This document shows, piece after piece, positions 1-64,000 of a DNA stretch of 64,000 bases; the first letter of the stretch is position 1, and the number at the start of each line of letters is the position of its first letter. Source of the DNA: Nitrospirota bacterium (lineage in GTDB: Bacteria > Nitrospirota > JACRHL01); the NCBI GenBank assembly GCA_029858285.1, contig JAOUFN010000004.1, positions 62,001-126,000 on the forward strand, in the 5' to 3' direction. The translations under genes and the position numbers were made by a program. The notes under the pieces were generated by a model. It saw only the letters and a program-made list of their open reading frames with translations. It searched no databases and was not told the DNA's origin.

Positions 1-192
1 ACCTGGGGGTTCAAGCGGGGGCAGTTCAACGAGGACATCAAGTACCAGATGTTCGAGGATCTGGACGACGACATGTACCTCGATGACCGGGAGCAGGCCC
101 TGGCCATGCACCAGAAGAAAATCGCCCGCGAGGCGCGCCTGAAGCAGGAGGCCGGGGAGGCCGGCCGTGGGGGAGCTGCGGCAGGCTCGTGA
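1..192 (+). CDS. C-terminal fragment of a CcoS-like cbb3 oxidase assembly protein (5' partial)
   Basis: Frame 1 is open from the window edge to TGA at 190-192 and gives a 63-residue tail. It opens with WGFKRGQFNED and continues into an acidic stretch (DLDDDMYLDD) and a charged Lys/Glu/Ala end. A tryptophan/phenylalanine-rich membrane edge followed by a GQF-D motif and acidic residues is the pattern of CcoS, the small protein needed to load haem or copper into cbb3-type oxidases; the real protein would begin upstream. The following cytochrome c gene starts at GTG 189, overlapping this stop by four bases, so the two are translationally coupled. The CcoS call rests on a short motif and on the CcoG gene a few kb downstream; it could be another small oxidase-associated membrane protein. 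Confidence 0.45.
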   Translation, partial: TWGFKRGQFNEDIKYQMFEDLDDDMYLDDREQALAMHQKKIAREARLKQEAGEAGRGGAAAGS

Positions 193-731
193 AGAAAGGC
201 GAAAACGTCGTCTGGGGGGTGGCGGGTCTCATCACCCTGGCGGCCGTGGGCATGGGCTATGTGGCCTACAACGCCCCGCCCCAGGTCATGCCTACCTATC
301 AACTCGATAGCCCCGCCGCCGCCCGTGGCGAGATGGTCTACCGCGAGCAGGGCTGCTCCTCGTGCCACAAAATCTGGGACCTGGGCAGCAGCCGGGGCGG
401 TCCGCTGGACGGCATCGGCTCGCGCCGCGACGCCGAATGGCTGTCCCGCTACCTGGGAGCGGAAAATCCGCAAATCCTGCTCCCTTCCACCCGGAAGCGC
501 ATTTACCAGATGCCGTCCTTCGCCCACGTTCCGGAGGACCGCCGCGCCGACCTGGTGGCCTACCTGTCCAGCCTCAAGGAACGGGCCATCGAAGAGGCTC
601 ATGCCGCCGCTGCCACCGCCGGTGAGCCGCTCCCCGGCGGCCCCGCCGGGGCGGCAAACTCTTCGGCGTCTTCGGCGTCTTCGGCGTCCGGGGCCGCGCC
701 GGACCCCGCACCGGAGAACCACCATGACTGA
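189..731 (+). CDS. Membrane-anchored monohaem cytochrome c
   Basis: A 180-residue protein with an N-terminal hydrophobic anchor (about residues 8-27) and no clear cleavage site, followed by one class I cytochrome c domain. The haem-binding CSSCH is at residues 56-60 and the likely axial methionine is Met108 in YQMPSF. The tail is Ala/Ser/Pro-rich and contains a short Ser-Ala-Ser repeat encoded by 9-base repeats near 660-690. It should carry electrons on the periplasmic face of the inner membrane to or from the oxidase-like proteins encoded beside it, comparable in role to the CcoO/CcoP cytochromes. The GTG start overlaps the upstream stop (GTGA) and the stop overlaps the next ATG by 8 bases, so it lies inside an operon. 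The redox partner is inferred from context only. Confidence 0.85.
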   Translation: MKKGENVVWGVAGLITLAAVGMGYVAYNAPPQVMPTYQLDSPAAARGEMVYREQGCSSCHKIWDLGSSRGGPLDGIGSRRDAEWLSRYLGAENPQILLPSTRKRIYQMPSFAHVPEDRRADLVAYLSSLKERAIEEAHAAAATAGEPLPGGPAGAANSSASSASSASGAAPDPAPENHHD

Positions 732-1206
732 GCCCCGCGACCCGATTGCCGACGCCGCCCCCCGCGACAGCTCCCCCGCCCCCGCCCGCGCCGCCAGCGG
801 GGTGCCGGACGGGTTGTCACGGGCCATGGCGGGCATCGGCGTGGCCGTCGGCTGCACCGTCTACTACCTGCTGTCAAAGGCGTTCGGGGTGACCATCGAG
901 GTGTTTGACGGCATCAACACCTTCACCAATCCGGCCTGGTTCGCCGCCGTCACCGTGGCGCCCCTGGCCTCGGGCTTCGTCACCGGCGTCATCGCCCGCC
1001 ACAACGGCAAGTGGCTGGCCATGGCGCCGCTGCTGCTGCTGCACCCGGTGGACTACTTTCAGGCCGTGGCCAGCCACCGGGGCGTGATGCTGTCGTTCGG
1101 GATTTTCGTGTTTTTGATGATCGTCATGCTGGAACTCGCGCTGATGGCCGGATGGGCCGGAGAACTGCTGCGCAACCGGCTGGCGGGGAGGGCCGTGAGC
1201 GCATGA
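724..1206 (+). CDS. Hypothetical polytopic membrane protein of the oxidase cluster
   Basis: A 160-residue protein of unknown family. The first 30 residues are Pro/Ala/Arg-rich and soluble. Three or four hydrophobic segments follow, at about residues 35-55, 72-90, 97-115 and 120-150. His residues lie at loop borders (ARHNGKW, LLHPVDYFQAV, SHRG). I do not recognise the family. The ATG at 724 overlaps the cytochrome c stop by 8 bases and its own stop overlaps the next ATG (ATGA at 1203), so it is translated together with the cytochrome and the oxidase-like protein. It may be an accessory subunit of the same complex. A much longer open frame runs upstream from 259, but that part lies entirely inside the cytochrome gene and is a shadow. 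Confidence 0.7.
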   Translation: MTEPRDPIADAAPRDSSPAPARAASGVPDGLSRAMAGIGVAVGCTVYYLLSKAFGVTIEVFDGINTFTNPAWFAAVTVAPLASGFVTGVIARHNGKWLAMAPLLLLHPVDYFQAVASHRGVMLSFGIFVFLMIVMLELALMAGWAGELLRNRLAGRAVSA

Positions 1207-1919
1207 ACTCGGAGACCGTCACCGTTTCCCGCGAGGGGCAGGAACGGCACATCCCCCTGTCACTTCTGGAACTGCCCCAGGGCTTTTCCGACCGCGAGTT
1301 GAAGACCGCCGTGGCCGCCGTGCTGGACACCACCCCCGCCGATTTCGACCGCCACGTGGTGGAGCGCCACGGCAGCCGCATCCTGCTCACCGAGCTCACC
1401 GACGGCGGCGACCGGCTGGTGGCCGGGTTCGTGGTGTGGGCCGTCACCTTCCTGCTGGTAGGCACCATTCAGGGGGTGGTGCAGGTGATGCCCGATGTGC
1501 GCCGCTGGATTTTCTCCACCGGTGGCGCCGGGCACCTGATCGACCCCCTGGCCCACGCCCACGTCAACCTGGTGGGCGGGGTGGTGATGATGGCCATGGC
1601 CACCGCCTACTACCTGCTGCCCCGTGTGCTGCGCCGCCCCCTGCATTCGGTGCGTCTGGCGCGCTTGTCCCTGTGGGGCATGGCGGGCGGGGTGTCGTGC
1701 TGGTACCTGTCCATGGTCACCCTGGGCTACCTGGAAGGCAGCCTGATGCTGGCCGAGGGTCTCGGCTTTCACGACGCCATGGCGAGGTTCCAGCCGTGGC
1801 ACACCCTTGGCTTTGTGGTGCCCGCGTCCATCATGGGCATCGGCCACTGGCTGTTCATCGCCAACGTCTACCTGACGGTGTTCCGTCGCCAGTCCGGGCG
1901 GGCCGGGCAGGCCGGATAA
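1203..1919 (+). CDS. Short haem-copper oxidase subunit I-like membrane protein (CcoN/NorB-related)
   Basis: This 238-residue protein has a soluble N-terminal part of about 75 residues and then about five transmembrane helices. The segment HAHVNLVGGVV followed by AYYLLPR and then a third helix (LSLWGMAGG) resembles helices II and III of CcoN/NorB, where the helix II histidine binds the low-spin haem. Further histidines occur at WHTLGF and GIGHWLF. Full CcoN is about 480 residues with 12 or more helices and carries a Cu-B histidine trio; nothing here looks like the complete catalytic set. The protein could be a haem-binding electron-transfer subunit or a half-size relative of the family. A second short protein of the same type is encoded at 3024-3530. 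Start ATG 1203 overlaps the upstream stop. Confidence 0.65.
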   Translation: MNSETVTVSREGQERHIPLSLLELPQGFSDRELKTAVAAVLDTTPADFDRHVVERHGSRILLTELTDGGDRLVAGFVVWAVTFLLVGTIQGVVQVMPDVRRWIFSTGGAGHLIDPLAHAHVNLVGGVVMMAMATAYYLLPRVLRRPLHSVRLARLSLWGMAGGVSCWYLSMVTLGYLEGSLMLAEGLGFHDAMARFQPWHTLGFVVPASIMGIGHWLFIANVYLTVFRRQSGRAGQAG

Positions 1920-1941
1920 CATCGGGGATACCCCGCAGCCA

Positions 1942-2981
<1,040 letters not shown>

Positions 2982-2985
<4 letters not shown>

Positions 2986-3017
2986 CGGGAAAGGTGACAG
3001 GAAAGGTGACAGGAGAG
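2982..3017 (+). repeat. Three tandem 12-bp repeats ending in a ribosome-binding site
   Basis: Three consecutive 12-base copies occur: GTGACGGGAAAG (2982-2993), GTGACAGGAAAG (2994-3005) and GTGACAGGAGAG (3006-3017). The first copy contains the stop codon of the FGE-domain gene, and the last supplies the AGGAGAGG that precedes the ATG at 3024. The repeat therefore duplicates a Shine-Dalgarno-like element across the intergenic gap. Confidence 0.85.
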
Positions 3018-3023
3018 GAAAAC

Positions 3024-3530
3024 ATGCCAGCCCTGGGAGTCGTCGATCGCTACATCCTGCGGTTCTTTTACGCCTGCATCGGGTACGCCCTGATCGGCTT
3101 TTCGTGGGGGGCGATCCAGAGCGGCATCCCCGCCATCCGCCACTTTCTGGAGGCCCCCCCGGCGCGCTTCATCATCCTCGCCCACGGCCACATCAACCTG
3201 CTGGGGTGGGTGGAAATGGCGATTTTCGGCGCCAGCTACTACATCATCCCCAAGGTGTTGCAGCGCCCGGTGTACAGCGAGGGCATGGTCAAAACCCACT
3301 TCTGGACCCACAACCTGGGGCTGTGCTTGATGGTCATCGGCTTCTTCGTCGCCGGTTACAAGGGCGGCCACCTGTTCTGGGCCGGCAACCCCCAGTTGAT
3401 CGCCGCCGCCAAGGCCCCGTGGATGGGCGTGGTGGGCATGGGCGGCCTTCTGGTGCTGGGCGCCAACTGCATCTTTGGCTGGAACATCTACAAGACCGCC
3501 ACCGCCGGTGCCCCGGCCACTGCCCGCTAG
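3024..3530 (+). CDS. Short haem-copper oxidase subunit I-like membrane protein, second copy
   Basis: A 168-residue protein with about four or five transmembrane helices covering nearly its whole length. The order is an N-terminal helix (FYACIGYALIGFSWGAIQ), the His-rich HGHINLLGWVEM helix, a SYYIIPKVLQRPVY connection, THFWTHNLGLCLM and a final helix before NIYKT. HGHINLLGW plus YYIIPK resembles helix II of CcoN/NorB proteins, and the layout parallels the protein at 1203-1919. The histidines in HGH and in HFWTHN are candidate haem ligands. A strong AGGAGAGG lies 6 bases before the ATG at 3024; the open frame extends far upstream but only as a shadow of the FGE gene. Short proteins like this are often annotated as cytochrome c oxidase subunit I although too small for the catalytic core. 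Confidence 0.7.
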   Translation: MPALGVVDRYILRFFYACIGYALIGFSWGAIQSGIPAIRHFLEAPPARFIILAHGHINLLGWVEMAIFGASYYIIPKVLQRPVYSEGMVKTHFWTHNLGLCLMVIGFFVAGYKGGHLFWAGNPQLIAAAKAPWMGVVGMGGLLVLGANCIFGWNIYKTATAGAPATAR

Positions 3531-3667
3531 TTTGCGCCCCACCCCGGCGGGTGTCCCGAGACCGGAAAGGGACCACAACCCTCCACCTGGGGTAGAATGG
3601 TCGCAGCCCGTGGGGAATGATAATCCGCCCACCTCGATGGGCCCATCTGTCTGGAGCGTGTGAATCC

Positions 3668-4273
3668 ATGAGGCGTGCCGCCGTCACCGTCGCCCTGCTG
3701 GCCCTGTTTTTGCCCCTTGCCGCCTGCGGGATAGACACCGAAAAAAGCAACCGCGTCGGCAGCCACATCCGGCCCATCGTCAACGCCATTCCCGGCCCCG
3801 GCGAGTCTCTGGGCACCTACTGCACCGCCTACAACCCCGATCCGGAACTGCACAACCACACCATCGCCGAACTGGTGGCCGCCCACACGCCGTTCATCCT
3901 GCTGTTCGGCACCCCCTCCCACTGCACCCAGTGCCAGAACCAGATCGACACGGTGCGCGGTTACCGCAAGCAGTACCACAACGCCTTCGAGGTCATCCAC
4001 ATCGACCAGTACAAGAACAGCGAGGTCTACACCGCCCTGCGCGTCAAGGGCGACCCGTGGACGTTCCTGATCGACGCCAACGGCGTGATCGAGGCCATCT
4101 ATCCGGGGGTGACCACCTGGGACAACCTGGACGGCGCCATCAAGAAGATGCTGGCGGTGCAGCGCACGCCGGATGCCCCCTCCGCCCCCCCCGGCGCCAG
4201 CCCGGTTCCCCCTCCGGCCAAGGCGGCCCTCTCCACTGCGGCGGCACCGGCCCCGGCGAAGGCCCACTCGTGA
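3668..4273 (+). CDS. Thioredoxin-like lipoprotein (CxxC)
   Basis: A 201-residue protein with a lipoprotein signal peptide: basic MRR start, hydrophobic core and a LAAC lipobox, so the mature chain should begin at Cys20. The domain has a thioredoxin-like fold with the redox motif HCTQC after LLFGTPS, a VKGDPWTFLID segment matching the cis-proline strand region, and a short helix at the end; the last 45 residues are a Pro/Ala tail. Periplasmic thioredoxins beside oxidase genes commonly reduce cysteines of apocytochromes or of copper sites (TlpA, ResA, Sco-like roles), which fits this cluster. The exact target is not visible. Start ATG 3668 was chosen because it opens directly on the signal peptide; the stop overlaps the next GTG. 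Confidence 0.75.
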   Translation: MRRAAVTVALLALFLPLAACGIDTEKSNRVGSHIRPIVNAIPGPGESLGTYCTAYNPDPELHNHTIAELVAAHTPFILLFGTPSHCTQCQNQIDTVRGYRKQYHNAFEVIHIDQYKNSEVYTALRVKGDPWTFLIDANGVIEAIYPGVTTWDNLDGAIKKMLAVQRTPDAPSAPPGASPVPPPAKAALSTAAAPAPAKAHS

Positions 4274-4542
4274 AGCCGCTGACGCGCAGCGCCCTTGCCG
4301 CCGTGGCCACGGCCCTGCCGTGGTGCGCGCCCGGCACCGCCCTGGCGCTGGTGGAGCGCAACGGCTACCGCTATGTGCAGGTTTCCCTGTCGGGGCTGTG
4401 GGGCAGTTTTTTCTTCTTCCTGTTCGGCATCTTTTTTGTGCTGGTGGGGCTGTTGCTGTTCTTCCTGTGGCGCCGTTCCCTGCGGGAGGCGGTGCATGAG
4501 CCCCTGGGGGCCGCGCAGGACGAGGACGGGCAGGTGTTTTGA
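4270..4542 (+). CDS. Small membrane protein with signal-like N-terminus
   Basis: A 90-residue protein starting at GTG 4270, which overlaps the preceding stop (GTGA). It has an Ala-rich hydrophobic N-terminus (possible signal peptide ending near TALA), a short segment ERNGYRYVQVSLSGLW, then one long Phe-rich transmembrane helix (about residues 46-67) and a charged, acidic C-terminal tail. No family is recognised. Its location between a thioredoxin-like lipoprotein and CcoG suggests an accessory or assembly role in the same respiratory complex, comparable in size to CcoQ or CcoS, but the sequence does not prove this. Confidence 0.6.
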   Translation: MKPLTRSALAAVATALPWCAPGTALALVERNGYRYVQVSLSGLWGSFFFFLFGIFFVLVGLLLFFLWRRSLREAVHEPLGAAQDEDGQVF

Positions 4543-4608
4543 ACGCCGGTCCGCCGTCCTCCGGTTCTCCCCCTCCGGCCCGCCGGTCCACCTGCCGCCC
4601 CTGAATCC

Positions 4609-5961
4609 ATGCCCCTCTCCGCCACCCGCCTGATCCGCATCCGCCACCGGGTGCAGTGGGCCCTGCTGGCCCTGTTTCTGGGGCTGCCGTTCACCGGCCT
4701 GTTCCGGGTGGACGTGGCCGCCGGGCGCTTTCTGGTGGGCGACTGGCAGGTGTGGTGGGACGACTTTGCCATCGTCTTCGGGTTCTGGGCCGTGGTGTTC
4801 TTTTCCATGACCGCCCTCTACTCCAACCTGGGGATGATTTTTTGCGGCTGGATGTGCCCCCAGCACACCCTTTCCGAGTGGCTCAACGGCCTGATCCGCG
4901 CCCTGCTGGGGCGGCGGGTGCTGGCGGGCATCTCGCCGGAGCGCCAGGAGGGGCGCTCCAAGCGCCAGGCGTGGCAACTGGTGCTGGCGTGGGCGGCATT
5001 TGTGGCCGTGGTGCTGGCGGCCTCGGCGGTCATCACCCTGGCCTGCCTGCACTATTTCTTTTCCACCCGCCAGCTCTGGGCGCACTTCAGCGGCGGCGCG
5101 TTCAACCTGTACATTGCGGTGTTCGCCGTGATGCTGGGGGCGTTCGTGGTCATTGACCTGGGGCTGCTGCGCCACTTCTGGTGCAAGTACATGTGCCCCT
5201 ACGGCATCTGGCAGTACATGTTCCGGGGCCGGGACACCCTGCAAATCCGTTTCGACACCGCCCGCGAGGGGGACTGCCGCAGTTGCTCCCTGTGCAAGGA
5301 CGTGTGTCCGGTGGATCTGGACCCGCGCCAGCCGGAGGTGTATACCCGCTGCATCAACTGCGCGGTCTGCATCGGCGCCTGCGAGGGGTACATGGGGCGC
5401 TTCGACAAGGCCCCGATCCTCGCCTTCGGCTTTGGCACCCGCGCCCAGGAGCAGGAACGGCTGGCCACCCGGCGCCGCCGCCTGCTCTCCCCCGGCGTGC
5501 TGTGGCCCCTCTCGGGTGTGGCCGCGGGCCTGCTGCTGCTGGTCACCGGCCTGGCCTCGTTCCAGCCCGTCAAGGTGAGCCTTGGGCCGGAGAGCCAGAG
5601 CGCCACCCCCGGCGCGGACGGCATCGGCTATCGGGCGTCGGTGCTCAACAAGGACCGTCGCCCGCACCGCTTCACGGTGGCGGCGGCGGCCCCCGAGGGG
5701 GGACGTGTGCAAATGGACGTCACCGCTTTGGCGCTGGAATCCGGAGAGCGCGCCGACTTTACCCTGCGGGTGCCCCGCGCCGGGCTGCAGTACGACCGCC
5801 CCTATACCGTGCGCCTGCTGGTGAGCCGGGAGGGGAGCGCGCACCCCTTCGAGGCGACCTCCACCTGGTACATTCCCGCGCCGCTGACGCCGGACGGTTC
5901 CGATGCCCCCGGCGCCGTCAATATTCCGGCGCGGGTGGACAATGGCCCGCTACTGGAATAG
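4609..5961 (+). CDS. ccoG: Cytochrome c oxidase accessory protein CcoG (FixG/RdxA family)
   Basis: A 450-residue membrane-bound iron-sulfur protein. About five transmembrane helices (roughly residues 17-32, 46-66, 125-150, 165-186, 290-308) surround the motifs CGWMCPQHTLSEW and CKYMCPYGIW; the ferredoxin motifs CRSCSLCKDVCP and CINCAVCIGAC follow, giving two [4Fe-4S] clusters. The C-terminal 130 residues are a periplasmic Ig-like domain, as in all FixG/CcoG proteins. CcoG is a cupric reductase needed to insert Cu-B into cbb3-type oxidases. Finding it here indicates that the neighbouring oxidase-like proteins belong with a cbb3-type or related enzyme. It closes the respiratory cluster; a 66-base gap separates it from the small membrane gene. 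Confidence 0.93.
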   Translation: MPLSATRLIRIRHRVQWALLALFLGLPFTGLFRVDVAAGRFLVGDWQVWWDDFAIVFGFWAVVFFSMTALYSNLGMIFCGWMCPQHTLSEWLNGLIRALLGRRVLAGISPERQEGRSKRQAWQLVLAWAAFVAVVLAASAVITLACLHYFFSTRQLWAHFSGGAFNLYIAVFAVMLGAFVVIDLGLLRHFWCKYMCPYGIWQYMFRGRDTLQIRFDTAREGDCRSCSLCKDVCPVDLDPRQPEVYTRCINCAVCIGACEGYMGRFDKAPILAFGFGTRAQEQERLATRRRRLLSPGVLWPLSGVAAGLLLLVTGLASFQPVKVSLGPESQSATPGADGIGYRASVLNKDRRPHRFTVAAAAPEGGRVQMDVTALALESGERADFTLRVPRAGLQYDRPYTVRLLVSREGSAHPFEATSTWYIPAPLTPDGSDAPGAVNIPARVDNGPLLE

Positions 5962-6032
5962 CATTAGCCCCCCGGGGTCCCATGCCGCAACACGCGGCAC
6001 CGCCCCCCGCAAGGCAAGCACGAACCCCTGTC

Positions 6033-6569
6033 ATGACCATTCTGGCGCGTAGCGAAATCCTGCACGAAATTTCCCGTGGCCGCATCCGCATCACGCCTTA
6101 CGACGAGGCCATGGTGGGGCCGGCCAGCGTGGACCTGCACCTGTCCGGGGTGTTCCGCGTGTTTCGCTACACCAAGGAAAATTTCAAGGTGCGCGAGGAC
6201 AGCGATTTTCGCCTGGCCACTCGCGGCCTGCAGGTGGAAAACGGCGACTTTGTCCTGCTCAAGCCCGGCGAGACCGTGCTGGGCATCACCGTCGAGAAGA
6301 TCGAACTGCCGGACGACATCTGCGGCTGGCTGGAGGGGCGCTCGCGCTTCGCCCGCCTGGGGCTGCTGGTGCACATCTCCGCGAGCTTCATGCAACCGGG
6401 CCTGGCCAATCACCAGGTTCTGGAAATGTCCAATTTCGGGCCGATGCCGCTGGAAATCTATCCCGGCACGCCCATCTGTCAATTCATCTTTCAGCGTACC
6501 ATCGGCCACGGCAGCTATCAGGGCCGCTTCCGGGAGCAGACCCCGGAACGATTCCTGACCGACGACTGA
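6033..6569 (+). CDS. dcd: dCTP deaminase
   Basis: A 178-residue protein of the dCTP deaminase/dUTPase-like family. It hydrolyses dCTP to dUTP and ammonia, supplying dUMP for thymidylate synthesis. Characteristic parts are the N-terminal ILARSEILHEI, the strand motif ASVDLHL, GWLEGRSRFARLGL with the substrate-binding Arg/Ser residues, and VLEMSN carrying the conserved catalytic glutamate, followed by LEIYPGTPICQFIF. The start ATG 6033 gives the usual family length; the open frame extends upstream only inside the ccoG shadow. A thyX gene 3 kb downstream makes the pathway consistent. Whether the protein is monofunctional or also cleaves dUTP cannot be told from the sequence alone. Confidence 0.9.
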   Translation: MTILARSEILHEISRGRIRITPYDEAMVGPASVDLHLSGVFRVFRYTKENFKVREDSDFRLATRGLQVENGDFVLLKPGETVLGITVEKIELPDDICGWLEGRSRFARLGLLVHISASFMQPGLANHQVLEMSNFGPMPLEIYPGTPICQFIFQRTIGHGSYQGRFREQTPERFLTDD

Positions 6570-6612
6570 GCCGTTGCGGTGCTACCCTGATCCACAGAAA
6601 GTATTTTTTCCC

Positions 6613-8202
6613 ATGCGTTTTGACGAGTTTACCCTGCCCCCCTCCGTCCTCGACGGGGTGCGCACCGCGGGCTTTACCGAGTGTACCCCGATTCAGGAGC
6701 AAAGCCTGCCCATCAGCCTGACCGGCCACGATGTGGTGGGCCAGGCCCAGACCGGCACCGGCAAGACCGCCGCCTTCCTGATCACCGTGTTCACCCGCCT
6801 GCTCACCCGGCCGCGCCGCTATACCGGCAGCGAACCGGCCCCGCGCGCGCTGGTCATCGCCCCCACCCGCGAACTGGTGGTGCAGATCGAAAAGGACGCC
6901 CAGGTGCTGGGGGCCCACACCGGCCTGACCACCCTGGTGGTGTTCGGCGGCATGAATTACGACAAGCAGCGCAACCAGTTGGCGGAAAGCCCCGACATTC
7001 TGGTGGGCACTCCGGGCCGCCTGATCGACTATTTCCGCCAGAAAACCTACACCCTCCAGGGCATCGAAATTCTGGTGGTGGACGAAGCCGACCGCATGTT
7101 CGACATGGGTTTCATCGACGACATCCGCTTCATGATGCGCCGCATGCCGCCCCCCGGCGAACGCCAGACCATGCTGTTCTCCGCCACCTTCCCGGAACGC
7201 GTCAAGGAGCTGGCCTACGAGCACATGCACGAGGCCCAGGAGGTGGCGGTCAGCCCCGAGCGCATCACCGCCGACCGCGTCACCCAGGTGCTGTATCTGG
7301 TGGGCAACCACGAAAAATTCAGCCTGCTGGTGGGCCTGCTGCGCGGCATCATGGGCGGCCGCGTGATGGTGTTCGTCAATACCAAGCGCACCGGCGAGGA
7401 CCTGGAATTCTGGCTCGAGGCCAACGGCATGCAGGCCGCCTTCATCAGCGGCGACGTGCCCCAGAAACGGCGCATGCGCCTGCTGGAAATGTTCAAGAGC
7501 GACGAACTGCCGGTGCTGATCGCCACCGACGTGGCCAGCCGTGGCCTGCACATCGACGACGTGTCCCACGTCATCAACTACGACGTGCCCCAGGACCCGG
7601 AGGACTACGTCCACCGCATCGGCCGCACCGCGCGCGCCGGAGCGGCGGGGGACGCCATCACCTTCGGCTGCGAGACCTACGCCGAATACCTGCTGGGGGT
7701 GGAGTCGTTCATCGGCCGCAAGATTCCCATCGAGGCGCCGGACGACGAGTGGTTTGTCGAGGTGAAGCAGCCGCACCGGCGCCGCCCCCCGCGCGACAAG
7801 GGCGGCAAGCCCATGCGCTCCGGCGGTGACGGCGGCCGGGGCCGCAGCAGTGGCTCCGGTTCCGGTGGCCGCAGTGGCTCCGGCGGCCGCAGCGGCTTCG
7901 GTGGCCGCAGCGGCTCCGGTGGCCGTGGCGACGAAGCGGGCAGGGGCGGGGGACGAGACGCCCGGCGCGAGCCTCGGGCCGACAATCCCTCCACCCCGGC
8001 GCCTGCCGGATCGGCCTTCGCGCCTTCCGCCCCCCGTGTGGCGGCACCGGCGGGCGGCCAGCCGTCCGGTCAACCATCCGGCCAGCCGTCCGGCGAGGCC
8101 GGCGAGGGGGCCAAAAAGCGCCGCCGGCGGCGTCGCCGCAAGCCGCAAATGCCCGCCACCGGCGAAAGCGGCACCAGCGTGCGGCCGGTGGAGCCGGGTT
8201 AA
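6613..8202 (+). CDS. rhlE: DEAD-box ATP-dependent RNA helicase, RhlE/RhlB type
   Basis: A 529-residue helicase if started at ATG 6613 (a TTG 39 bases upstream is less likely). Motifs in order: the Q motif region [13 protein letters not shown], Walker [31 protein letters not shown] in [31 protein letters not shown] and [10 protein letters not shown]. The two RecA domains end near residue 375. The remaining 150 residues are a low-complexity tail: Gly/Ser/Arg repeats ([10 protein letters not shown]), then QPSGQPSG repeats and a run of Lys/Arg ([10 protein letters not shown]), suited to RNA binding. Members of this family unwind RNA during ribosome assembly and mRNA decay. The stop TTAA at 8199-8202 is shared with the stop of queF on the other strand. 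Confidence 0.9.
7831..7930 (+). repeat. Gly/Ser/Arg-coding tandem repeats in the helicase tail
   Basis: Degenerate 18- to 21-base units of the type GGCCGCAGTGGCTCCGGT repeat about four times and encode [17 protein letters not shown] second short array at about 8053-8096 encodes QPSG three times. Both lie in the disordered C-terminal tail and are prone to copy-number change by replication slippage. Confidence 0.75.
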
Positions 8203-8579
8203 CCCCCGGCCGGCCGGCTCCCGCTGCTGACGGTCACCACCGTATGGATGCCTCCGCGCACAAAAAAATCACCCACCACGGTGATGTGGCGGGGGGCGAC
8301 CGCCGCCACCAGATCGTCCAGAATGCGGTTGGTGACCGCCTCATGAAAATGCCCCTCGTCGCGGAAGCTCCACAGATACAGCTTGAGGCTCTTGAGCTCC
8401 ACGCACAGGCGGTCCGGCACATAGCGGATGTCGAAGGTGGCGAAGTCCGGCTGGCCGGTTTTGGGGCACAGGCAGGTGAACTCCGGGCAGTTGAAATGGA
8501 TTTCGTAATCCCGTTCGGGATTCGGGTTGGCAAAGGTCTCCAGCGTCTTGGTGGCGGCCTTGCCGGGGCGGGTGGACAT
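8199..8579 (-). CDS. queF: NADPH-dependent 7-cyano-7-deazaguanine reductase
   Basis: A 126-residue unimodular (short) QueF. It reduces preQ0 to preQ1 with NADPH in queuosine biosynthesis for tRNA wobble modification. The substrate-binding and catalytic region is [18 protein letters not shown], where the first cysteine of CLCP-type motifs forms the thioimide with preQ0 and the downstream Asp is the general acid. The QueF signature [20 protein letters not shown] with Glu, Ser-Leu-Lys-Leu and the His/Glu NADPH-side motif follows, then a [13 protein letters not shown] strand. The gene runs opposite to its neighbours and converges on the helicase gene, sharing the palindromic TTAA stop. A GAGG nine bases before the ATG supports the start. 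Confidence 0.95.
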
Positions 8580-8740
8580 GCAGCGGTACCTCGTAAGGGG
8601 GAAATTCGGAGCCCCATGCTAGCGCAACCGCTGCCGTCAGGGAACCCGTCCGGCGTGGCCGGGCGCCAAAAAAATGGCCGGAAACCCGGCCGGAAACACG
8701 GGCAAAAGTCCGGCCAGAAAACCGGGCGGAGGATCACACG

Positions 8741-9502
8741 GTGAGACGTTACATGGCGCTGGCCGCGCTCTACCTGCACCTGCTGCTGGAAGGCACCCTG
8801 GCAAGCCTGCCCATCCCCCTGATGGCGCTGGGCGGGCGGGGCTTTTTGCGCCGCTATCTGGTGGCGCGGGCGGCGGGCTGGGCACGCCGCGCGGTGTTTC
8901 TGAACGGCGGGCGGGTGACGGTGTCGGGTCGGGAAAAAATCCCCGCCACCGGCCCGGTGCTGTACGTCGCCAACCACCAGAGCGCGCTGGACATTCCGGT
9001 GCTGCTCGGCCACCTGCCGGGCACCCCGGCGTTTGTCGCCAAGCAGGAATTGCTGGGCCTGCCCATGCTCGGCTTCTGGATGCGCCGCATCGGCTGCGTG
9101 GCCATCGACCGCAGCCACGCCCGCAAGGGGCGCGACGCCGTGCACGAGGCCGCCCAGCGGGTGCGCGGCGGGCAGCGCATGGTGCTGTTCCCGGAAGGCA
9201 CCCGCACCCGCGATCCGGGGGGGGCCATGCAACCGTTCCGGCGCGGCAGTTTTAAAATCGCCATGCTCGCCGACGCCACCGTGGTGCCGGTCACCATCGA
9301 AGGCAGCCGCCTGCTGATGGCCCGCGCCCGCCCCGAGGGGTTCTCCGGCCGCGTGCAACTGGTGGTCCACGACCCCATCCCCCTGGCGGGCATGGACGAG
9401 GAGGCCCGCAAACGGGTGCCCGAACAGGTCGAACGGTTGATCTCCGACGCCCTGTCGCGCCACCATATGGGCACCATCCCCCAAGCCGTGGCGGTACCGT
9501 GA
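8741..9502 (+). CDS. plsC: 1-acyl-sn-glycerol-3-phosphate acyltransferase
   Basis: A 253-residue membrane-associated acyltransferase that converts lysophosphatidic acid to phosphatidic acid in phospholipid synthesis. The N-terminal 50 residues contain a hydrophobic anchor. The PlsC motifs are present: NHQSALD (H-x4-D catalytic pair), FVAKQELLGLPMLGF, FPEGTRTR (glycerol-phosphate binding) and VVPVTIEG. The GTG start at 8741 is preceded by GGAGG with suitable spacing. Upstream, 8640-8735, is a low-complexity CCGG-rich stretch without a gene. The stop overlaps the GTG of thyX (GTGA at 9499-9502), so the two genes are co-translated although their functions are unrelated. Confidence 0.9.
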   Translation: MRRYMALAALYLHLLLEGTLASLPIPLMALGGRGFLRRYLVARAAGWARRAVFLNGGRVTVSGREKIPATGPVLYVANHQSALDIPVLLGHLPGTPAFVAKQELLGLPMLGFWMRRIGCVAIDRSHARKGRDAVHEAAQRVRGGQRMVLFPEGTRTRDPGGAMQPFRRGSFKIAMLADATVVPVTIEGSRLLMARARPEGFSGRVQLVVHDPIPLAGMDEEARKRVPEQVERLISDALSRHHMGTIPQAVAVP

Positions 9503-11061
9503 AGGTCACCCTGGTCAACATCTTCCGCCGCCCCTTCGACAACGCCGTGGCGGCGGCCCGCACCTGCTATTCCGGCAAGGGGCTGGTGACTCCGGAACAG
9601 GTGGCCGGAGAGCACCACGCCGACCCCGAAAAGCGCCGCGAGGCGGCGGCGCGCAAAACCGCGCTGGCCAAAAGCATCTATCACGCCGGGCACCACACCA
9701 CCTTGCAGCACGCCCACGTGCAGTTCGCCCTGGAGGGGGTGAGCCGCCAGTTCATCTGGTCGTTCCTGCACAGCCACCCGTTCTACAACTCCGAACAGGT
9801 CTCCCAGCGCTACGTGTCGGTCAGCGCCGATCAGGTCCACGTCCCCGCCGCACTGGATGCGCGCCAGCGGGAGTTCTACCTGGCCACGGTAGCGCGCCAG
9901 GTGGCCGACTATCAGGAACTGACCACCCGGCTGGCCGCCCCCGCGTCCGCCGAGTATTTCCGCCTGTTCCCCGCCCGCAGGAGCGGCAGGCGCGGCGCTG
10001 TGGACGTGCAGAAGAAGGCCCAGGAGGTGGCGCGTTACGTGCTGCCGGTGGGCACCACCGCCTATCTGTACCACACCGTCAGCCTGCTCACCCTGCTGCG
10101 CTACCGGCGCATGCAGGAGCACTACGACACGCCGCAGGAGCAGCGCGCCGTGGTGGGCGAAATGGTGCGTCTGGTGCTGGCGGCCGACCCGGAGTTGTCC
10201 ACCGTGCTGGAAGAGCCCCTCGCCCCGGAGGAGATGGCGGAACAGCCGTGGCTGGAGGACACCGGGCGCTCCCCCGCCACCACCGCCGCCTTCATCCGCC
10301 GTTTCGATCAGCGGCTGGGGGGGCGGGTGTCGCGTCTGGTGGACTACTCGGCCTGCGCCGAGGAGGTGATGGCGGATGCCGCCCGCCAGGTGTTCGGCCT
10401 GAATCCCGATCAGATGCCGGACGACGAGGCCATTCGCGGGGTGCTGGACCCGTCCCGCAACCCCTTGTTGGGGGAAACCCTCAACCTCAAGGCCCACGGC
10501 AAGCTGTCGCGGGTCATGGTGCATCCGCACTACACGTTCCTCAAAAAACTTTCCCACACCGCCGACAGCCAGGATCAGCGCCACCGCATGACCCCGGCCA
10601 GCCGCCCGGTTCTGGCCGCCCACGCCACCGGCGAGCCGGATTTCATCACCCCCCGGCTGGTGTTGCAGGATGCGGCGCTGGAGCGGCGTTACAGCGAATC
10701 CATGCAGCGCACCTGGGAGGCTGCCAGCGAGTTGCGGGCCATGGGGGCCTCCGCCGAGGCCGCGGCCTATTTGCTGCCCAACGCCCAGGCGGTGCGCTTT
10801 ACCGAAAGCGGCGATCTGGCCGCCCTGCACCACAAGATGGCCATGCGCCTGTGTTACAACTCCCAGGAGGAGATCTGGCAGGCGGCGGTGGACGAGGCGC
10901 TGCAAATCCGCGCCGTCCACCCGCGCCTTGGCGCCTTTCTGCTTCCCCCCTGCGGCCTGCGCGACCTGGCCGGGGTGCGCCCGGTCTGCCCCGAGGGCGA
11001 CCGCTACTGCGGCGTCAAGGTGTGGCGTCTGGACATGAACAACTACACCCGCCTCATTTGA
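9499..11061 (+). CDS. thyX: Double-length flavin-dependent thymidylate synthase-like protein
   Basis: A 520-residue protein, about twice the usual ThyX (220-250 residues). Both halves resemble ThyX. The first half has HHTTLQHAHVQFALEGVSRQ, followed by the place where RHR-x2-S-x-N-x2-S-x-R is expected. The second has FLKKLSHTADSQDQRHR, then a C-terminal ThyX block (AYLLPNAQAVRF, LHHKMAMRLCYNSQEEIW, PHP-like end). The canonical RHR is altered: the first half reads LHS around His91 before NSEQVSQRY, and the second LSHT around His353. ThyX makes dTMP from dUMP using methylene-THF, FAD and NADPH; no thyA is seen here, and dcd lies nearby. Activity is probable from context but not certain because of the changed motif; one half may be structural. 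Confidence 0.8.
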   Translation: MKVTLVNIFRRPFDNAVAAARTCYSGKGLVTPEQVAGEHHADPEKRREAAARKTALAKSIYHAGHHTTLQHAHVQFALEGVSRQFIWSFLHSHPFYNSEQVSQRYVSVSADQVHVPAALDARQREFYLATVARQVADYQELTTRLAAPASAEYFRLFPARRSGRRGAVDVQKKAQEVARYVLPVGTTAYLYHTVSLLTLLRYRRMQEHYDTPQEQRAVVGEMVRLVLAADPELSTVLEEPLAPEEMAEQPWLEDTGRSPATTAAFIRRFDQRLGGRVSRLVDYSACAEEVMADAARQVFGLNPDQMPDDEAIRGVLDPSRNPLLGETLNLKAHGKLSRVMVHPHYTFLKKLSHTADSQDQRHRMTPASRPVLAAHATGEPDFITPRLVLQDAALERRYSESMQRTWEAASELRAMGASAEAAAYLLPNAQAVRFTESGDLAALHHKMAMRLCYNSQEEIWQAAVDEALQIRAVHPRLGAFLLPPCGLRDLAGVRPVCPEGDRYCGVKVWRLDMNNYTRLI

Positions 11062-11315
11062 CCCCGGCAGGCCGGGGAGCCCCGGCGGGCAGCGGGCACG
11101 GCCCGCAGCGGTGTTCGCGTAAAACATATGGCGCGGCCAGCTTCATCGCGAATCCGACCGCGCCTTTTCTTCCGTCCCCCGCAAGGGCACCCCAAGGGGC
11201 TGGCATCCGTTTCTGCGCCCTTGACAGGGCCTTCGGCAATGCGGTGGCGCGGGGAGACCAAAACCGCCTATGATGAAAAGTTCATCCCCGTACCTTTCTG
11301 GAGTCACCTTTCGCC

Positions 11316-12062
11316 GTGGACCTGTTTTCCGCCTACCGCAACCGCCCCGCCGTCACCGTGGAAATCGGTGGACAGCAGCACCGGGTGCCTCAGGGGATCA
11401 CCATCCTGCAGGCCATGTGGTACGCGGGGATTCCCGTGGTGCGCGGGGCGGGGTGTTTGAGCGGGGTGTGCGGCGCCTGCACCACCACCTGGCGGCTGGC
11501 GGGACAGTCCGCGGGGCGCACCGGCATGGGCTGCCAGACCAGCGTCGAGGACGGCATGTCCATCGCCCTGTACCCCATCGAGCCGCCGCAAAAGAAGCGC
11601 TACCGCATGGCGGAACTGGCCGATCCCGCCGAGGCGCTGTTCGGCATCTATCCGGAAACCCGCCGCTGCACCCTGTGCGACGCCTGCACCCAGGTATGTC
11701 CCCAGGACATCCCGGTGCGCCAGGGGGTGCGGCTGATGATGAACAAGGATTTTGCGGCGGTGGCGCCGCTGTTCGACGAGTGCATCATGTGTGGTTTTTG
11801 CGCGCTGGTGTGCGAAAGCAACATCGCCCCCAACCTGCTGGGCATGTATGCGCGCAAGGCCGTGGCCCACTATGGCGGCGGCTCGGGCGGCGGCTCGGGC
11901 GGCGGCTCGGGCGGCGCCAGGGACGAGTTGCAACGCGCCATGCGGCGATCGCGGGACGGTTCCCTCGACACCGCCTGGCAGGGCCTGCTGGATGGCCCCC
12001 CCGACGCCCTGGCGGCCCGCTGCGGGAGCGCCTGGCAGGCGGCCACCACAACGGCTGATTGA
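11316..12062 (+). CDS. FrdB-like iron-sulfur protein, first paralogue
   Basis: A 248-residue protein with the layout of fumarate reductase/succinate dehydrogenase iron-sulfur subunits. An N-terminal plant-type [2Fe-2S] domain uses GCLSGVCGAC plus a fourth Cys in MGCQTS. Two ferredoxin motifs follow, CTLCDACTQVCPQD and CIMCGFCALVC, both of the C-x2-C-x2-C-x3-C kind, predicting two [4Fe-4S] clusters rather than the [3Fe-4S] of classical SdhB. After the last cluster there is a natural (GGGS)3 linker near residues 187-200 and a degenerate Ala/Arg-rich tail. It is a paralogue of the next gene. GTG 11316 is preceded by GGAG at a rather long spacing. It likely passes electrons to FrdA or to an alternative partner. 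Confidence 0.85.
   Translation: MDLFSAYRNRPAVTVEIGGQQHRVPQGITILQAMWYAGIPVVRGAGCLSGVCGACTTTWRLAGQSAGRTGMGCQTSVEDGMSIALYPIEPPQKKRYRMAELADPAEALFGIYPETRRCTLCDACTQVCPQDIPVRQGVRLMMNKDFAAVAPLFDECIMCGFCALVCESNIAPNLLGMYARKAVAHYGGGSGGGSGGGSGGARDELQRAMRRSRDGSLDTAWQGLLDGPPDALAARCGSAWQAATTTAD
11874..11915 (+). repeat. 12-bp tandem repeat encoding a (GGGS)n linker
   Basis: The unit GGCGGCGGCTCG is repeated about three and a half times and encodes GGGSGGGSGGGSGG inside the first FrdB-like protein. The paralogue encoded directly downstream has no such insert, so the array looks like a local expansion. Confidence 0.85.
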
Positions 12063-12088
12063 GCAGGGGAGGGGTCGGGTGGTAAAAT
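12059..12088 (+). promoter_or_regulatory. Candidate sigma-70 promoter for frdB-frdA
   Basis: TTGAGC (12059-12064) and TAAAAT (12083-12088) are separated by 18 bases and lie 52 bases upstream of the frdB ATG. The -35 box overlaps the stop codon of the preceding gene. This would let frdB-frdA be transcribed separately from the first paralogue. It is a motif match only. Confidence 0.4.
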
Positions 12089-12140
12089 CCCGGACTTCTT
12101 CCAGTCCAACGGTTCCAAAACCCTTTCACCAGGTCGTGCG

Positions 12141-12821
12141 ATGTCCGCCGAGACCGATACCAAACTGATTGCCGTCGAAATCATGGGCAAGCAATACCAC
12201 GTGCCGGACGGCATGACGGTCATTGGCACCATGTGGTACACGGGTCACAACATCATCCGCGGCGTCGGCTGCCTGGGCGGCGTGTGCGGGGCCTGCTCCA
12301 CGGTGTACCGCACCAAGGACGACTTCGCCCTCAAGGTGGGGCTGGGCTGCCAGATGAAGGTGGAAGACGGCATGAGCTTCTTCATGACCCCCTTCTACCC
12401 GGCGGCCAAGCCCAACTACAAGGTGCAGGAGATCGAGAAGCCCAAGGAAGAGCTGTTCCGCTACTTCCCCGAGGCCCTCAACTGCCGCAACTGCAACGCC
12501 TGCAACAAGGTGTGCCCGCAGGACATCGACATCAAGGGAGCGGTCAAGGATGCCGTCAAGGGCGACTTTGCGGCCTCCGCCGACAAGGTGCTGTCGTGCG
12601 TGATGTGCGGCCTGTGCGTGTCGCGCTGCATTGCCGAAATGGCCCCCAACATGATCGCCCTGTACGCCCGCCGCACCTACAGCGTGTTCTACGCCACCAA
12701 GCACGAGCGGCTGGACCAGCAGATGGAAAAAATCACCGGCGGCGAGTGGAACGCCGAGTGGGAAAACATTCTTGCCCTCGACACCGCCGGCCTCAAGGAA
12801 TACTGCAAGGCCCGCCGCTGA
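12141..12821 (+). CDS. frdB: Fumarate reductase iron-sulfur subunit
   Basis: A 226-residue electron-transfer subunit. The [2Fe-2S] ligands are in GCLGGVCGACS and LGCQMK, and two [4Fe-4S] motifs are CRNCNACNKVCPQD and CVMCGLCVSRC. As in the paralogue upstream, the second motif lacks the spacing that gives a [3Fe-4S] centre in classical SdhB/FrdB. No membrane segment is present and no FrdC/FrdD-type membrane anchor gene is nearby, so the enzyme is probably soluble. It is encoded 22 bases before frdA. A matching soluble NADH-linked fumarate reductase is known from the reductive TCA cycle of Hydrogenobacter thermophilus; assignment to that type is by architecture and gene context. Confidence 0.88.
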   Translation: MSAETDTKLIAVEIMGKQYHVPDGMTVIGTMWYTGHNIIRGVGCLGGVCGACSTVYRTKDDFALKVGLGCQMKVEDGMSFFMTPFYPAAKPNYKVQEIEKPKEELFRYFPEALNCRNCNACNKVCPQDIDIKGAVKDAVKGDFAASADKVLSCVMCGLCVSRCIAEMAPNMIALYARRTYSVFYATKHERLDQQMEKITGGEWNAEWENILALDTAGLKEYCKARR

Positions 12822-12843
12822 CGTCGCGGGCTGGAGACTGTCT

Positions 12844-14457
12844 ATGGATTCGTTGCTGGAAAAATATCTTGGGGTGATCGAGGCCACCCGCGACAAGCGC
12901 GGCGCCCAGGCCATCCCCCTGCTGCGCGACGCCGACGTGTCGAAGCTGCTTGCCGCCCACCACCCGGACTACCGCAAGGAGGCCTATCGCCCGATTGCCT
13001 TCGGCCCCAACGCCGGGGAGCAGACGGTGCACGAACTGGCGGCCCTGCTGGAGGCCGACAGCCCCCTGGTGGCCAAGCCCGCCAACCTGTCCCGCGTGGA
13101 TTACGAGGTGGACGTGCTGGTGCTGGGTGGCGGCGGCGCCGGGGCCACCGCCGCGCTCAAGGCCCGCGAGGCCGGAGCCAGCGTGCTGGTGGCCACCAAG
13201 CTGCGCCTGGGCGACTCCAACACCGTGATGGCCGAGGGCGGCATCCAGGTGGCGATCAAGGAGGACGACTCCCCGGTGCAGCACTTCGTGGACGCCATGC
13301 ACGGCGGCCACTACGAAAACGACCCGCGCCTGCTCAAGGTGATGGTCGAGGACGGCCCCTTCGCCATCAACTGGCTGGACTCCCTGGGTGTGCTGTTCGA
13401 CCGCGATGATGACGGCAACCTCAAGGTCAAGAAGGGCGGCGGCACCAGCCGCGCCCGCCTGCTGGCCTGCAAGGACTACACCGGCCTGGACATGATGCGG
13501 GTGCTCAAGGACTCGGTGCTCAACGAGGACTCCATCCGCATCATCGAGTTCGCCCCCGCCATCGAGCTGCTCACCGACGCCGAAGGCACCGTCACCGGCG
13601 CGGTGCTGCAGAACCTCGACGTGGACCAGCGCATCGTGGTGCGCGCCAAGTCGGTGGTCATGGCCACCGGCGGCATCGGCCGCCTGCACATCCAGAATTT
13701 TCCCACCAGCAACCACTTTGGCGCCACCGGCGACGCCCTGCCCCTGTGCTACCGGGTGGGGGCCAGGCTGGCCTTCCCCGGCACCTTCCAGTATCACCCC
13801 ACCGGCGCCATCTACCCGGAGCAGATGGCCGGGCTGCTGGTCACCGAGGCGATCCGCTCCGGCGGCGCCCACCTGGTGAACAAAAACGGCGAGCGCTTCG
13901 TCAACGAGATGGAAGCCCGCGACGTGGTGTGCGCGGCCATCATCCGCGAGTGTGCCGAGGGGCGCGGCGTGACCACGCCGTTCGGCCGTCAGGGGGTGTG
14001 GCTGGACATTCCGGTGATCGACGTGGTGAACGGCACCGGGGTGGTCAAGCGCCGCTATCCGGGCATGCTGCGCAAGTACGAGCGCCACGGCATCAACATT
14101 TCCACCCAGCCGGTGCTGATCTACCCCACCCTGCACTACCAGAACGGCGGCGTGGCCATTGGCACCGACGGCCAGACCGCCATTGCCGGCCTGTATGTGG
14201 CGGGCGAGGCCTCCGGCGGGCTGCACGGCACCAACCGCCTGATGGGCAATTCGCTGCTGGACATCATCGTGTTCGGCTCCCGCGCCGGCCTGGCCGCCGC
14301 CCGGCGGGCCAAAGAGGTGGCGTTCGGGGAACTGGGCACCAAACACCTGGAGGCCTTCCACAAGCAGATGGCCAAGGCCGGGGTAAAACCGACGCGCACC
14401 TCTCCCCTGATGCTGCCCGACTATGTGCGGCGGCCGGAGGCGGAGGCGGCGGGCTAG
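12844..14457 (+). CDS. frdA: Fumarate reductase flavoprotein subunit
   Basis: A 537-residue FAD protein of the fumarate reductase/succinate dehydrogenase flavoprotein family. It starts with an unusual extension of about 95 residues before the Rossmann motif VLVLGGGGAGATAA. Substrate-site landmarks are FQYHPTGAIYPE, the ERFVNEME segment and SGGLHGTNRLMGNSLLD. The residue that carries the covalent FAD bond in classical enzymes (His in SHTVAAEGG) is Asn126 here (DSNTVMAEGG), predicting non-covalently bound FAD, as in soluble fumarate reductases and NadB. The reaction would be fumarate to succinate, feeding the succinyl-CoA synthetase encoded directly downstream. The C-terminal domain is shorter than in SdhA (about 590 residues). 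ATG 12844 was chosen over longer frames because it gives the start nearest the frdB stop. Confidence 0.9.
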   Translation: MDSLLEKYLGVIEATRDKRGAQAIPLLRDADVSKLLAAHHPDYRKEAYRPIAFGPNAGEQTVHELAALLEADSPLVAKPANLSRVDYEVDVLVLGGGGAGATAALKAREAGASVLVATKLRLGDSNTVMAEGGIQVAIKEDDSPVQHFVDAMHGGHYENDPRLLKVMVEDGPFAINWLDSLGVLFDRDDDGNLKVKKGGGTSRARLLACKDYTGLDMMRVLKDSVLNEDSIRIIEFAPAIELLTDAEGTVTGAVLQNLDVDQRIVVRAKSVVMATGGIGRLHIQNFPTSNHFGATGDALPLCYRVGARLAFPGTFQYHPTGAIYPEQMAGLLVTEAIRSGGAHLVNKNGERFVNEMEARDVVCAAIIRECAEGRGVTTPFGRQGVWLDIPVIDVVNGTGVVKRRYPGMLRKYERHGINISTQPVLIYPTLHYQNGGVAIGTDGQTAIAGLYVAGEASGGLHGTNRLMGNSLLDIIVFGSRAGLAAARRAKEVAFGELGTKHLEAFHKQMAKAGVKPTRTSPLMLPDYVRRPEAEAAG

Positions 14458-14460
14458 CCG

Positions 14461-14480
14461 GCCGCGCCCCGGGGCGCGGC
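14461..14480. other. 20-bp perfect palindrome after frdA
   Basis: GCCGCGCCCC is followed at once by its exact reverse complement GGGGCGCGGC, four bases after the frdA stop codon. Transcribed, it would form a strong GC hairpin with no room for a loop unless the inner bases open. No T-run follows, so it is not a standard terminator; it may protect the 3' end of the frd mRNA or slow transcription into sucC. Confidence 0.7.
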
Positions 14481-14610
14481 ACGGTGGAACGACAGTAACC
14501 CGTCCGCGTCAGCGGGGCAAGGACGGCAGGAACAGCGGGATGTGCGTCACAATCTGCGGTTAGCGGCGGCTCTGGCCGACCCCGACCCCGCACTGGAGAC
14601 AAGGGATCCG

Positions 14611-15771
14611 ATGAACGTTCACGAGTATCAAGCCAAGGAAATTCTCAAGGGCTACGGCGTGGCCGTGCCCGAAGGCGGCGTGGCCGTCACCCCGGACGAG
14701 GCGGTGGCCGTGGCCAAGCGCCTGGGCGGACCGGTGTGGGTGGTCAAGGCGCAGATTCACGCCGGGGGCCGCGGCAAGGCGGGCGGCGTCAAGGTGGTCA
14801 AATCCATCGACGAGGTGCGCAAGCAGGCCGCCGCCATGCTCGGCATGAAGCTGGTCACCCACCAGACCGGCCCCCAGGGCAAGGAGGTCAGCCGGGTTTA
14901 CGTGGAGGACGGCTGCGACATCGCCCGCGAGCTCTATCTGGGCGTGGTGGTGGACCGCTCCCACGGCGGCGTGACCTTCATGGCCTCCACCGAGGGCGGC
15001 ATGGAGATCGAGGAAGTGGCCGCCCACTCCCCCGGGAAAATCCTCATGGAACAGATCGACGCCGCCTCCGGGGTGCAGCCGTTCCACTGCCGCAACCTGG
15101 CCTACGCGCTGGGGCTGGAAGGCAACCAGATCAAGGCGTTCTCCAGATTCATGACCGCCCTGTACGCGGCCTTTACCGAAACCGACGCCTCCCTGCTGGA
15201 GATCAATCCCCTGGTGGTGACCGGCTCCGGCGACGTGATCGCCCTGGACGCGAAGATCAACTTCGACTCCAACGCCCTCTACCGCCGCCCCCAGATCGAA
15301 GCCCTGCGCGACCTCACCGAGGAAGACCCCAAGGAGCTGGAGGCCAGCCGTTTCGGCCTCAACTACATCTCCCTGGACGGCAACATCGGCTGCATGGTGA
15401 ACGGCGCCGGTCTGGCCATGGCCACCATGGACATCATCCAGCTCAAGGGCGGCAAGCCCGCCAACTTCCTCGACGTGGGCGGCGGCGCCAACGTGGATCA
15501 GGTGCGCGAGGCCTTCAAGCTGATCCTCTCGGACAAGAACGTAAAGGCCATTCTGGTCAACATCTTCGGCGGCATCATGCGTTGCGACATCATCGCCAAC
15601 GGCATCATCGAGGCCGCCAGACAGGTCAAGCTGCACGTGCCCCTGGTGGTGCGCCTGGAGGGCACCAACGTGGAGCAGGGCCGCAAGCTGCTGGCCGAGA
15701 GCGACGTGAACATCATCGCCGCCACCAATCTCAACGACGCCGCCGAAAAAGCGGTGGCCGCAGTGGCCTAA
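14611..15771 (+). CDS. sucC: Succinyl-CoA synthetase, beta subunit (ADP-forming)
   Basis: A 386-residue protein, the standard SucC length. The N-terminal ATP-grasp domain starts [17 protein letters not shown] and includes [17 protein letters not shown] (nucleotide-binding loop), EINPLVV and the Mg/ATP residues; the C-terminal CoA-ligase domain contains [25 protein letters not shown] and [11 protein letters not shown], which contacts the phosphohistidine of SucD. The enzyme interconverts succinate, CoA and ATP with succinyl-CoA. Placed after frdBA, it would act in the reductive direction on the succinate made by fumarate reductase, though it works equally in an oxidative cycle. sucD follows after 14 bases. 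Confidence 0.96.
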
Positions 15772-15785
15772 GGGAAAAATTCATC

Positions 15786-16658
15786 ATGAGCGTACTGGTC
15801 AACAAAGACACCCGCGTCATCTGCCAGGGCTACACCGGCGCCCAGGGCACCTTTCACTCCGAGCAGGCGATCGCCTACGGCACCCGACTGATGGGCGGCG
15901 TCACCCCCGGCAAGGGCGGCACCCGCCACCTCGACCGCCCGGTGTTCAACACCGTGGCCGAGGCGGTGCGGGAAACCGGCGCCACCGCCACCATGATCTA
16001 TGTGCCGCCGGCCTTTGCCGCCGACGCCATCATGGAGGCCGCCGCCGCGGGCATTCCCCTCATCGTCTGCATCACCGAGGGCATTCCGGTGCTGGACATG
16101 GTGCGCGCCAGGCGCTTTCTGTCCGGCCGCGCCAGCCGCCTGATCGGCCCCAACTGTCCGGGCATCATCACCCCCGGCGAGTGCAAGATCGGCATCATGC
16201 CGGGCCACATCCACAAGCGGGGCCGCATCGGCATCGTGTCCCGCTCCGGCACCCTCACCTACGAGGCGGTCAAGCAGACCGCCGACGTGGGGCTGGGCCA
16301 GAGCACCTGCATCGGCATCGGCGGCGACCCGGTGAACGGCACCAACTTCATCGACTGCCTGGAGCTGTTCCAGAAAGACCCCGAGACCGAGGGCATCATC
16401 ATGATCGGCGAGATCGGCGGCAGCGCCGAGGAGGACGCCGCCGAGTACATCAAGGCCTATGTGAAAAAGCCGGTGGTGTCGTTCATCGCCGGAGCCACCG
16501 CCCCTCCGGGACGGCGCATGGGCCACGCGGGCGCCATCATCGCCGGGGGCAAGGGCGGCGCCGAGGACAAGTTCCTCGCCCTCGAGGCGGCGGGGGTGTC
16601 CACCGTGCGCAACCCCACCCAGTTGGGCACGCGCATGGCGGAAGTGCTCGGACGTTGA
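15786..16658 (+). CDS. sucD: Succinyl-CoA synthetase, alpha subunit
   Basis: A 290-residue protein. The CoA-binding Rossmann domain begins with [18 protein letters not shown], and the second domain carries [19 protein letters not shown] and [14 protein letters not shown]. The phosphorylated active-site histidine lies in [16 protein letters not shown], which is fully conserved. Together with SucC it forms the heterotetrameric synthetase that makes succinyl-CoA from succinate. The ATG at 15786 is 14 bases after sucC and has no strong Shine-Dalgarno sequence, so it probably depends on coupling. After its stop a short repeated palindromic segment precedes the electron-transfer genes. Confidence 0.96.
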
Positions 16659-16680
16659 TGCACGCGCAGGCAAATTCACG

Positions 16681-16714
16681 GCAGGCGGGCCCGCAGCAGG
16701 CGGGCCCGCAGCAG
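16681..16714. repeat. 15-bp tandem repeat with an internal palindrome
   Basis: GCAGGCGGGCCCGCA occurs twice without mismatch (16681-16695, 16696-16710) and begins a third time (16711-16714). Each unit contains the palindrome GCGGGCCCGC. It fills the gap between sucD and the next gene and could act as a protein-binding site or as a pair of RNA hairpins. Confidence 0.85.
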
Positions 16715-16746
16715 ATCAACCCGCAAACGTATCGGCTGAACCGCCC

Positions 16747-17715
16747 ATGATTTTCTCCACCGGCTCTTACAGCCAGCACCGCTATGCGTCCATCGAGGAG
16801 GTGGCCGCCCAGGCCGGGGTGTGGCTCGAGGCGGGGGAGATCGGCATGGTGGTGGGCTACGGCCGCCAAAGCCCGTTTACCGATCTGGCCATGCCCAACT
16901 TCGTGAACCGGGTGGAACTGCTCGCCACCGAGCTGGTGTGGAACCAGTTCTGCGACTACAACCTGCTGGGCTACGCCAAGCTGGGGGCCAGGGAGGCGGC
17001 GCGCGGCAAGGGCGGCGTGGCGGTGATGGTCAAACCGTGCGAGCTGCACAACCTGGACATCCTCACCGAGGAAGGCAACATGTCCGGCGTCACCCGCGAC
17101 AACGTGCGCCCCATCGTGATGCGCTGCACCGGCATCGTCGAAACCAAACGCCTGAACGCCTACACCCGCGAAATGACCGACCTCAGGGTGCAGACCAAGT
17201 GCCTGGACTGTCCCGAATACACCGCCGCCCACGGCGCCGGGGCGGTGGCGGAGCAGAAGGCCGGACGCGAGGACTATCAGGCCTATCGCAAGCTCATCGA
17301 GGACGACGCCGGGGTCAACTGGGGCGTCACCCTGGACAAGTGCCTGCACTGTTACGCCTGCCGCAACATCTGCCCCTCCTGCTACTGCACCCAGGGGTGC
17401 CCGGCGGACGAGGCGGCCACCGCCCACGTCACCAACGCCCTCAAGGTCATCAAGGGCATCGACGCCAGCCGCCAGCTGGTCTACAACCTGGTGCGCACCT
17501 GGCACATCCAGCCGCGCTGTTCCGAGTGCCAGGAGTGTGAACGGGTGTGCCCGGTGGGCATTCCCATCATGGCCCTGAAGGCCAAGCTGGGGCGCGACTT
17601 CGACGGCGAGGGCAGCCCCGGCGACGTGATCGGCTTTTTGACCAACTTTGCCGCCAGGATCACCCCCGTCGCCCCCCCCGGGGGGGCGGCCCCATCGGAG
17701 GCCGCTCCCACGTGA
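16747..17715 (+). CDS. 4Fe-4S electron-transfer subunit of the frd/suc cluster (heterodisulfide reductase/F420-hydrogenase beta-like)
   Basis: A 322-residue cytoplasmic iron-sulfur protein. The N-terminal half contains VMVKPCELHNLDIL, a segment of the kind seen in coenzyme F420 hydrogenase beta and Hdr/Flox-associated proteins that handle flavin or cluster-bound electrons, and QTKCLDCPEY. The C-terminal half has CLHCYACRNICPSCYC with CTQGCP, and CSECQECERVCPVGIP, the last two being ferredoxin-type motifs for [4Fe-4S] clusters. The end is a Pro/Ala tail. It overlaps the next gene by four bases (GTGA). With the following two genes it forms a module able to move electrons from a pyridine nucleotide to iron-sulfur centres. 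I infer that this module feeds FrdB/FrdA; the partner is not proven. Confidence 0.75.
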   Translation: MIFSTGSYSQHRYASIEEVAAQAGVWLEAGEIGMVVGYGRQSPFTDLAMPNFVNRVELLATELVWNQFCDYNLLGYAKLGAREAARGKGGVAVMVKPCELHNLDILTEEGNMSGVTRDNVRPIVMRCTGIVETKRLNAYTREMTDLRVQTKCLDCPEYTAAHGAGAVAEQKAGREDYQAYRKLIEDDAGVNWGVTLDKCLHCYACRNICPSCYCTQGCPADEAATAHVTNALKVIKGIDASRQLVYNLVRTWHIQPRCSECQECERVCPVGIPIMALKAKLGRDFDGEGSPGDVIGFLTNFAARITPVAPPGGAAPSEAAPT

Positions 17716-18809
17716 AGCTTGTCGGCACCATCCCCGCGGGCCGCGTGTGGGATGTGGTGGACCACCTCTCCCGTCAGGGGGTTCGCGTGGTGGCCCCCAC
17801 CCTGGTGGACGGCCTGTGCCAGTTCGCCCCGGTCACCGGCGCCCATCAGGTGGTCAAGGACTACCTGTTGCCGCAAAACACCTTCAAGGAGTTTCTGTTC
17901 CCCAAGCAGGAGCGGGTGTTCACCTGGCTGCGGCGGGACGACGGCAGCTATGTGGTCACCGAACCGCCGCGTGATTTTCCCGAAACCGTGATTCTGGGGG
18001 GCCGCCCCTGCGACGCGGCGGCCATCGGCGTGTCCCTCAAGTCGGTGTTTTCCGCCAGCGCCAGCGACCGCTGGGAGCACGCCGATCCGCTGTTTTTGGA
18101 GCGATTCGAGCGCACCACCGTGGTGTGCATCAGTTGCGACCGCCCCGACCTGTCGTGCTTCTGCACCACCATGGGGCTGGGGCCGGACGACCCCACCGGC
18201 AGCGACGTGCTGATCACCGCCAGCGGCCCGGACGGCGACCTGGTGGTGGAGGTGTTCAGCCCCAAGGGTGAGCGCTTTGTGGAGCGCATCCGCCCCTTGC
18301 TGATCACCGGCCAGTCCGAATCCCTCCTGCGGGAGCAGCGGTTGGCGGCGGGGCAGGAGGCGCGCGGGCGTTTTGTGCGCGTGTTCGACATTGGTCAGGT
18401 GAAGGCGTTTCTCGACAACCCGGAGAATTTCGACGACGAGTTGTTCCAGCGTCTGGGCACCAAATGTGTCTCCTGCGGCGTCTGCACCTTCGAGTGCCCC
18501 ACCTGCCACTGTTTCGACTTCAAGGATCTGGGCGACACGACGGGGGGCGAGCGCATCAAGGTGTGGGATTCGTGCCAGTTTCCGGCCTTCACCGTGCACG
18601 CCACCGGCCACCAGCCGCGCCCCACCCAGTGGGAGCGCTACCGCAACCGCTTTTTGTGCAAGTTCAAGATCTACGAGGACGTGTTCGAAACCCTTGGCTG
18701 CACCGGCTGTGGCCGCTGCGTGCGGGACTGCCCGGTGCATGTGGACATCACCTCCTATGCCATGCAGTCTCACGCCAGGCAGGTGACCCTGCTACAGTTG
18801 AAGGCATGA
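17712..18809 (+). CDS. 4Fe-4S protein, hydrogenase/sulfite reductase subunit A-like (HydB/AsrA type)
   Basis: A 365-residue protein beginning at GTG 17712, overlapping the previous stop. It follows the plan of sulfhydrogenase beta and anaerobic sulfite reductase AsrA subunits: an N-terminal domain with VKDYLLPQNTFKEFLFP, the GGRPCDAAAIGV motif, and SCDRPDLSCFC, followed by two C-terminal ferredoxin motifs CVSCGVCTFECPTCHCF and CTGCGRCVRDCPVHVD. Such subunits pass electrons between the flavin/NAD(P)H-oxidising subunit and the catalytic partner. No hydrogenase large subunit or sirohaem sulfite reductase is encoded nearby, so this chain appears to have been recruited for the frd/suc cluster. It is coupled to the flavin reductase gene by ATGA at 18806. 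Confidence 0.8.
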   Translation: MKLVGTIPAGRVWDVVDHLSRQGVRVVAPTLVDGLCQFAPVTGAHQVVKDYLLPQNTFKEFLFPKQERVFTWLRRDDGSYVVTEPPRDFPETVILGGRPCDAAAIGVSLKSVFSASASDRWEHADPLFLERFERTTVVCISCDRPDLSCFCTTMGLGPDDPTGSDVLITASGPDGDLVVEVFSPKGERFVERIRPLLITGQSESLLREQRLAAGQEARGRFVRVFDIGQVKAFLDNPENFDDELFQRLGTKCVSCGVCTFECPTCHCFDFKDLGDTTGGERIKVWDSCQFPAFTVHATGHQPRPTQWERYRNRFLCKFKIYEDVFETLGCTGCGRCVRDCPVHVDITSYAMQSHARQVTLLQLKA

Positions 18810-19720
18810 CAGGCATCGGCATGAGCAGCAGCGCCCTCACCTCCGCCCACACCCGCGTTTCGGCCGCCAGCCTGTATGTGCCGAAGCCGGTGCGCGTCCG
18901 CAAGATCATCCGCGAAACCCACGACGTCTGCACCTTCCAGCTGGAGTTTGTAGACCCGGTCCACGCCGCGGCCTTCACCTACCGCACCGGCCAGTTCGGG
19001 GAGTTTTCGGTGTTCGGTGTCGGAGAGGCCACCTTCAACATCTCGTCATCCCCCAACTGGAAGGGGTATTTCGAGTGCTGCTTCCGCAAGATCGGGCTGG
19101 TCACCGGGGCCATGGCGCGCCTGAAGGAAGGCGACGTCATCGGCTTTCGCGGCCCCTACGGCAACAGTTACGACCTCGACGCCATGCACGGGCGCGACCT
19201 GATCTTCGCGGCGGGGGGCATCGGCTTTCCGCCCATCCGCTGCCTGGTGTGGCGGGTGCTGGAGGAGCGCGAAAAGTTCGGCTCGGTGGTCATCGTGCAC
19301 GGCGCCCGCTCCCACCGCGACCTGATCTACCAGCGCGAGATGGCCGAGTGGAGCAAGCGCCGCGACATCCACATGATCAAGACCGTGGACCCCGGCGGCG
19401 ACCCGGAAGGGTGGGACGGCGAGGTCGGCTTTGTGCCCACGGTGCTGGAGGAGCGCGTGCCGTGGGTGCTGGAGCGCGAGGGCAAGGGGCCGGCCAACGC
19501 CATGGCCTTTACCTGCGGCCCGCCGGTGATGACCAAATTCGTGATTCAGGCCCTCACCCGCATGGGCATCGGGCTGGAGCAGATCGTCCTGACGCTGGAG
19601 AACAAGATGAAGTGTGCGGTGGGCAAGTGTGGCCGGTGCAACATCGGCAGCACCTACGTTTGTCTGGAAGGGCCGATCTTCAACGCCGCCCAGGTGCGCG
19701 CCATGCCGGACGACCAGTGA
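18806..19720 (+). CDS. NAD(P)H-binding flavoprotein with C-terminal 2Fe-2S motif (hydrogenase gamma/AsrB-like)
   Basis: A 304-residue protein of the ferredoxin-NADP reductase fold. An FAD-binding barrel (TGQFGEFSVFGVGEATFNIS) precedes the NAD(P)-binding domain with FAAGGIGFPPIR and TCGPPVM. The C-terminus has the four-cysteine motif CAVGKCGRCNIGSTYVC, which binds a [2Fe-2S] cluster in the dihydroorotate dehydrogenase PyrK, HydG and AsrB families. It is the expected NAD(P)H entry point of the module formed with the two preceding genes. A start at ATG 18821 is a possible alternative. With FrdA/FrdB it would give an NAD(P)H:fumarate reductase; which nucleotide is used cannot be judged from sequence. 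Confidence 0.85.
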   Translation: MTGIGMSSSALTSAHTRVSAASLYVPKPVRVRKIIRETHDVCTFQLEFVDPVHAAAFTYRTGQFGEFSVFGVGEATFNISSSPNWKGYFECCFRKIGLVTGAMARLKEGDVIGFRGPYGNSYDLDAMHGRDLIFAAGGIGFPPIRCLVWRVLEEREKFGSVVIVHGARSHRDLIYQREMAEWSKRRDIHMIKTVDPGGDPEGWDGEVGFVPTVLEERVPWVLEREGKGPANAMAFTCGPPVMTKFVIQALTRMGIGLEQIVLTLENKMKCAVGKCGRCNIGSTYVCLEGPIFNAAQVRAMPDDQ

Positions 19721-19724
19721 CGCC

Positions 19725-20255
19725 ATGAAACTCACCGACCTTTCCATCATGGAAGTGCGCGTCCTCAAGCACCTCTATTGCCAGAATCCGAACCGCAACT
19801 ACGCCGACCCCAAGGCGCGCTTCCGCTACGACCACGGCCTGGAGCACACCTCCACCGACGGCATGAAGCTGCGCCTGTACCTGATCAGCATCAAAAGCGG
19901 CTCCCACCTGCACCAGCGCCTCAATCCGGGGGTGTGCATTCCGGGTGGCACCCTGCGCTTCATCGCCAGCCAGGTCAAGGCGCCCAGGGTGGTGCCCGAC
20001 AGCCGGGTAGAGATGCCCCAGTCGTTCAAGCGCTCGTTCCACGACGCGGTGCGCAGCCTGATGGCGCGGGGCCTGATCCACGGCTATCTGGCGGGCTATC
20101 AGTTGATCGAGGGCGAGGACGGCTTCCGCGCCCCGGTGCCCGCCCGCATCGAGCAGTCCGAGGACGCCTACCGGGTGGTAGGGGCGTCCCTCACCGAAGA
20201 GGGTTTTGCGGCGGCCCGCGAACTGTTCCTGCAACTGGCCGAGGAGGGGGAGTGA
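19725..20255 (+). CDS. Hypothetical protein, possible winged-helix domain
   Basis: A 176-residue protein of unknown family. It starts MKLTDLSIMEVRVLKHLY, has a basic middle part, and towards the C-terminus reads FHDAVRSLMARGLIHGY followed by LTEEGFAAARELF, which is like the recognition helix, wing and final helix of a MarR/PadR-type winged helix. No known domain name can be given with certainty. It begins four bases after the flavoprotein stop and overlaps the next gene (GTGA at 20252), so it belongs to the same transcript. A role as regulator of the frd/suc cluster is possible but is only inferred from position and shape. Confidence 0.6.
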   Translation: MKLTDLSIMEVRVLKHLYCQNPNRNYADPKARFRYDHGLEHTSTDGMKLRLYLISIKSGSHLHQRLNPGVCIPGGTLRFIASQVKAPRVVPDSRVEMPQSFKRSFHDAVRSLMARGLIHGYLAGYQLIEGEDGFRAPVPARIEQSEDAYRVVGASLTEEGFAAARELFLQLAEEGE

Positions 20256-20911
20256 GCGACGGCGGTGGCCCTGCCGACACCCTTCTGCTCATCACCCGCC
20301 ACGGCCAGACCGACGCCAACCGGGAGCAGCGGGTGCAGGGGCAGGGCGACACCCCCTTGAACGCCGAGGGGCTGGAGCAGGCGCGCCGCCTGGCGGCATT
20401 TCTGGCCGACGAATTTCCCGGCCCCCCGTCCGCGGCGCGCTCCGCCCGCCGAAGGGTGGACCGCATTCTCTCTTCCGACCTGCTCCGCGCCCGCCAGACC
20501 GCCGAAATCCTGCGCGCCGAACTGGCAGTGCCGGTCACCTTCCACCCGGAACTGCGCGCCCGGCGCATGGGGGAGTACGAAAACCGCACCCACGCCGAGC
20601 TTTCCGCCGCCGACCCCGAGTCGTTCCGCCGCCTGAAGCACGACCCGGCCTTCGTCCCCCCCGGCGGCGGCGAGTCCACCGACCAGTTGCGCGCCCGCGC
20701 CCTGCCGTTTGTGCGCGGGGCGGCGGCGCTGTATCCGGGGCAGTGCGTGGTGATCCTGTCCCACCACAAGGTGTGCCAGTTGCTGATTGCAGAACTGGCG
20801 GGCAGCGGCCGGATGGCGCCGGTTCCCAACGCCCGCCCGGCGGTGGTGATCCACCAGAACGGGGTATTTCGACTTCAGGAGGAGGGGGTTTTCCACCATG
20901 GCGCTGCTTGA
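20252..20911 (+). CDS. Histidine phosphatase (phosphoglycerate mutase family)
   Basis: A 219-residue protein. The phosphohistidine motif is LITRHGQTDANREQRVQGQGDTPLN compressed in the usual order (T-R-H-G-x-T), followed by SSDLLRARQTAE and LRARRMGEYENRTHAE. The second catalytic histidine is in VILSHHKVC. These features fit cofactor-dependent phosphoglycerate mutase relatives such as CobC or broad-specificity sugar phosphatases; the sequence does not tell which substrate is used. GTG 20252 overlaps the previous stop. The C-terminus overlaps the start of the redoxin gene by 14 bases. Confidence 0.85.
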   Translation: MSDGGGPADTLLLITRHGQTDANREQRVQGQGDTPLNAEGLEQARRLAAFLADEFPGPPSAARSARRRVDRILSSDLLRARQTAEILRAELAVPVTFHPELRARRMGEYENRTHAELSAADPESFRRLKHDPAFVPPGGGESTDQLRARALPFVRGAAALYPGQCVVILSHHKVCQLLIAELAGSGRMAPVPNARPAVVIHQNGVFRLQEEGVFHHGAA

Positions 20912-21467
20912 AACCACCACCATCCCCATGGGCACGCCGTGCCCGGACTTTCACCTGCCCGCCGTGGACGGCAAATCCTATGGCCTGTCGGACTTCGCCC
21001 CGGCCGAGGTGCTGGTGGTGCTGTTCATCTGCAACCACTGCCCCTATGTGGTGGCCATCGAGGAGCGCATGATCGCCCTGGCCCGGCATTTTGCCGCCGG
21101 AGCGGGGGGAAAGCCGGTACAGTTCGTGGGCATCTGCTCCAACGACCCCACCGACTACCCGGACGACAGCTTCGAGAACCTCCAGCGGCGCTGGCAGACG
21201 AAGAATTACGGTTTCCCCTACCTGCACGACCTGTCGCAACAGGTGGCCAGGTCGTTCGGCGCCGTCTGCACCCCGGATATTTTTGTTTACGACCGCAGCC
21301 GCGCGCTGGCCTATCACGGCCGTTTCGACGATAGCTGGAAGGACCCGAAAAAGGTCGCCAGTCAGGACCTGCGCGCCGCCATCGAAGCCCTGCTGACGGG
21401 CGCCCCCCTGGCAGTCCCCCAGGTACCCGGCATGGGCTGTTCCATCAAGTGGCGGGCGGGGCAGTAA
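20898..21467 (+). CDS. Redoxin/AhpC-TSA-type thioredoxin-like protein
   Basis: A 189-residue cytoplasmic protein without a signal peptide. The thioredoxin-fold core carries FICNHCPYV (C-x2-C motif CNHC) and the CTPDIFVYD strand with the cis-proline, and ends CSIKW. This matches the widespread redoxin subgroup in which the CxxCP motif follows a Gly/Thr/Pro-rich loop. A role as thiol peroxidase or disulfide reductase is likely; the substrate is unknown. It is the last gene of the long plus-strand run that began with frd and overlaps the phosphatase gene by 14 bases. Confidence 0.85.
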   Translation: MALLETTTIPMGTPCPDFHLPAVDGKSYGLSDFAPAEVLVVLFICNHCPYVVAIEERMIALARHFAAGAGGKPVQFVGICSNDPTDYPDDSFENLQRRWQTKNYGFPYLHDLSQQVARSFGAVCTPDIFVYDRSRALAYHGRFDDSWKDPKKVASQDLRAAIEALLTGAPLAVPQVPGMGCSIKWRAGQ

Positions 21468-21555
21468 CCCCGCGGGCGTGTTCGCGGCTGGGGGGGGTGT
21501 TTATAGCGGGCCCCCCCGATACCCCCCGATACCCCTCCCCTCTGCCGACCGCCCC

Positions 21556-21882
21556 CTACTTCGGCGGCAAGGTCCGTGCAAACGCCACTCCGGCCTGCAC
21601 CCAGTGCGCCAGGTCCCGGTCTTCCGACACCCCCTCCGGGGCCACCATCACCCACCCCTTCATGACCTTGCCGGTGATGTCGAACACCCGCACGTGATCG
21701 CGGGCCAGGGCGGCCGCGTAGCGGTCCGCCCCCACGCGCACGATCAGGTCGTCTTTCAGGATGCCGCAGGCCAGGTGGCCCCCCAGCAGAAAGCCGACAC
21801 CGCCGAACATGCGTTTTTCGGCAATCGGGTGCCCCGCCAGCGCTTCGGCCACGCGGGTGTGGAGGCCGGTGTCGAACGCCAT
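21556..21882 (-). CDS. TfoX N-terminal domain protein
   Basis: A 108-residue protein. KRMFGGVGFLLGGHLACGIL and the later GWVMVAPEGV match the TfoX N-terminal domain, first known from the competence regulator TfoX/Sxy but found alone in many bacteria with no proven role. The start ATG at 21882 is supported by a GGAGGGG just upstream; longer reading frames to 21975 are not needed. The product is probably cytoplasmic. The gene stands alone on the minus strand, convergent with the redoxin gene; a GC-rich stretch of direct repeats of GATACCCC-type (about 21518-21540) separates the two. Confidence 0.8.
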   Translation of the reverse strand: MAFDTGLHTRVAEALAGHPIAEKRMFGGVGFLLGGHLACGILKDDLIVRVGADRYAAALARDHVRVFDITGKVMKGWVMVAPEGVSEDRDLAHWVQAGVAFARTLPPK

Positions 21883-22279
21883 TTCCCCTCCTTTGCAAGC
21901 CCCTGATTGCAAGCCCCCCACGCCAGGCCCGTCCATCGACCTCCAGACAATGGCGCGGGGCAGGGGGGAAGTCAAGATGCCCTCCGCAGCGCCCCCCCTT
22001 TTGCGCCCTGGGGGCGGCCCCGCCCCGCTCCCCCCGTGGGGAGGCGGCCGTTTCGCTGGCGCATTTTCGCCACCTCAAGCCACCAAGCGGGCATCTCAAC
22101 CCGTTGAAAAATAAGCAGGTGTATTTTTGGAATCCGGCGAAAAGCGCCTTGATAAAAACCCCCGTACCAACGTTATTTATCCGCCATTTCAAACGGTTGC
22201 ATCCATAACCGGACGATTTTCACCACACCCCCCGGCCACGCATCCCGCGTCGGCGCAAAACCCCGCTCCTCCGCTCCCG

Positions 22280-22293
22280 CCCCCCCCCCCCCC
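22280..22293. repeat. Homopolymeric C14 tract
   Basis: Fourteen consecutive C residues lie in the intergenic region, inside a longer C-rich stretch (22263-22301). Tracts of this length are prone to slipped-strand length change. No coding frame is affected, so any consequence would be on transcription or RNA structure. Confidence 0.8.
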
Positions 22294-22411
22294 TTCCCCG
22301 GCCGCGAAATCGCCGGGAGGTTCACAACCGCTTGAATCAGCAGACAAAACCTGCCCGGACATCGGGGTAAAACATTGAAAATGCGGGAATTCACCCATCG
22401 CTTCCCGAACC

Positions 22412-22441
22412 GCGAAAAACGCCCCTTCGGCGCGTTTTCGC
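22412..22441 (-). terminator. Probable terminator downstream of the MFS gene
   Basis: GCGAAAA (22412-22418) pairs with TTTTCGC (22435-22441), and inside it CGCC pairs with GGCG around a CCTTC loop. Read on the minus strand the GC stem is followed by TTTTT, the usual form of an intrinsic terminator, about 60 bases after the MFS stop. The plus-strand reading also has a T run, so it may work in both directions. Confidence 0.5.
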
Positions 22442-22500
22442 AGGCCCGAGAGGGGATCAAGAGGGGTCAAGCGGGGGCGGGGAGGGGACGGGGAGGGGGA

Positions 22501-23649
22501 TCAGGCGCGGGGCGTGCGGTTTTCGGTGCGCGACAGGGTGGTGGCCAGCGCCAGCGCCAGCAGCGCCACCCCGGCGTTGGCGGCAAACAGCGTCGGCGCG
22601 CCCAGACGGGCGTAACCGGCGCCGCTCAAATACATGCCCATGGTCAGCCCGAGACCAAAGGAAATGGCCGAATACAGGCTCTGTCCGGTGGCGCGCAGGT
22701 TCTCGGGCACCATGCGGTGGGTGTGGGTCACCGCCGCCACGTGGAACAGCCCGAACGACGCCGCGTGCAGCAGCCCGGCCCCCAGCAGCCACCCCAGATG
22801 GTCGGTGCAGGCCAGAATCGTCCAGCGCAGCACCGTCAGCAGCAGCGACAGCACCATCAACCGCAGGGTGCCCATGCGCGTCAGCAGAGGGCCGGAGAAC
22901 ATCAGGGCGGTGACCTCGGCGGCCACCCCCACCGCCCACAGCATGCCGATGGTGAAGCGCGCATACCCCAGGTCTTCCAGATACACGCTGTAAAAGCCGT
23001 ACAGGGTGCCGTGGCTGGCCTGCATCAGCATGCACACCGCATAGAACGCCAGCACCCGCCGGTCGCCGAGCAGCACCCGCAGGCCGCCGTGCCCGGCCTC
23101 CGCCGCCGGGCGGCTGTCGGGCAGGGACCAGATGCTCCACAGGTTGAAAACCAGAAACGCCAGAATCGCCCACAGCACCACGTGGCTGCCGCTGCGGTCC
23201 AGCACCGGTCCCATGCCCAGGGAGGCGGCGATGAAGCCCAGCGAGCCCCACAGCCGCACCCTGCCATAGTCGATGCGCAGGCGGTCCACCATCTCCATGG
23301 CGGTGGCCTCCACCAACGGCAAAATGGAGCTGGTGCAGACCGAATACAGGGCCATCACCAGCACGATGCCGTAAAAATCCCGTACCAGCAGCATGGTGGC
23401 GAAGGTGACCACCGCCCCCAGCCCGGCGCCGCGCAGGAACGGGCGCCGGGTGCCGCGCCGGTCGGCCATGCGCCCCCACACGCCGGGGGCCACGGTTTTC
23501 ACCAGCGGGTTGATGGCCATGATGACGCCGATCTGGTAGGGCGTCAGGCCGATGTCGCGCAGGTACAGGGACAGGTAGGGCAGGACGATGCCGATCAGGC
23601 CGAAATAGCCCAGATAGAAACCGGCCAGGTGGCGCACGGGGGAAGCCAT
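22501..23649 (-). CDS. MFS transporter (MFS_1-like/nucleoside-proton symporter-like)
   Basis: A 382-residue integral membrane protein with 12 predicted helices. Between helices 2 and 3 lies GRMADRRGTRRPF, the usual loop motif A of the major facilitator superfamily. The domain order and length match the MFS_1-like group (PPP/LacY-related, often linked to nucleoside or 3-phenylpropionate uptake), but the substrate cannot be named. Conserved charged residues within helices include the Glu of PLVEATAMEM and the Glu of AAEVTALMF. The chosen ATG at 23649 starts MASPVRHLAGFYLGYF; the open frame extends upstream only as a shadow of citrate synthase. It is 44 bases downstream of gltA and may be co-transcribed. 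Confidence 0.85.
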   Translation of the reverse strand: MASPVRHLAGFYLGYFGLIGIVLPYLSLYLRDIGLTPYQIGVIMAINPLVKTVAPGVWGRMADRRGTRRPFLRGAGLGAVVTFATMLLVRDFYGIVLVMALYSVCTSSILPLVEATAMEMVDRLRIDYGRVRLWGSLGFIAASLGMGPVLDRSGSHVVLWAILAFLVFNLWSIWSLPDSRPAAEAGHGGLRVLLGDRRVLAFYAVCMLMQASHGTLYGFYSVYLEDLGYARFTIGMLWAVGVAAEVTALMFSGPLLTRMGTLRLMVLSLLLTVLRWTILACTDHLGWLLGAGLLHAASFGLFHVAAVTHTHRMVPENLRATGQSLYSAISFGLGLTMGMYLSGAGYARLGAPTLFAANAGVALLALALATTLSRTENRTPRA

Positions 23650-23693
23650 GGCGTGGGATTCTGGCCCGTTGCCGGACGCGGGTCGGGGCACCG

Positions 23694-24989
23694 TCAGCGG
23701 CGCTTGGCGATCGGCTTGTAGTCGCGGTTGGTGGCGCCGGTGTAGAGCTGGCGGGGCCGTCCGATCACGGTGTCCGGCTCCTTGATCATCTCCATCCAGT
23801 GCGAGACCCACCCCACGGTGCGGCCCAGGGCGAAGATCACCGTGAACATGTTGGTGGGGATGCCGATGGCCTTGAGGATGATGCCGGAATAAAAATCCAC
23901 GTTGGGGTAGAGCTGGCGCGAGATGAAATAGTCCTCGTTGAGGGCCTTTTCCTCCAGGGCCATGGCCACGTCCAGCAGGGGATCGTTCACCCCCAGTTCC
24001 GCCAGCACCTCGTGGCAGCTTTCGCGGATGATCTTGGCGCGCGGGTCGTAGCTTTTGTACACGCGGTGCCCGAAGCCCATCAGGCGGAACGGGTCCTTGG
24101 GGTCCTCGGAGCGGCGGATGCAGGCTTCGATGTTCTTGACGCTGCCGATCTCGCCCAGCATCTTCAGCACCGCCTCGTTGGCGCCGCCGTGGGCCGGCCC
24201 CCACAGGGTGCCGATGCCGGCGGAGATGCACGCGAACGGATTGGCCCCCGAGGAGCCCGCCAGGCGCACCGTGCTGGTGCTGGCGTTCTGTTCGTGGTCG
24301 GCGTGCAGGATGAAGATGCGGTCCAGGGCGCGGGCCACCACGGGGTTGACCTCGTAGTCCTCGGCGGGCACCCCGAACATCATGCGCAGGAAATTTTCGG
24401 CATAGCCGAGCTTGTTGTCGGGATAGAGGAACGGCTGCCCCAGGGAGTATTTGTAGCTCCATGCGGCGATGGTGGGCATCTTGGCGATCAGGCGGTGGGC
24501 GGAGATTTCGCGATGCTCGGGATTATGGATGTCCAGCGAGTCGTGGTAGAACGCCGACAGGGCCCCCACCACGCCGACCATGGTGGCCATGGGATGGGCG
24601 TCGCGCCGGAAGCCGTTGTAAAAATTCTTCAGCCCCTCGTGCACCATGGTGTGGCGGGTGATGTTGGAGCGGAACTCGGCAAATTGCCCGGCGGTGGGCA
24701 GTTCGCCGTACATGAGCAGATAGCAGACTTCCAGGTGGCTGCTGTGCTGAGCGAGTTGGTCGATGGGGTATCCGCGGTAGAGCAGCACACCTTTTTCGCC
24801 GTCGATGAAGGTGATTTTGCTTTCGCAGCTTGCGGTAGCGAGAAAACCTGGATCGAAGGTAAAGGTACCGGTTTGGCCATAGAGTTTTCGGATGTCCACC
24901 ACCTTCGGCCCCAATGTGCCGGAGTAGACCGGCAGCTTGACCTCCTTGCCCGAGTCCCCTACGCGGAGGTTACAGGTATCCTCGCTCAT
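23694..24989 (-). CDS. gltA: Citrate synthase
   Basis: A 431-residue type II (hexameric) citrate synthase, usual length for Gram-negative bacteria. It condenses acetyl-CoA and oxaloacetate to citrate. Catalytic residues are visible: the first His in [20 protein letters not shown], the second in [16 protein letters not shown] and the Asp in the C-terminal NVDFYSG region, plus [14 protein letters not shown]. The N-terminal beta-rich segment with FDPGF is typical of the NADH-sensitive group. ATG 24989 was selected because the protein aligns from there; a longer frame begins at 25049. Having citrate synthase near a reductive-type fumarate reductase cluster shows that the cell can run at least part of an oxidative cycle, or a reversible one. 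Confidence 0.96.
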
Positions 24990-25304
24990 CGGGTATTTAC
25001 CTTCCCTGTGTGGCCCGCGTGATGGCGGGCGGTTGAAGCCGCAGTCCATGCGTGTCCGACCGCACCGGAACTGCCTCCCCCTGTTTCGGCAGCCACCGGC
25101 ACCCGGCTTGAGCCATTTTCGCCGACGCGGGGGCGGGCGTCACCATCCTTGTGCGTTTTTTTTGCCACCGCCGCCCCGATTCTGCGTCCCGTGCCCCTAA
25201 ATTTGTTGCCTTGGGGGCAGAAGGACCTTTCACCCGGGGGGCGGCAAACGGTATCCTTACCGTTTCCCCTCGCGCCGTGTGCGGGGACAGACGGAGTTTT
25301 CCTC
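24990..25304. other. 315-bp divergent intergenic region gltA / SNF2 helicase
   Basis: No gene is visible here. The region holds the leaders of two divergent genes. The only clear structure is the inverted repeat at 25246-25265, listed separately. No good -35/-10 pair was found for gltA; the upstream part of the helicase frame (25149-25304) has no SNF2-family features and is more likely leader than coding. Confidence 0.6.
25246..25265. promoter_or_regulatory. Inverted repeat, possible operator
   Basis: AAACGGTA (25246-25253) and TACCGTTT (25258-25265) are perfect inverted copies separated by TCCT. They lie about 40 bases before the GTG start of the helicase gene, a suitable place for a repressor site or an RNA hairpin in the leader. 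Confidence 0.4.
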
Positions 25305-28300
25305 GTGGTCCTTGCGGACGCCATTTTCCGGGTCGCCAACCTGCGCCGCCGTTTCGGAGACGCCCATCTGGGTGCCGGACAACGGCTGCTGCGCGCGGGC
25401 CATGTGACACCCCATGCCGATCCCGTGGACGGTACCGAACCCGTGACGGGTCTGGCGCCCGGCCAATCGCCGGAGCAGGCGACCGATCTGGCGACGGACC
25501 GTCTGCTCGGTGTCCCGCCCGGTGTTCCGGTGGTTACCCCCGACATGGACCACGATGCGGCCGGGGCCGATGCCGTGGAACCTGCGTCCTCCAGCCCGGC
25601 CTCGACTGACCGGGCCTCGACTGACCGGGCCTCGACTGACCGGGCCTCGACTGACCGGGCCTCGACTGACATTGACCTGGCCGCTACCTTGTCTGGAGCC
25701 CCCCTGCGGTTTGTGGTGCAGGACGGCGTTGAAGCCCGGGTAACCCTTGTGGCCGAGGGCGACGACGTGCGCCTGACCTGCAATTGCAGCCGCCGCCGCT
25801 CCTGCGCCCACCGGGCCGCCGCCATGCTGTGGCTGGCGGAGCGGCGCGGACGGGGAGGCGCCCGCCAGACACTGCCCTGGCAGGTTTCCCTGCACCGGGG
25901 CATGGCCCGCGAGGGGGATGCGGGGGTGGTGGCGGCAAGCGGCGCGCGTCTGGTGTTCCGCCTCGAACTGACCGCCGACGGCGCACCCGTGCTGTCCCCG
26001 GAGCGGGACGAGATCAGCCCCCGGGGCAGCCTGCGCCGGGTGCCCTTCGGGCTGCTGCGCACCTGGTCCTCCGATCCCCTGGACCCGCCTCCCGATTTCA
26101 TGGCCGAGACGGTTCTGCTGCTGTGCCGCCGCCTGCGCCAGTGGCCCATGGAGGGGGAGAGCCGCGCCCGTTCCGGCCAGATGTTCCGCTTTCTGCCGCC
26201 CCCCGGCGAACGCTACGGCCTGCTTCTGGAAATGGCCCGTGGTGGCGTGCTTTATGCGGGGGAATCCCCCGCCGCGCTCACCGAAGGGCAGGCCCGCACC
26301 CTGTCCCTTCAGGTCTCCCGTCTGGAGTCGGGGGGGGTCCGTCTGGGGACCGCCGGAATTCCGGGACAGGTGGTGGCGTCCGACCCCCCCCTGTACCTGG
26401 ATACGGGCCGCATCGGTCCATTGCTCACGCCGTTTTCCGGTCAACTGATTGCCGCGCTGACCCGCGATCCGGTAGAGGTGCCTGCGGCGGACGTGGCGGA
26501 GTTTGCCATGCACTGGCTGCCGCGGCTGACTGCCAGGGGCGATGTGGGGTTGCCGCCGGAACTGGCGCCCCAGGTTCGCGAAGGGGTGAAGCCGGTGCCG
26601 CGCATCACCCTGGGTGACGGCGGTGGCGCTTTGGTGGTGCGCCTGGAATTTGCCTACGGCGAGGCCCCGCCGGTGGGGCCGGAAACCATCCGGGACCCGC
26701 TGCTGGTGGAGGACGGCCACATTGTCATCTTCCGCCGCGATACCCTGGCCGAGGGGAGCATGATGCAGCGGTTGATCCACCCGCGCGCCCCCGGCATGCA
26801 GCCACCAACGCCCGGTGCCCCCGGCCAGTGGTCCATGTCCGGCGACGATGCCTACGACTTCCTGCTGCTGGAATTGCCGTCTCTGGCCGCAGAAGGGTGG
26901 GAGATCTTTGGCGAGGCGGCGTTGATGAATCACCGCGTCTACCGGGGCGGTGCCCGCATCCATGCCCAGGTGCGCTCCGGCATCGACTGGTTCGATCTGG
27001 AGGTGGTGGCCGACTTCGACGGTCAGCACACCCCGGCCAGCGATCTGATGGCGGCGTGGAAGACCGGACGCCGCTATGTGCGGTTGCCGGATGGCCGGGT
27101 GGCGCGTCTGCCCGACTGGGTGCGCCGTCACGCCGACGACCTGGAGGAGGCCGGGCTGGGCAGCGCCCCCCAGGCGCGCCTGTCGCGCTTCCAGTTGCCC
27201 CTGCTGGCGGCGCTTGCCGAAGAGGCCGAACTGACCGCCGACGACCGTTACCAGGAGGCCGCCACCCGCTTGCAGGGCTTTACCAAAGTCACCGAGGTGG
27301 CGCCTCCGGAAGGGCTGTGTGGCACACTGCGTCCCTATCAGGCAGAGGGGCTGGCGTGGCTGGAGTTTCTGCGCGGCTACGGCTTTCACGGCATCCTCGC
27401 GGACGATATGGGATTGGGCAAGACCCTGCAGGTGATCGCTTTGCTCCTGCTGGAAAAACAGCGCGGCCACGCCACCGGCCCGTCTCTGGTGGTGGTGCCC
27501 ACCAGCCTGATCTTCAACTGGGCTCACGAGCTGGGCCGCTTCGCGCCGTCCCTCGGCGTGCTCACCTGGCACGGCCCGGACCGCCAGCGGCTGCTCCCGC
27601 GCATGGCCAGGGCCGACATCATCCTCACCAACTACGCCCTGGTGCGCCAGGACCTGGCGTTGCTGGAAAAACAGCAGTTCCATTACCTGGTGCTGGACGA
27701 GGCCCAGTACGTGAAGAACCCGGACTCCCAGGTCAGTCGCGCCGTGCGTGCCCTGACCGCACGCCACCGGCTGGCCCTCACCGGCACGCCGCTGGAGAAC
27801 CATCTGGGAGAGCTGTGGGCGCAGTTTGCCTTCCTGATGCCCGGCCTGCTCGGCACCTATGGTGACTTCCGCAGCCGCTTTGGCGGGCCGGTGGAACGGG
27901 GCGACACCGAAGCCGCCACCACGCTGGTGCGGCGGGTGCGTCCGTTCATCCTGCGGCGCACCAAGGAGCAGGTGGCGTCGGAACTGCCGGAGCGCGTGGA
28001 GACCATTCTTTACTGCCGCCTGGAAGGGGAGCAGAACGCCCTCTACCTGCGCATCCGCGACCAGTTGCGGGAGCAGGTGGCGCGCTCCATCCGCCAGCGG
28101 GGGCTGGCCGGATCCCACCTGACCATCCTCGACGCCCTGCTCAAGCTGCGCCAGGTTTGCTGCCACCCGGAACTGCTGCCGCCGTCTCTGGCGGGCGATA
28201 TCCAGCAGTCCGCCAAGACCGACCTGTTCATGGAGCTGATCACCGAGGCCATCGAGGAAGGGCACCGGGTGCTGGTATTCAGCCAGTTCGTGTCCATGCT

Positions 28301-28727
28301 GCGCATCCTGCGGCGGCGGCTGGATGCGGTGCAGGTGCCCTATTCGTACCTGGACGGCCGCACCCGTGACCGTGAGCGCCGGGTCAACGAGTTCCAGGAA
28401 AACGCCTCGATTCCGATTTTCCTCATCAGCCTCAAGGCCGGGGGCACCGGGCTCAACCTGACCGGGGCGGACTATGTGGTGCATTTCGACCCGTGGTGGA
28501 ACCCCGCCGTGGAGGCGCAGGCCACCGACCGTACCCACCGCATCGGCCAGACCCGCAAGGTGTTCTCCTACAAGCTGATTGCCGAGGACACGGTGGAGGA
28601 GAAGATTCTTGCCCTGCAGGACCGGAAGCGCAACCTTTCCGACCTGTTGCTGGGAGAGCGTCAGGATCTGGCAGGGCACCTCTCGGTGACCGACCTGGAG
28701 CAGATTTTCGGCCATCTCGAGAAGTAG
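25305..28727 (+). CDS. SWIM zinc-finger SNF2/RapA-type helicase
   Basis: About 1140 residues from GTG 25305, preceded by GGAG; the frame is open to 25149. Order: an N-terminal region with FRVANLRRRFGDAHLGAGQRLLRAG, a disordered insert holding five ASTDR repeats, a SWIM zinc finger (TCNCSRRRSCAHRA), a long middle domain, and a SNF2 ATPase from about residue 660. Helicase motifs: DDMGLGKTLQ, VVPTSLIFNWAHEL, DEAQ in VLDEAQYVKN, LTGTPLENHLGELW, VFSQFVSMLRIL, SLKAGGTGLNLT and ATDRTHRIGQTRK. Such proteins remodel DNA-protein or RNA polymerase complexes; bacterial SWIM-SNF2 proteins have no single established role. No methylase or nuclease is encoded beside it, so a defence island is not indicated. 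Confidence 0.9.
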   Translation: MVLADAIFRVANLRRRFGDAHLGAGQRLLRAGHVTPHADPVDGTEPVTGLAPGQSPEQATDLATDRLLGVPPGVPVVTPDMDHDAAGADAVEPASSSPASTDRASTDRASTDRASTDRASTDIDLAATLSGAPLRFVVQDGVEARVTLVAEGDDVRLTCNCSRRRSCAHRAAAMLWLAERRGRGGARQTLPWQVSLHRGMAREGDAGVVAASGARLVFRLELTADGAPVLSPERDEISPRGSLRRVPFGLLRTWSSDPLDPPPDFMAETVLLLCRRLRQWPMEGESRARSGQMFRFLPPPGERYGLLLEMARGGVLYAGESPAALTEGQARTLSLQVSRLESGGVRLGTAGIPGQVVASDPPLYLDTGRIGPLLTPFSGQLIAALTRDPVEVPAADVAEFAMHWLPRLTARGDVGLPPELAPQVREGVKPVPRITLGDGGGALVVRLEFAYGEAPPVGPETIRDPLLVEDGHIVIFRRDTLAEGSMMQRLIHPRAPGMQPPTPGAPGQWSMSGDDAYDFLLLELPSLAAEGWEIFGEAALMNHRVYRGGARIHAQVRSGIDWFDLEVVADFDGQHTPASDLMAAWKTGRRYVRLPDGRVARLPDWVRRHADDLEEAGLGSAPQARLSRFQLPLLAALAEEAELTADDRYQEAATRLQGFTKVTEVAPPEGLCGTLRPYQAEGLAWLEFLRGYGFHGILADDMGLGKTLQVIALLLLEKQRGHATGPSLVVVPTSLIFNWAHELGRFAPSLGVLTWHGPDRQRLLPRMARADIILTNYALVRQDLALLEKQQFHYLVLDEAQYVKNPDSQVSRAVRALTARHRLALTGTPLENHLGELWAQFAFLMPGLLGTYGDFRSRFGGPVERGDTEAATTLVRRVRPFILRRTKEQVASELPERVETILYCRLEGEQNALYLRIRDQLREQVARSIRQRGLAGSHLTILDALLKLRQVCCHPELLPPSLAGDIQQSAKTDLFMELITEAIEEGHRVLVFSQFVSMLRILRRRLDAVQVPYSYLDGRTRDRERRVNEFQENASIPIFLISLKAGGTGLNLTGADYVVHFDPWWNPAVEAQATDRTHRIGQTRKVFSYKLIAEDTVEEKILALQDRKRNLSDLLLGERQDLAGHLSVTDLEQIFGHLEK
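25599..25670 (+). repeat. 15-bp tandem repeat encoding ASTDR
   Basis: The unit GCCTCGACTGACCGG is repeated nearly five times without visible mismatch and encodes ASTDRASTDR and so on in the disordered N-terminal part of the SNF2 helicase. The copies are identical at the DNA level, which suggests recent expansion; changes in copy number would keep the frame. Confidence 0.9.
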
Positions 28728-28861
28728 TCCCCCGCGATTGCACAAATCGGTGGCGGGCGCTAAGGTTGTCTCTGCGGGTGTTCAATTTGGCACGGGTGCG
28801 CGGCGGGGGGTGCCGGGCCGGCGGGAGGACGGATACCATCCGGTTGCTTTCGGGGATTTCC

Positions 28862-29950
28862 ATGGTTTTCCCGCGTGGTGCGTGGGGGGCGGGGTGCGTG
28901 GCGGAAAGGTGTCTTGCCGTTTCGCACGCGGCCCTGCGCGCCGTTCGTGCCACGCCGCTCCGCTCCGCCGCCCTGGCACTGTGCGCCATCCTGCTGGGCG
29001 GCTGCGATGAACCCGGCAGCGGGCCCCTGCGGGTGGGCACCAATCTTTGGCCCGGCTACGAACCCCTGTATCTGGCGCGCCAGTTGGACCAATTCAGCAC
29101 CACCGACGTGCGGCTGGTGGAATATGCCTCATCCACCCAGGTGATGCGCGGATTTCGCAACGGCAGCATCGACGCCGCCGCCCTGACCCTCGACGAAGCC
29201 CTGCAACTGGCCGACGGTGGACAGCCCCTGGAAGTGGTGCTGGTGATGGACGCCTCCAGCGGCGCCGACGCCATTGTCGCCCGTCCCGGCATCCGCGACC
29301 TGCGCGACCTGGCCGGTCGGCGGGTGGCGGTGGAGGGCACCGGTGTCGGCGGCTACCTGCTGGGCCGGGCCCTGGCCGATGCGGGCATGACCACCGCCGA
29401 CATTCAGATGGTGCAATTGCCCCCCGAGCAACAGGAGAAAAATTTCCGTTCCGGTCAGGTGGACGCGGTGGTGACCTTCGAACCCACCCTCGGGCGGCTG
29501 CGTGCCGCCGGGGCGGTGCTGTTGTTCGACAGTTCCCGCATTCCCGGCGAAATTGTGGATGTGCTGGTGGTGCGTCCGGGAGTGCGCACGCACTTCCAGA
29601 GGCAAATCGACAAGCTGCTGTCCGGCTGGTTCCGCGCCTTGTCCTACCTGCACGAACACCCCGCCGAGGCCTCCACATACATGCAGGTGCGTCTCGGCAG
29701 TCAGGCGAACGCGCGGGAGCCCGTGCGGGAGGGCGCGGAAGGTAAGGGGAACGGGGTGCCGCAGGCATTGGACGGGATCGTGTTCCCGGACCGGGCCGAG
29801 AACCTGTTCCTGCTCAATGGCAAAGCTTCCCCGCTGGTCCGGGTCGTGGAGGACCTGGGTCGGCATATGCGCGAACACCATCTGTTGGTGCGAGGCCGGG
29901 ATATCCACATGGAATTTCACCCGGGGCCACTGAGGGAACTGGGCACATGA
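28862..29950 (+). CDS. Periplasmic substrate-binding lipoprotein (NMT1/SsuA-like)
   Basis: About 362 residues from ATG 28862; a GTG at 28898 is an alternative start. A hydrophobic stretch ending LLGGC gives a lipobox near residue 48. The mature part starts LRVGTNLWPGYEPLYLARQ and has the two-lobed fold of NMT1/SsuA/TauA-type binding proteins: SIDAAALTLDEALQLA, LAGRRVAVEGTGVGGY and VDAVVTFEPTLGRL. No ABC permease or ATPase gene lies nearby. Its stop overlaps the ATG of the hybrid histidine kinase by four bases, so the binding protein probably acts as the ligand sensor of that kinase. The ligand is unknown; family members bind taurine, sulfonates, nitrate or pyrimidine precursors. Confidence 0.8.
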   Translation: MVFPRGAWGAGCVAERCLAVSHAALRAVRATPLRSAALALCAILLGGCDEPGSGPLRVGTNLWPGYEPLYLARQLDQFSTTDVRLVEYASSTQVMRGFRNGSIDAAALTLDEALQLADGGQPLEVVLVMDASSGADAIVARPGIRDLRDLAGRRVAVEGTGVGGYLLGRALADAGMTTADIQMVQLPPEQQEKNFRSGQVDAVVTFEPTLGRLRAAGAVLLFDSSRIPGEIVDVLVVRPGVRTHFQRQIDKLLSGWFRALSYLHEHPAEASTYMQVRLGSQANAREPVREGAEGKGNGVPQALDGIVFPDRAENLFLLNGKASPLVRVVEDLGRHMREHHLLVRGRDIHMEFHPGPLRELGT

Positions 29951-32484
29951 TCCGCTGGCGCGGCAGGCGCGTACGCCGGGTCTCCGACCGCTTCAAGCTG
30001 CCGCTGCGCGCGGCGGTGCCGCTGATCCTGGTGGTGTTTGCCGTGGTCACCGGCCTTTATGGGCTCAAGCACTACACCGACACCGCCTACCGACAGATAG
30101 AGGAAAACGCCAGCCGCAGCCTGCGCTCCGAGATGGGGCGCCTGCAGGAGACCCTCGAGTATCTGCTGCGCACCGACAACCTGGAACAGATTAACCACGA
30201 AATGGCGGTGCTGGCCGCAGACCCGGAGGTGACCGACGCATTCCTGGTGGACGACTGGGGGGAACTGGTGGCCGGCATCCGCCGCGACCGTACCCACATG
30301 CCACTGGCCGATGTGCTGGCCAACATCCCCCCCCGCAGCCGCCCCCGGCACGCCGAGACCGTGGAGCGGGTGCTGGATACTCTGGGGGGGGCGGTGTATG
30401 TCGCCCCGGCTCGTGACCGGGTGGCGGGCATCTATCCGGTGTTTCTGGCCCCCGAAGACGGCGAGTTGCGTCCGTCCCGTGTGGGGCTTTTATTCATCGA
30501 AGAGGATATCTCGGTGCGCAAGGCGCTGGAGCGGCGCCAGGTGGAAATCCAGGTTCTGCGCACCAGCGCCTTTCTGCTGTTGCTGGCGGCGTGTCTGTGG
30601 TTGTTCTTCCACTATGCGGTGACGCGTCGGGTGGCGCGGCTGGTGGCCGCCACCGCCGATCTGGCGCGTGGCGACCTGGCCACTCGCAGCGGCATCAGCG
30701 GCCAGGACGAGATTGGCCGCATGGGGGTGGCCATCGACCACATGGCCGCCCAACTGGAGCATGGCCGCCGCCAGTTGGTAGAGAGCGAGGAGCGCGTGCT
30801 GTTGCTGCTCCAGTCCACCGCCGAGGCGATTTTCGGCCTTGATCTGCAGGGCCGGTGCACCTTTTGCAATCCGGCCGCCCTGGAGGCCCTGGGCCTGAAC
30901 GACGCCAACCAGATGCTGGGCCGCAACGTCCACGCGATGATGCACCACACCCGCGCGGACGGCAGCCCCTATCCGGAGGAACAGTGCCCCGTGCTGGCCA
31001 CCCTGCGCGAGGGGGTTCCGGTGCATGTGGAGGACGAGGTTCTGTACCGCGCCGACGGCAGCAGATTTCCCGCCGAATACTGGGCCCACCCCATATCCCG
31101 CGAAGGCCAGGTGGTGGGGGCCGTGGTCACCTTCCTCGACATCACCCACCGCAGGCAAGTGCAGGAGGCGCTGCGGCGCGCCCATGACGACCTGGAGTTG
31201 CGGGTGGCGGAACGCACCCGCGAGCTGGTGACAGCCAACCGTCGTCTGGTGGGAGAAATCGCCGAGCGCGAGCGCATCGAACAGGCCCTGTTGCAGGCCA
31301 AATCCGAAGCCGAGGCCGCCAACCACGCCAAGAGCGAATTTCTGTCGCGCATGAGCCACGAACTGCGCACCCCGATGAACGCCATTCTGGGGTTTTCCCA
31401 GGTGCTTGAGTCGGACCCCGTGGACCCCCTCACGGAATCCCAGGCCGACAGCGTGCACGAGATCCTGCGCGCCGGGTACCACCTGCTGGAACTGATCAAC
31501 GAGGTGCTCGACCTGTCGCGCATCGAGGCCGGCCATATGGAGGTGAGCATCGTGCCGGTGGAGGTGGGACCGGCGGTGGCCGATGCGCTGCATCTGGTGG
31601 GGCCGCTGGCGGACCGGCACAGTGTTTCCCTGGCGGACCGCACCGGTGCGCAGGGTGACGTGCAGATACTGGCTGACCCCACCCGTCTGCGCCAGGTGTT
31701 GCTCAACCTGCTGTCCAACGCCGTCAAGTACAACCGGCCGGAAGGCCGCGTGACCGTTTTTTGCGAGCGCGGCGCGGAGGGCCTGCTGCGCGTAGTGGTG
31801 GAGGACACCGGGCTGGGGGTCGGCGAGTCCCAGCAACGGCGGCTGTTCCAGCCCTTCACCCGGCTCACCGACGACTACACCGACGTGGGCGGCACCGGCA
31901 TTGGCCTGACCATCACCCGCAGGCTGATGGAACTGATGGGGGGGCACATTGGTTTTCACAGCGTGGAGGGGGAGGGCAGCCGTTTCTTTGTGGATTTCCC
32001 CCTGGCGGAGAGTGCCGGACACAATATGTCCGCGCCACCCCCCGACTCGTCCGCGGCAACCGTCGGCGGCGAGGGTGACGCCCCCCCCGTGGAAGCCGCA
32101 TCCGATCTGCGCAAGGTGCTGTATATCGAGGACAATCAGGCCAACATGGAGTTGATGCGCCGCATTCTGGCGCGCCGCGACGACCTGGAGATGATTCCGG
32201 CCTCGAACGGTGGCGATGGGCTGGAGGCGGCCTTCGCCCACTGCCCGGACGTGGTGCTGGTGGACATTCACCTGCCGGACATGGACGGTTTCGAGGTGTT
32301 GCGCCGCCTGCGCGGGAAGAAGCAAACGTGCCACATTCCGGTGCTGGCCTTTAGCGGGGACACCCTGCCCCACGACGTTCAGAAGGGATTGGACGCGGGT
32401 TTTTTCCGCTACCTTTCGAAGCCCACCGACATCCGTTCGATTATGGGGGCGATTGACGCAGCGCTCGGCGTCACAAGTCGATAG
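29947..32484 (+). CDS. Hybrid sensor histidine kinase with PAS and receiver domains
   Basis: An 845-residue inner-membrane kinase. A first transmembrane helix (about residues 20-38), a periplasmic sensor of about 155 residues and a second helix (about 202-222) are followed by a HAMP region, a PAS domain (FGLDLQGRCTFCNPAALEALG), a coiled coil (about 400-455) and HisKA with phosphoacceptor His471 in SRMSHELRTPMNAILGF. The ATPase part has NLLSNAVKYN, DTGLGVG and GTGIGL. After a Pro/Ser-rich linker, a receiver domain carries Asp773 in VLVDIHLPDMDGFE and the Lys of LSKPTD. There is no separate response regulator or output domain, so the signal must pass to another protein. Expressed with the binding lipoprotein encoded upstream. 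Confidence 0.93.
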   Translation: MIRWRGRRVRRVSDRFKLPLRAAVPLILVVFAVVTGLYGLKHYTDTAYRQIEENASRSLRSEMGRLQETLEYLLRTDNLEQINHEMAVLAADPEVTDAFLVDDWGELVAGIRRDRTHMPLADVLANIPPRSRPRHAETVERVLDTLGGAVYVAPARDRVAGIYPVFLAPEDGELRPSRVGLLFIEEDISVRKALERRQVEIQVLRTSAFLLLLAACLWLFFHYAVTRRVARLVAATADLARGDLATRSGISGQDEIGRMGVAIDHMAAQLEHGRRQLVESEERVLLLLQSTAEAIFGLDLQGRCTFCNPAALEALGLNDANQMLGRNVHAMMHHTRADGSPYPEEQCPVLATLREGVPVHVEDEVLYRADGSRFPAEYWAHPISREGQVVGAVVTFLDITHRRQVQEALRRAHDDLELRVAERTRELVTANRRLVGEIAERERIEQALLQAKSEAEAANHAKSEFLSRMSHELRTPMNAILGFSQVLESDPVDPLTESQADSVHEILRAGYHLLELINEVLDLSRIEAGHMEVSIVPVEVGPAVADALHLVGPLADRHSVSLADRTGAQGDVQILADPTRLRQVLLNLLSNAVKYNRPEGRVTVFCERGAEGLLRVVVEDTGLGVGESQQRRLFQPFTRLTDDYTDVGGTGIGLTITRRLMELMGGHIGFHSVEGEGSRFFVDFPLAESAGHNMSAPPPDSSAATVGGEGDAPPVEAASDLRKVLYIEDNQANMELMRRILARRDDLEMIPASNGGDGLEAAFAHCPDVVLVDIHLPDMDGFEVLRRLRGKKQTCHIPVLAFSGDTLPHDVQKGLDAGFFRYLSKPTDIRSIMGAIDAALGVTSR

Positions 32485-32506
32485 CCGCAGCGCCCGGCGT
32501 CACCAG
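32458..32506. repeat. 20-bp imperfect direct repeat across the kinase/UbiH convergent ends
   Basis: GCAGCGCTCGGCGTCACAAG (32458-32477) and GCAGCGCCCGGCGTCACCAG (32487-32506) match at 18 of 20 positions. The first lies in the last codons of the kinase, the second covers the stop codon of the monooxygenase on the opposite strand. It looks like a local duplication of the gene ends. Confidence 0.75.
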
Positions 32507-33771
32507 CCAATCGCCAGCCGCAACCGTTCCCACGGTCCCACGGGTGATGGGTCCAGCCCGGCGATTCGGGCCGTGACCCGGTTGCGCAGGGGGGGGTGGC
32601 GGGCAAAGGTGCGGAATGACCGGTCGCGAAGCAGGGTGAGCAGAGGGTGGGAGGCGTTCCAGAACAGCACCAGTTCGTCCCCCAGCCGCTGCAACTGCTC
32701 CGCCCCGGGGCGGGCCCCGCGCTCGAAGGCCGCCAGCCGGGCCGTGGCGGGAGGGCGTCCCGCCAGCAGATCGGGCAGTACCTGTTGCGCCAGGACCTCG
32801 GCGTCCACCAGGGCCAGGTTGCGCCCCTGGGCCACGTGCGGGTTCACCGAATGCGCCGCATCCCCCAGCAATACCGCCCCCGGCGCGTGCCAGCGTGGGG
32901 TGGTCACCCGCGCGCAAGGGAAAAAGCGCAGCCCGCTCCAGTCGCGGATGGATTCGGTGGCCGCCGCCAAAGGCGGATGGATTTCGCGCAGGCGCCGTCC
33001 CAGCCAGGCGATGTCCCCCGCCTCTCGCAGCCGCCGGTGGCGCTCCGGAGTGAGCAGGTAAAAGAAGTAGAGCTGTTGGGGCGACACCGGGAACAGACCG
33101 AGGATTTCCCCCCGCCCCAGGTAGTAAAACCCCTCGCCCGCGAAGCCGCCTGGGTGGGGGAGCAGACCGGTGAGATACCCTTCCGGGTAAGCCGTGACCC
33201 GTCCCCCCAGGTTGAGGACGCGCCGCACCCGTGAACGGGCACCGTCGGCCCCGGCCACCAGCAGGGTCTCTATGGCATGTTCCGTGCCCGCGTGGCGCAG
33301 ACGGATTTCGGTAACCCGCCCGTGGTTCCCTTCCCGCAGCAGCCCGGTGACCCGGGCACCGGCCACCACCTGCACCGTGGGCAGGGCCGCCGCGGCCTCC
33401 CGCAGCACCTGATCCAGCACCTCCGGCAGGAGCACCAGGGTGGTGGGATGGGGGTGGTCCAGTTCCCGATAATCAAAGCTGCACAGCGGACCGCCCCCGA
33501 TGCGCCGGAAATGGTACCGGCGGACTTCCGCATGGGCGTGGATCAGTTGGGTCAGTGCGTCCAGCAATCCCATGCGGGCCAGCACCGCAAGGCCGTTGGG
33601 CTGCAGGATTTCGCCGCGCGGCGCGGCCGTCGGACGCGGCTGTTTTTCCAGCACGCACACACGGATCCCGGCGCGCCCCAGCAGCACCGCCAGCGCCATC
33701 CCGGCGGTGCCGCCGCCCGCCACGGCGACCTGGGTGCGCGTCGGCAGGGGGGAGCGCGAAGGGGCATGCAT
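32500..33771 (-). CDS. UbiH-family FAD-dependent monooxygenase
   Basis: A 423-residue aromatic-ring hydroxylase of the UbiH/UbiF/UbiL (PHBH-like) type. The N-terminal FAD-binding motif is VAVAGGGTAGMALAVLLGRAG, the DG motif is VAGADGARSRVRR and the GD motif LLGDAAHSVNPHVAQGRNLALVDA. The genes upstream in the same operon include ubiA and ubiD, so hydroxylation of a ubiquinone precursor ring is the likely reaction; the position hydroxylated cannot be told. It is the last gene of the operon, 13 bases after the first FGE lipoprotein gene, and converges with the kinase gene. Length and motifs are normal for the family. Confidence 0.8.
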   Translation of the reverse strand: MHAPSRSPLPTRTQVAVAGGGTAGMALAVLLGRAGIRVCVLEKQPRPTAAPRGEILQPNGLAVLARMGLLDALTQLIHAHAEVRRYHFRRIGGGPLCSFDYRELDHPHPTTLVLLPEVLDQVLREAAAALPTVQVVAGARVTGLLREGNHGRVTEIRLRHAGTEHAIETLLVAGADGARSRVRRVLNLGGRVTAYPEGYLTGLLPHPGGFAGEGFYYLGRGEILGLFPVSPQQLYFFYLLTPERHRRLREAGDIAWLGRRLREIHPPLAAATESIRDWSGLRFFPCARVTTPRWHAPGAVLLGDAAHSVNPHVAQGRNLALVDAEVLAQQVLPDLLAGRPPATARLAAFERGARPGAEQLQRLGDELVLFWNASHPLLTLLRDRSFRTFARHPPLRNRVTARIAGLDPSPVGPWERLRLAIGW

Positions 33772-33784
33772 GGTCAGAAGGGCG

Positions 33785-34609
33785 CTACGAGCCCTGCGCG
33801 CAGCGGAAACCCACGTCGTTCACCCGCCCTTCGGGGGAGAGGAACAGCCGGAACGAGGCGCGGGAGTTGTTGGCCACCACCTCGTTGAACTGGTCGTGGT
33901 CGGGAAAATGTCCGGGGCTGGCCCAGGAGTTGCCGCGCAACACCCGGTATTTCTGGCCGAATTTTTCGTCCTTGTGGGTGCTGCCGGGGTAGGGCAGGTA
34001 CCAGTCGGCGGTCCACTCCCACACGTTGCCGATCATGTCGCGCACGCCGTAGGGGCTGTTGCCACGCAGAAAACTGCCCACCGGCGCGGTATTGTTGCGG
34101 GCCACATTGGCGGCCTCCGGGTCGAAGCTGTTGCCCCACGGATAGACCAGGCCAGAGGTACCGCGCGCGGCCTTTTCCCACTGGGCTTCGGTGGGCAGTT
34201 CCTTGTGGCCGTCCCAGGCGCAGAAATCACGGGCGTCGTACCAGGTCACATGGGTCACCGGGTGCTGCTCCAGCCCTTGGGGCGGGGTGGACTGGCCGTT
34301 CCAGTGGGGCGGCGCCTGGTGGTTGGTGGCTTTCACAAAGGCCGCATAACGGGCGTTGGTCACCTCGTCCTGATCCATGAAGAAGCGCGCCAGGGGAACC
34401 GTGCGTTCCGGCCGCTCCGCATCGAACCAGGTGATCATCAGGCCCAGTTCTTCGGCCCGCCCTTCGGTGTCCACCGTGTTGGTGCCCATTACGAACGGCC
34501 CGGTGGGGACATCCACCATGCCGGGGGGAGGATTCTTGCAGCCGCTGACGGCGAGGAGGGGGATGAAGGCCAGCAGACAGGTGGCCAGCAGGGACGGACG
34601 GGTTTTCAT
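33785..34609 (-). CDS. SUMF1/FGE-domain lipoprotein lacking the catalytic cysteines
   Basis: A 274-residue lipoprotein: signal peptide with LLAVSGC lipobox, then one SUMF1 domain. Landmarks are MVDVPTGPFVMGTN, MDQDEVTNARYAAFVKA, VTHVTWYDARDFCAW, LPTEAQWEKAARGT, YPWGNSFD, MIGNVWEWTADW and the terminal VGFRC. The copper-cysteine segment of true FGE is replaced by RGNSWASPGHFPD with no cysteine, so it cannot mature sulfatases in the known way. The PGHFPD insert is shared with the third FGE protein of this operon, so the two are close paralogues. It sits downstream of the dihaem fusion gene with an ATGA overlap. A structural or ligand-binding role in a periplasmic redox complex is the best guess. 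Confidence 0.85.
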   Translation of the reverse strand: MKTRPSLLATCLLAFIPLLAVSGCKNPPPGMVDVPTGPFVMGTNTVDTEGRAEELGLMITWFDAERPERTVPLARFFMDQDEVTNARYAAFVKATNHQAPPHWNGQSTPPQGLEQHPVTHVTWYDARDFCAWDGHKELPTEAQWEKAARGTSGLVYPWGNSFDPEAANVARNNTAPVGSFLRGNSPYGVRDMIGNVWEWTADWYLPYPGSTHKDEKFGQKYRVLRGNSWASPGHFPDHDQFNEVVANNSRASFRLFLSPEGRVNDVGFRCAQGS

Positions 34610-35733
34610 GGTTTTTCCCTCCCGGAGGGGGCGGCGCCGGAATTCGGCGTGGTTGTCGGCGTGGTTGTCGGGGCATTTTTCGGGGCCTCCGCCGCGCAGC
34701 GGAAGCCGAACGAGTTGTTGCGGATTTTGGGGGTAAACCGGCTGCGGTTGTAGGTGGGCGCCGAAAGGCCGCAGCCGTAGGACAGGCAGTCGTACCACGA
34801 GCCGCCGCGCAACACCTTGTTGATTTCACCGTAGTGGGTGTCGGGAAATTCGTTGCCGGGGTAGGGCAGGTACCAGTCGGCGGTCCACTCCCACACGTTG
34901 CCCGACATGTCGTACAGGCCGAAGGGGCTTTTGCCGTTTTCGAAGGAGCCCACCGGCATGGTGTCGCCTGCCTCGCCGTGGGCGGCCCAGCGCTGGGGGG
35001 TGTTGGCGCGTTCCAGTTCGAAGTGGTTGCCCCACGGGAAAATGCGCCCGTCGGTGCCGCGTGCGGCCTTTTCCCACTCCAGTTCGGTGGGCAGGCGTTT
35101 GCCCTCCCAGCGGCAGAACTCGTCAGCGTCGAACCAACTGACGTACACCACCGGATGCGGCTTCTTGCCGGGGGGGATTTTGCCGTCCTTCCAGTGGCGC
35201 GGGGCCACATGTCCGGTGACATTTACAAACCCCTGGTAACGGAGGTTGGTCACCTCGTACAGATCGATGTAAAAGGCCGGCAGATCGACCACATGCTCCG
35301 GGGTTTCGTCCAGATTGCCCTTGCCCTCGGTAATCTCCCGGCCGTCGTTGCCAACGGTAACGGGACCGGCGGGGATCAGCGCCATGCGCGCCAGATTGGG
35401 GCCGTGGCCCCGGCCCGGCCTGTCGGCGCCGGGGGTGTCGGCCACGGTGAGCAGGGGCAGTTCATGGCTGCCTGCGTGGCATTCGGCGCAATCACCGCGC
35501 CCCATGTCTACCCGTGGGCCACTGCCGTCGGGGCCGTGGCAGGCGCCGCAGGCCTCGGCGGACACCGCCGTGAACGGCGTGCCGGGATGAGGGGAGGACA
35601 TTTTCCCGTCGTCGGCCTGTGCCGTCCACGGAATGGCTGCCAGCAAAACGGCCAGCAGGGCCACAGCCGGAAACGGCATGCCCGAACGCGGCAAAGCGCC
35701 CGGCATGTCCCCAGGTATCAGCCAACGGGGCAT
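34606..35733 (-). CDS. Dihaem cytochrome c fused to a SUMF1/FGE domain
   Basis: A 375-residue periplasmic protein. After a signal peptide (about residues 20-40, ending near TAQA) come two haem-c motifs, CGACH and CAECH, about 20 residues apart, then a SUMF1 domain: ALIPAGPVTVGND, IDLYEVTNLRYQGF, VVYVSWFDADEFC, LPTELEWEKAARGT, FPWGNHF, DMSGNVWEWTADW and SFGFRC. Unlike the other three FGE-domain proteins here it has two cysteines at FGE-like spacing in GGSWYDCLSYGCG, shifted by one residue. It could therefore have kept a metal site. The Pro/Thr tail (PTTTPTTTP) is encoded by short repeats. One base separates its ATG from the stop of the gene upstream. Confidence 0.85.
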   Translation of the reverse strand: MPRWLIPGDMPGALPRSGMPFPAVALLAVLLAAIPWTAQADDGKMSSPHPGTPFTAVSAEACGACHGPDGSGPRVDMGRGDCAECHAGSHELPLLTVADTPGADRPGRGHGPNLARMALIPAGPVTVGNDGREITEGKGNLDETPEHVVDLPAFYIDLYEVTNLRYQGFVNVTGHVAPRHWKDGKIPPGKKPHPVVYVSWFDADEFCRWEGKRLPTELEWEKAARGTDGRIFPWGNHFELERANTPQRWAAHGEAGDTMPVGSFENGKSPFGLYDMSGNVWEWTADWYLPYPGNEFPDTHYGEINKVLRGGSWYDCLSYGCGLSAPTYNRSRFTPKIRNNSFGFRCAAEAPKNAPTTTPTTTPNSGAAPSGREKP

Positions 35734-35734
35734 G

Positions 35735-36714
<980 letters not shown>

Positions 36715-36715
<1 letters not shown>

Positions 36716-38178
36716 CACGAGAGTCCGTACTCCTTCCAGCGCCGGGTGACCCGTTCCACCACGTCCGCGTCCATGCGGATGGGCGTACCCCACTCGCGGT
36801 GGGTCTCCGGCGGCAATTTGTGAGTGGCGTCAATGCCCATCTTGCTGCCCAGTCCGGCCTCCGGACTGGCAAAATCCAGGTAATCAATGGGTGTGTGTTC
36901 CACCAGCACTGTGTCGCGGACCGGATCCACGCGGGTAGAGATGGCCCACATCACGTCGTTCCAGTCGCGCACGTTGATGTCGTCGTCCACCACTACGATG
37001 AACTTGGTGTACATGAACTGGCGCAGCACGCTCCACAGCCCGAACATGACGCGCCGGGCGTGGCCAGGATACTGCTTGCGGATGGAGATCACCGCCATGC
37101 GGTAGGAGCAGGCCTCCATGGGCAGATGCAGGTCCACCACCTCGGGGAACTGCTGTTTGAGCAGAGGCACGAACACGTCGTTGAGGGCCAGGCCCAGGAT
37201 GGCCGGCTCGTCCGGCGGCCGCCCGGTGTAGGTGCTCATGTAGATGGGATTGCGCCGGTGGGTGATGGCGGTGGCGGTGAACACCGGGAATTTTTCCACC
37301 TGGTTGTAATAACCGGTGTGGTCGCCATACGGCCCCTCGTCCGCGTAATCGGTGAGGGACACGTGTCCCTCGATGACAATCTCCGCCGTGGCGGGCACAG
37401 TCAGGGGCACGGTCTTGCAGTCCGCCACTTCGATTTTTTTGCCCCGCAACAGGCCGGCGAAGTGGTATTCGCTGAGGGAATCGGGCACCGGAGTGACTGC
37501 GGCAATGGTGGTGGCCGGTTCGCACCCCAGGGCAATGGCCACCGGGATCGGGTCGGGTTTTTTCTTGCCGACCCACGCCTGATGGTCCAGGGCGCCCCCC
37601 CGGTGGGCCAGCCAGCGCATGATGGCGCGGTTTTTCCCCAGCACCTGCATGCGGTAGATACCCACGTTGATGCGCCCGCCGTCCGGACCACGGGTGATCA
37701 CCAGCGGCCAGGTGATGAGCGGGGCGGGCTCCCCCGGCCAGCAGCCCATCACCGGCAGGCGCGTCAAATCTACCTGATCGCCGCTGAGCACCACCTCCTG
37801 ACAGGGGGGGCGCGACACGGTTTTGGGTGGCATGTTCATCATCGCCTTGACCAGCGGCAGCTTGTCGAAGGCGTCCATCATCCCCCTGGGGGGTTCCGGC
37901 TGGCGCAGGGAGGCGAGCATCTCCCCCACCTGCCGCAGGCCGCCGGGGGCGATCTCCAGGCCCATTTCGATGCGCCGCACGCTGCCGAACAGGTTGATCA
38001 GCACCGGCCAGTCGTACCCCTTGGGGCGCTCGAACAGCAGCGCCGGGCCGTTCCGGGCCAGCACGCGACTGCCGATCTCGGTCATTTCCAGGTGCGGATC
38101 GACCTCGGCCGCGATGCGCCGCAATTCCCCCTCTTTTTCCAGACGTTTGAGGAACTCCCGCAGATCGGCGTAGGGCAT
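36715..38178 (-). CDS. ubiD: UbiD family prenylated-FMN decarboxylase
   Basis: A 487-residue protein, normal UbiD length, starting [22 protein letters not shown]. It decarboxylates 3-polyprenyl-4-hydroxybenzoate in ubiquinone synthesis, using the prenylated FMN made by UbiX. Conserved parts are [39 protein letters not shown], the Glu-rich [10 protein letters not shown], the [12 protein letters not shown] segment with the catalytic Glu-Arg-Glu region, and HVMW-like [13 protein letters not shown] near the end. The ATG shares a base with the ubiA stop (TGATG). No ubiX is visible in this window. The function fits the upstream ubiA. Confidence 0.93.
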
Positions 38179-39050
38179 CAGTTCCCCCCCGTGGCGGGCG
38201 AGCCCGGCACCGCACCGGTCAGGGTGCCCAGCAGCAGGGCGGCCAGCACCGCCGCCCCCACCCACACATGGGCGGCGAACAGGCGGAACGCCTCCGGACG
38301 GCTGAGTCCCCGGCGTACCCGGGCGCACTGGTAAAGCATTCCGGCGAGGATCACGCCGAGGGCGGCGAAAGTGCTGCCCGGCAACCCCTCGCGCCAGCCC
38401 GCCGCCGCCAGCAGCAGGCAGGTGGCGATAAAGCAGGTGCCGATCCACAGCCAGGCGCGTTCGCCGAACAGAATGGCGCTGGATTTCACCCCGGCCTTGC
38501 GGTCGTCGTCGATGTCCTGGATGGCGTAGATGGTGTCGTAGCCGATGGCCCAGAAAATGGTGGCGGCGAACAACAGGGCGGGGGTGAGTCCGACGCTGCC
38601 GGTGACCGCTGCCCAGGCCATGAAGGTGCCCCAGCCGAAGGCCATGCCCAGAAATGCCTGGGGCAGGCTCACCCAGCGCTTGGTGAACGGATACAGCACC
38701 GCCAGCCCCAGACCGCAGGCCGACAGCCACAGGGTCAGACGGTTCAGGTGCAGAATCAGCAGCAGGCTTGTGCCCACCAGCAGGGCAAACACCACCAGCG
38801 CGGTGCCGACACCCAATCGGCCATCCGCCAGCGGTCGGGAGCGGGTGCGCTCCACCAGCGGGTCGATGCGCCGGTCGGCCACGTCGTTGATGACGCAACC
38901 GGCGCTGCGCATCAGAAACGCGCCCAGGGTGAAGATCGCCACCAGTTTCCAGTCTGGCCGTCCGCCGGACGCCAGCGCCAGCGACCACAGCGACGGCCAC
39001 AGCAGCAGCAGTGTGCCGTGAGGCCTGCCGATACGCATCAGTTCCAGCAC
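38178..39050 (-). CDS. ubiA: 4-hydroxybenzoate polyprenyltransferase
   Basis: About 290 residues from GTG 39050, eight or nine transmembrane helices. It transfers the polyprenyl chain to 4-hydroxybenzoate, the first membrane step of ubiquinone synthesis. The two Asp-rich Mg-diphosphate motifs are [20 protein letters not shown] and [33 protein letters not shown] is the usual N-terminal UbiA signature. Only four residues precede that signature with this start, fewer than in most UbiA proteins; a TTG at 39137 preceded by AGGG would add 29 residues and may be the real start. First gene of the operon with ubiD, three FGE-domain genes and the UbiH-like monooxygenase. Confidence 0.9.
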
Positions 39051-39362
39051 GGCGCGGGCCGTTTGCCACGCAACCCGGGCGCGACCGGGTGCGGCGGGGG
39101 CGGACGCGGAATGGTTTACGACCGGGCGGAAACCCAATGGGCAACCCTGACAAAAAAAGGGGGAGAAAACCCGCCCGATGGTACGTTTCGGGGCGCGGCG
39201 AGTCAAGGCGACCAGGGGGGGCGCCGCCGCCAGGCAACGGGGCGACAGGGCAGGGGAGCATTTACCGGCGCGGCCGTGGCGTCTATAGTGGTGGCGACCG
39301 TGCTGGCACGGGCGTGCGCGGTTGCGGACGCCGATGTTGTCCCCCCACCGCGAGAGGCCCCC
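39051..39362. other. Divergent intergenic region ubiA / deacetylase fusion
   Basis: The stretch contains the leaders of two divergent genes. Apart from a possible N-terminal extension of ubiA (to 39137) no coding content was recognised. A plus-strand promoter match is listed separately. Confidence 0.5.
39261..39289 (+). promoter_or_regulatory. Candidate promoter for the GNAT/deacetylase gene
   Basis: TTTACC (39261-39266) and TATAGT (39284-39289) are 17 bases apart, a good sigma-70 spacing, about 74 bases before the predicted start. Only the motif supports this. Confidence 0.4.
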
Positions 39363-41282
39363 TTGATCCGCTTTCGTTACCTGTTTGGAATTGGCCGCGA
39401 CCTGGACCGCCGTCAGGTCGAGGAGGCGCAGGACATCTATCGCCGCTGCTTCCCCTACGCCCCCGAATACGCGGACCGCATCGGAGAATGGCTGGCGCGT
39501 TCACCGCGTCGTGATCTGGAGCCGATCCTGTTGCTGGCCCTGGGGGCGCGTGCAGTGATCGGCTTTAGTTGGGTGATGTATTTCCCCGACCTGCGTTACG
39601 CCTACCTGGACTACCTGGCCAGCGATCCGGGACGTTCCGCGCGGGGCATTGGCGGCGCCCTCTACGAGGCCACCCGCGAGGTGCTGCAACAAAAAGGCGC
39701 CCGCGGCCTGTTCCTGGAGGCCCCCCACGACGACCCGGAACTGCTCAAGGATCCCTCCCGTGCGCCGGTGAACCACAAGCGCATGCTGTTTTACGAGCGC
39801 TACGGGGCCCTGCCGGTGGTCGGTACCGCGTTTGACCGCACCGCCACCACCGCCAACGAAGGCTGGATGACCCACCTGGTGTATGACAGCCTGGGCCGCC
39901 GGGCGGAACTGCGCGGTGGCGATGCCCGCAACTTTGTGGGCGCCCTGTACCGGCGCAAATACGGCCTCAACCCGGACAACAAGGTGCTGTCCGGCATCAT
40001 CGCATCGTTCCGCGACGGCCCGGTGAAGCTGCGCCAGCCAAAGAAGGGCCGGGATGTTGGCGGGGATGCGGGGGACTCCGGGGACGCTGCTTCCAGGCCC
40101 GCCAAGGCTTCCGCCAGCAAAACCGTCAAGTCGCCCGCCAAATCGCCCGCCAAAGTGACTGCCAAGGGTGCTTCTGGCAAAGCCTCCGCCACCAAAACCG
40201 TCAAGTCACCCGCCAAGGCCCCCGCCGCCAAGGCAACCAAAGGCACCATCGTCAAGCCTCCGGTCGTGGACGTGGTGCGGCGCATCTATCCGGTCAAGCT
40301 GGTCACCAATGAGCGGCATTTTTTGCACCACATGCGGGAAAAAGGCTATGTGGAGCGCCCGGTGCGCATGGACGCCGTGTTGCGCGGGCTGGAAGGGCTG
40401 GCGGTGGAGCAGGTGCGGCCGCACCACTTTGGCGAAGCGCCCATCCGCGCCGTTCACGCGGCGTCCCTGATCGGCTACATGGCGCGAGCCTCCAGCCGCC
40501 TGCAGGCCCGGCAGTTGATCTATCCCACCGTATTCCCCATGCGCCGCCGCCACCGCCCGCCCCGCGAGTTCGAGATGCGCGCCGGATACTACTGTCTGGA
40601 CACCTTCACCCCCCTGGGGCACAACACCTACGCCGCCGCGCGTTCCGCCGTTGACACCGCCCTCACCGGCGCCAATCTGGCGCTGGACGGCGAGCGCTAT
40701 GTCTATGCCCTGTGCCGTCCCCCCGGCCACCACGCCGAACCCAATGCCTGGGGCGGTTTTTGCTACTTCAACAACGCCTCGGTGGCCGCCCACCACCTGT
40801 CCGCCCACGGCAAGGTGGCGCTGCTGGACATCGACCACCACCACGGCAACGGCAGCCAGCAGATTTTTTACCAGCGCAACGACGTGCTGGTGGTGAACCT
40901 GCATTGCCACCCGGATTTCGCCTATCCGTACTTCAGCGGCTTCGCCGACGAACGCGGGGAGGGGGCGGGCAAGGGGTTTAACCGCAACTACCCCCTGCCC
41001 CCCGGCACCGGCGACAAGGAGTATCTGAAGGCGCTGGCCGAGGCGCTGCGTGACATCGCCCGCTTCAAGCCGGAATTTTTTGTGGTGTCGGTGGGGTACG
41101 ACATCATGCGCGGAGACCCCACCGGCTCCTTTGCGGTCACTTCGCGGGGGATGCGCAAAATCGGTGAACAGTTGGCGGCGTTGCGCCTGCCTACCCTGCT
41201 GGTACAGGAAGGGGGATATTCCCTGAGCAACCTGCGTCAGGGTTCACGCGCCTTCATCACCGGCCTGACCAGTATTTGGTAA
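39363..41282 (+). CDS. GNAT acetyltransferase fused to a histone deacetylase-like enzyme through an H1-like linker
   Basis: About 639 residues from TTG 39363 (GAGAGG just upstream; start uncertain). Residues 1-215: a GNAT-type domain with LDYLASDPGRSARGIGGALY (acetyl-CoA loop) and LFLEAPHDD. Residues 225-295: a linker made almost wholly of Lys, Ala, Pro, Ser and Thr with repeats such as KTVKSPAK, resembling the tail of histone H1. Residues 300-639: a class II-type deacetylase domain with RPPGHHAEPNAWGGFCYFNN (His456/His457), LLDIDHHHGNG (Asp491 and His493 as zinc ligands) and Asp580 in GYDIMRGDP. Both enzyme parts look intact. Likely targets are acetylated proteins or acetylpolyamines; the linker may bind DNA or RNA. 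It is transcribed alone, divergent from ubiA. Confidence 0.85.
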   Translation: MIRFRYLFGIGRDLDRRQVEEAQDIYRRCFPYAPEYADRIGEWLARSPRRDLEPILLLALGARAVIGFSWVMYFPDLRYAYLDYLASDPGRSARGIGGALYEATREVLQQKGARGLFLEAPHDDPELLKDPSRAPVNHKRMLFYERYGALPVVGTAFDRTATTANEGWMTHLVYDSLGRRAELRGGDARNFVGALYRRKYGLNPDNKVLSGIIASFRDGPVKLRQPKKGRDVGGDAGDSGDAASRPAKASASKTVKSPAKSPAKVTAKGASGKASATKTVKSPAKAPAAKATKGTIVKPPVVDVVRRIYPVKLVTNERHFLHHMREKGYVERPVRMDAVLRGLEGLAVEQVRPHHFGEAPIRAVHAASLIGYMARASSRLQARQLIYPTVFPMRRRHRPPREFEMRAGYYCLDTFTPLGHNTYAAARSAVDTALTGANLALDGERYVYALCRPPGHHAEPNAWGGFCYFNNASVAAHHLSAHGKVALLDIDHHHGNGSQQIFYQRNDVLVVNLHCHPDFAYPYFSGFADERGEGAGKGFNRNYPLPPGTGDKEYLKALAEALRDIARFKPEFFVVSVGYDIMRGDPTGSFAVTSRGMRKIGEQLAALRLPTLLVQEGGYSLSNLRQGSRAFITGLTSIW

Positions 41283-41369
41283 CCGCCACGGACCCCGGAG
41301 GGCGCGGCTCCCGGCGGCAAAAGATGCGGACGGAGCAATGGCGGGTGCCGGGTGCGATGCGTCGATTTG

Positions 41370-41378
41370 TGATATTAT
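41370..41378 (+). promoter_or_regulatory. Candidate extended -10 promoter for purQLF
   Basis: TG-A-TATTAT forms an extended -10 element about 105 bases upstream of the purQ start, in a locally AT-rich patch. No convincing -35 box is found at 17 bases, which extended -10 promoters do not need. No PurR-like palindrome was noticed. Confidence 0.35.
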
Positions 41379-41482
41379 ACCGGGCCGGTATCCCGTTGTT
41401 CTGCCGTTTATCCGTGTAGTCGTCGCGATCCGTTAGAACCAACCCAGCCATCCCGTTTGTCCCCTGTGACTGGAGCCGTTCC

Positions 41483-42180
41483 GTGACCATCGGCATTGTT
41501 GTCTTCCCCGGATCCAACTGCGACCACGATGTGGAGCATGTGATCGGGCGTGTGTGCGGGGCCAAAACCCGCTTTCTGTGGCACAAGGAAACCAGCCTGG
41601 AGGGGATCTCCGCCGTGGTGTTGCCGGGTGGATTTTCCTACGGCGATTACCTGCGCTGCGGCGCCATCGCCCGTGTCAGCCCGATCATGGAGGAGGTTCG
41701 CCGTTTCGCCCGCCAGGGACGTCCGGTGGTGGGCATCTGCAACGGCTTTCAGGTGCTGGTCGAGGCCGGCATCCTGCCCGGCGCCCTGGTGCGCAACGCC
41801 AGCCTCAATTTTATCTGTCGCCCGGTCTCCCTGCGCGTCGAGCGTACCGATTCCCCTTACACCACCGGCTACCTGGAGAGACAGGTGGTGAACTTCCCGA
41901 TCGCCCACGCCGACGGCAATTTTCAGGCCGATGCGGAAACCCTGCGGCGTCTGGAAGGCGAGGGGCGGGTGGCGTTCCGCTACTGCGCCCCCGACGGGCG
42001 TGTGGACCCCGCCGCCAACCCCAACGGCAGCCTTGGCAACATTGCCGGCATCTTCGGCACCACCCGCAACGTGCTGGGGCTGATGCCCCACCCCGAACGC
42101 AACGCCGAAGGTGCGCTCGGCGACGCCAGCGGGAGGCCGTTTTTTGCCGGTCTGCTCAACCACCTGGCAGAGGTCACCGC

Positions 42181-42184
<4 letters not shown>
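41483..42184 (+). CDS. purQ: Phosphoribosylformylglycinamidine synthase, glutaminase subunit
   Basis: A 233-residue class I glutamine amidotransferase. It releases ammonia from glutamine for the conversion of FGAR to FGAM in purine synthesis. The catalytic triad is visible: Cys in [14 protein letters not shown] and His/Glu in [11 protein letters not shown]. The N-terminus [18 protein letters not shown] and the [12 protein letters not shown] loop are typical of PurQ in the three-part PurS/PurQ/PurL enzyme. GTG 41483 is the start; GGAG lies upstream. purL overlaps its stop by four bases. purS, normally encoded just before purQ, is absent here. Confidence 0.95.
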
Positions 42185-44423
<2,239 letters not shown>

Positions 44424-44427
<4 letters not shown>

Positions 44428-45848
44428 ACGGCTGTACTTTTACCCCCGAGGAACTACGCCACGACAAGCCCCGCGAGGAGTGCGGCGTGGTGGGCATCTA
44501 CAACCACACCGAGGCGGGCAATCTGGCCTATTTGACCCTCTACGCCCAGCAGCACCGGGGCCAGGAAGGGGCGGGCATCGTTACCCTGAACGGCAGTGAG
44601 TTCCACGCCGTCAAGGGGCAGGGGCTGGTGCCGGACATTTTCAACCACGCCCGCCTGCAGGAACTGCCGGGCAACTATGCCATTGGCCACAACCGCTATT
44701 CCACGGCGGGCGGGGCAGGGCTCAAAAATGTCCAGCCGCTGGTGGCAGGCTCGGCCCTGGGTACCATCGCCATGGCCCACAACGGCAACCTCACCAACGC
44801 CGACCTGCTGCGCACGCGGCTGATCGACGAGGGGGCCATCTTCCAGTCCACCATCGACAGCGAAGTCATCCTGCATTTGATTGCGCGGTCCCGCGAGCGC
44901 AGCTTTCCGCGCCGCATCATTGACGCGTTGGCCCAGGTCAAGGGCGGTTTTTCGCTGATTTTCCTCACCGAAAACAGTCTGGTGGGGGTGCGCGATCCCC
45001 ACGGCTTCCGCCCCCTGTCCCTGGGGCGCTTCGTGGATGGCGGCTATGTGCTGGCCTCCGAAACCTGCGCCTTCGACCTGATCGGCGCCCGCTTCGTGCG
45101 CGACATCCGCCCCGGTGAGATGGTGGAGATCACCCGCGAGGGGGTGTCCACCTGCATGCCGTTCCAGTTGCACGAAGGGGCCTTCTGTATCTTCGAATAC
45201 GTCTACTTCTCGCGCGTGGACAGCGTGATCGGCGGCCATTCGGTGTGGATGGTGCGCAAGAATCAGGGGCGGTTTCTGGCCAAGGAGAGCCCGGCGGAGG
45301 CCGACGTGGTCATCCCGGTGCCGGACTCCGGCGTGGCCACCGCCATGGGGTTTGCCGAGGAATCGGGGATTCCCTACGAAATGGGGCTGATCCGCAACCA
45401 CTACGTGGGGCGCACCTTCATCGAACCCCAGAGTTCAATTCGCCACTTCGGCGTGAAGATCAAGCTCAACCCGGTGCGCGAGGTGATCGAGGGCAAGCGC
45501 GTGGTGGTGGTGGACGATTCCATCGTGCGCGGCACCACCAGCCGCAAGATCGTGGAGATGGTGCGCAAGGCGGGGGCCGCCGAGGTGCACATGCGCATCG
45601 GTTCCCCCAAAATCATCTCGCCCTGCTTTTACGGCATTGATACCCCCACGCGGGAGGAACTTATCGGTTCCTCGAAAAACGCCGAGGAGATTCGGGCCTA
45701 CCTGAGCGCCGACTCCCTCGGATACCTGAGCGAGGAGGGGCTGCTGGCTGCCTCTCCCAAGCTGGGTGGATACTGCACTGCCTGTTTCAGCGGTCGCTAC
45801 CCGGTGAGCGTGGCGTTCGATCAGCCGCGCCAACCGCAGTTGTTCTAG
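44424..45848 (+). CDS. purF: Amidophosphoribosyltransferase
   Basis: A 474-residue enzyme of the first committed step of purine synthesis (PRPP and glutamine to phosphoribosylamine). A 19-residue propeptide precedes the N-terminal catalytic cysteine in [13 protein letters not shown], as in the Bacillus-type PurF. The PRPP loop is [16 protein letters not shown]. The cysteines of the iron-sulfur cluster in that type appear in the [17 protein letters not shown] and [14 protein letters not shown] segments. GTG 44424 overlaps the purL stop. After its stop about 135 bases separate it from the LOG family gene. Confidence 0.96.
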
Positions 45849-45982
45849 GGGGCGCTCCGGGAAGAGACCTGGGTAAGGGGAGCCGGGGAGATGACTCTCC
45901 GGAGGAGATAATTCCGGGGGGATCATAATGCCCCCCCTGCACGCGGCCGGACCGGTTTCCCTTTCCGGCCGTGGGGGAGACC

Positions 45983-47065
45983 ATGGGCTACACACCGAAT
46001 TCACCCCAGGCGCCGGGGCATGGACCCAGCGCGCGCCGTCGTCGCGGCGACCCCGCCGAAGCCGCCCGCCAGTGGGAAGAACTGATGACGCGCTTGGGCG
46101 ACCTGCGCACCAACCACAACGACGACCTGCTGCGGGGCCTGCTCACCACCGTCTGCAATTTTTTCGAAAAGCCGGCGGAACGGCGCGACCTGAAGATGGC
46201 CCATCTGGCCCTCAAGGAGTCGCGCCAGGCGCTGGAGGTGTTCTCCCGCTACCGGCATGTGCCCAAGGTGAGTGTGTTCGGCTCCGCCCGCACCGACCCC
46301 GACAACGCAGACTACCAACTGGCCAAGGATTTTGCCCGCAACATCGCGGCGCACGGCTACATGGTCATCACCGGTGCCGGGGGCGGCATCATGGAAGCCG
46401 CCAATGCCGGGGCCGGTACCGACATGAGCTTTGGCCTGAATATCGACCTGCCGTTCGAGCAGGAGTCCAACCCGTACATCGCGGGCGACCCCAAGCTGAT
46501 GCAGTTCCGGTTTTTCTTCACCCGCAAGCTCTACTTCATGAAGGAGACTTCGGCCCTGGCCCTGTTTCCGGGCGGTTTTGGGACTCTGGACGAGGGGTTC
46601 GAAGCCCTCACCCTGATCCAGACCGGCAAGAGCACCCCCATGCCCATCGTGCTCATGGAACACGAGGGGGGGAGCTACTGGAAGGAGTGGTGCGACTATC
46701 TCAACGACCACCTGCTCGCGCGCGGCATGATCCGCCACGACGACCTGGACCTGTTCCGCGTCTGCCACACCGTGGAAGAGGGGGTGGATGAAATTCAGCA
46801 GTTTTTCCGCGTGTTCCACTCCGCGGTGCGCACCCGCGACGGCGTGATCATCTGGCTGTGGCGCGCCCTGGAGCCGGAAGAGGTAGCCCTGCTCAACGAG
46901 ACCTTTTCCGACCTGATGGGCGGCAAAAAACTGCGCCAGCCGTTTTCCCCCGCCAAGCAGATGTCCGACACCGAGATGGACGTGATGAGCTTTATCGAGG
47001 TGCCCATGGACCACCGCCACCAAGGGCGGCTTCGGCAGTTGATCAACGTCATCAACAAGCTGTAA
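45983..47065 (+). CDS. LOG family protein (Rossmann-fold nucleotide hydrolase)
   Basis: A 360-residue protein of the LOG/TIGR00730 family, larger than the 190-residue plant type. It has KVSVFGSARTDPDNADYQLA, VITGAGGGIMEAANAGA and the signature LFPGGFGTLDEGFEAL with the Arg and Glu used in nucleoside 5'-monophosphate hydrolysis (cytokinin-activating enzymes or pyrimidine nucleotidases). The first 60 residues are an extra helical domain, as in other long LOG proteins. A GTG 12 bases upstream (45971) is another possible start. An imperfect inverted repeat (CGGCCGGA...TCCGGCCG, 45944-45971) lies across it. Substrate not predicted. Confidence 0.85.
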   Translation: MGYTPNSPQAPGHGPSARRRRGDPAEAARQWEELMTRLGDLRTNHNDDLLRGLLTTVCNFFEKPAERRDLKMAHLALKESRQALEVFSRYRHVPKVSVFGSARTDPDNADYQLAKDFARNIAAHGYMVITGAGGGIMEAANAGAGTDMSFGLNIDLPFEQESNPYIAGDPKLMQFRFFFTRKLYFMKETSALALFPGGFGTLDEGFEALTLIQTGKSTPMPIVLMEHEGGSYWKEWCDYLNDHLLARGMIRHDDLDLFRVCHTVEEGVDEIQQFFRVFHSAVRTRDGVIIWLWRALEPEEVALLNETFSDLMGGKKLRQPFSPAKQMSDTEMDVMSFIEVPMDHRHQGRLRQLINVINKL

Positions 47066-47070
47066 CCGCC

Positions 47071-47739
47071 GTGGGCACGGCTGGCGGTAAACCTAGCGGC
47101 AAATTGTCCGCCAAATTTGCCGCCCCGGTGGCCGAGGTGCTCAAGGTACTGGCGGAATTGTACCCGGATGCCGAATGCGCCCTGACCTACCGCAACCCCT
47201 ATGAATTGCTGATCGCCACCATCCTGTCGGCCCAGTGTACCGATGCGCGGGTGAACCAGGTCACCCCGGCCCTGTTCGCCCGCTTTCCCACCCCGGAGGC
47301 CATGGCGGCGGCCGGGCTGGAAGACATCATCGACCTGATCCGCTCCACCGGCTTTTTCAACAACAAGGCCAAAAACATCCTGACCTGCTGCCGCGACCTG
47401 GTCACCCGCCACGATGGACAGGTGCCGGACACCCTGGAGGAACTGGTCAAGCTGGCCGGGGTGGGCCGAAAGACCGCCAACGTGGTGCTGGGCAACGCCT
47501 TCGGGGTGCCGGGAATCACCGTGGACACGCATCTGGGAAGGGTGTCGCGCCGCCTCGGACTGACCCGGCACGACGACCCGGTGAAGGTCGAGCACGACCT
47601 GATGAAGCTGATCCCAAAGGACCAGTGGACGGTTTTTTCCCACCGCGTGATCCACCACGGCCGCGCCCTGTGCGCCGCCCGTAAACCCAAATGCCAGGCC
47701 TGTCCCCTGTCCGGGGTGTGTCCGGCGGCCTGGAACTAG
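47071..47739 (+). CDS. nth: Endonuclease III
   Basis: A 222-residue DNA glycosylase/AP lyase for oxidised pyrimidines. The helix-hairpin-helix is LVKLAGVGRKTANVVLG, with the catalytic Lys (near residue 131), and the catalytic Asp lies in GITVDTHLGRVSRRLG. The C-terminal [4Fe-4S] cluster ligands are CAARKPKCQACPLSGVC. The first 20 residues are an extra Gly/Lys/Ala stretch. GTG 47071, five bases after the LOG stop, is the likely start and indicates a shared transcript. Confidence 0.95.
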   Translation: MGTAGGKPSGKLSAKFAAPVAEVLKVLAELYPDAECALTYRNPYELLIATILSAQCTDARVNQVTPALFARFPTPEAMAAAGLEDIIDLIRSTGFFNNKAKNILTCCRDLVTRHDGQVPDTLEELVKLAGVGRKTANVVLGNAFGVPGITVDTHLGRVSRRLGLTRHDDPVKVEHDLMKLIPKDQWTVFSHRVIHHGRALCAARKPKCQACPLSGVCPAAWN

Positions 47740-47864
47740 GTGCTTGTCGTCCGCCACCCTCGCCCCCTGCGCTTGACCTTTCGGGCGATTCCGGTCACCT
47801 TCTTGAAACCGGACGCCGTGCGGGGAGGCGCAGTTGCAGATTGCAAAGGGGAGGGGATTTTTCC

Positions 47865-48461
47865 ATGAATACCGTCGTTATCGTCACCTTGGTGGTCCTG
47901 GTCCTGCTGATCGGCTACACGGTGGCCATCTTCAATCGTCTGGTGGCCCTGGCCAACCGCTACAAGAACGCCTTTGCCCAGATCGAGGTGCAACTCAAGC
48001 GGCGCTACGACCTGATCCCCAATCTGGTGGAGGTGGCCAAGCGCTACCTGAAACACGAGCAGGAAACCCTTACCGCCGTGATCGAGGCCCGCAACCAGGC
48101 CATGGCGGGGCTTAAAGGTGCCGCCAGCCACCCCGGAGATCCACGTGCCATGCAGGCGCTGGGCGGCGCCGAAGGGGCGCTGGTCGGGGCCATGGGGCGT
48201 CTGAACGTGGTGATGGAGGCCTATCCGGACCTCAAGGCCAGCCAGAACATGATGCAACTGACCGAGGAGATCACCTCCACCGAGAACAAGGTGTCCTTTG
48301 CCCGTCAGGCCTTCAACGACCAGGTGATGGAATACAACACCTACCGGCAGTCGTTTCCCCAGGTCATGCTGGCGCCGATCTTCGGGCATGCTGCCGATGC
48401 CGCGCTGCTGGAATTTGCCGACAGCGCCCGGATACAGGCCGCACCCAAAGTCTCGTTCTAG
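47865..48461 (+). CDS. lemA: LemA family protein
   Basis: A 198-residue protein with one N-terminal transmembrane helix (residues 3-22) and a long helical bundle outside: YKNAFAQIEVQLKRRYDLIPNLVEVAKRYLKHE is the family core, followed by LTEEITSTENKVSFARQAFNDQVMEYN. LemA proteins are often encoded beside HtpX-like proteases, as here. Their function is unclear, possibly a membrane scaffold. The GGGGAGGGG upstream of ATG 47865 is a strong ribosome site. The protease gene follows after 33 bases. Confidence 0.92.
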   Translation: MNTVVIVTLVVLVLLIGYTVAIFNRLVALANRYKNAFAQIEVQLKRRYDLIPNLVEVAKRYLKHEQETLTAVIEARNQAMAGLKGAASHPGDPRAMQALGGAEGALVGAMGRLNVVMEAYPDLKASQNMMQLTEEITSTENKVSFARQAFNDQVMEYNTYRQSFPQVMLAPIFGHAADAALLEFADSARIQAAPKVSF

Positions 48462-48494
48462 CCGCCCCGCGCGGCCCCGGGCGGGGATTTTTCC

Positions 48495-50537
48495 ATGGAT
48501 TTTTTCGAGGCCCAGGAGCAGAGCCGCGCCTCCACCACCCGGCTGGTGTTGTTGTTCGCGCTGGCCGTGCTCACCTTGGTGCTGCTCACCGTGGTGTCGG
48601 TGGGGGTTTTTGTGGCCTATCTGGAGGGCTATGGCACGCCGTCTCCCCAGACTGTGCTGGCCGCCCTGCCACCCCTGCGGGTGGCGGAAATCGCCGCCGC
48701 CGTGCTGGTAGTGGTGCTGGCGGGAACCCTTTACAAAATGGCCGTCCTCTCCGGCGGTGGCCGCGTGGTGGCGGAGAATCTGGGCGGGGTGCGCGTCTCC
48801 CGCGACAGTAGCGACACGGACTTGCTCCGGCTGTTGAACGTGGTGGAGGAGATGGCCATTGCCAGCGGCACCCCGGTACCGCCGGTCTACCTGCTGGAGC
48901 ATGAATCCGGCATCAACGCCTTTGCCGCCGGATTCTCCCCGCGGGATGCGGTGATCGGCGTCACCCGGGGGGCGGTTCGGGAGCTTTCGCGGGAACAACT
49001 ACAAGGGGTTATCGCCCACGAGTTCAGCCATATCCTGAATGGTGACATGCGCCTCAACCTGCGCCTGATGGGGGTGCTGCACGGCATTCTGGTGGTGGGC
49101 TACCTCGGTCGCGGCGTGCTGCGCTCCATACGCACCACAACCCGCTCCCGGAGCCGCCGGGGTGGTGGCGGCGGCCCGTTGGTACTGCTGGCGCTGGCGC
49201 TGCTGGTGATCGGCTACGGCGGAGTGTTTTTTGGCAATCTGATCAAGGCTGCCGTCAGTCGCCAGCGGGAATTTCTGGCGGACGCCTCGGCGGTTCAGTT
49301 CACTCGTGATCCCGGCGGCATTGCCGGGGCTCTCAAGCGCATCGGCGGACTCGCGTCGGGGTCATTGATCAGCAGTTCTTCCGCCGCCGAGGCCAGCCAT
49401 CTGTTTTTCGGTGCGGGCCTTGCCAGTTGGTTGGGGATGCTGGCTACCCATCCACCGCTGGAGCAGCGTATCCGCCGCATTGACAGCCGCTGGGACGGCA
49501 AGTTTGACGCCCGCCCGCCCCGTTCCGCCCATGACGGGAAACCGGGGGAGGGGGGCGCTGTGGAAAACGCTGTGAGCATACCTGTCAATGCGCCTGTGGA
49601 CATGCCCGTGGACATGCCTGTGGGCATGTCTGTGGGGAAGATTGTTGACCGGTCTGTTGGTGATTCTGTTGACAGTGTTGTGGGCGGCGCCATGCTGGCT
49701 GCGGTGGTGGCCAGCGCCGCGCACATCGGGCAGGTGGGGCGCCCCGGTGGTACATCGCTGAACGCCGCACGGGCGCTACTGGAGCGCATTCCGCCGGTGG
49801 TGCGCGCCGCCTGTGCAGAGGCGGGCACGGCGCGGGTGGTGGTCTGCTCCCTGCTGCTGGACCCGGATGCGGTCACCCGCAGCCGCCAGCTCCTGCGCAT
49901 GGAAGAATACGGCGGCGGCGCCTTTACCGCGCTGGCGCAGAAGCTCCAGCCCACACTATCCGGCATGCCGCCGGAGTTGCGCCTGCCGGTGCTGGACCTG
50001 GCCCTGCCCGCACTGCACGGCATGTCCGATTCCCAGCGTAGGTCCTTCGCTCGGCACCTGAAGGATTTGGCCGAGACGGACGCCCACACCTCGGTGTTCG
50101 AGTGGGTGGTGCAGACCATTGCCGGACGCTATCTGGAGGCCCAGGGGAGGCGTTCCCTGCCGATGCGAGACCGCAATCAGCCAATGTCCCGCGCCCGTGA
50201 GCCGATTGCCGTGCTGCTGTCAGCTTTGGCCCACGCCGGGGCCGTGGCCGGAGAGGAAGATGCGGGCGGCGTGGCGGCGCGGGCCTTCGAGGCGGGCGCC
50301 ATGCAGTTGAACGTGGCGGGACTGGCCCTGCTGCCGACGGAAGAGGTGAACGGGGAGCGGCTGGCCATGGCGCTGCGGGCGCTGGAACCCTTGGCCCCCC
50401 ACGACCTGCGCCGCCTGCTGGAGGCGTGTGCCGCGTGCATCCATGCCGATCGGCTGCAACGCGCAGAAGAGGTGGAACTGTTGCGCGCCGTGTGTGCCGC
50501 CCTGGAGTGTCCGCTGCCGGCGCTGACCAGTGTGTAG
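48495..50537 (+). CDS. M48 family metalloprotease (HtpX-like) with long C-terminal region
   Basis: A 680-residue membrane protease. Two N-terminal transmembrane helices (about 17-42 and 62-80), the zinc motif VIAHEFSHILNGD (His175, Glu176, His179), two more helices (about 190-203 and 225-248) and the third zinc ligand in REFLADASAV. The peptidase part ends near residue 345. A linker with VDMPVDMPVGMSVG repeats (12-base DNA repeats, about 49590-49640) and a hydrophobic stretch precede an extra 270-residue helical domain that HtpX lacks. The combination with LemA is common. Membrane protein quality control is the probable role. Confidence 0.88.
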   Translation: MDFFEAQEQSRASTTRLVLLFALAVLTLVLLTVVSVGVFVAYLEGYGTPSPQTVLAALPPLRVAEIAAAVLVVVLAGTLYKMAVLSGGGRVVAENLGGVRVSRDSSDTDLLRLLNVVEEMAIASGTPVPPVYLLEHESGINAFAAGFSPRDAVIGVTRGAVRELSREQLQGVIAHEFSHILNGDMRLNLRLMGVLHGILVVGYLGRGVLRSIRTTTRSRSRRGGGGGPLVLLALALLVIGYGGVFFGNLIKAAVSRQREFLADASAVQFTRDPGGIAGALKRIGGLASGSLISSSSAAEASHLFFGAGLASWLGMLATHPPLEQRIRRIDSRWDGKFDARPPRSAHDGKPGEGGAVENAVSIPVNAPVDMPVDMPVGMSVGKIVDRSVGDSVDSVVGGAMLAAVVASAAHIGQVGRPGGTSLNAARALLERIPPVVRAACAEAGTARVVVCSLLLDPDAVTRSRQLLRMEEYGGGAFTALAQKLQPTLSGMPPELRLPVLDLALPALHGMSDSQRRSFARHLKDLAETDAHTSVFEWVVQTIAGRYLEAQGRRSLPMRDRNQPMSRAREPIAVLLSALAHAGAVAGEEDAGGVAARAFEAGAMQLNVAGLALLPTEEVNGERLAMALRALEPLAPHDLRRLLEACAACIHADRLQRAEEVELLRAVCAALECPLPALTSV

Positions 50538-50570
50538 GGGGGGGCACCGGGCCTGGAGGAGCCCTTTACA

Positions 50571-52847
50571 TCAGGCGGTCCGTTGGCCCTCGCACCATTC
50601 ACGCCACAGGCCGCGCAAGGTCGCCTCGAAATCCCCGGTAAAGGTTTTTCCGTTGCACAGGGGCGAACTGGCCACCCGCTGGCGCAATTCTCGGCGCAGG
50701 GTTTCCAGCCGTTGCGGGTCGGTGGCCAGCGCGGCGGCGATGCGCACATAGTCTGACTGCGTGGGAGCGATCAGCTCCTCCAGCCCCAGCGTGGTGAGCA
50801 GGCTCACCCCCACCCGCCCCATGTGCCGGTCTCCCGCCAGCACCACCACCGGAACTCCCATCCACAGGGCCTCGCAAGTAGTGGTGGTGCCGTTGTAGGG
50901 GAAGGTGTCCAGAGCAATGTCCATATGGCGATACATATCCAGGTGGTTGGTCAGGACTGGCACCATATCGACCAGTTCCAGCCGGTCTTCCCCGATACCG
51001 GCATGTGCGAACCACTCCAGCAGGGTATCGCGACCGGCACGGGTGACCACGGATCGCGCCTTGATCAGCATGCGGGAATTCGGAACGGCCTGCAGCACCT
51101 CGGCCCACGTTGCCACCAGCCGCGGATTCAGCTTGGGAAAGTTGTTGAAGGATCCGAACGTGATGTGACCACCTTGCACGGATGGCGGAGGCGCCGGGTC
51201 GGGGGCGTCCCTGGGTGGCCGGTAACACAGAAAGGCGCCCGGCAACCGCACCAGGGTTTCGCTGCAATGGGCTTCGGCACCCGGGGGGTCGGCCCGCGCA
51301 TCGGTCAGCCGGTAGTCAATGGCGTCCAGCCCGGTAGTCATGGGGCTTCCCAGGTAGGTGACCTGCACCGGGGCAGGCGACAGGGCCATCACGTCCAGTC
51401 GACCGTGGGGAGAGTTACCGGCCAGGTCGATGAGGATGTCCACACGCTCGGCGCGGATGGACGCGGCAGCCTGCGCCGCGTCCATCCGGCCAATGTCTAC
51501 CCAGTGACCGGCCAGGGAGCGCAGACGGCTCGTCACCTGGTCCTCCCGGTAGGCGGTGTTTGAATAACAGCAGACCGTGAAGCGGGAGCGGTCGTGGTGA
51601 ACGAGGATGTTTTCCAGGAAGAAAGCCACCGCGTGGGTGCGAAAGTCCGGGGAGAGATAGCCGATTGTCAGGCGCCGCTCCGGTGCGGGGCCATTGCGGT
51701 ACGGCTCTGCTTCGGGAGGCCGCGGGAAGTAGTTCCGGACCAGTTCCTCGGCTTGCGCGCGAACCGCCACGGGATCGAGGTCGGAGCGATAAACCAGCGC
51801 CCACAGCAGGGGTTCCCCGATCGCCCAATCCCCGGGGAACTGTTGCGCCGCCCGTTGGTAGAGCGCCATGGCCTGTTCGGCGTGCGCCAGCCTCTGGTGG
51901 GTCTGGGCCGCCAGTAACAACGCGGTGACATCGTCCGGGTTTTCCGCCAGGGCTCTTTCCACCAGGGGGAGTGTCTTGTCGTGCTGGTTACCGCTCAGGC
52001 AGGCCCGTGCCAGTTCCAGACGGTTGGCCACACGCTCGGGGTGGGTTTCCAGCAACCGGGTATACGTTGTCGCCGCGGCGTCATATTGCCCGTCCTGCTG
52101 CAGGGCCTTGCCGAGTACCTCCCGCCATTGTGGCGTGTCGGGATTTGCCGTAGCCGCCGCTTGCAGATGCGGGAGGCTGTCGGTAGCCCTTCCGGCGGAG
52201 AGCAATGCCCGGCCCAGTTCAAACCGGATCGGGGCTGCATCCGGCGCCAGGGCGGCCGCCCGCTCCAGATGGTGGATGCCTGCGGCAATGTCTCCCGCCT
52301 GGCACAGGGCCGCCCCCAGAAAAGCGAGCACGTCGGGCAGATTGGGGTGAATGCGGAGGGCCTGTTCGAATGCCCGTACGGCTCCCGCCGTATCGCCGAG
52401 GGCCGTGCGGCTTTGACCCAGGTTGATGTGTGCCTCGAGCAGGTCGGGGCGGGCGGCGATGGCGCGTTCGAATTGGGCGATGGCCTCTGCCTGCTGCCCC
52501 CGTCGGGACAGGACCATCCCCGTCCAGTACAGCGCGTTGGGATGGTTGGGGGTGAGGTCCAGTTCCCGCGCAAAAGCGGCGGCTGCCTGTTCGTCCCGCC
52601 CGGCGAAAAAACAGGCAATGCCCAGGGGCAGGTGCAATCCTGGTCGATCCGGCACGGCCCGGGCCGCCGTTTCCAGCAGGGGGGCGGCCTCGGCGGCCCG
52701 GCCACACTGGAGCAGCATGATCCCCAGTTGGTGGCTGACTGCCGGATCGCCGGGGCGCGCTGCGAGGGCCTGGCGGCAGACCTTTTCCGCGTCGACGAGA
52801 TTGCCTTCGCGCTGCAGGCGCAGCGCCTGTTGCAGCGCGTCCTCCAT
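50571..52847 (-). CDS. TPR-repeat O-GlcNAc transferase-like glycosyltransferase
   Basis: A 758-residue cytoplasmic protein. The first 370 residues are about ten tetratricopeptide repeats (ALQQALRLQREGNLVDAEK, ALYWTGMVLSRRGQQAEAI, and others). The rest is the OGT/SPINDLY catalytic part: RRLTIGYLSPDFRTHAVAFF, VDILIDLAGNSPHGRLDV, SPAPVQVTYLGSPMTTGL, FGSFNNFPKLNP and DTFPYNGTTTTCEALWMGVP with the UDP-sugar-binding Thr/Cys region. It should glycosylate a protein on Ser/Thr. In bacteria such enzymes act on flagellin, adhesins or regulators; no target gene is nearby. ATG 52847 lies seven bases after aspS and the genes are co-oriented. Confidence 0.9.
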   Translation of the reverse strand: MEDALQQALRLQREGNLVDAEKVCRQALAARPGDPAVSHQLGIMLLQCGRAAEAAPLLETAARAVPDRPGLHLPLGIACFFAGRDEQAAAAFARELDLTPNHPNALYWTGMVLSRRGQQAEAIAQFERAIAARPDLLEAHINLGQSRTALGDTAGAVRAFEQALRIHPNLPDVLAFLGAALCQAGDIAAGIHHLERAAALAPDAAPIRFELGRALLSAGRATDSLPHLQAAATANPDTPQWREVLGKALQQDGQYDAAATTYTRLLETHPERVANRLELARACLSGNQHDKTLPLVERALAENPDDVTALLLAAQTHQRLAHAEQAMALYQRAAQQFPGDWAIGEPLLWALVYRSDLDPVAVRAQAEELVRNYFPRPPEAEPYRNGPAPERRLTIGYLSPDFRTHAVAFFLENILVHHDRSRFTVCCYSNTAYREDQVTSRLRSLAGHWVDIGRMDAAQAAASIRAERVDILIDLAGNSPHGRLDVMALSPAPVQVTYLGSPMTTGLDAIDYRLTDARADPPGAEAHCSETLVRLPGAFLCYRPPRDAPDPAPPPSVQGGHITFGSFNNFPKLNPRLVATWAEVLQAVPNSRMLIKARSVVTRAGRDTLLEWFAHAGIGEDRLELVDMVPVLTNHLDMYRHMDIALDTFPYNGTTTTCEALWMGVPVVVLAGDRHMGRVGVSLLTTLGLEELIAPTQSDYVRIAAALATDPQRLETLRRELRQRVASSPLCNGKTFTGDFEATLRGLWREWCEGQRTA

Positions 52848-52854
52848 CGGGCGA

Positions 52855-54642
52855 TTACTCGATCACGTCGCTCTTGAGGTACAACTCCTTGAGCTGTTTG
52901 GCGTCCACCTTCGACGGGGCCTCGGTGAGCAGGCAAGTGGCCTTCTGGGTCTTGGGGAAGGCGATCACGTCGCGGATGGAGGTGGCCCCCGCCAGCAACA
53001 TCACCAGGCGGTCCAGGCCAAAAGCCAATCCGCCATGGGGTGGGGCACCGCTCTCCAGGGCGTTCAGCAGGAAACCAAATTTGGCGGTTGCCTCCTCCGC
53101 GCCAATGCCCAGAAGTCCGAAGATGCGTCGCTGCATGGCCATGTCGTGGATACGGATTGATCCGCCGCCGATCTCGGTGCCGTTCCACACCAGATCGTAA
53201 GCCAGGGAGCGTACCTTTACCGGTTCGGTGTCGAGCAGGGCCAGGTCGTCCGGATGCGGGGCGGTGAACGGATGGTGCAGGGCCAGGTGGCGCTTCTGTT
53301 CCCCGTCGTACTCCAGAAGCGGAAAGTCTACCACCCACAGTACCTTGTGCCCGGCGTTGTCCAAAAGCCCAAGCCGCGCCCCGATGTGCAGACGCAGGTT
53401 GGCAAGGGTGTCGTTGACCACCTGAGGGCGGTCGGCGATGAACAGCATCAGATCGCCGGGCTCGGCGGCCAGCGCTTTGACCACCTTGTCCAGGGTCTCC
53501 GGGGAGAAGAATTTGACGATCGGCGATTCCAGGCCGGTCTTGGTCACCTTGATCCAGGCCATCCCCTTGGCCTTGTAGGTCTTGCAGAACTCGGTCAGAT
53601 CGTCCAGGTCCTTGCGCGAGGAATCGGCCATGGTCTTGGCATTCATGCCCTTGACCATGCCGCCGGATTCGATGGCGCCCTTGAACACCATGAAATCACA
53701 GCCGCTGGAAACGGTGTCGGTAAGGTCCACCAGTTCCAGCCCGAAGCGGGTGTCGGGGCGGTCGATACCGTAGCGGCTGACGGCTTCGGCATAGGTCATG
53801 CGCGGCAACGGCTCCGGCAGGTTGATGCCCCGCACCTCGTGGAAGATGGTGCGGATCATGCCCTCGGCCAGGTCCATCACCGATTCCCGGTCCACGAACG
53901 ACATTTCCATGTCGATCTGGGTGAACTCGGGCTGGCGGTCGGCGCGCAGGTCCTCGTCGCGGAAGCACCGGGCGATCTGGTAGTAGCGGTCCATACCCGC
54001 GACCATTAGCAACTGCTTGAACAACTGGGGCGACTGGGGCAGGGCGAAGAACATGCCGGGGTTGGTGCGGCTGGGCACCAGGTAATCGCGAGCCCCCTCC
54101 GGGGTGCTGCGGGTCAGGAAAGGTGTTTCCACATCGATGAACCCCCGGGTATCCAGATAGTCGCGCACCGTGCGCACCACGCGGTGGCGCAGCATCAGGT
54201 TTTGCTGCATGGACGGGCGGCGCAGGTCCAGATGGCGGTTGGCCAGCCGCGATGCCTCGCCGGCCTCCACCTGATCGTCAATGGGGATGACCGGGGTTTT
54301 GGCGGTGGAAAACACCGTCAGTCCGGTGACCGCTATCTCGATGGCGCCGGTGGCCAGGTTGCCGTTTTCTGTTTCCGGCGGACGGTGGCGCACCGTGCCT
54401 TCCACCCGGATGACGAATTCGGAGCGAAGGGAATGGGCCTTGTCGTGCATCTCGCCCGCCCCCTCCGGATTGAACACCACCTGGGTGAGTCCGTAGCGGT
54501 CGCGAAGGTCCACGAAAATCAGTCCGCCATGATCGCGGCGGCCATGCACCCAGCCGCACAGGGAGACACTTTGCCCCTCGTGCTCCTCGCGCAGTTCGCC
54601 GCAGGTATGGGTACGCCAGTGAGTAGCCAGGGAGTCGCTCAT
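52855..54642 (-). CDS. aspS: Aspartyl-tRNA synthetase
   Basis: A 595-residue class IIb synthetase of bacterial type. The N-terminal anticodon-binding OB domain ([22 protein letters not shown]), the class II motifs (motif 2 [20 protein letters not shown], motif 3 [15 protein letters not shown]) and the large bacterial insert (GAD domain) are present. Residue 38 is His in RRDHGG; a His at this point has been linked to relaxed recognition of both tRNA-Asp and tRNA-Asn in other bacteria, but that is an inference. The ATG overlaps the rluB stop (ATGA). Confidence 0.97.
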
Positions 54643-55547
54643 GCGCCCTTCCTCGTTTGGGTTTTTTTCTTGCGCGGCGCCGCAGGGGCGCCCGCGTTGG
54701 TGGGCTTGCGCACCCGCTTCGGGGCAGGGTTTCCGGGCTTGTTTCCGGCCTGGCTTTCGGGCTTGGCCTTGGGTTTTTGCCTGGGCCTTGCTTTGGGTTT
54801 TGGCTTGGGCCTGGCCTTTTCGGGCCCTGCCTCGATCAGTTGGCCGAGGCGTTTCACCTCGGTTTCGGTCAGCACCCGGTAAGCCCCCGGCACCAGATCG
54901 CCCACGATCAGGAAGGCATAGCCCACGCGTTTGAGCTTGAGCACCGTGTGCCCCACGTGCTCGAACATGCGCCGCACCTGGCGGTAGCGCCCTTCGTGGA
55001 TGATCACCTCCAGCCAGGCGTTGGTGCGGGTGGTCTCCAAAAGGCGTACCTCGGCGGGGGCGGTGCGCCGCCCCTCCAGCGGAACGCCACGGGCAAGCAG
55101 GTCCATGGCCTTCGGGCTCGGTACCCCTTTGGTCTTCACGTGGTAGCGTTTGGGGATGCCGGTGCGGGGATGCATCAGACCGTGCGCCAGATCCCCGTCG
55201 TTGGTGACCAGGATCAACCCTTCGGTGTCCAGGTCCAGCCGCCCCACGGTGAACAGGCGTCCCGGCATGCGTTCGAAAAACTCCGCCACCGTCGCCCGTC
55301 CCGGCATGAGGGCGCCGCTGGTCAGTACGCCGCGCGGCTTGTAGAACAGGTAGTAGGCCTTGGCCTCCTCAGCCAGGGTTACCAGCTTGCCACGCACCTT
55401 GACATGGTCGCGGTCCGGGTCGGCCTTGTCGCCCAGTTGTGCGACCTTGCCGTTGATGGTGACCTCGCCTTCGGCGATCAGCACCTCCACCTGGCGGCGT
55501 GACGCGATACCGGCGCGGGAAAGGAGTTTCTGGAGGCGTTCCTGCAT
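54639..55547 (-). CDS. rluB: 23S rRNA pseudouridine synthase, RluB type
   Basis: A 302-residue protein. An S4 RNA-binding domain ([21 protein letters not shown]) precedes the RsuA/RluB catalytic domain, with the active-site Asp in [19 protein letters not shown] and further signatures KRYHVKTKG and [16 protein letters not shown]. Catalytic residue and order match RluB, which makes pseudouridine 2605 of 23S rRNA, rather than RluE. The last 70 residues form a very basic Lys/Pro/Arg/Ala tail ([17 protein letters not shown]). It is the upstream gene of rluB-aspS-OGT. Confidence 0.9.
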
Positions 55548-55627
55548 AAGCGGGGTATTGTACGGGAATGACCCCGATATTTGCAGCGACCGGGGCCGAA
55601 TGCAGGGAGCGGGGGGTAAAATAATCG

Positions 55628-55663
55628 AAAAAAAAGGGCCGGGAGTGGGTACACTCCCGGCCC
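55628..55663 (-). terminator. Intrinsic terminator of tpx
   Basis: A perfect 11-bp stem (GGGCCGGGAGT, 55636-55646, with ACTCCCGGCCC, 55653-55663) closes a six-base loop. On the minus strand it is followed directly by eight T (55635-55628). It lies 28 bases after the tpx stop codon and 80 bases before rluB, so it ends the tpx transcript. Confidence 0.92.
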
Positions 55664-55691
55664 TCGCGGAAAACCTGAGCGGGTTTTGCCG

Positions 55692-56228
55692 TTAGGCCTG
55701 CGCCTGAGCGGAGGTGGCACCCGCCTTCTTGGCGGCGGCCAGGGCGGCGTCGTAATCCGGATGCTCGGTCATTTCCTTGACGATCTGCTGGTACGCAATC
55801 TTGTTGTTCGCGTCCACCACGAAGATCGCGCGCATGTCGAGGTTGTGCTCCTTGATCAGCACGCCGTACTTTTTGCCAAAATCACCGGTCTTGTAGTCCG
55901 ACAGCACTTCGACCTTGTCGATGCCGGCGGTCTGGCAGAAGCGGTTGCCCGCGAACGGCAAATCCATGGAGATGGTCAGGATCTGGGCGTTCGACAGCTT
56001 GGCGGCCTCTTCGTTGAAGCGGCGGGTCTGTGCGTCACAGACCGGGGTGTCCAGGGATGGCACGGAGGAGATGATCCGCACTTTGCCGTTCCACTTGCTG
56101 CTGTTGATGTCTTCCAGGCCCTTGCGGACGGTGAACTCGGGGGCGGCGTCGCCGACCTTCAGTTCCGGTCCGAGCAGGGTGAGGGGGTTGCCCTTGAGGG
56201 TTGCTACGCCGGTGCGCTCTTGTGCCAT
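55692..56228 (-). CDS. tpx: Thiol peroxidase
   Basis: A 178-residue atypical 2-Cys peroxiredoxin. The peroxidatic Cys is in SVPSLDTPVCDAQTRRF and the resolving Cys in NRFCQTAGI; DLPFA and the C-terminal DYDAALAAAK end fit Tpx. It reduces hydroperoxides with thioredoxin. A GGGAG eight bases before ATG 56228 supports that start over an in-frame ATG 15 bases upstream. It is followed by a strong terminator and forms a transcript of its own or the end of the uppP unit. Confidence 0.95.
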   Translation of the reverse strand: MAQERTGVATLKGNPLTLLGPELKVGDAAPEFTVRKGLEDINSSKWNGKVRIISSVPSLDTPVCDAQTRRFNEEAAKLSNAQILTISMDLPFAGNRFCQTAGIDKVEVLSDYKTGDFGKKYGVLIKEHNLDMRAIFVVDANNKIAYQQIVKEMTEHPDYDAALAAAKKAGATSAQAQA

Positions 56229-56412
56229 GTCAATACTCCCCATTGACGGGTTAAATGGAAGCCACGGGGAATCATTGAATTAAATGCCCCACGGCACGGT
56301 TCTGTCTGCGATGTGGTCCATCATATGGGGCGTTACGGAGGCTGCGCAAGGGGGACTGTGCGAAGAGTTGCACACTTTTTTTGCGCCGCCCCCCCCCACC
56401 AAGCCGGAACGC

Positions 56413-57234
56413 TCAGGCCAGCAGGTAGACGATAGTGGCCGACAACAGCAGCCGGTAGACGACAAAAACCGTCAGCGAATGGCGCAGGATATAACGCATG
56501 AAAAAGGCGATGCACAGGTAGGCGCACGCCGCCGCCACCACAAAGCCGCTCAGCAGCGGCAGCAATCCCACGCCGTTGCCGCCGTGCAGCGCCACTTCCA
56601 CACCGTGCAGCAAACTGCCCGCCGTGATGACCGGCACACTGAGCAGAAACGAAAAGCGTGCCGCCGCCTCGCGGGTGAACCCCAGGGCCATTCCGGCGGT
56701 CATGGTGGCGCCGGAGCGGGACACCCCCGGAACCAGGGCGCAGGCCTGGGCGATGCCGATTAGCAGGGCGGCGCGCCAGCCCACAGCGTCCACTCCGCGC
56801 AGGCGCCGCCCCAGTCGGTCGGCAGCGAACAGCAGCAGGCCAAAGACCGCCAGAGTCACGGCGATCAGCTTGGGATTACGGGCCTGGGTTTCCACCAGGT
56901 CCCCGAAGGCCAGTCCCGCCAGCACCGCGGGCAGGGTGGCGAGGATCACCAGCCAGGCCAGTCGCGCTGCCGCCACGTCGTGGCTCGGGCGACGGGTGAC
57001 GGAACCGGTCCAGCCACGCAGCATGGCCCACAGGTCGGCGCGGAAATAGGCGACCACGGCAGTCAGGGACCCCAGGTGCATGATCAGGTCGAAGGTCAGC
57101 CCCTGATCGGGCCAGCCGAACACCTTTGGCACCAGAATCAGGTGCGCGGAAGAACTTACCGGGAGGAATTCCGTAAGGGCCTGGACCACGGCCAGCACCA
57201 CTGCCTGCACCACTGTGATTTCGCTTCCGTTCAT
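56413..57234 (-). CDS. uppP: Undecaprenyl-diphosphatase
   Basis: A 273-residue integral membrane enzyme with eight predicted helices. It removes a phosphate from undecaprenyl diphosphate to recycle the cell-wall lipid carrier and gives bacitracin resistance. Conserved segments are TEFLPVSSSAHLIL with the Glu-rich region and LVPGVSRSGATMTAGMALGF with the catalytic Ser/Arg. The start ATG is seven bases after the M16 protease gene, so it is probably part of that operon. Confidence 0.95.
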   Translation of the reverse strand: MNGSEITVVQAVVLAVVQALTEFLPVSSSAHLILVPKVFGWPDQGLTFDLIMHLGSLTAVVAYFRADLWAMLRGWTGSVTRRPSHDVAAARLAWLVILATLPAVLAGLAFGDLVETQARNPKLIAVTLAVFGLLLFAADRLGRRLRGVDAVGWRAALLIGIAQACALVPGVSRSGATMTAGMALGFTREAAARFSFLLSVPVITAGSLLHGVEVALHGGNGVGLLPLLSGFVVAAACAYLCIAFFMRYILRHSLTVFVVYRLLLSATIVYLLA

Positions 57235-57241
57235 GACACCT

Positions 57242-58753
57242 TCATGGCTGTTGGCCGGGGCCGGGAGAAATGGATGGAGAGATACCGACCCGGACGGCTT
57301 CGGAGGCCGCCTCTTCCAGGGGCATCACGATGACCGGGCCGAACCCGGACAGTTGCTGTTCCAGCCGCTTTGCGTCGCCCACCGAGACGACCAGCATGCG
57401 ATCCGCGTCCAGATGGGTGGCCACCACCCGTCTCAGGTCCTCGGGAGTGGCGCGGATCACCGCCTCCCGCATGCGCTGGATTTCGTCTGCGGGCAGCCCG
57501 ACCCGATCAAGATACACGCGCCTCAGCAGTACCTTGTCCGGGGTATCGGAGTTAAACACGAAGCGGTTGAGGAAAATATCCCGCGCGGCGTCCAGTTCCG
57601 CCTGCGGCACCGGTTCGCGGGCCATGCGGTGCACTTCATCGAGCATGCTTCCCACCACGGCCCCGGCGTTTTCGGGGCCGGTACTGGCGCTCATCACAAA
57701 GGTTCCACGGTCACTCTCCCCGATCATCAGCGCTGCGCTGACCGAATAGGCGAGTCCCTGGCGGGAGCGCACCTCCTGGAACAGCCGACTGGTGAAGGCA
57801 TCACCGCCCAGGATAGTCACTGCCAGCCGCAGCAGGTGGTAATCGGGGTCCTTGCGGTCCAGGGTGACCTGTCCCACCAGTATCGATGCCTGGTCCGGCT
57901 CCTTGTCGGTCACCACCACCCGGCGAGGGCCGCTGTCGGGCAGGGCGGGAATGGCGGGGAGTTCAAGGGCGTCTCCCGCCTGCCAGTCACCGAAGACCTT
58001 GCGCAGCATGGCCACCATGGGCTCCACCTCGAAGTCACCCACCACCCCGATGGTAGTGTTCCGGGGCTGGAAATAGTGCTGGTGGAACGCCACAAGCTGT
58101 TCACGGTTGACCGCCTCCAGCGTGTGAGTATCCATCTCCCATGCACGGGGGTGAGAATCACCGTACAACTGGCGGGCGAACTGGCGACGCAGCACCTGCT
58201 GGACCGTATCGTTGCGCCGCCGCACGGCCTCCATCATTGCCCCCCGGGCCATCTGGAAGCGGTCGGCATCGAAGCGCGGGCGCCGCAACACGTCGGCAAA
58301 CCGTTCCAGCGCTACCGGCAGGTTGCGCGACAGTGTGTTGACGTGGACATGGAAGGTTTCGTCATCCGCACCGCTGCCGAGCAGGATGGCGCGGGCATCC
58401 AGGTCCGTGTCCAGCGTGTCTGGCGTGAAGGCGCCAGCGCCGCCGTCACGCAGCAGTCGCCCCAGCATGGCTCCCATGCCGGTGGTTTCGCGCGGGGTGT
58501 GCAGCAGTCCGACCCCCACCGTGGCGTACAGCTTGACCAGGGGCAGACTGGCATCCGGCAGCAGGTACAGACGCAGTCCGTTGTCCAGGGTAACGGCGTG
58601 AATCTGCGGCTCGGTGATAGCAACCGGTTCAAAGCGCATGTGGCGCGGGTCGGGGGTGGTGGCGCAGGCCGTGGCCAGCAGCAGACAGAGAATGGACACG
58701 CCTCGCCGCGTGCCAGTGGTCAGCGGTGCCCGGCCCACGGCTGTGGACATCAC
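57242..58753 (-). CDS. M16 family peptidase-like lipoprotein, non-catalytic partner
   Basis: A 503-residue protein with a signal sequence ending LLATACATT (lipobox). It has the two-domain M16 fold (insulinase/processing-peptidase type) with the LYGDSHPRAWEMDTHTLEAV and the substrate-binding SRLFQEVRSRQGLAYSVSAAL parts, but the zinc motif HxxEH is missing at its usual place (GMGAMLGRLLRDGG). Such inactive subunits pair with active ones, as alpha/beta in mitochondrial processing peptidase. The active partner is the gene directly upstream, with which it shares ATGA (58750-58753). Confidence 0.88.
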   Translation of the reverse strand: MMSTAVGRAPLTTGTRRGVSILCLLLATACATTPDPRHMRFEPVAITEPQIHAVTLDNGLRLYLLPDASLPLVKLYATVGVGLLHTPRETTGMGAMLGRLLRDGGAGAFTPDTLDTDLDARAILLGSGADDETFHVHVNTLSRNLPVALERFADVLRRPRFDADRFQMARGAMMEAVRRRNDTVQQVLRRQFARQLYGDSHPRAWEMDTHTLEAVNREQLVAFHQHYFQPRNTTIGVVGDFEVEPMVAMLRKVFGDWQAGDALELPAIPALPDSGPRRVVVTDKEPDQASILVGQVTLDRKDPDYHLLRLAVTILGGDAFTSRLFQEVRSRQGLAYSVSAALMIGESDRGTFVMSASTGPENAGAVVGSMLDEVHRMAREPVPQAELDAARDIFLNRFVFNSDTPDKVLLRRVYLDRVGLPADEIQRMREAVIRATPEDLRRVVATHLDADRMLVVSVGDAKRLEQQLSGFGPVIVMPLEEAASEAVRVGISPSISPGPGQQP

Positions 58754-60276
58754 GGTTTATCCCCCCCCGGTCCACCCCCAGGCATGGTGGCTGTGCTGAC
58801 CCCCACCACGGCGTGTTCCGGGGTGAGGTAACGGCGCGCCACACGCTGGACGTCTTCCGGCGTGACCCGGGCGATTTCTTCCTGCAGGGTGAACAGGTAG
58901 CGCCATCCGCCCGCGATGGACTCGGCCCACGCCATCCCCCGGGCCAGGCCCATGTTACTGTCCCAGGAGCGAATCAGCGAGGCCTCCAGCCGGGTGCGGG
59001 CGCTGGCCATTTCTGCCTCGCTCACTGGTTCGTCCCGCAGCTTCGCCAGTTCCTGAAACACCCCCTGCTCCAGTTGTGGCAGCAGTCCTGGAGAAAGCGG
59101 AATGGCCTGAATGAGAAACAGGGACTCACTGCGGCTTCCGGGGATGCCGCTGGAACTGCCCGCCTGAATCGCCATTTGCCGATCCATCACCAGTGCGTGC
59201 CGCAGGCGGCTGGCGGAACCGATACCGAGAATGTGATTGATGACGTCCATCACCGCATCGTCCGGGTGTCCCACGCCGGGAGCGGGAAACCCCACCAGCA
59301 GGGCGGGTGACTCTTCTTGCAGCACCGTCACCCGGCGAGGCCCCAGGGAGGAAGGGTCGGGGGTGATGTGATGTGTCCGGATGGGGCGGGCGGGGATCTG
59401 CCCAAAGGTGTTTTGTACCTCGGTCAGGGCGGCTTCGGGGTCCACGTCACCCACCAGCGCGATGACCGTGTTACCCGGGGTGTAGTGATCCCTGAAAAAC
59501 GTCTCGGCCTGGGGACGGGTGAGGTGCTCAATGTCGCTTTCCCATCCGATGACCGGATTGCGGTAGGGGTGGGCGATAAAGGCGGCGGCCATGAACTGTT
59601 CCTGAAATCGGCCGCTGGGCTGGCTGTCCACCCGCATGCGCCGCTCCTCCAGCACTACCCCGCGCTCCCGGTAAAAGTCGCGGAAAACCGGGCGGGCCAT
59701 GCGTTCCGATTCCAGACTGGCCCACAACGGCAAGCGCCCTGCGGGCAGGCTGACAAAATAGACGGTGTAATCCGGTCCGGTGGTGGCGTTCAGACCCACC
59801 CCACCATTCCGGGCATAAAGCTGGCCCAGTTCGTCGTGCACCGTCAATTCGCCAGCCTGTTTTTCCAGCCGCGAGATGTCGGCATCCGCCGCCGTCAGTG
59901 CCTCCGCTCCTGCATCGCCGCTCTCCAGGGCCTGACGGTGGATGACCGCACGGTCCAGCTCATCCATCAATCGGCGTTCGGCGCGGAAGTTGCGGGTGCC
60001 GACGTGGCGTGTGCCCTTGAAGGCCATGTGCTCCATCATGTGCGCCACGCCGGTGGCGCCAGCCGGCTCGTCCATGGCCCCCGCGCGCACCATGATGATG
60101 GCCGAGAACACCGGCGCCTGATGGCGCGGTACCACCAGCAAGGTCAGGCCGTTGGCCAGCACGGTGCGATGTACTTCCGGGCTGCGGTCAAGGGGCGCCG
60201 CCCACGAGGGTGAAATGAACAGCGCCAGGGTGAGCAGCCCCGGAATCAACAGCGCCGGATCCGGCACAGCCAGCAC
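58750..60276 (-). CDS. M16 family zinc metallopeptidase
   Basis: About 508 residues from GTG 60276; longer frames reach 60396 and would overlap gph, which is less likely. A signal peptide (PALLIPGLLTLALFISPSWA) directs it to the periplasm. The zinc motif is HMMEHMAFKGTRHVG (HxxEH), followed about 80 residues later by the Glu ligand in DELGQLY. Its neighbour lacks the zinc motif; together they form the active/inactive pair typical of bacterial M16 proteases, which degrade peptides. A C-terminal SRLRHALVMDRQMAIQAGS segment is the usual substrate-binding part. Confidence 0.9.
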   Translation of the reverse strand: MLAVPDPALLIPGLLTLALFISPSWAAPLDRSPEVHRTVLANGLTLLVVPRHQAPVFSAIIMVRAGAMDEPAGATGVAHMMEHMAFKGTRHVGTRNFRAERRLMDELDRAVIHRQALESGDAGAEALTAADADISRLEKQAGELTVHDELGQLYARNGGVGLNATTGPDYTVYFVSLPAGRLPLWASLESERMARPVFRDFYRERGVVLEERRMRVDSQPSGRFQEQFMAAAFIAHPYRNPVIGWESDIEHLTRPQAETFFRDHYTPGNTVIALVGDVDPEAALTEVQNTFGQIPARPIRTHHITPDPSSLGPRRVTVLQEESPALLVGFPAPGVGHPDDAVMDVINHILGIGSASRLRHALVMDRQMAIQAGSSSGIPGSRSESLFLIQAIPLSPGLLPQLEQGVFQELAKLRDEPVSEAEMASARTRLEASLIRSWDSNMGLARGMAWAESIAGGWRYLFTLQEEIARVTPEDVQRVARRYLTPEHAVVGVSTATMPGGGPGGDKP

Positions 60277-60358
60277 CCGTCGCCAGGTTGACGGGGGTGG
60301 TCCCCCCCGGGGACCGGCCCTGGCGACCGGGCCGCAGCCCTTGATGTGTGTGGGCGGT

Positions 60359-61048
60359 TTAATCACGATCCGGGGGTTCCGGCCGCAGGCCTCCACCGTT
60401 ATCCAGCCGATGCACCAGGGGAATTAATTCCTGCATGTGACCCAGTACAAAATCCGGACGGGCGGCCAGCAACTCCTGGGGCTGACCCAGTCCGCAGGTG
60501 AGTATGGCGCACCGCACCCCGGCGGCGCGTGCGGCACCGATATCGGGCAGGCCGTCCCCCACCATCAGGGCTTCTTCCGGGGCCACGCCAAAATGCTCCA
60601 GCGCGGCGCGCAGCATGGCCGGGTCGGGCTTGAGGGCGGGGATGCTGTCACCTCCCAGCACCAGCCCCACGCGCTCACCGAGGCCCAGGTTGCGCACCAC
60701 TCCTTCGGTGTACAGCATCGGCTTGTTGGTGACGATGGCCTGATGGCGGCTGCCGAAGGCCTCCAGCACCTGCTCCACCCCTGGATACAGGCGGGTGTGG
60801 TCGGTAAGATGGTTCAGGTAGTGTGCCCGGAACACCGCCAGGGCATTTTCCAGATCCTCGGGGCGCTCCTCGCCCACGGCCCGGGCCAGCAGCGTGCGAA
60901 CCCCGTTGCCGACGAAACCGTACAATTCCTGGCGCGAATGCTGGGGCAATCCCAGATCGGACAAAGTGCGGTTCACCGCGTTGGCGAGATCGTCTTTGGA
61001 ATCGACGAGGGTGCCGTCCAGGTCATAGAGCAGCAGTCGGATGGGCAT
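60359..61048 (-). CDS. gph: Phosphoglycolate phosphatase (HAD family)
   Basis: A 229-residue HAD hydrolase. Motif I LLLYDLDGTLVDSKDDL carries the nucleophile Asp, motif II is AIVTNKP, motif III includes KPDP and motif IV VGDGLPDIGAARAAG. The cap is the alpha-helical C1 type as in Gph and PGMase-like enzymes. It removes 2-phosphoglycolate from DNA repair or photorespiration-like oxygenation by RubisCO; the sequence does not exclude another sugar phosphate. It stands at the head of the gph-M16-M16-uppP cluster. Confidence 0.85.
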   Translation of the reverse strand: MPIRLLLYDLDGTLVDSKDDLANAVNRTLSDLGLPQHSRQELYGFVGNGVRTLLARAVGEERPEDLENALAVFRAHYLNHLTDHTRLYPGVEQVLEAFGSRHQAIVTNKPMLYTEGVVRNLGLGERVGLVLGGDSIPALKPDPAMLRAALEHFGVAPEEALMVGDGLPDIGAARAAGVRCAILTCGLGQPQELLAARPDFVLGHMQELIPLVHRLDNGGGLRPEPPDRD

Positions 61049-61154
61049 GAGGGAGTCGGGTCCGGGTGCGTGGGGCGCCGCTGAACGGCACGGGTTGCGG
61101 CGCGGGTTGTGATGGCACCGACTGTGGCGGGCGCCGGAACCGCATCAGCCGGGG

Positions 61155-64000
61155 TTACATGTGGCCCGGAAAGATAACATATACCTTGCCGGCCTGTCGG
61201 CGCACCTCGATGATCGCCTCCGGGGCCTGGAAGCGGCCAGGGTAGACCATGTAGCCCAGGAACAGGCTGACATCCGTGGTGGGCGAGGTGGCGATCAGCT
61301 CATCCTGCCCGTCCAGATTCAGGTCCGTGGCGATCAACGTATCGCCGAAGCTCGCATGGGCGGACCCGGCATAGGCAGTGATATAACCCTCGGAGACAGG
61401 GGGACCGGAGGTTTGCCCGCGATAGAAGAAAATGCTCCCCGTATCCGGCCCCACCGGACTGTCGTGGTAAGGGGCGCTGACCACCAGCGAAGCGGCGCCC
61501 GTCCCTCCGGGGGCGAAGTGTCCCACCGCCAGCCGTACCCCGAACTCCATTCCTTGCTGGACGCCAGGCGGGCCAATGCGCAGCGGGGGCAGAGCGGTAA
61601 AGCCTGGGCCAGTGTCGTACAGCAGGGCCTCGCCCACCTCCCGGTCGAATGCCCCCGGCTTGGCCGGGTCATAAAAAAATGGGTCGGCACGGGTACGGAA
61701 CGGTGCCCCGACAACCAGTTCGTCCGCCGGATCGCTGGTGATCAGGTTGCCCACGGCCAGCCCCATACCAAAACCACTCGGATGCCCGAAGGGGGAGGCA
61801 ATCGGGTCGGTGACGACCATGCGCGCTGTACCCAAGGTGGCGATGCGCAGGGCACTGGATGTGGCCACTTGCCAGTTTGTGGGGGCGATCCCCACCACCC
61901 GGGGGGTGGCCGGGTTATCGGTGGGGGTTCCCTTGGGGTCCCGCCCCGGAGCGCCCACGAACAACTCCGCGATGCCATCGCCCGTGACGTCACCGAGGGC
62001 CAGCGCACTGCCAAAAAATGCATTGCTGCGGGGTGCTAGCTCGGTGACCACGGCCCGCAGCGGACCGGAAAACAACCAGTCGCCGTTTGCCGGCGCCAGC
62101 AGCACCTCCACGAATCCGGCATTCACGACACCGCCCACATCGCCATACGGAGCGCCCACGATCAGATCGTCCCGGCCGTCACCGTTCAGGTCCCGGGCCG
62201 CGAGGCGGAAGCCGTAGCGGGTGTTGGCCCGGGTATTGTTGACGTTCCACAGGGGAAGGCCGTTGGGGGCGGTCATGGTGATTTCGGGGACAATGCGATT
62301 GACCGCCCGAATGCCTCCATTGGCGTCCAGCAGCCAGACGTCGACAAAACCCACCTGGGGGTCGTTGCTGCCGGGTACCTTGGCGTAGGGGGCGCTCACC
62401 GCCACGTCTCCCAGGCCGTCGCCGTCGAAGTCTCCACCAACCAGTTGTGTGCCCCAGGTTGATCCGGCATCCACCAACTGGCCGGAAATCGGGTCAATCT
62501 GCCGGTTGGTATAGGGGATGATGGAGGGAAACGGCGTAGCCGGGTCGGATGTATAAGGGAAAGCGTCCAGACGTACGGCCACGGCAGTATCCTGGGTGGG
62601 ATAGCTACCAATCACACTGGGTTTGTTGCGGTCCGGATCCAGCGGATCACGGCCAATGAGCGATACCCCCACCGAGGCCCCGAAATTGACGCCGGGTGTG
62701 GGGTAGCCCAGGCCAATAATCTGGCTCCCGGAGGCATCAAGTGCCAGATCGGGAGAGGTGAGAACCGACATCCCCTGGACCAGCCGCACCTGTCCCAGCG
62801 CCCAATACCCGGCGTTGTCCGGGTCTTTCAGGCGCACCATGGGGGCGGATTGTATGGGCAGGGCCAGACCGGCCGGGGCGGAGTAGAGGCCATACGGAGT
62901 GGTAATCGTCCCGGCACCAACCACGTCCCACACGGCCTTTTCCTGCGCGACGGATCCGGAAAACATTTCCTGGCGACCGACCTTGCCCGTCACGGCGAGG
63001 GACGCCTCGCCCGGTGTCACACTGATGGCGGGGAACGGCTTCTGCAACACCACGAACACGCCGCCCGCGTCCGTGCCGGCGTAGGGGGCGCCACAGATAA
63101 TGTCGCGGTGGCCGTCTAGATTCAGGTCGGCGATGGCGAACGCGGCACCGTAGCCATCCCCCGGGGTCTGGCCGCTGGCGCCGAACAGGCGCATGCGCCC
63201 GAAGCCAGTGTTGCCGTTACCCAGATACACGGTCACCGAGCCGTTCTGGAGCAAGGATGCGGTGCCCACCCCAAGGTCATTGTTGCCATCACCGTCCACG
63301 TCGTTGATACGAAGTGTGGCGCCGAAGCGCAATCCGTCGGACGGGGAGGGGGGTAGCAACTGATTGGTCCAGTGCAGCCCTTCCAGACCGTCACCAAAAA
63401 ACAAAAACACCGCCCCGGCGGCGACGGGCACGCCACCCGCCCCGATCACCGGCTGTCCCAATGCACTCACCGCGACGTCCTGCAGCAGGTCGCCAGACAA
63501 ATCGCCAGCGGCGATCTCGTGGCCAAAGCGGGCACCAGACGCCGGGAATGGGCTGTGGAGCTCGATGGGTGTGCGGAATCGGGGGGTGGGGGAGGCGACA
63601 TCGGCGTGGAACGCGAATACCTGACCAGCCGAAGTGTAAGTCACTCCGCCTGCGGTCACCGCGGCTCCCGGAGCCCCCACGAGCAGGTCATTCACCTGCG
63701 CGGCCTCGCCGCTGAGGCCGTATTGGGAGCATCCGTCCAGACAGGCGCGGGTGAGTGATTCGCCGAACGCGGCACCCGCCTGTGGCACGGGTTGAGTGAG
63801 GGGGGCCGCCAGGACAATGCCTGGAGTGCCGGCATAGCTCAGGACGTGTACTTCACCAGCCAGAGGCAGACCGGCCACCGTGCGCCCGGGGGCCCCCGCC
63901 GCCACGGCCTGAACGGTCGCCCCGGCAAAGTAACCCGTGGCCAGAGTGGCGCCAAACCGGTCTCCGGCCACACCGGAGGGCAAAGACAACGAGATCGGCG
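61155..64000 (-). CDS. FG-GAP repeat beta-propeller protein (5' partial)
   Basis: At least 948 residues; the frame stays open to the window edge, so the N-terminus and any signal peptide lie outside. It consists of many integrin-alpha-like FG-GAP repeats: GDFDGDGLGDVAVSAPY, DLNGDGRDDLIVGAPYG, DVTGDGIAELFVGAPG, DLNLDGHRDIICGAPYAG and DVDGDGNNDLGVGTAS, each holding a DxDGDGxxD calcium site. Between repeats are less regular blocks with SVTPGEASLAVTGKVG and a C-terminal segment ending VIFPGHM. Such proteins are usually secreted or cell-surface adhesion or carbohydrate-binding proteins. No secretion genes are in the window. Confidence 0.85.
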   Translation of the reverse strand, partial: PISLSLPSGVAGDRFGATLATGYFAGATVQAVAAGAPGRTVAGLPLAGEVHVLSYAGTPGIVLAAPLTQPVPQAGAAFGESLTRACLDGCSQYGLSGEAAQVNDLLVGAPGAAVTAGGVTYTSAGQVFAFHADVASPTPRFRTPIELHSPFPASGARFGHEIAAGDLSGDLLQDVAVSALGQPVIGAGGVPVAAGAVFLFFGDGLEGLHWTNQLLPPSPSDGLRFGATLRINDVDGDGNNDLGVGTASLLQNGSVTVYLGNGNTGFGRMRLFGASGQTPGDGYGAAFAIADLNLDGHRDIICGAPYAGTDAGGVFVVLQKPFPAISVTPGEASLAVTGKVGRQEMFSGSVAQEKAVWDVVGAGTITTPYGLYSAPAGLALPIQSAPMVRLKDPDNAGYWALGQVRLVQGMSVLTSPDLALDASGSQIIGLGYPTPGVNFGASVGVSLIGRDPLDPDRNKPSVIGSYPTQDTAVAVRLDAFPYTSDPATPFPSIIPYTNRQIDPISGQLVDAGSTWGTQLVGGDFDGDGLGDVAVSAPYAKVPGSNDPQVGFVDVWLLDANGGIRAVNRIVPEITMTAPNGLPLWNVNNTRANTRYGFRLAARDLNGDGRDDLIVGAPYGDVGGVVNAGFVEVLLAPANGDWLFSGPLRAVVTELAPRSNAFFGSALALGDVTGDGIAELFVGAPGRDPKGTPTDNPATPRVVGIAPTNWQVATSSALRIATLGTARMVVTDPIASPFGHPSGFGMGLAVGNLITSDPADELVVGAPFRTRADPFFYDPAKPGAFDREVGEALLYDTGPGFTALPPLRIGPPGVQQGMEFGVRLAVGHFAPGGTGAASLVVSAPYHDSPVGPDTGSIFFYRGQTSGPPVSEGYITAYAGSAHASFGDTLIATDLNLDGQDELIATSPTTDVSLFLGYMVYPGRFQAPEAIIEVRRQAGKVYVIFPGHM

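Follow-up and report, generated by a model that had tools for sequence, protein, structure and literature searches.

What does a bacterial protein act on if one half of it should add acetyl groups and the other half should remove them? The question is raised by a gene in a 64,000-nucleotide stretch of DNA of a Nitrospirota bacterium (GCA_029858285.1, contig JAOUFN010000004.1, positions 62,001 to 126,000; hereafter the window), whose product joins a GNAT acetyltransferase domain to a zinc deacetylase of the HDAC/acetylpolyamine amidohydrolase (ApaH) type through a lysine-rich segment (Table 1). The first-pass annotation read this segment as a histone-H1-like DNA- or RNA-binding arm and proposed that the enzyme sets the acetylation state of a nucleoid protein, or that the segment is its own substrate. 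The architecture itself is sound: a single open reading frame carries both domains, and the family is conserved. The TTG start codon lines up in the alignment with the ATG start (MIRF) of a relative (L001) and is preceded by a Shine-Dalgarno-like sequence. As had been stated, the gene stands alone, with ubiA divergent upstream and purQ downstream. The promoter match ascribed to it does exist but the evidence for it is weak, and two promoter-like sites were found in the region of the fusion gene versus 0.5 expected from shuffling. No Rfam families were found around the gene. A protein of the FGE-sulfatase type (formylglycine-generating-enzyme-like) is encoded downstream of ubiD.

Table 1. Coordinates of the fusion gene, of its parts and of related loci (positions are those of the window unless a locus is named).
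Feature	Position	Strand	Basis or remark
GNAT–HDAC fusion gene	39363..41282	+	639 aa, TTG start, no internal stop
Sigma-70-like promoter match, weak	39261..39289	+	TTTACC-17-TATAGT, 9/12
GAGAGG, Shine-Dalgarno-like	39352..39357	+	5 nt before TTG; sequence
GNAT domain, residues 1-170	39363..39872	+	Pfam, profile and fold matches
Acetyl-CoA pyrophosphate loop ARGIGGALYE, residues 93-102	39639..39668	+	alignment
Conserved helical extension, residues 171-227	39873..40043	+	aligned in all full-length members
Linker, residues 228-303 (76 aa)	40044..40271	+	absent in relatives
Lys-rich linker core, residues 243-296	40089-40250	+	composition
Duplication copy 1, 49 nt	40103..40151	+	internal repeat in linker
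Duplication copy 2, 49 nt	40178..40226	+	86% identical to copy 1, 75 nt downstream
HDAC/ApaH-type domain, residues 304-639	40272..41279	+	Pfam, structure-profile matches, tree
Glu404	40572..40574	+	equals polyamine-contacting Glu106 of M. ramosa ApaH; aligned with 3q9b
RPPGHH, catalytic His pair H456/H457	40716..40733	+	sequence
Zinc ligands D491, H493 (DIDHHHGNG)	40833..40841	+	sequence
Zinc ligand D580	41100..41102	+	sequence
Gatekeeper position PTG, residues 586-588	41118..41126	+	replaces PIS (bacterial ApaH) or PEG (HDAC10)
Catalytic Tyr619 (EGGY)	41217..41219	+	sequence
FGE-sulfatase-type protein	35735-36793	-	downstream of ubiD
Glutaminase	L043:3715-4500, L044:4136-5053, L045:3746-4714		L044 by Pfam Glutaminase (E=1.7e-116), other two by sequence likeness
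Fusions with insert inside GNAT domain	L061:916-2913, L062:856-2850		Planctomycetota
KamA–ATP-grasp–GNAT gene set	L076:6290-12363, L091:4789-8790, L098-L108, L126:4115-8868		
Methyltransferase–ATP-grasp fusion, 655 aa	L084:5226-7190 (G000:C26)	-	window's own genome
Rhizobial GNAT and ApaH-like gene pairs	L112:2432-3948, L128:2443-3984, L129:2420-3948		

In the window protein the Pfam profile Acetyltransf_1 matches residues 21-120 with 20.7 bits, which is exactly the cut-off, and the GNAT domain alone scores 23.2 bits against the Pfam GNAT profile. Acetyltransf_1 also matches all 11 members of our family alignment (A1; best 2e-9), and at the level of the family the GNAT assignment is firm. The pyrophosphate loop of motif A (Q/R-x-x-G-x-G/A) is present as RGIGG in the window protein and as RGRGIGAAL or RGTGVGGAL in other members, with a serine in place of the first Q/R in the window lineage; G95, G97, L100, Y101 and E102 are invariant across the alignment. 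AlphaFold models built from alignments of four and two rows, from which the loci found by genome search were left out, reached pLDDT values of 51 and 49; we use them for no more than secondary structure, the disorder of the linker and the broad match in fold. A Foldseek search with the model of residues 1-227 (pLDDT 49) gave 152 matches with E<=0.001, the best 50 of which are all acetyltransferases. With the RGIGGALYE loop kept and a GNAT fold recognised at low confidence, the prediction of acetyl-CoA binding stands. Among solved structures, the profile of residues 57-123 finds OrfE (7ypu) first (E=1.1e-6) and nourseothricin acetyltransferase (5c82) third (E=1.1e-3); by profile, these streptothricin-type acetyltransferases are some of the nearest GNATs of solved structure. 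Unlike the fusion, they are standalone enzymes without a deacetylase, and 7ypu is only about 24% identical to the fused GNAT in the fold alignment. The GNAT domain is followed by a conserved extension with predicted helices at residues 185-200 and 207-214, so that the true linker begins only at residue 228.

The C-terminal half matches Pfam Hist_deacetyl over residues 330-634 (E=1.9e-72). All zinc ligands and the His pair, which had been noticed from the start, are indeed present, as is the catalytic tyrosine. The half shares with bacterial ApaH (cluster 4; PDB 6phr, 9gkz, 3q9b) the HDAC fold, the zinc ligands, the His pair, the RPPGHH and EGGY motifs and the length of the extended L2 loop (the polyamine-specificity loop, PSL), which shows only small gaps relative to these three structures, and its sister clade is formed by these enzymes. 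Acetylpolyamine amidohydrolases are also its nearest solved relatives (E=2.5e-71). Together with Glu404, the counterpart of Glu106 of M. ramosa ApaH (numbering from PMC11532494), and with SpeG among the Foldseek matches of the low-confidence GNAT model, these likenesses would fit an enzyme of the polyamine pool, whose GNAT half would acetylate putrescine, spermidine or a similar compound and whose HDAC half would restore the free amine. However, the PIS gatekeeper motif of ApaH is absent, and PTG takes its place in the window protein and in all other members in which this region is present. The Asp163 of the R95-D163 dimer salt bridge is replaced as well (by Asn in the window protein and by Arg in the f25 members), and the Glu106 equivalent, kept in the window lineage, is not retained beyond the family to which the window's protein belongs. 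None of the members has a recognised polyamine synthesis gene as a neighbour. With the PIS gatekeeper and the salt-bridge Asp missing, the HDAC half is not simply an ApaH, from which the fusion also differs in its N-terminal GNAT domain and its own clade, and a role in polyamine turnover appears unlikely. The specificities of both halves are not readable from sequence at such a distance.

Among the genomes sampled, a search for the same domain order, which the first-pass annotation had suggested, recovered the fusion from 7 of 296 Nitrospirota, members of three families, and from 8 of 246 Planctomycetota. The gene of one of the Nitrospirota (G208) is broken up by stretches of N, and in another open frame (in G428) the GNAT domain is without its first half. 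The nearest relative, from a Nitrospirota MAG, is 66% identical in the GNAT and 74% identical in the HDAC domain and is likewise flanked by ubiA/ubiD and purQ. A glutaminase gene lies just upstream of the fusion in three Nitrospirota genomes, all from a single family. A tree of 64 HDAC domains places those from fusions together on one side of a branch (98/95), and the grouping was recovered at 99/99 after plasmid-borne standalone relatives had been added. This branch is sister to the cluster-4 acetylpolyamine amidohydrolases and falls outside the ApaH clade; standalone HDACs of the fusion genomes fall elsewhere in the tree. A single branch of this kind fits a single origin of the fusion. The GNAT–HDAC fusion is not represented by any NCBIfam model, and no bacterial example is described in the literature searched, in which coverage of subscription journals was thin; in a survey of bacterial classical deacylases (PMC11532494), the words "fused" and "domain architecture" are absent and GNAT is mentioned only three times. 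In this family, classical bacterial deacetylases gain a fused acetyltransferase partner that is conserved in its lineage. The two halves presumably share a substrate, so the fusion offers a handle on the targets of the uncharacterised deacylases in this branch.

In Bacillus, a GNAT and a classical zinc deacetylase, AcuA and AcuC, acetylate and deacetylate acetyl-CoA synthetase as separate proteins (for AcuC, PMC11532494 and PMC13039410). The fusion could be a reversible switch of this kind in one chain, the GNAT half acetylating and the HDAC half deacetylating lysines of a target protein. In having one GNAT and one classical zinc deacetylase, the fusion repeats precisely the AcuA/AcuC combination of B. 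subtilis, cluster-4 enzymes also deacetylate peptides (in the case of PsApaH, some peptides; PMC11532494), and the PTG gatekeeper is without the polyamine-type residue of PIS or PEG. In contrast to the two Acu proteins, however, the fusion is one protein, and AcuC belongs to cluster 2c whereas the fused HDAC lies next to cluster 4, as the sister of acetylpolyamine deacetylases. The window's genome has a standalone HDAC (L109) in another part of the tree, none of the loci viewed showed a recognisable acs or acu neighbour, and the gene context in Planctomycetota is one of amine metabolism. We therefore regard a protein-acetylation switch as somewhat improbable.

In favour of the nucleoid model stands the lysine-rich linker. 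Its reported length of about 70 residues is correct for the whole linker, of which the Lys-rich part makes up about 54. This core consists of 22% K, 28% A, 15% S, 11% T and 9% P, has a net charge of +13, much like the tails of H1-like proteins, and is unique in the window among all ORFs of at least 100 aa. However, the nearest relative (L001/L005) has some 20 ordinary residues in place of the linker, and no Lys-rich segment was found in any other fusion member aligned; one of them (L059) carries a different, A/R/P-rich insert at the same GNAT/HDAC junction. Low-complexity inserts come and go in this family, and a function that the family shares cannot reside in the window linker. Likewise, since relatives lack the linker, it cannot be essential to the core function, whether as a DNA-binding arm or as a substrate. 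The linker has a pLDDT of about 30, is without predicted structure in the model and is predicted to be disordered, and its internal duplication suggests recent growth. The best explanation is that it is a recent, repeat-grown, disordered spacer of one lineage and no functional module; as such a module, the histone-like linker was rejected. The absence of the linker from the nearest relative, which the first-pass annotation itself had named as decisive, brings down its DNA- or RNA-binding arm and its self-substrate model, and the nucleoid-protein target is further contradicted by the relatives' gene context and the sister group, which point to small amines. We consider this hypothesis highly improbable for the window protein and close to excluded as the function of the family. 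In two Planctomycetota fusions, an Ala/Arg/Pro-rich insert of about 80 residues lies inside the GNAT domain.

The gene context that points to small amines comes from Planctomycetota. In G453 (L076), genes for a KamA-family aminomutase, two ATP-grasp ligases (A and B), the fusion and a further GNAT follow each other on one strand. G440 (L075) has KamA, the fusion and ATP-grasp A in order, and in G428 (L079) ATP-grasp B precedes the fusion. The ligases beside the fusion are Ddl-like. In NCBIfam, KamA comes closest to lysine 2,3-aminomutase, with 495 bits against an equivalog cut-off of 525.4, and because it falls below this cut-off its substrate is unproved. When the fusion genomes alone were counted, 13 of the 15, including the window's own, have a KamA relative with at least 46% identity; no match was found in G296 and G476. 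The KamA of the window's genome is 59% identical to that of G453 and unlinked to the fusion. In this genome the fusion, KamA and a methyltransferase–ATP-grasp gene lie on three different contigs, so the amine context is borrowed from relatives.

The fusion also leads to an unnamed cluster that comprises a KamA-family gene, two ATP-grasp ligases, a GNAT and, optionally, the GNAT–HDAC protein. The set of KamA-family, two Ddl-like ATP-grasp and small GNAT genes recurs with or without the fusion in Planctomycetota and Nitrospirota; sets without it were found in further Planctomycetota and in one of the Nitrospirota (G009). It looks like an undescribed pathway to a lysine-derived amide. In the Nepsilon-acetyl-beta-lysine pathway, AblA and AblB are a lysine 2,3-aminomutase-family enzyme and a GNAT, respectively. 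The Planctomycetota and G208 loci resemble that system in having a KamA-family gene and a GNAT in one cluster but differ from it in their extra ATP-grasp ligases, in the occasional deacetylase and in a KamA that scores below the AblA equivalog cut-off.

Against this background, we favour, at about an even chance, a bifunctional soluble enzyme of small amines that both adds and removes acetyl groups and in which the linker is a mere spacer. The N-terminal GNAT domain would use acetyl-CoA to acetylate a primary amine, and the C-terminal zinc amidohydrolase domain would take acetyl off a primary amine; both would act on one small diamine, lysine- or beta-lysine-like and possibly a polyamine. The acetyl group could mask the omega-amine reversibly while the aminomutase and the ATP-grasp amide ligases work on the rest of the molecule. 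We infer the activity, the substrate, the order of steps and the carry-over of the Planctomycetota context to the window's genome; based on the domains, the sister family and the gene context, the small-amine reading appears to be the most economical. The streptothricin-type acetyltransferases matched by the GNAT profile, and the neighbouring GNAT and ApaH-like genes of rhizobial plasmids described below, also count in favour of this reading. Its more specific form is tentative and, in our view, doubtful: a single protein might install and remove an N-acetyl group that masks the omega-amine of a metabolite of the lysine or beta-lysine type. Its partners would be the KamA-family aminomutase and the Ddl-like ATP-grasp amide ligases, and the pathway, shared by Nitrospirota and Planctomycetota, would be an undescribed one.

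Several candidate partners of the fusion were rejected. ATP-grasp A, found in 6 of the 8 Planctomycetota that carry the fusion but also in 36 Planctomycetota genomes that lack it, is no obligate partner; the Fisher p for the co-occurrence is 4e-4 with relatedness ignored. The window's own genome encodes a 655-aa protein (L084) in which a class I methyltransferase is fused to a Ddl-like ATP-grasp domain; its full-length relatives come from 7 further Nitrospirota genomes and from 6 of Planctomycetota. As an obligate partner it was dismissed too: it occurs in 6 of 7 Nitrospirota fusion genomes but only one of its six Planctomycetota carriers encodes the GNAT–HDAC protein as well, and the two genes are never neighbours. 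We retain it merely as a lead. Another candidate, partnership with RLAN (PF14401)/RimK ATP-grasp proteins, was dropped, RLAN being present in 5 of 15 fusion genomes and at no fusion position.

The same two activities occur side by side, with the GNAT first, on three rhizobial plasmids, where a separate GNAT gene lies directly upstream of an ApaH-like deacetylase gene. Unlike the fusion, these pairs are two genes, and the GNAT of one of them (L112) has no detectable alignment to the fused GNAT. The pairs lie in operons that resemble those of amine catabolism, with an aminotransferase gene upstream and, in two of the three, a 3-keto-5-aminohexanoate cleavage protein.
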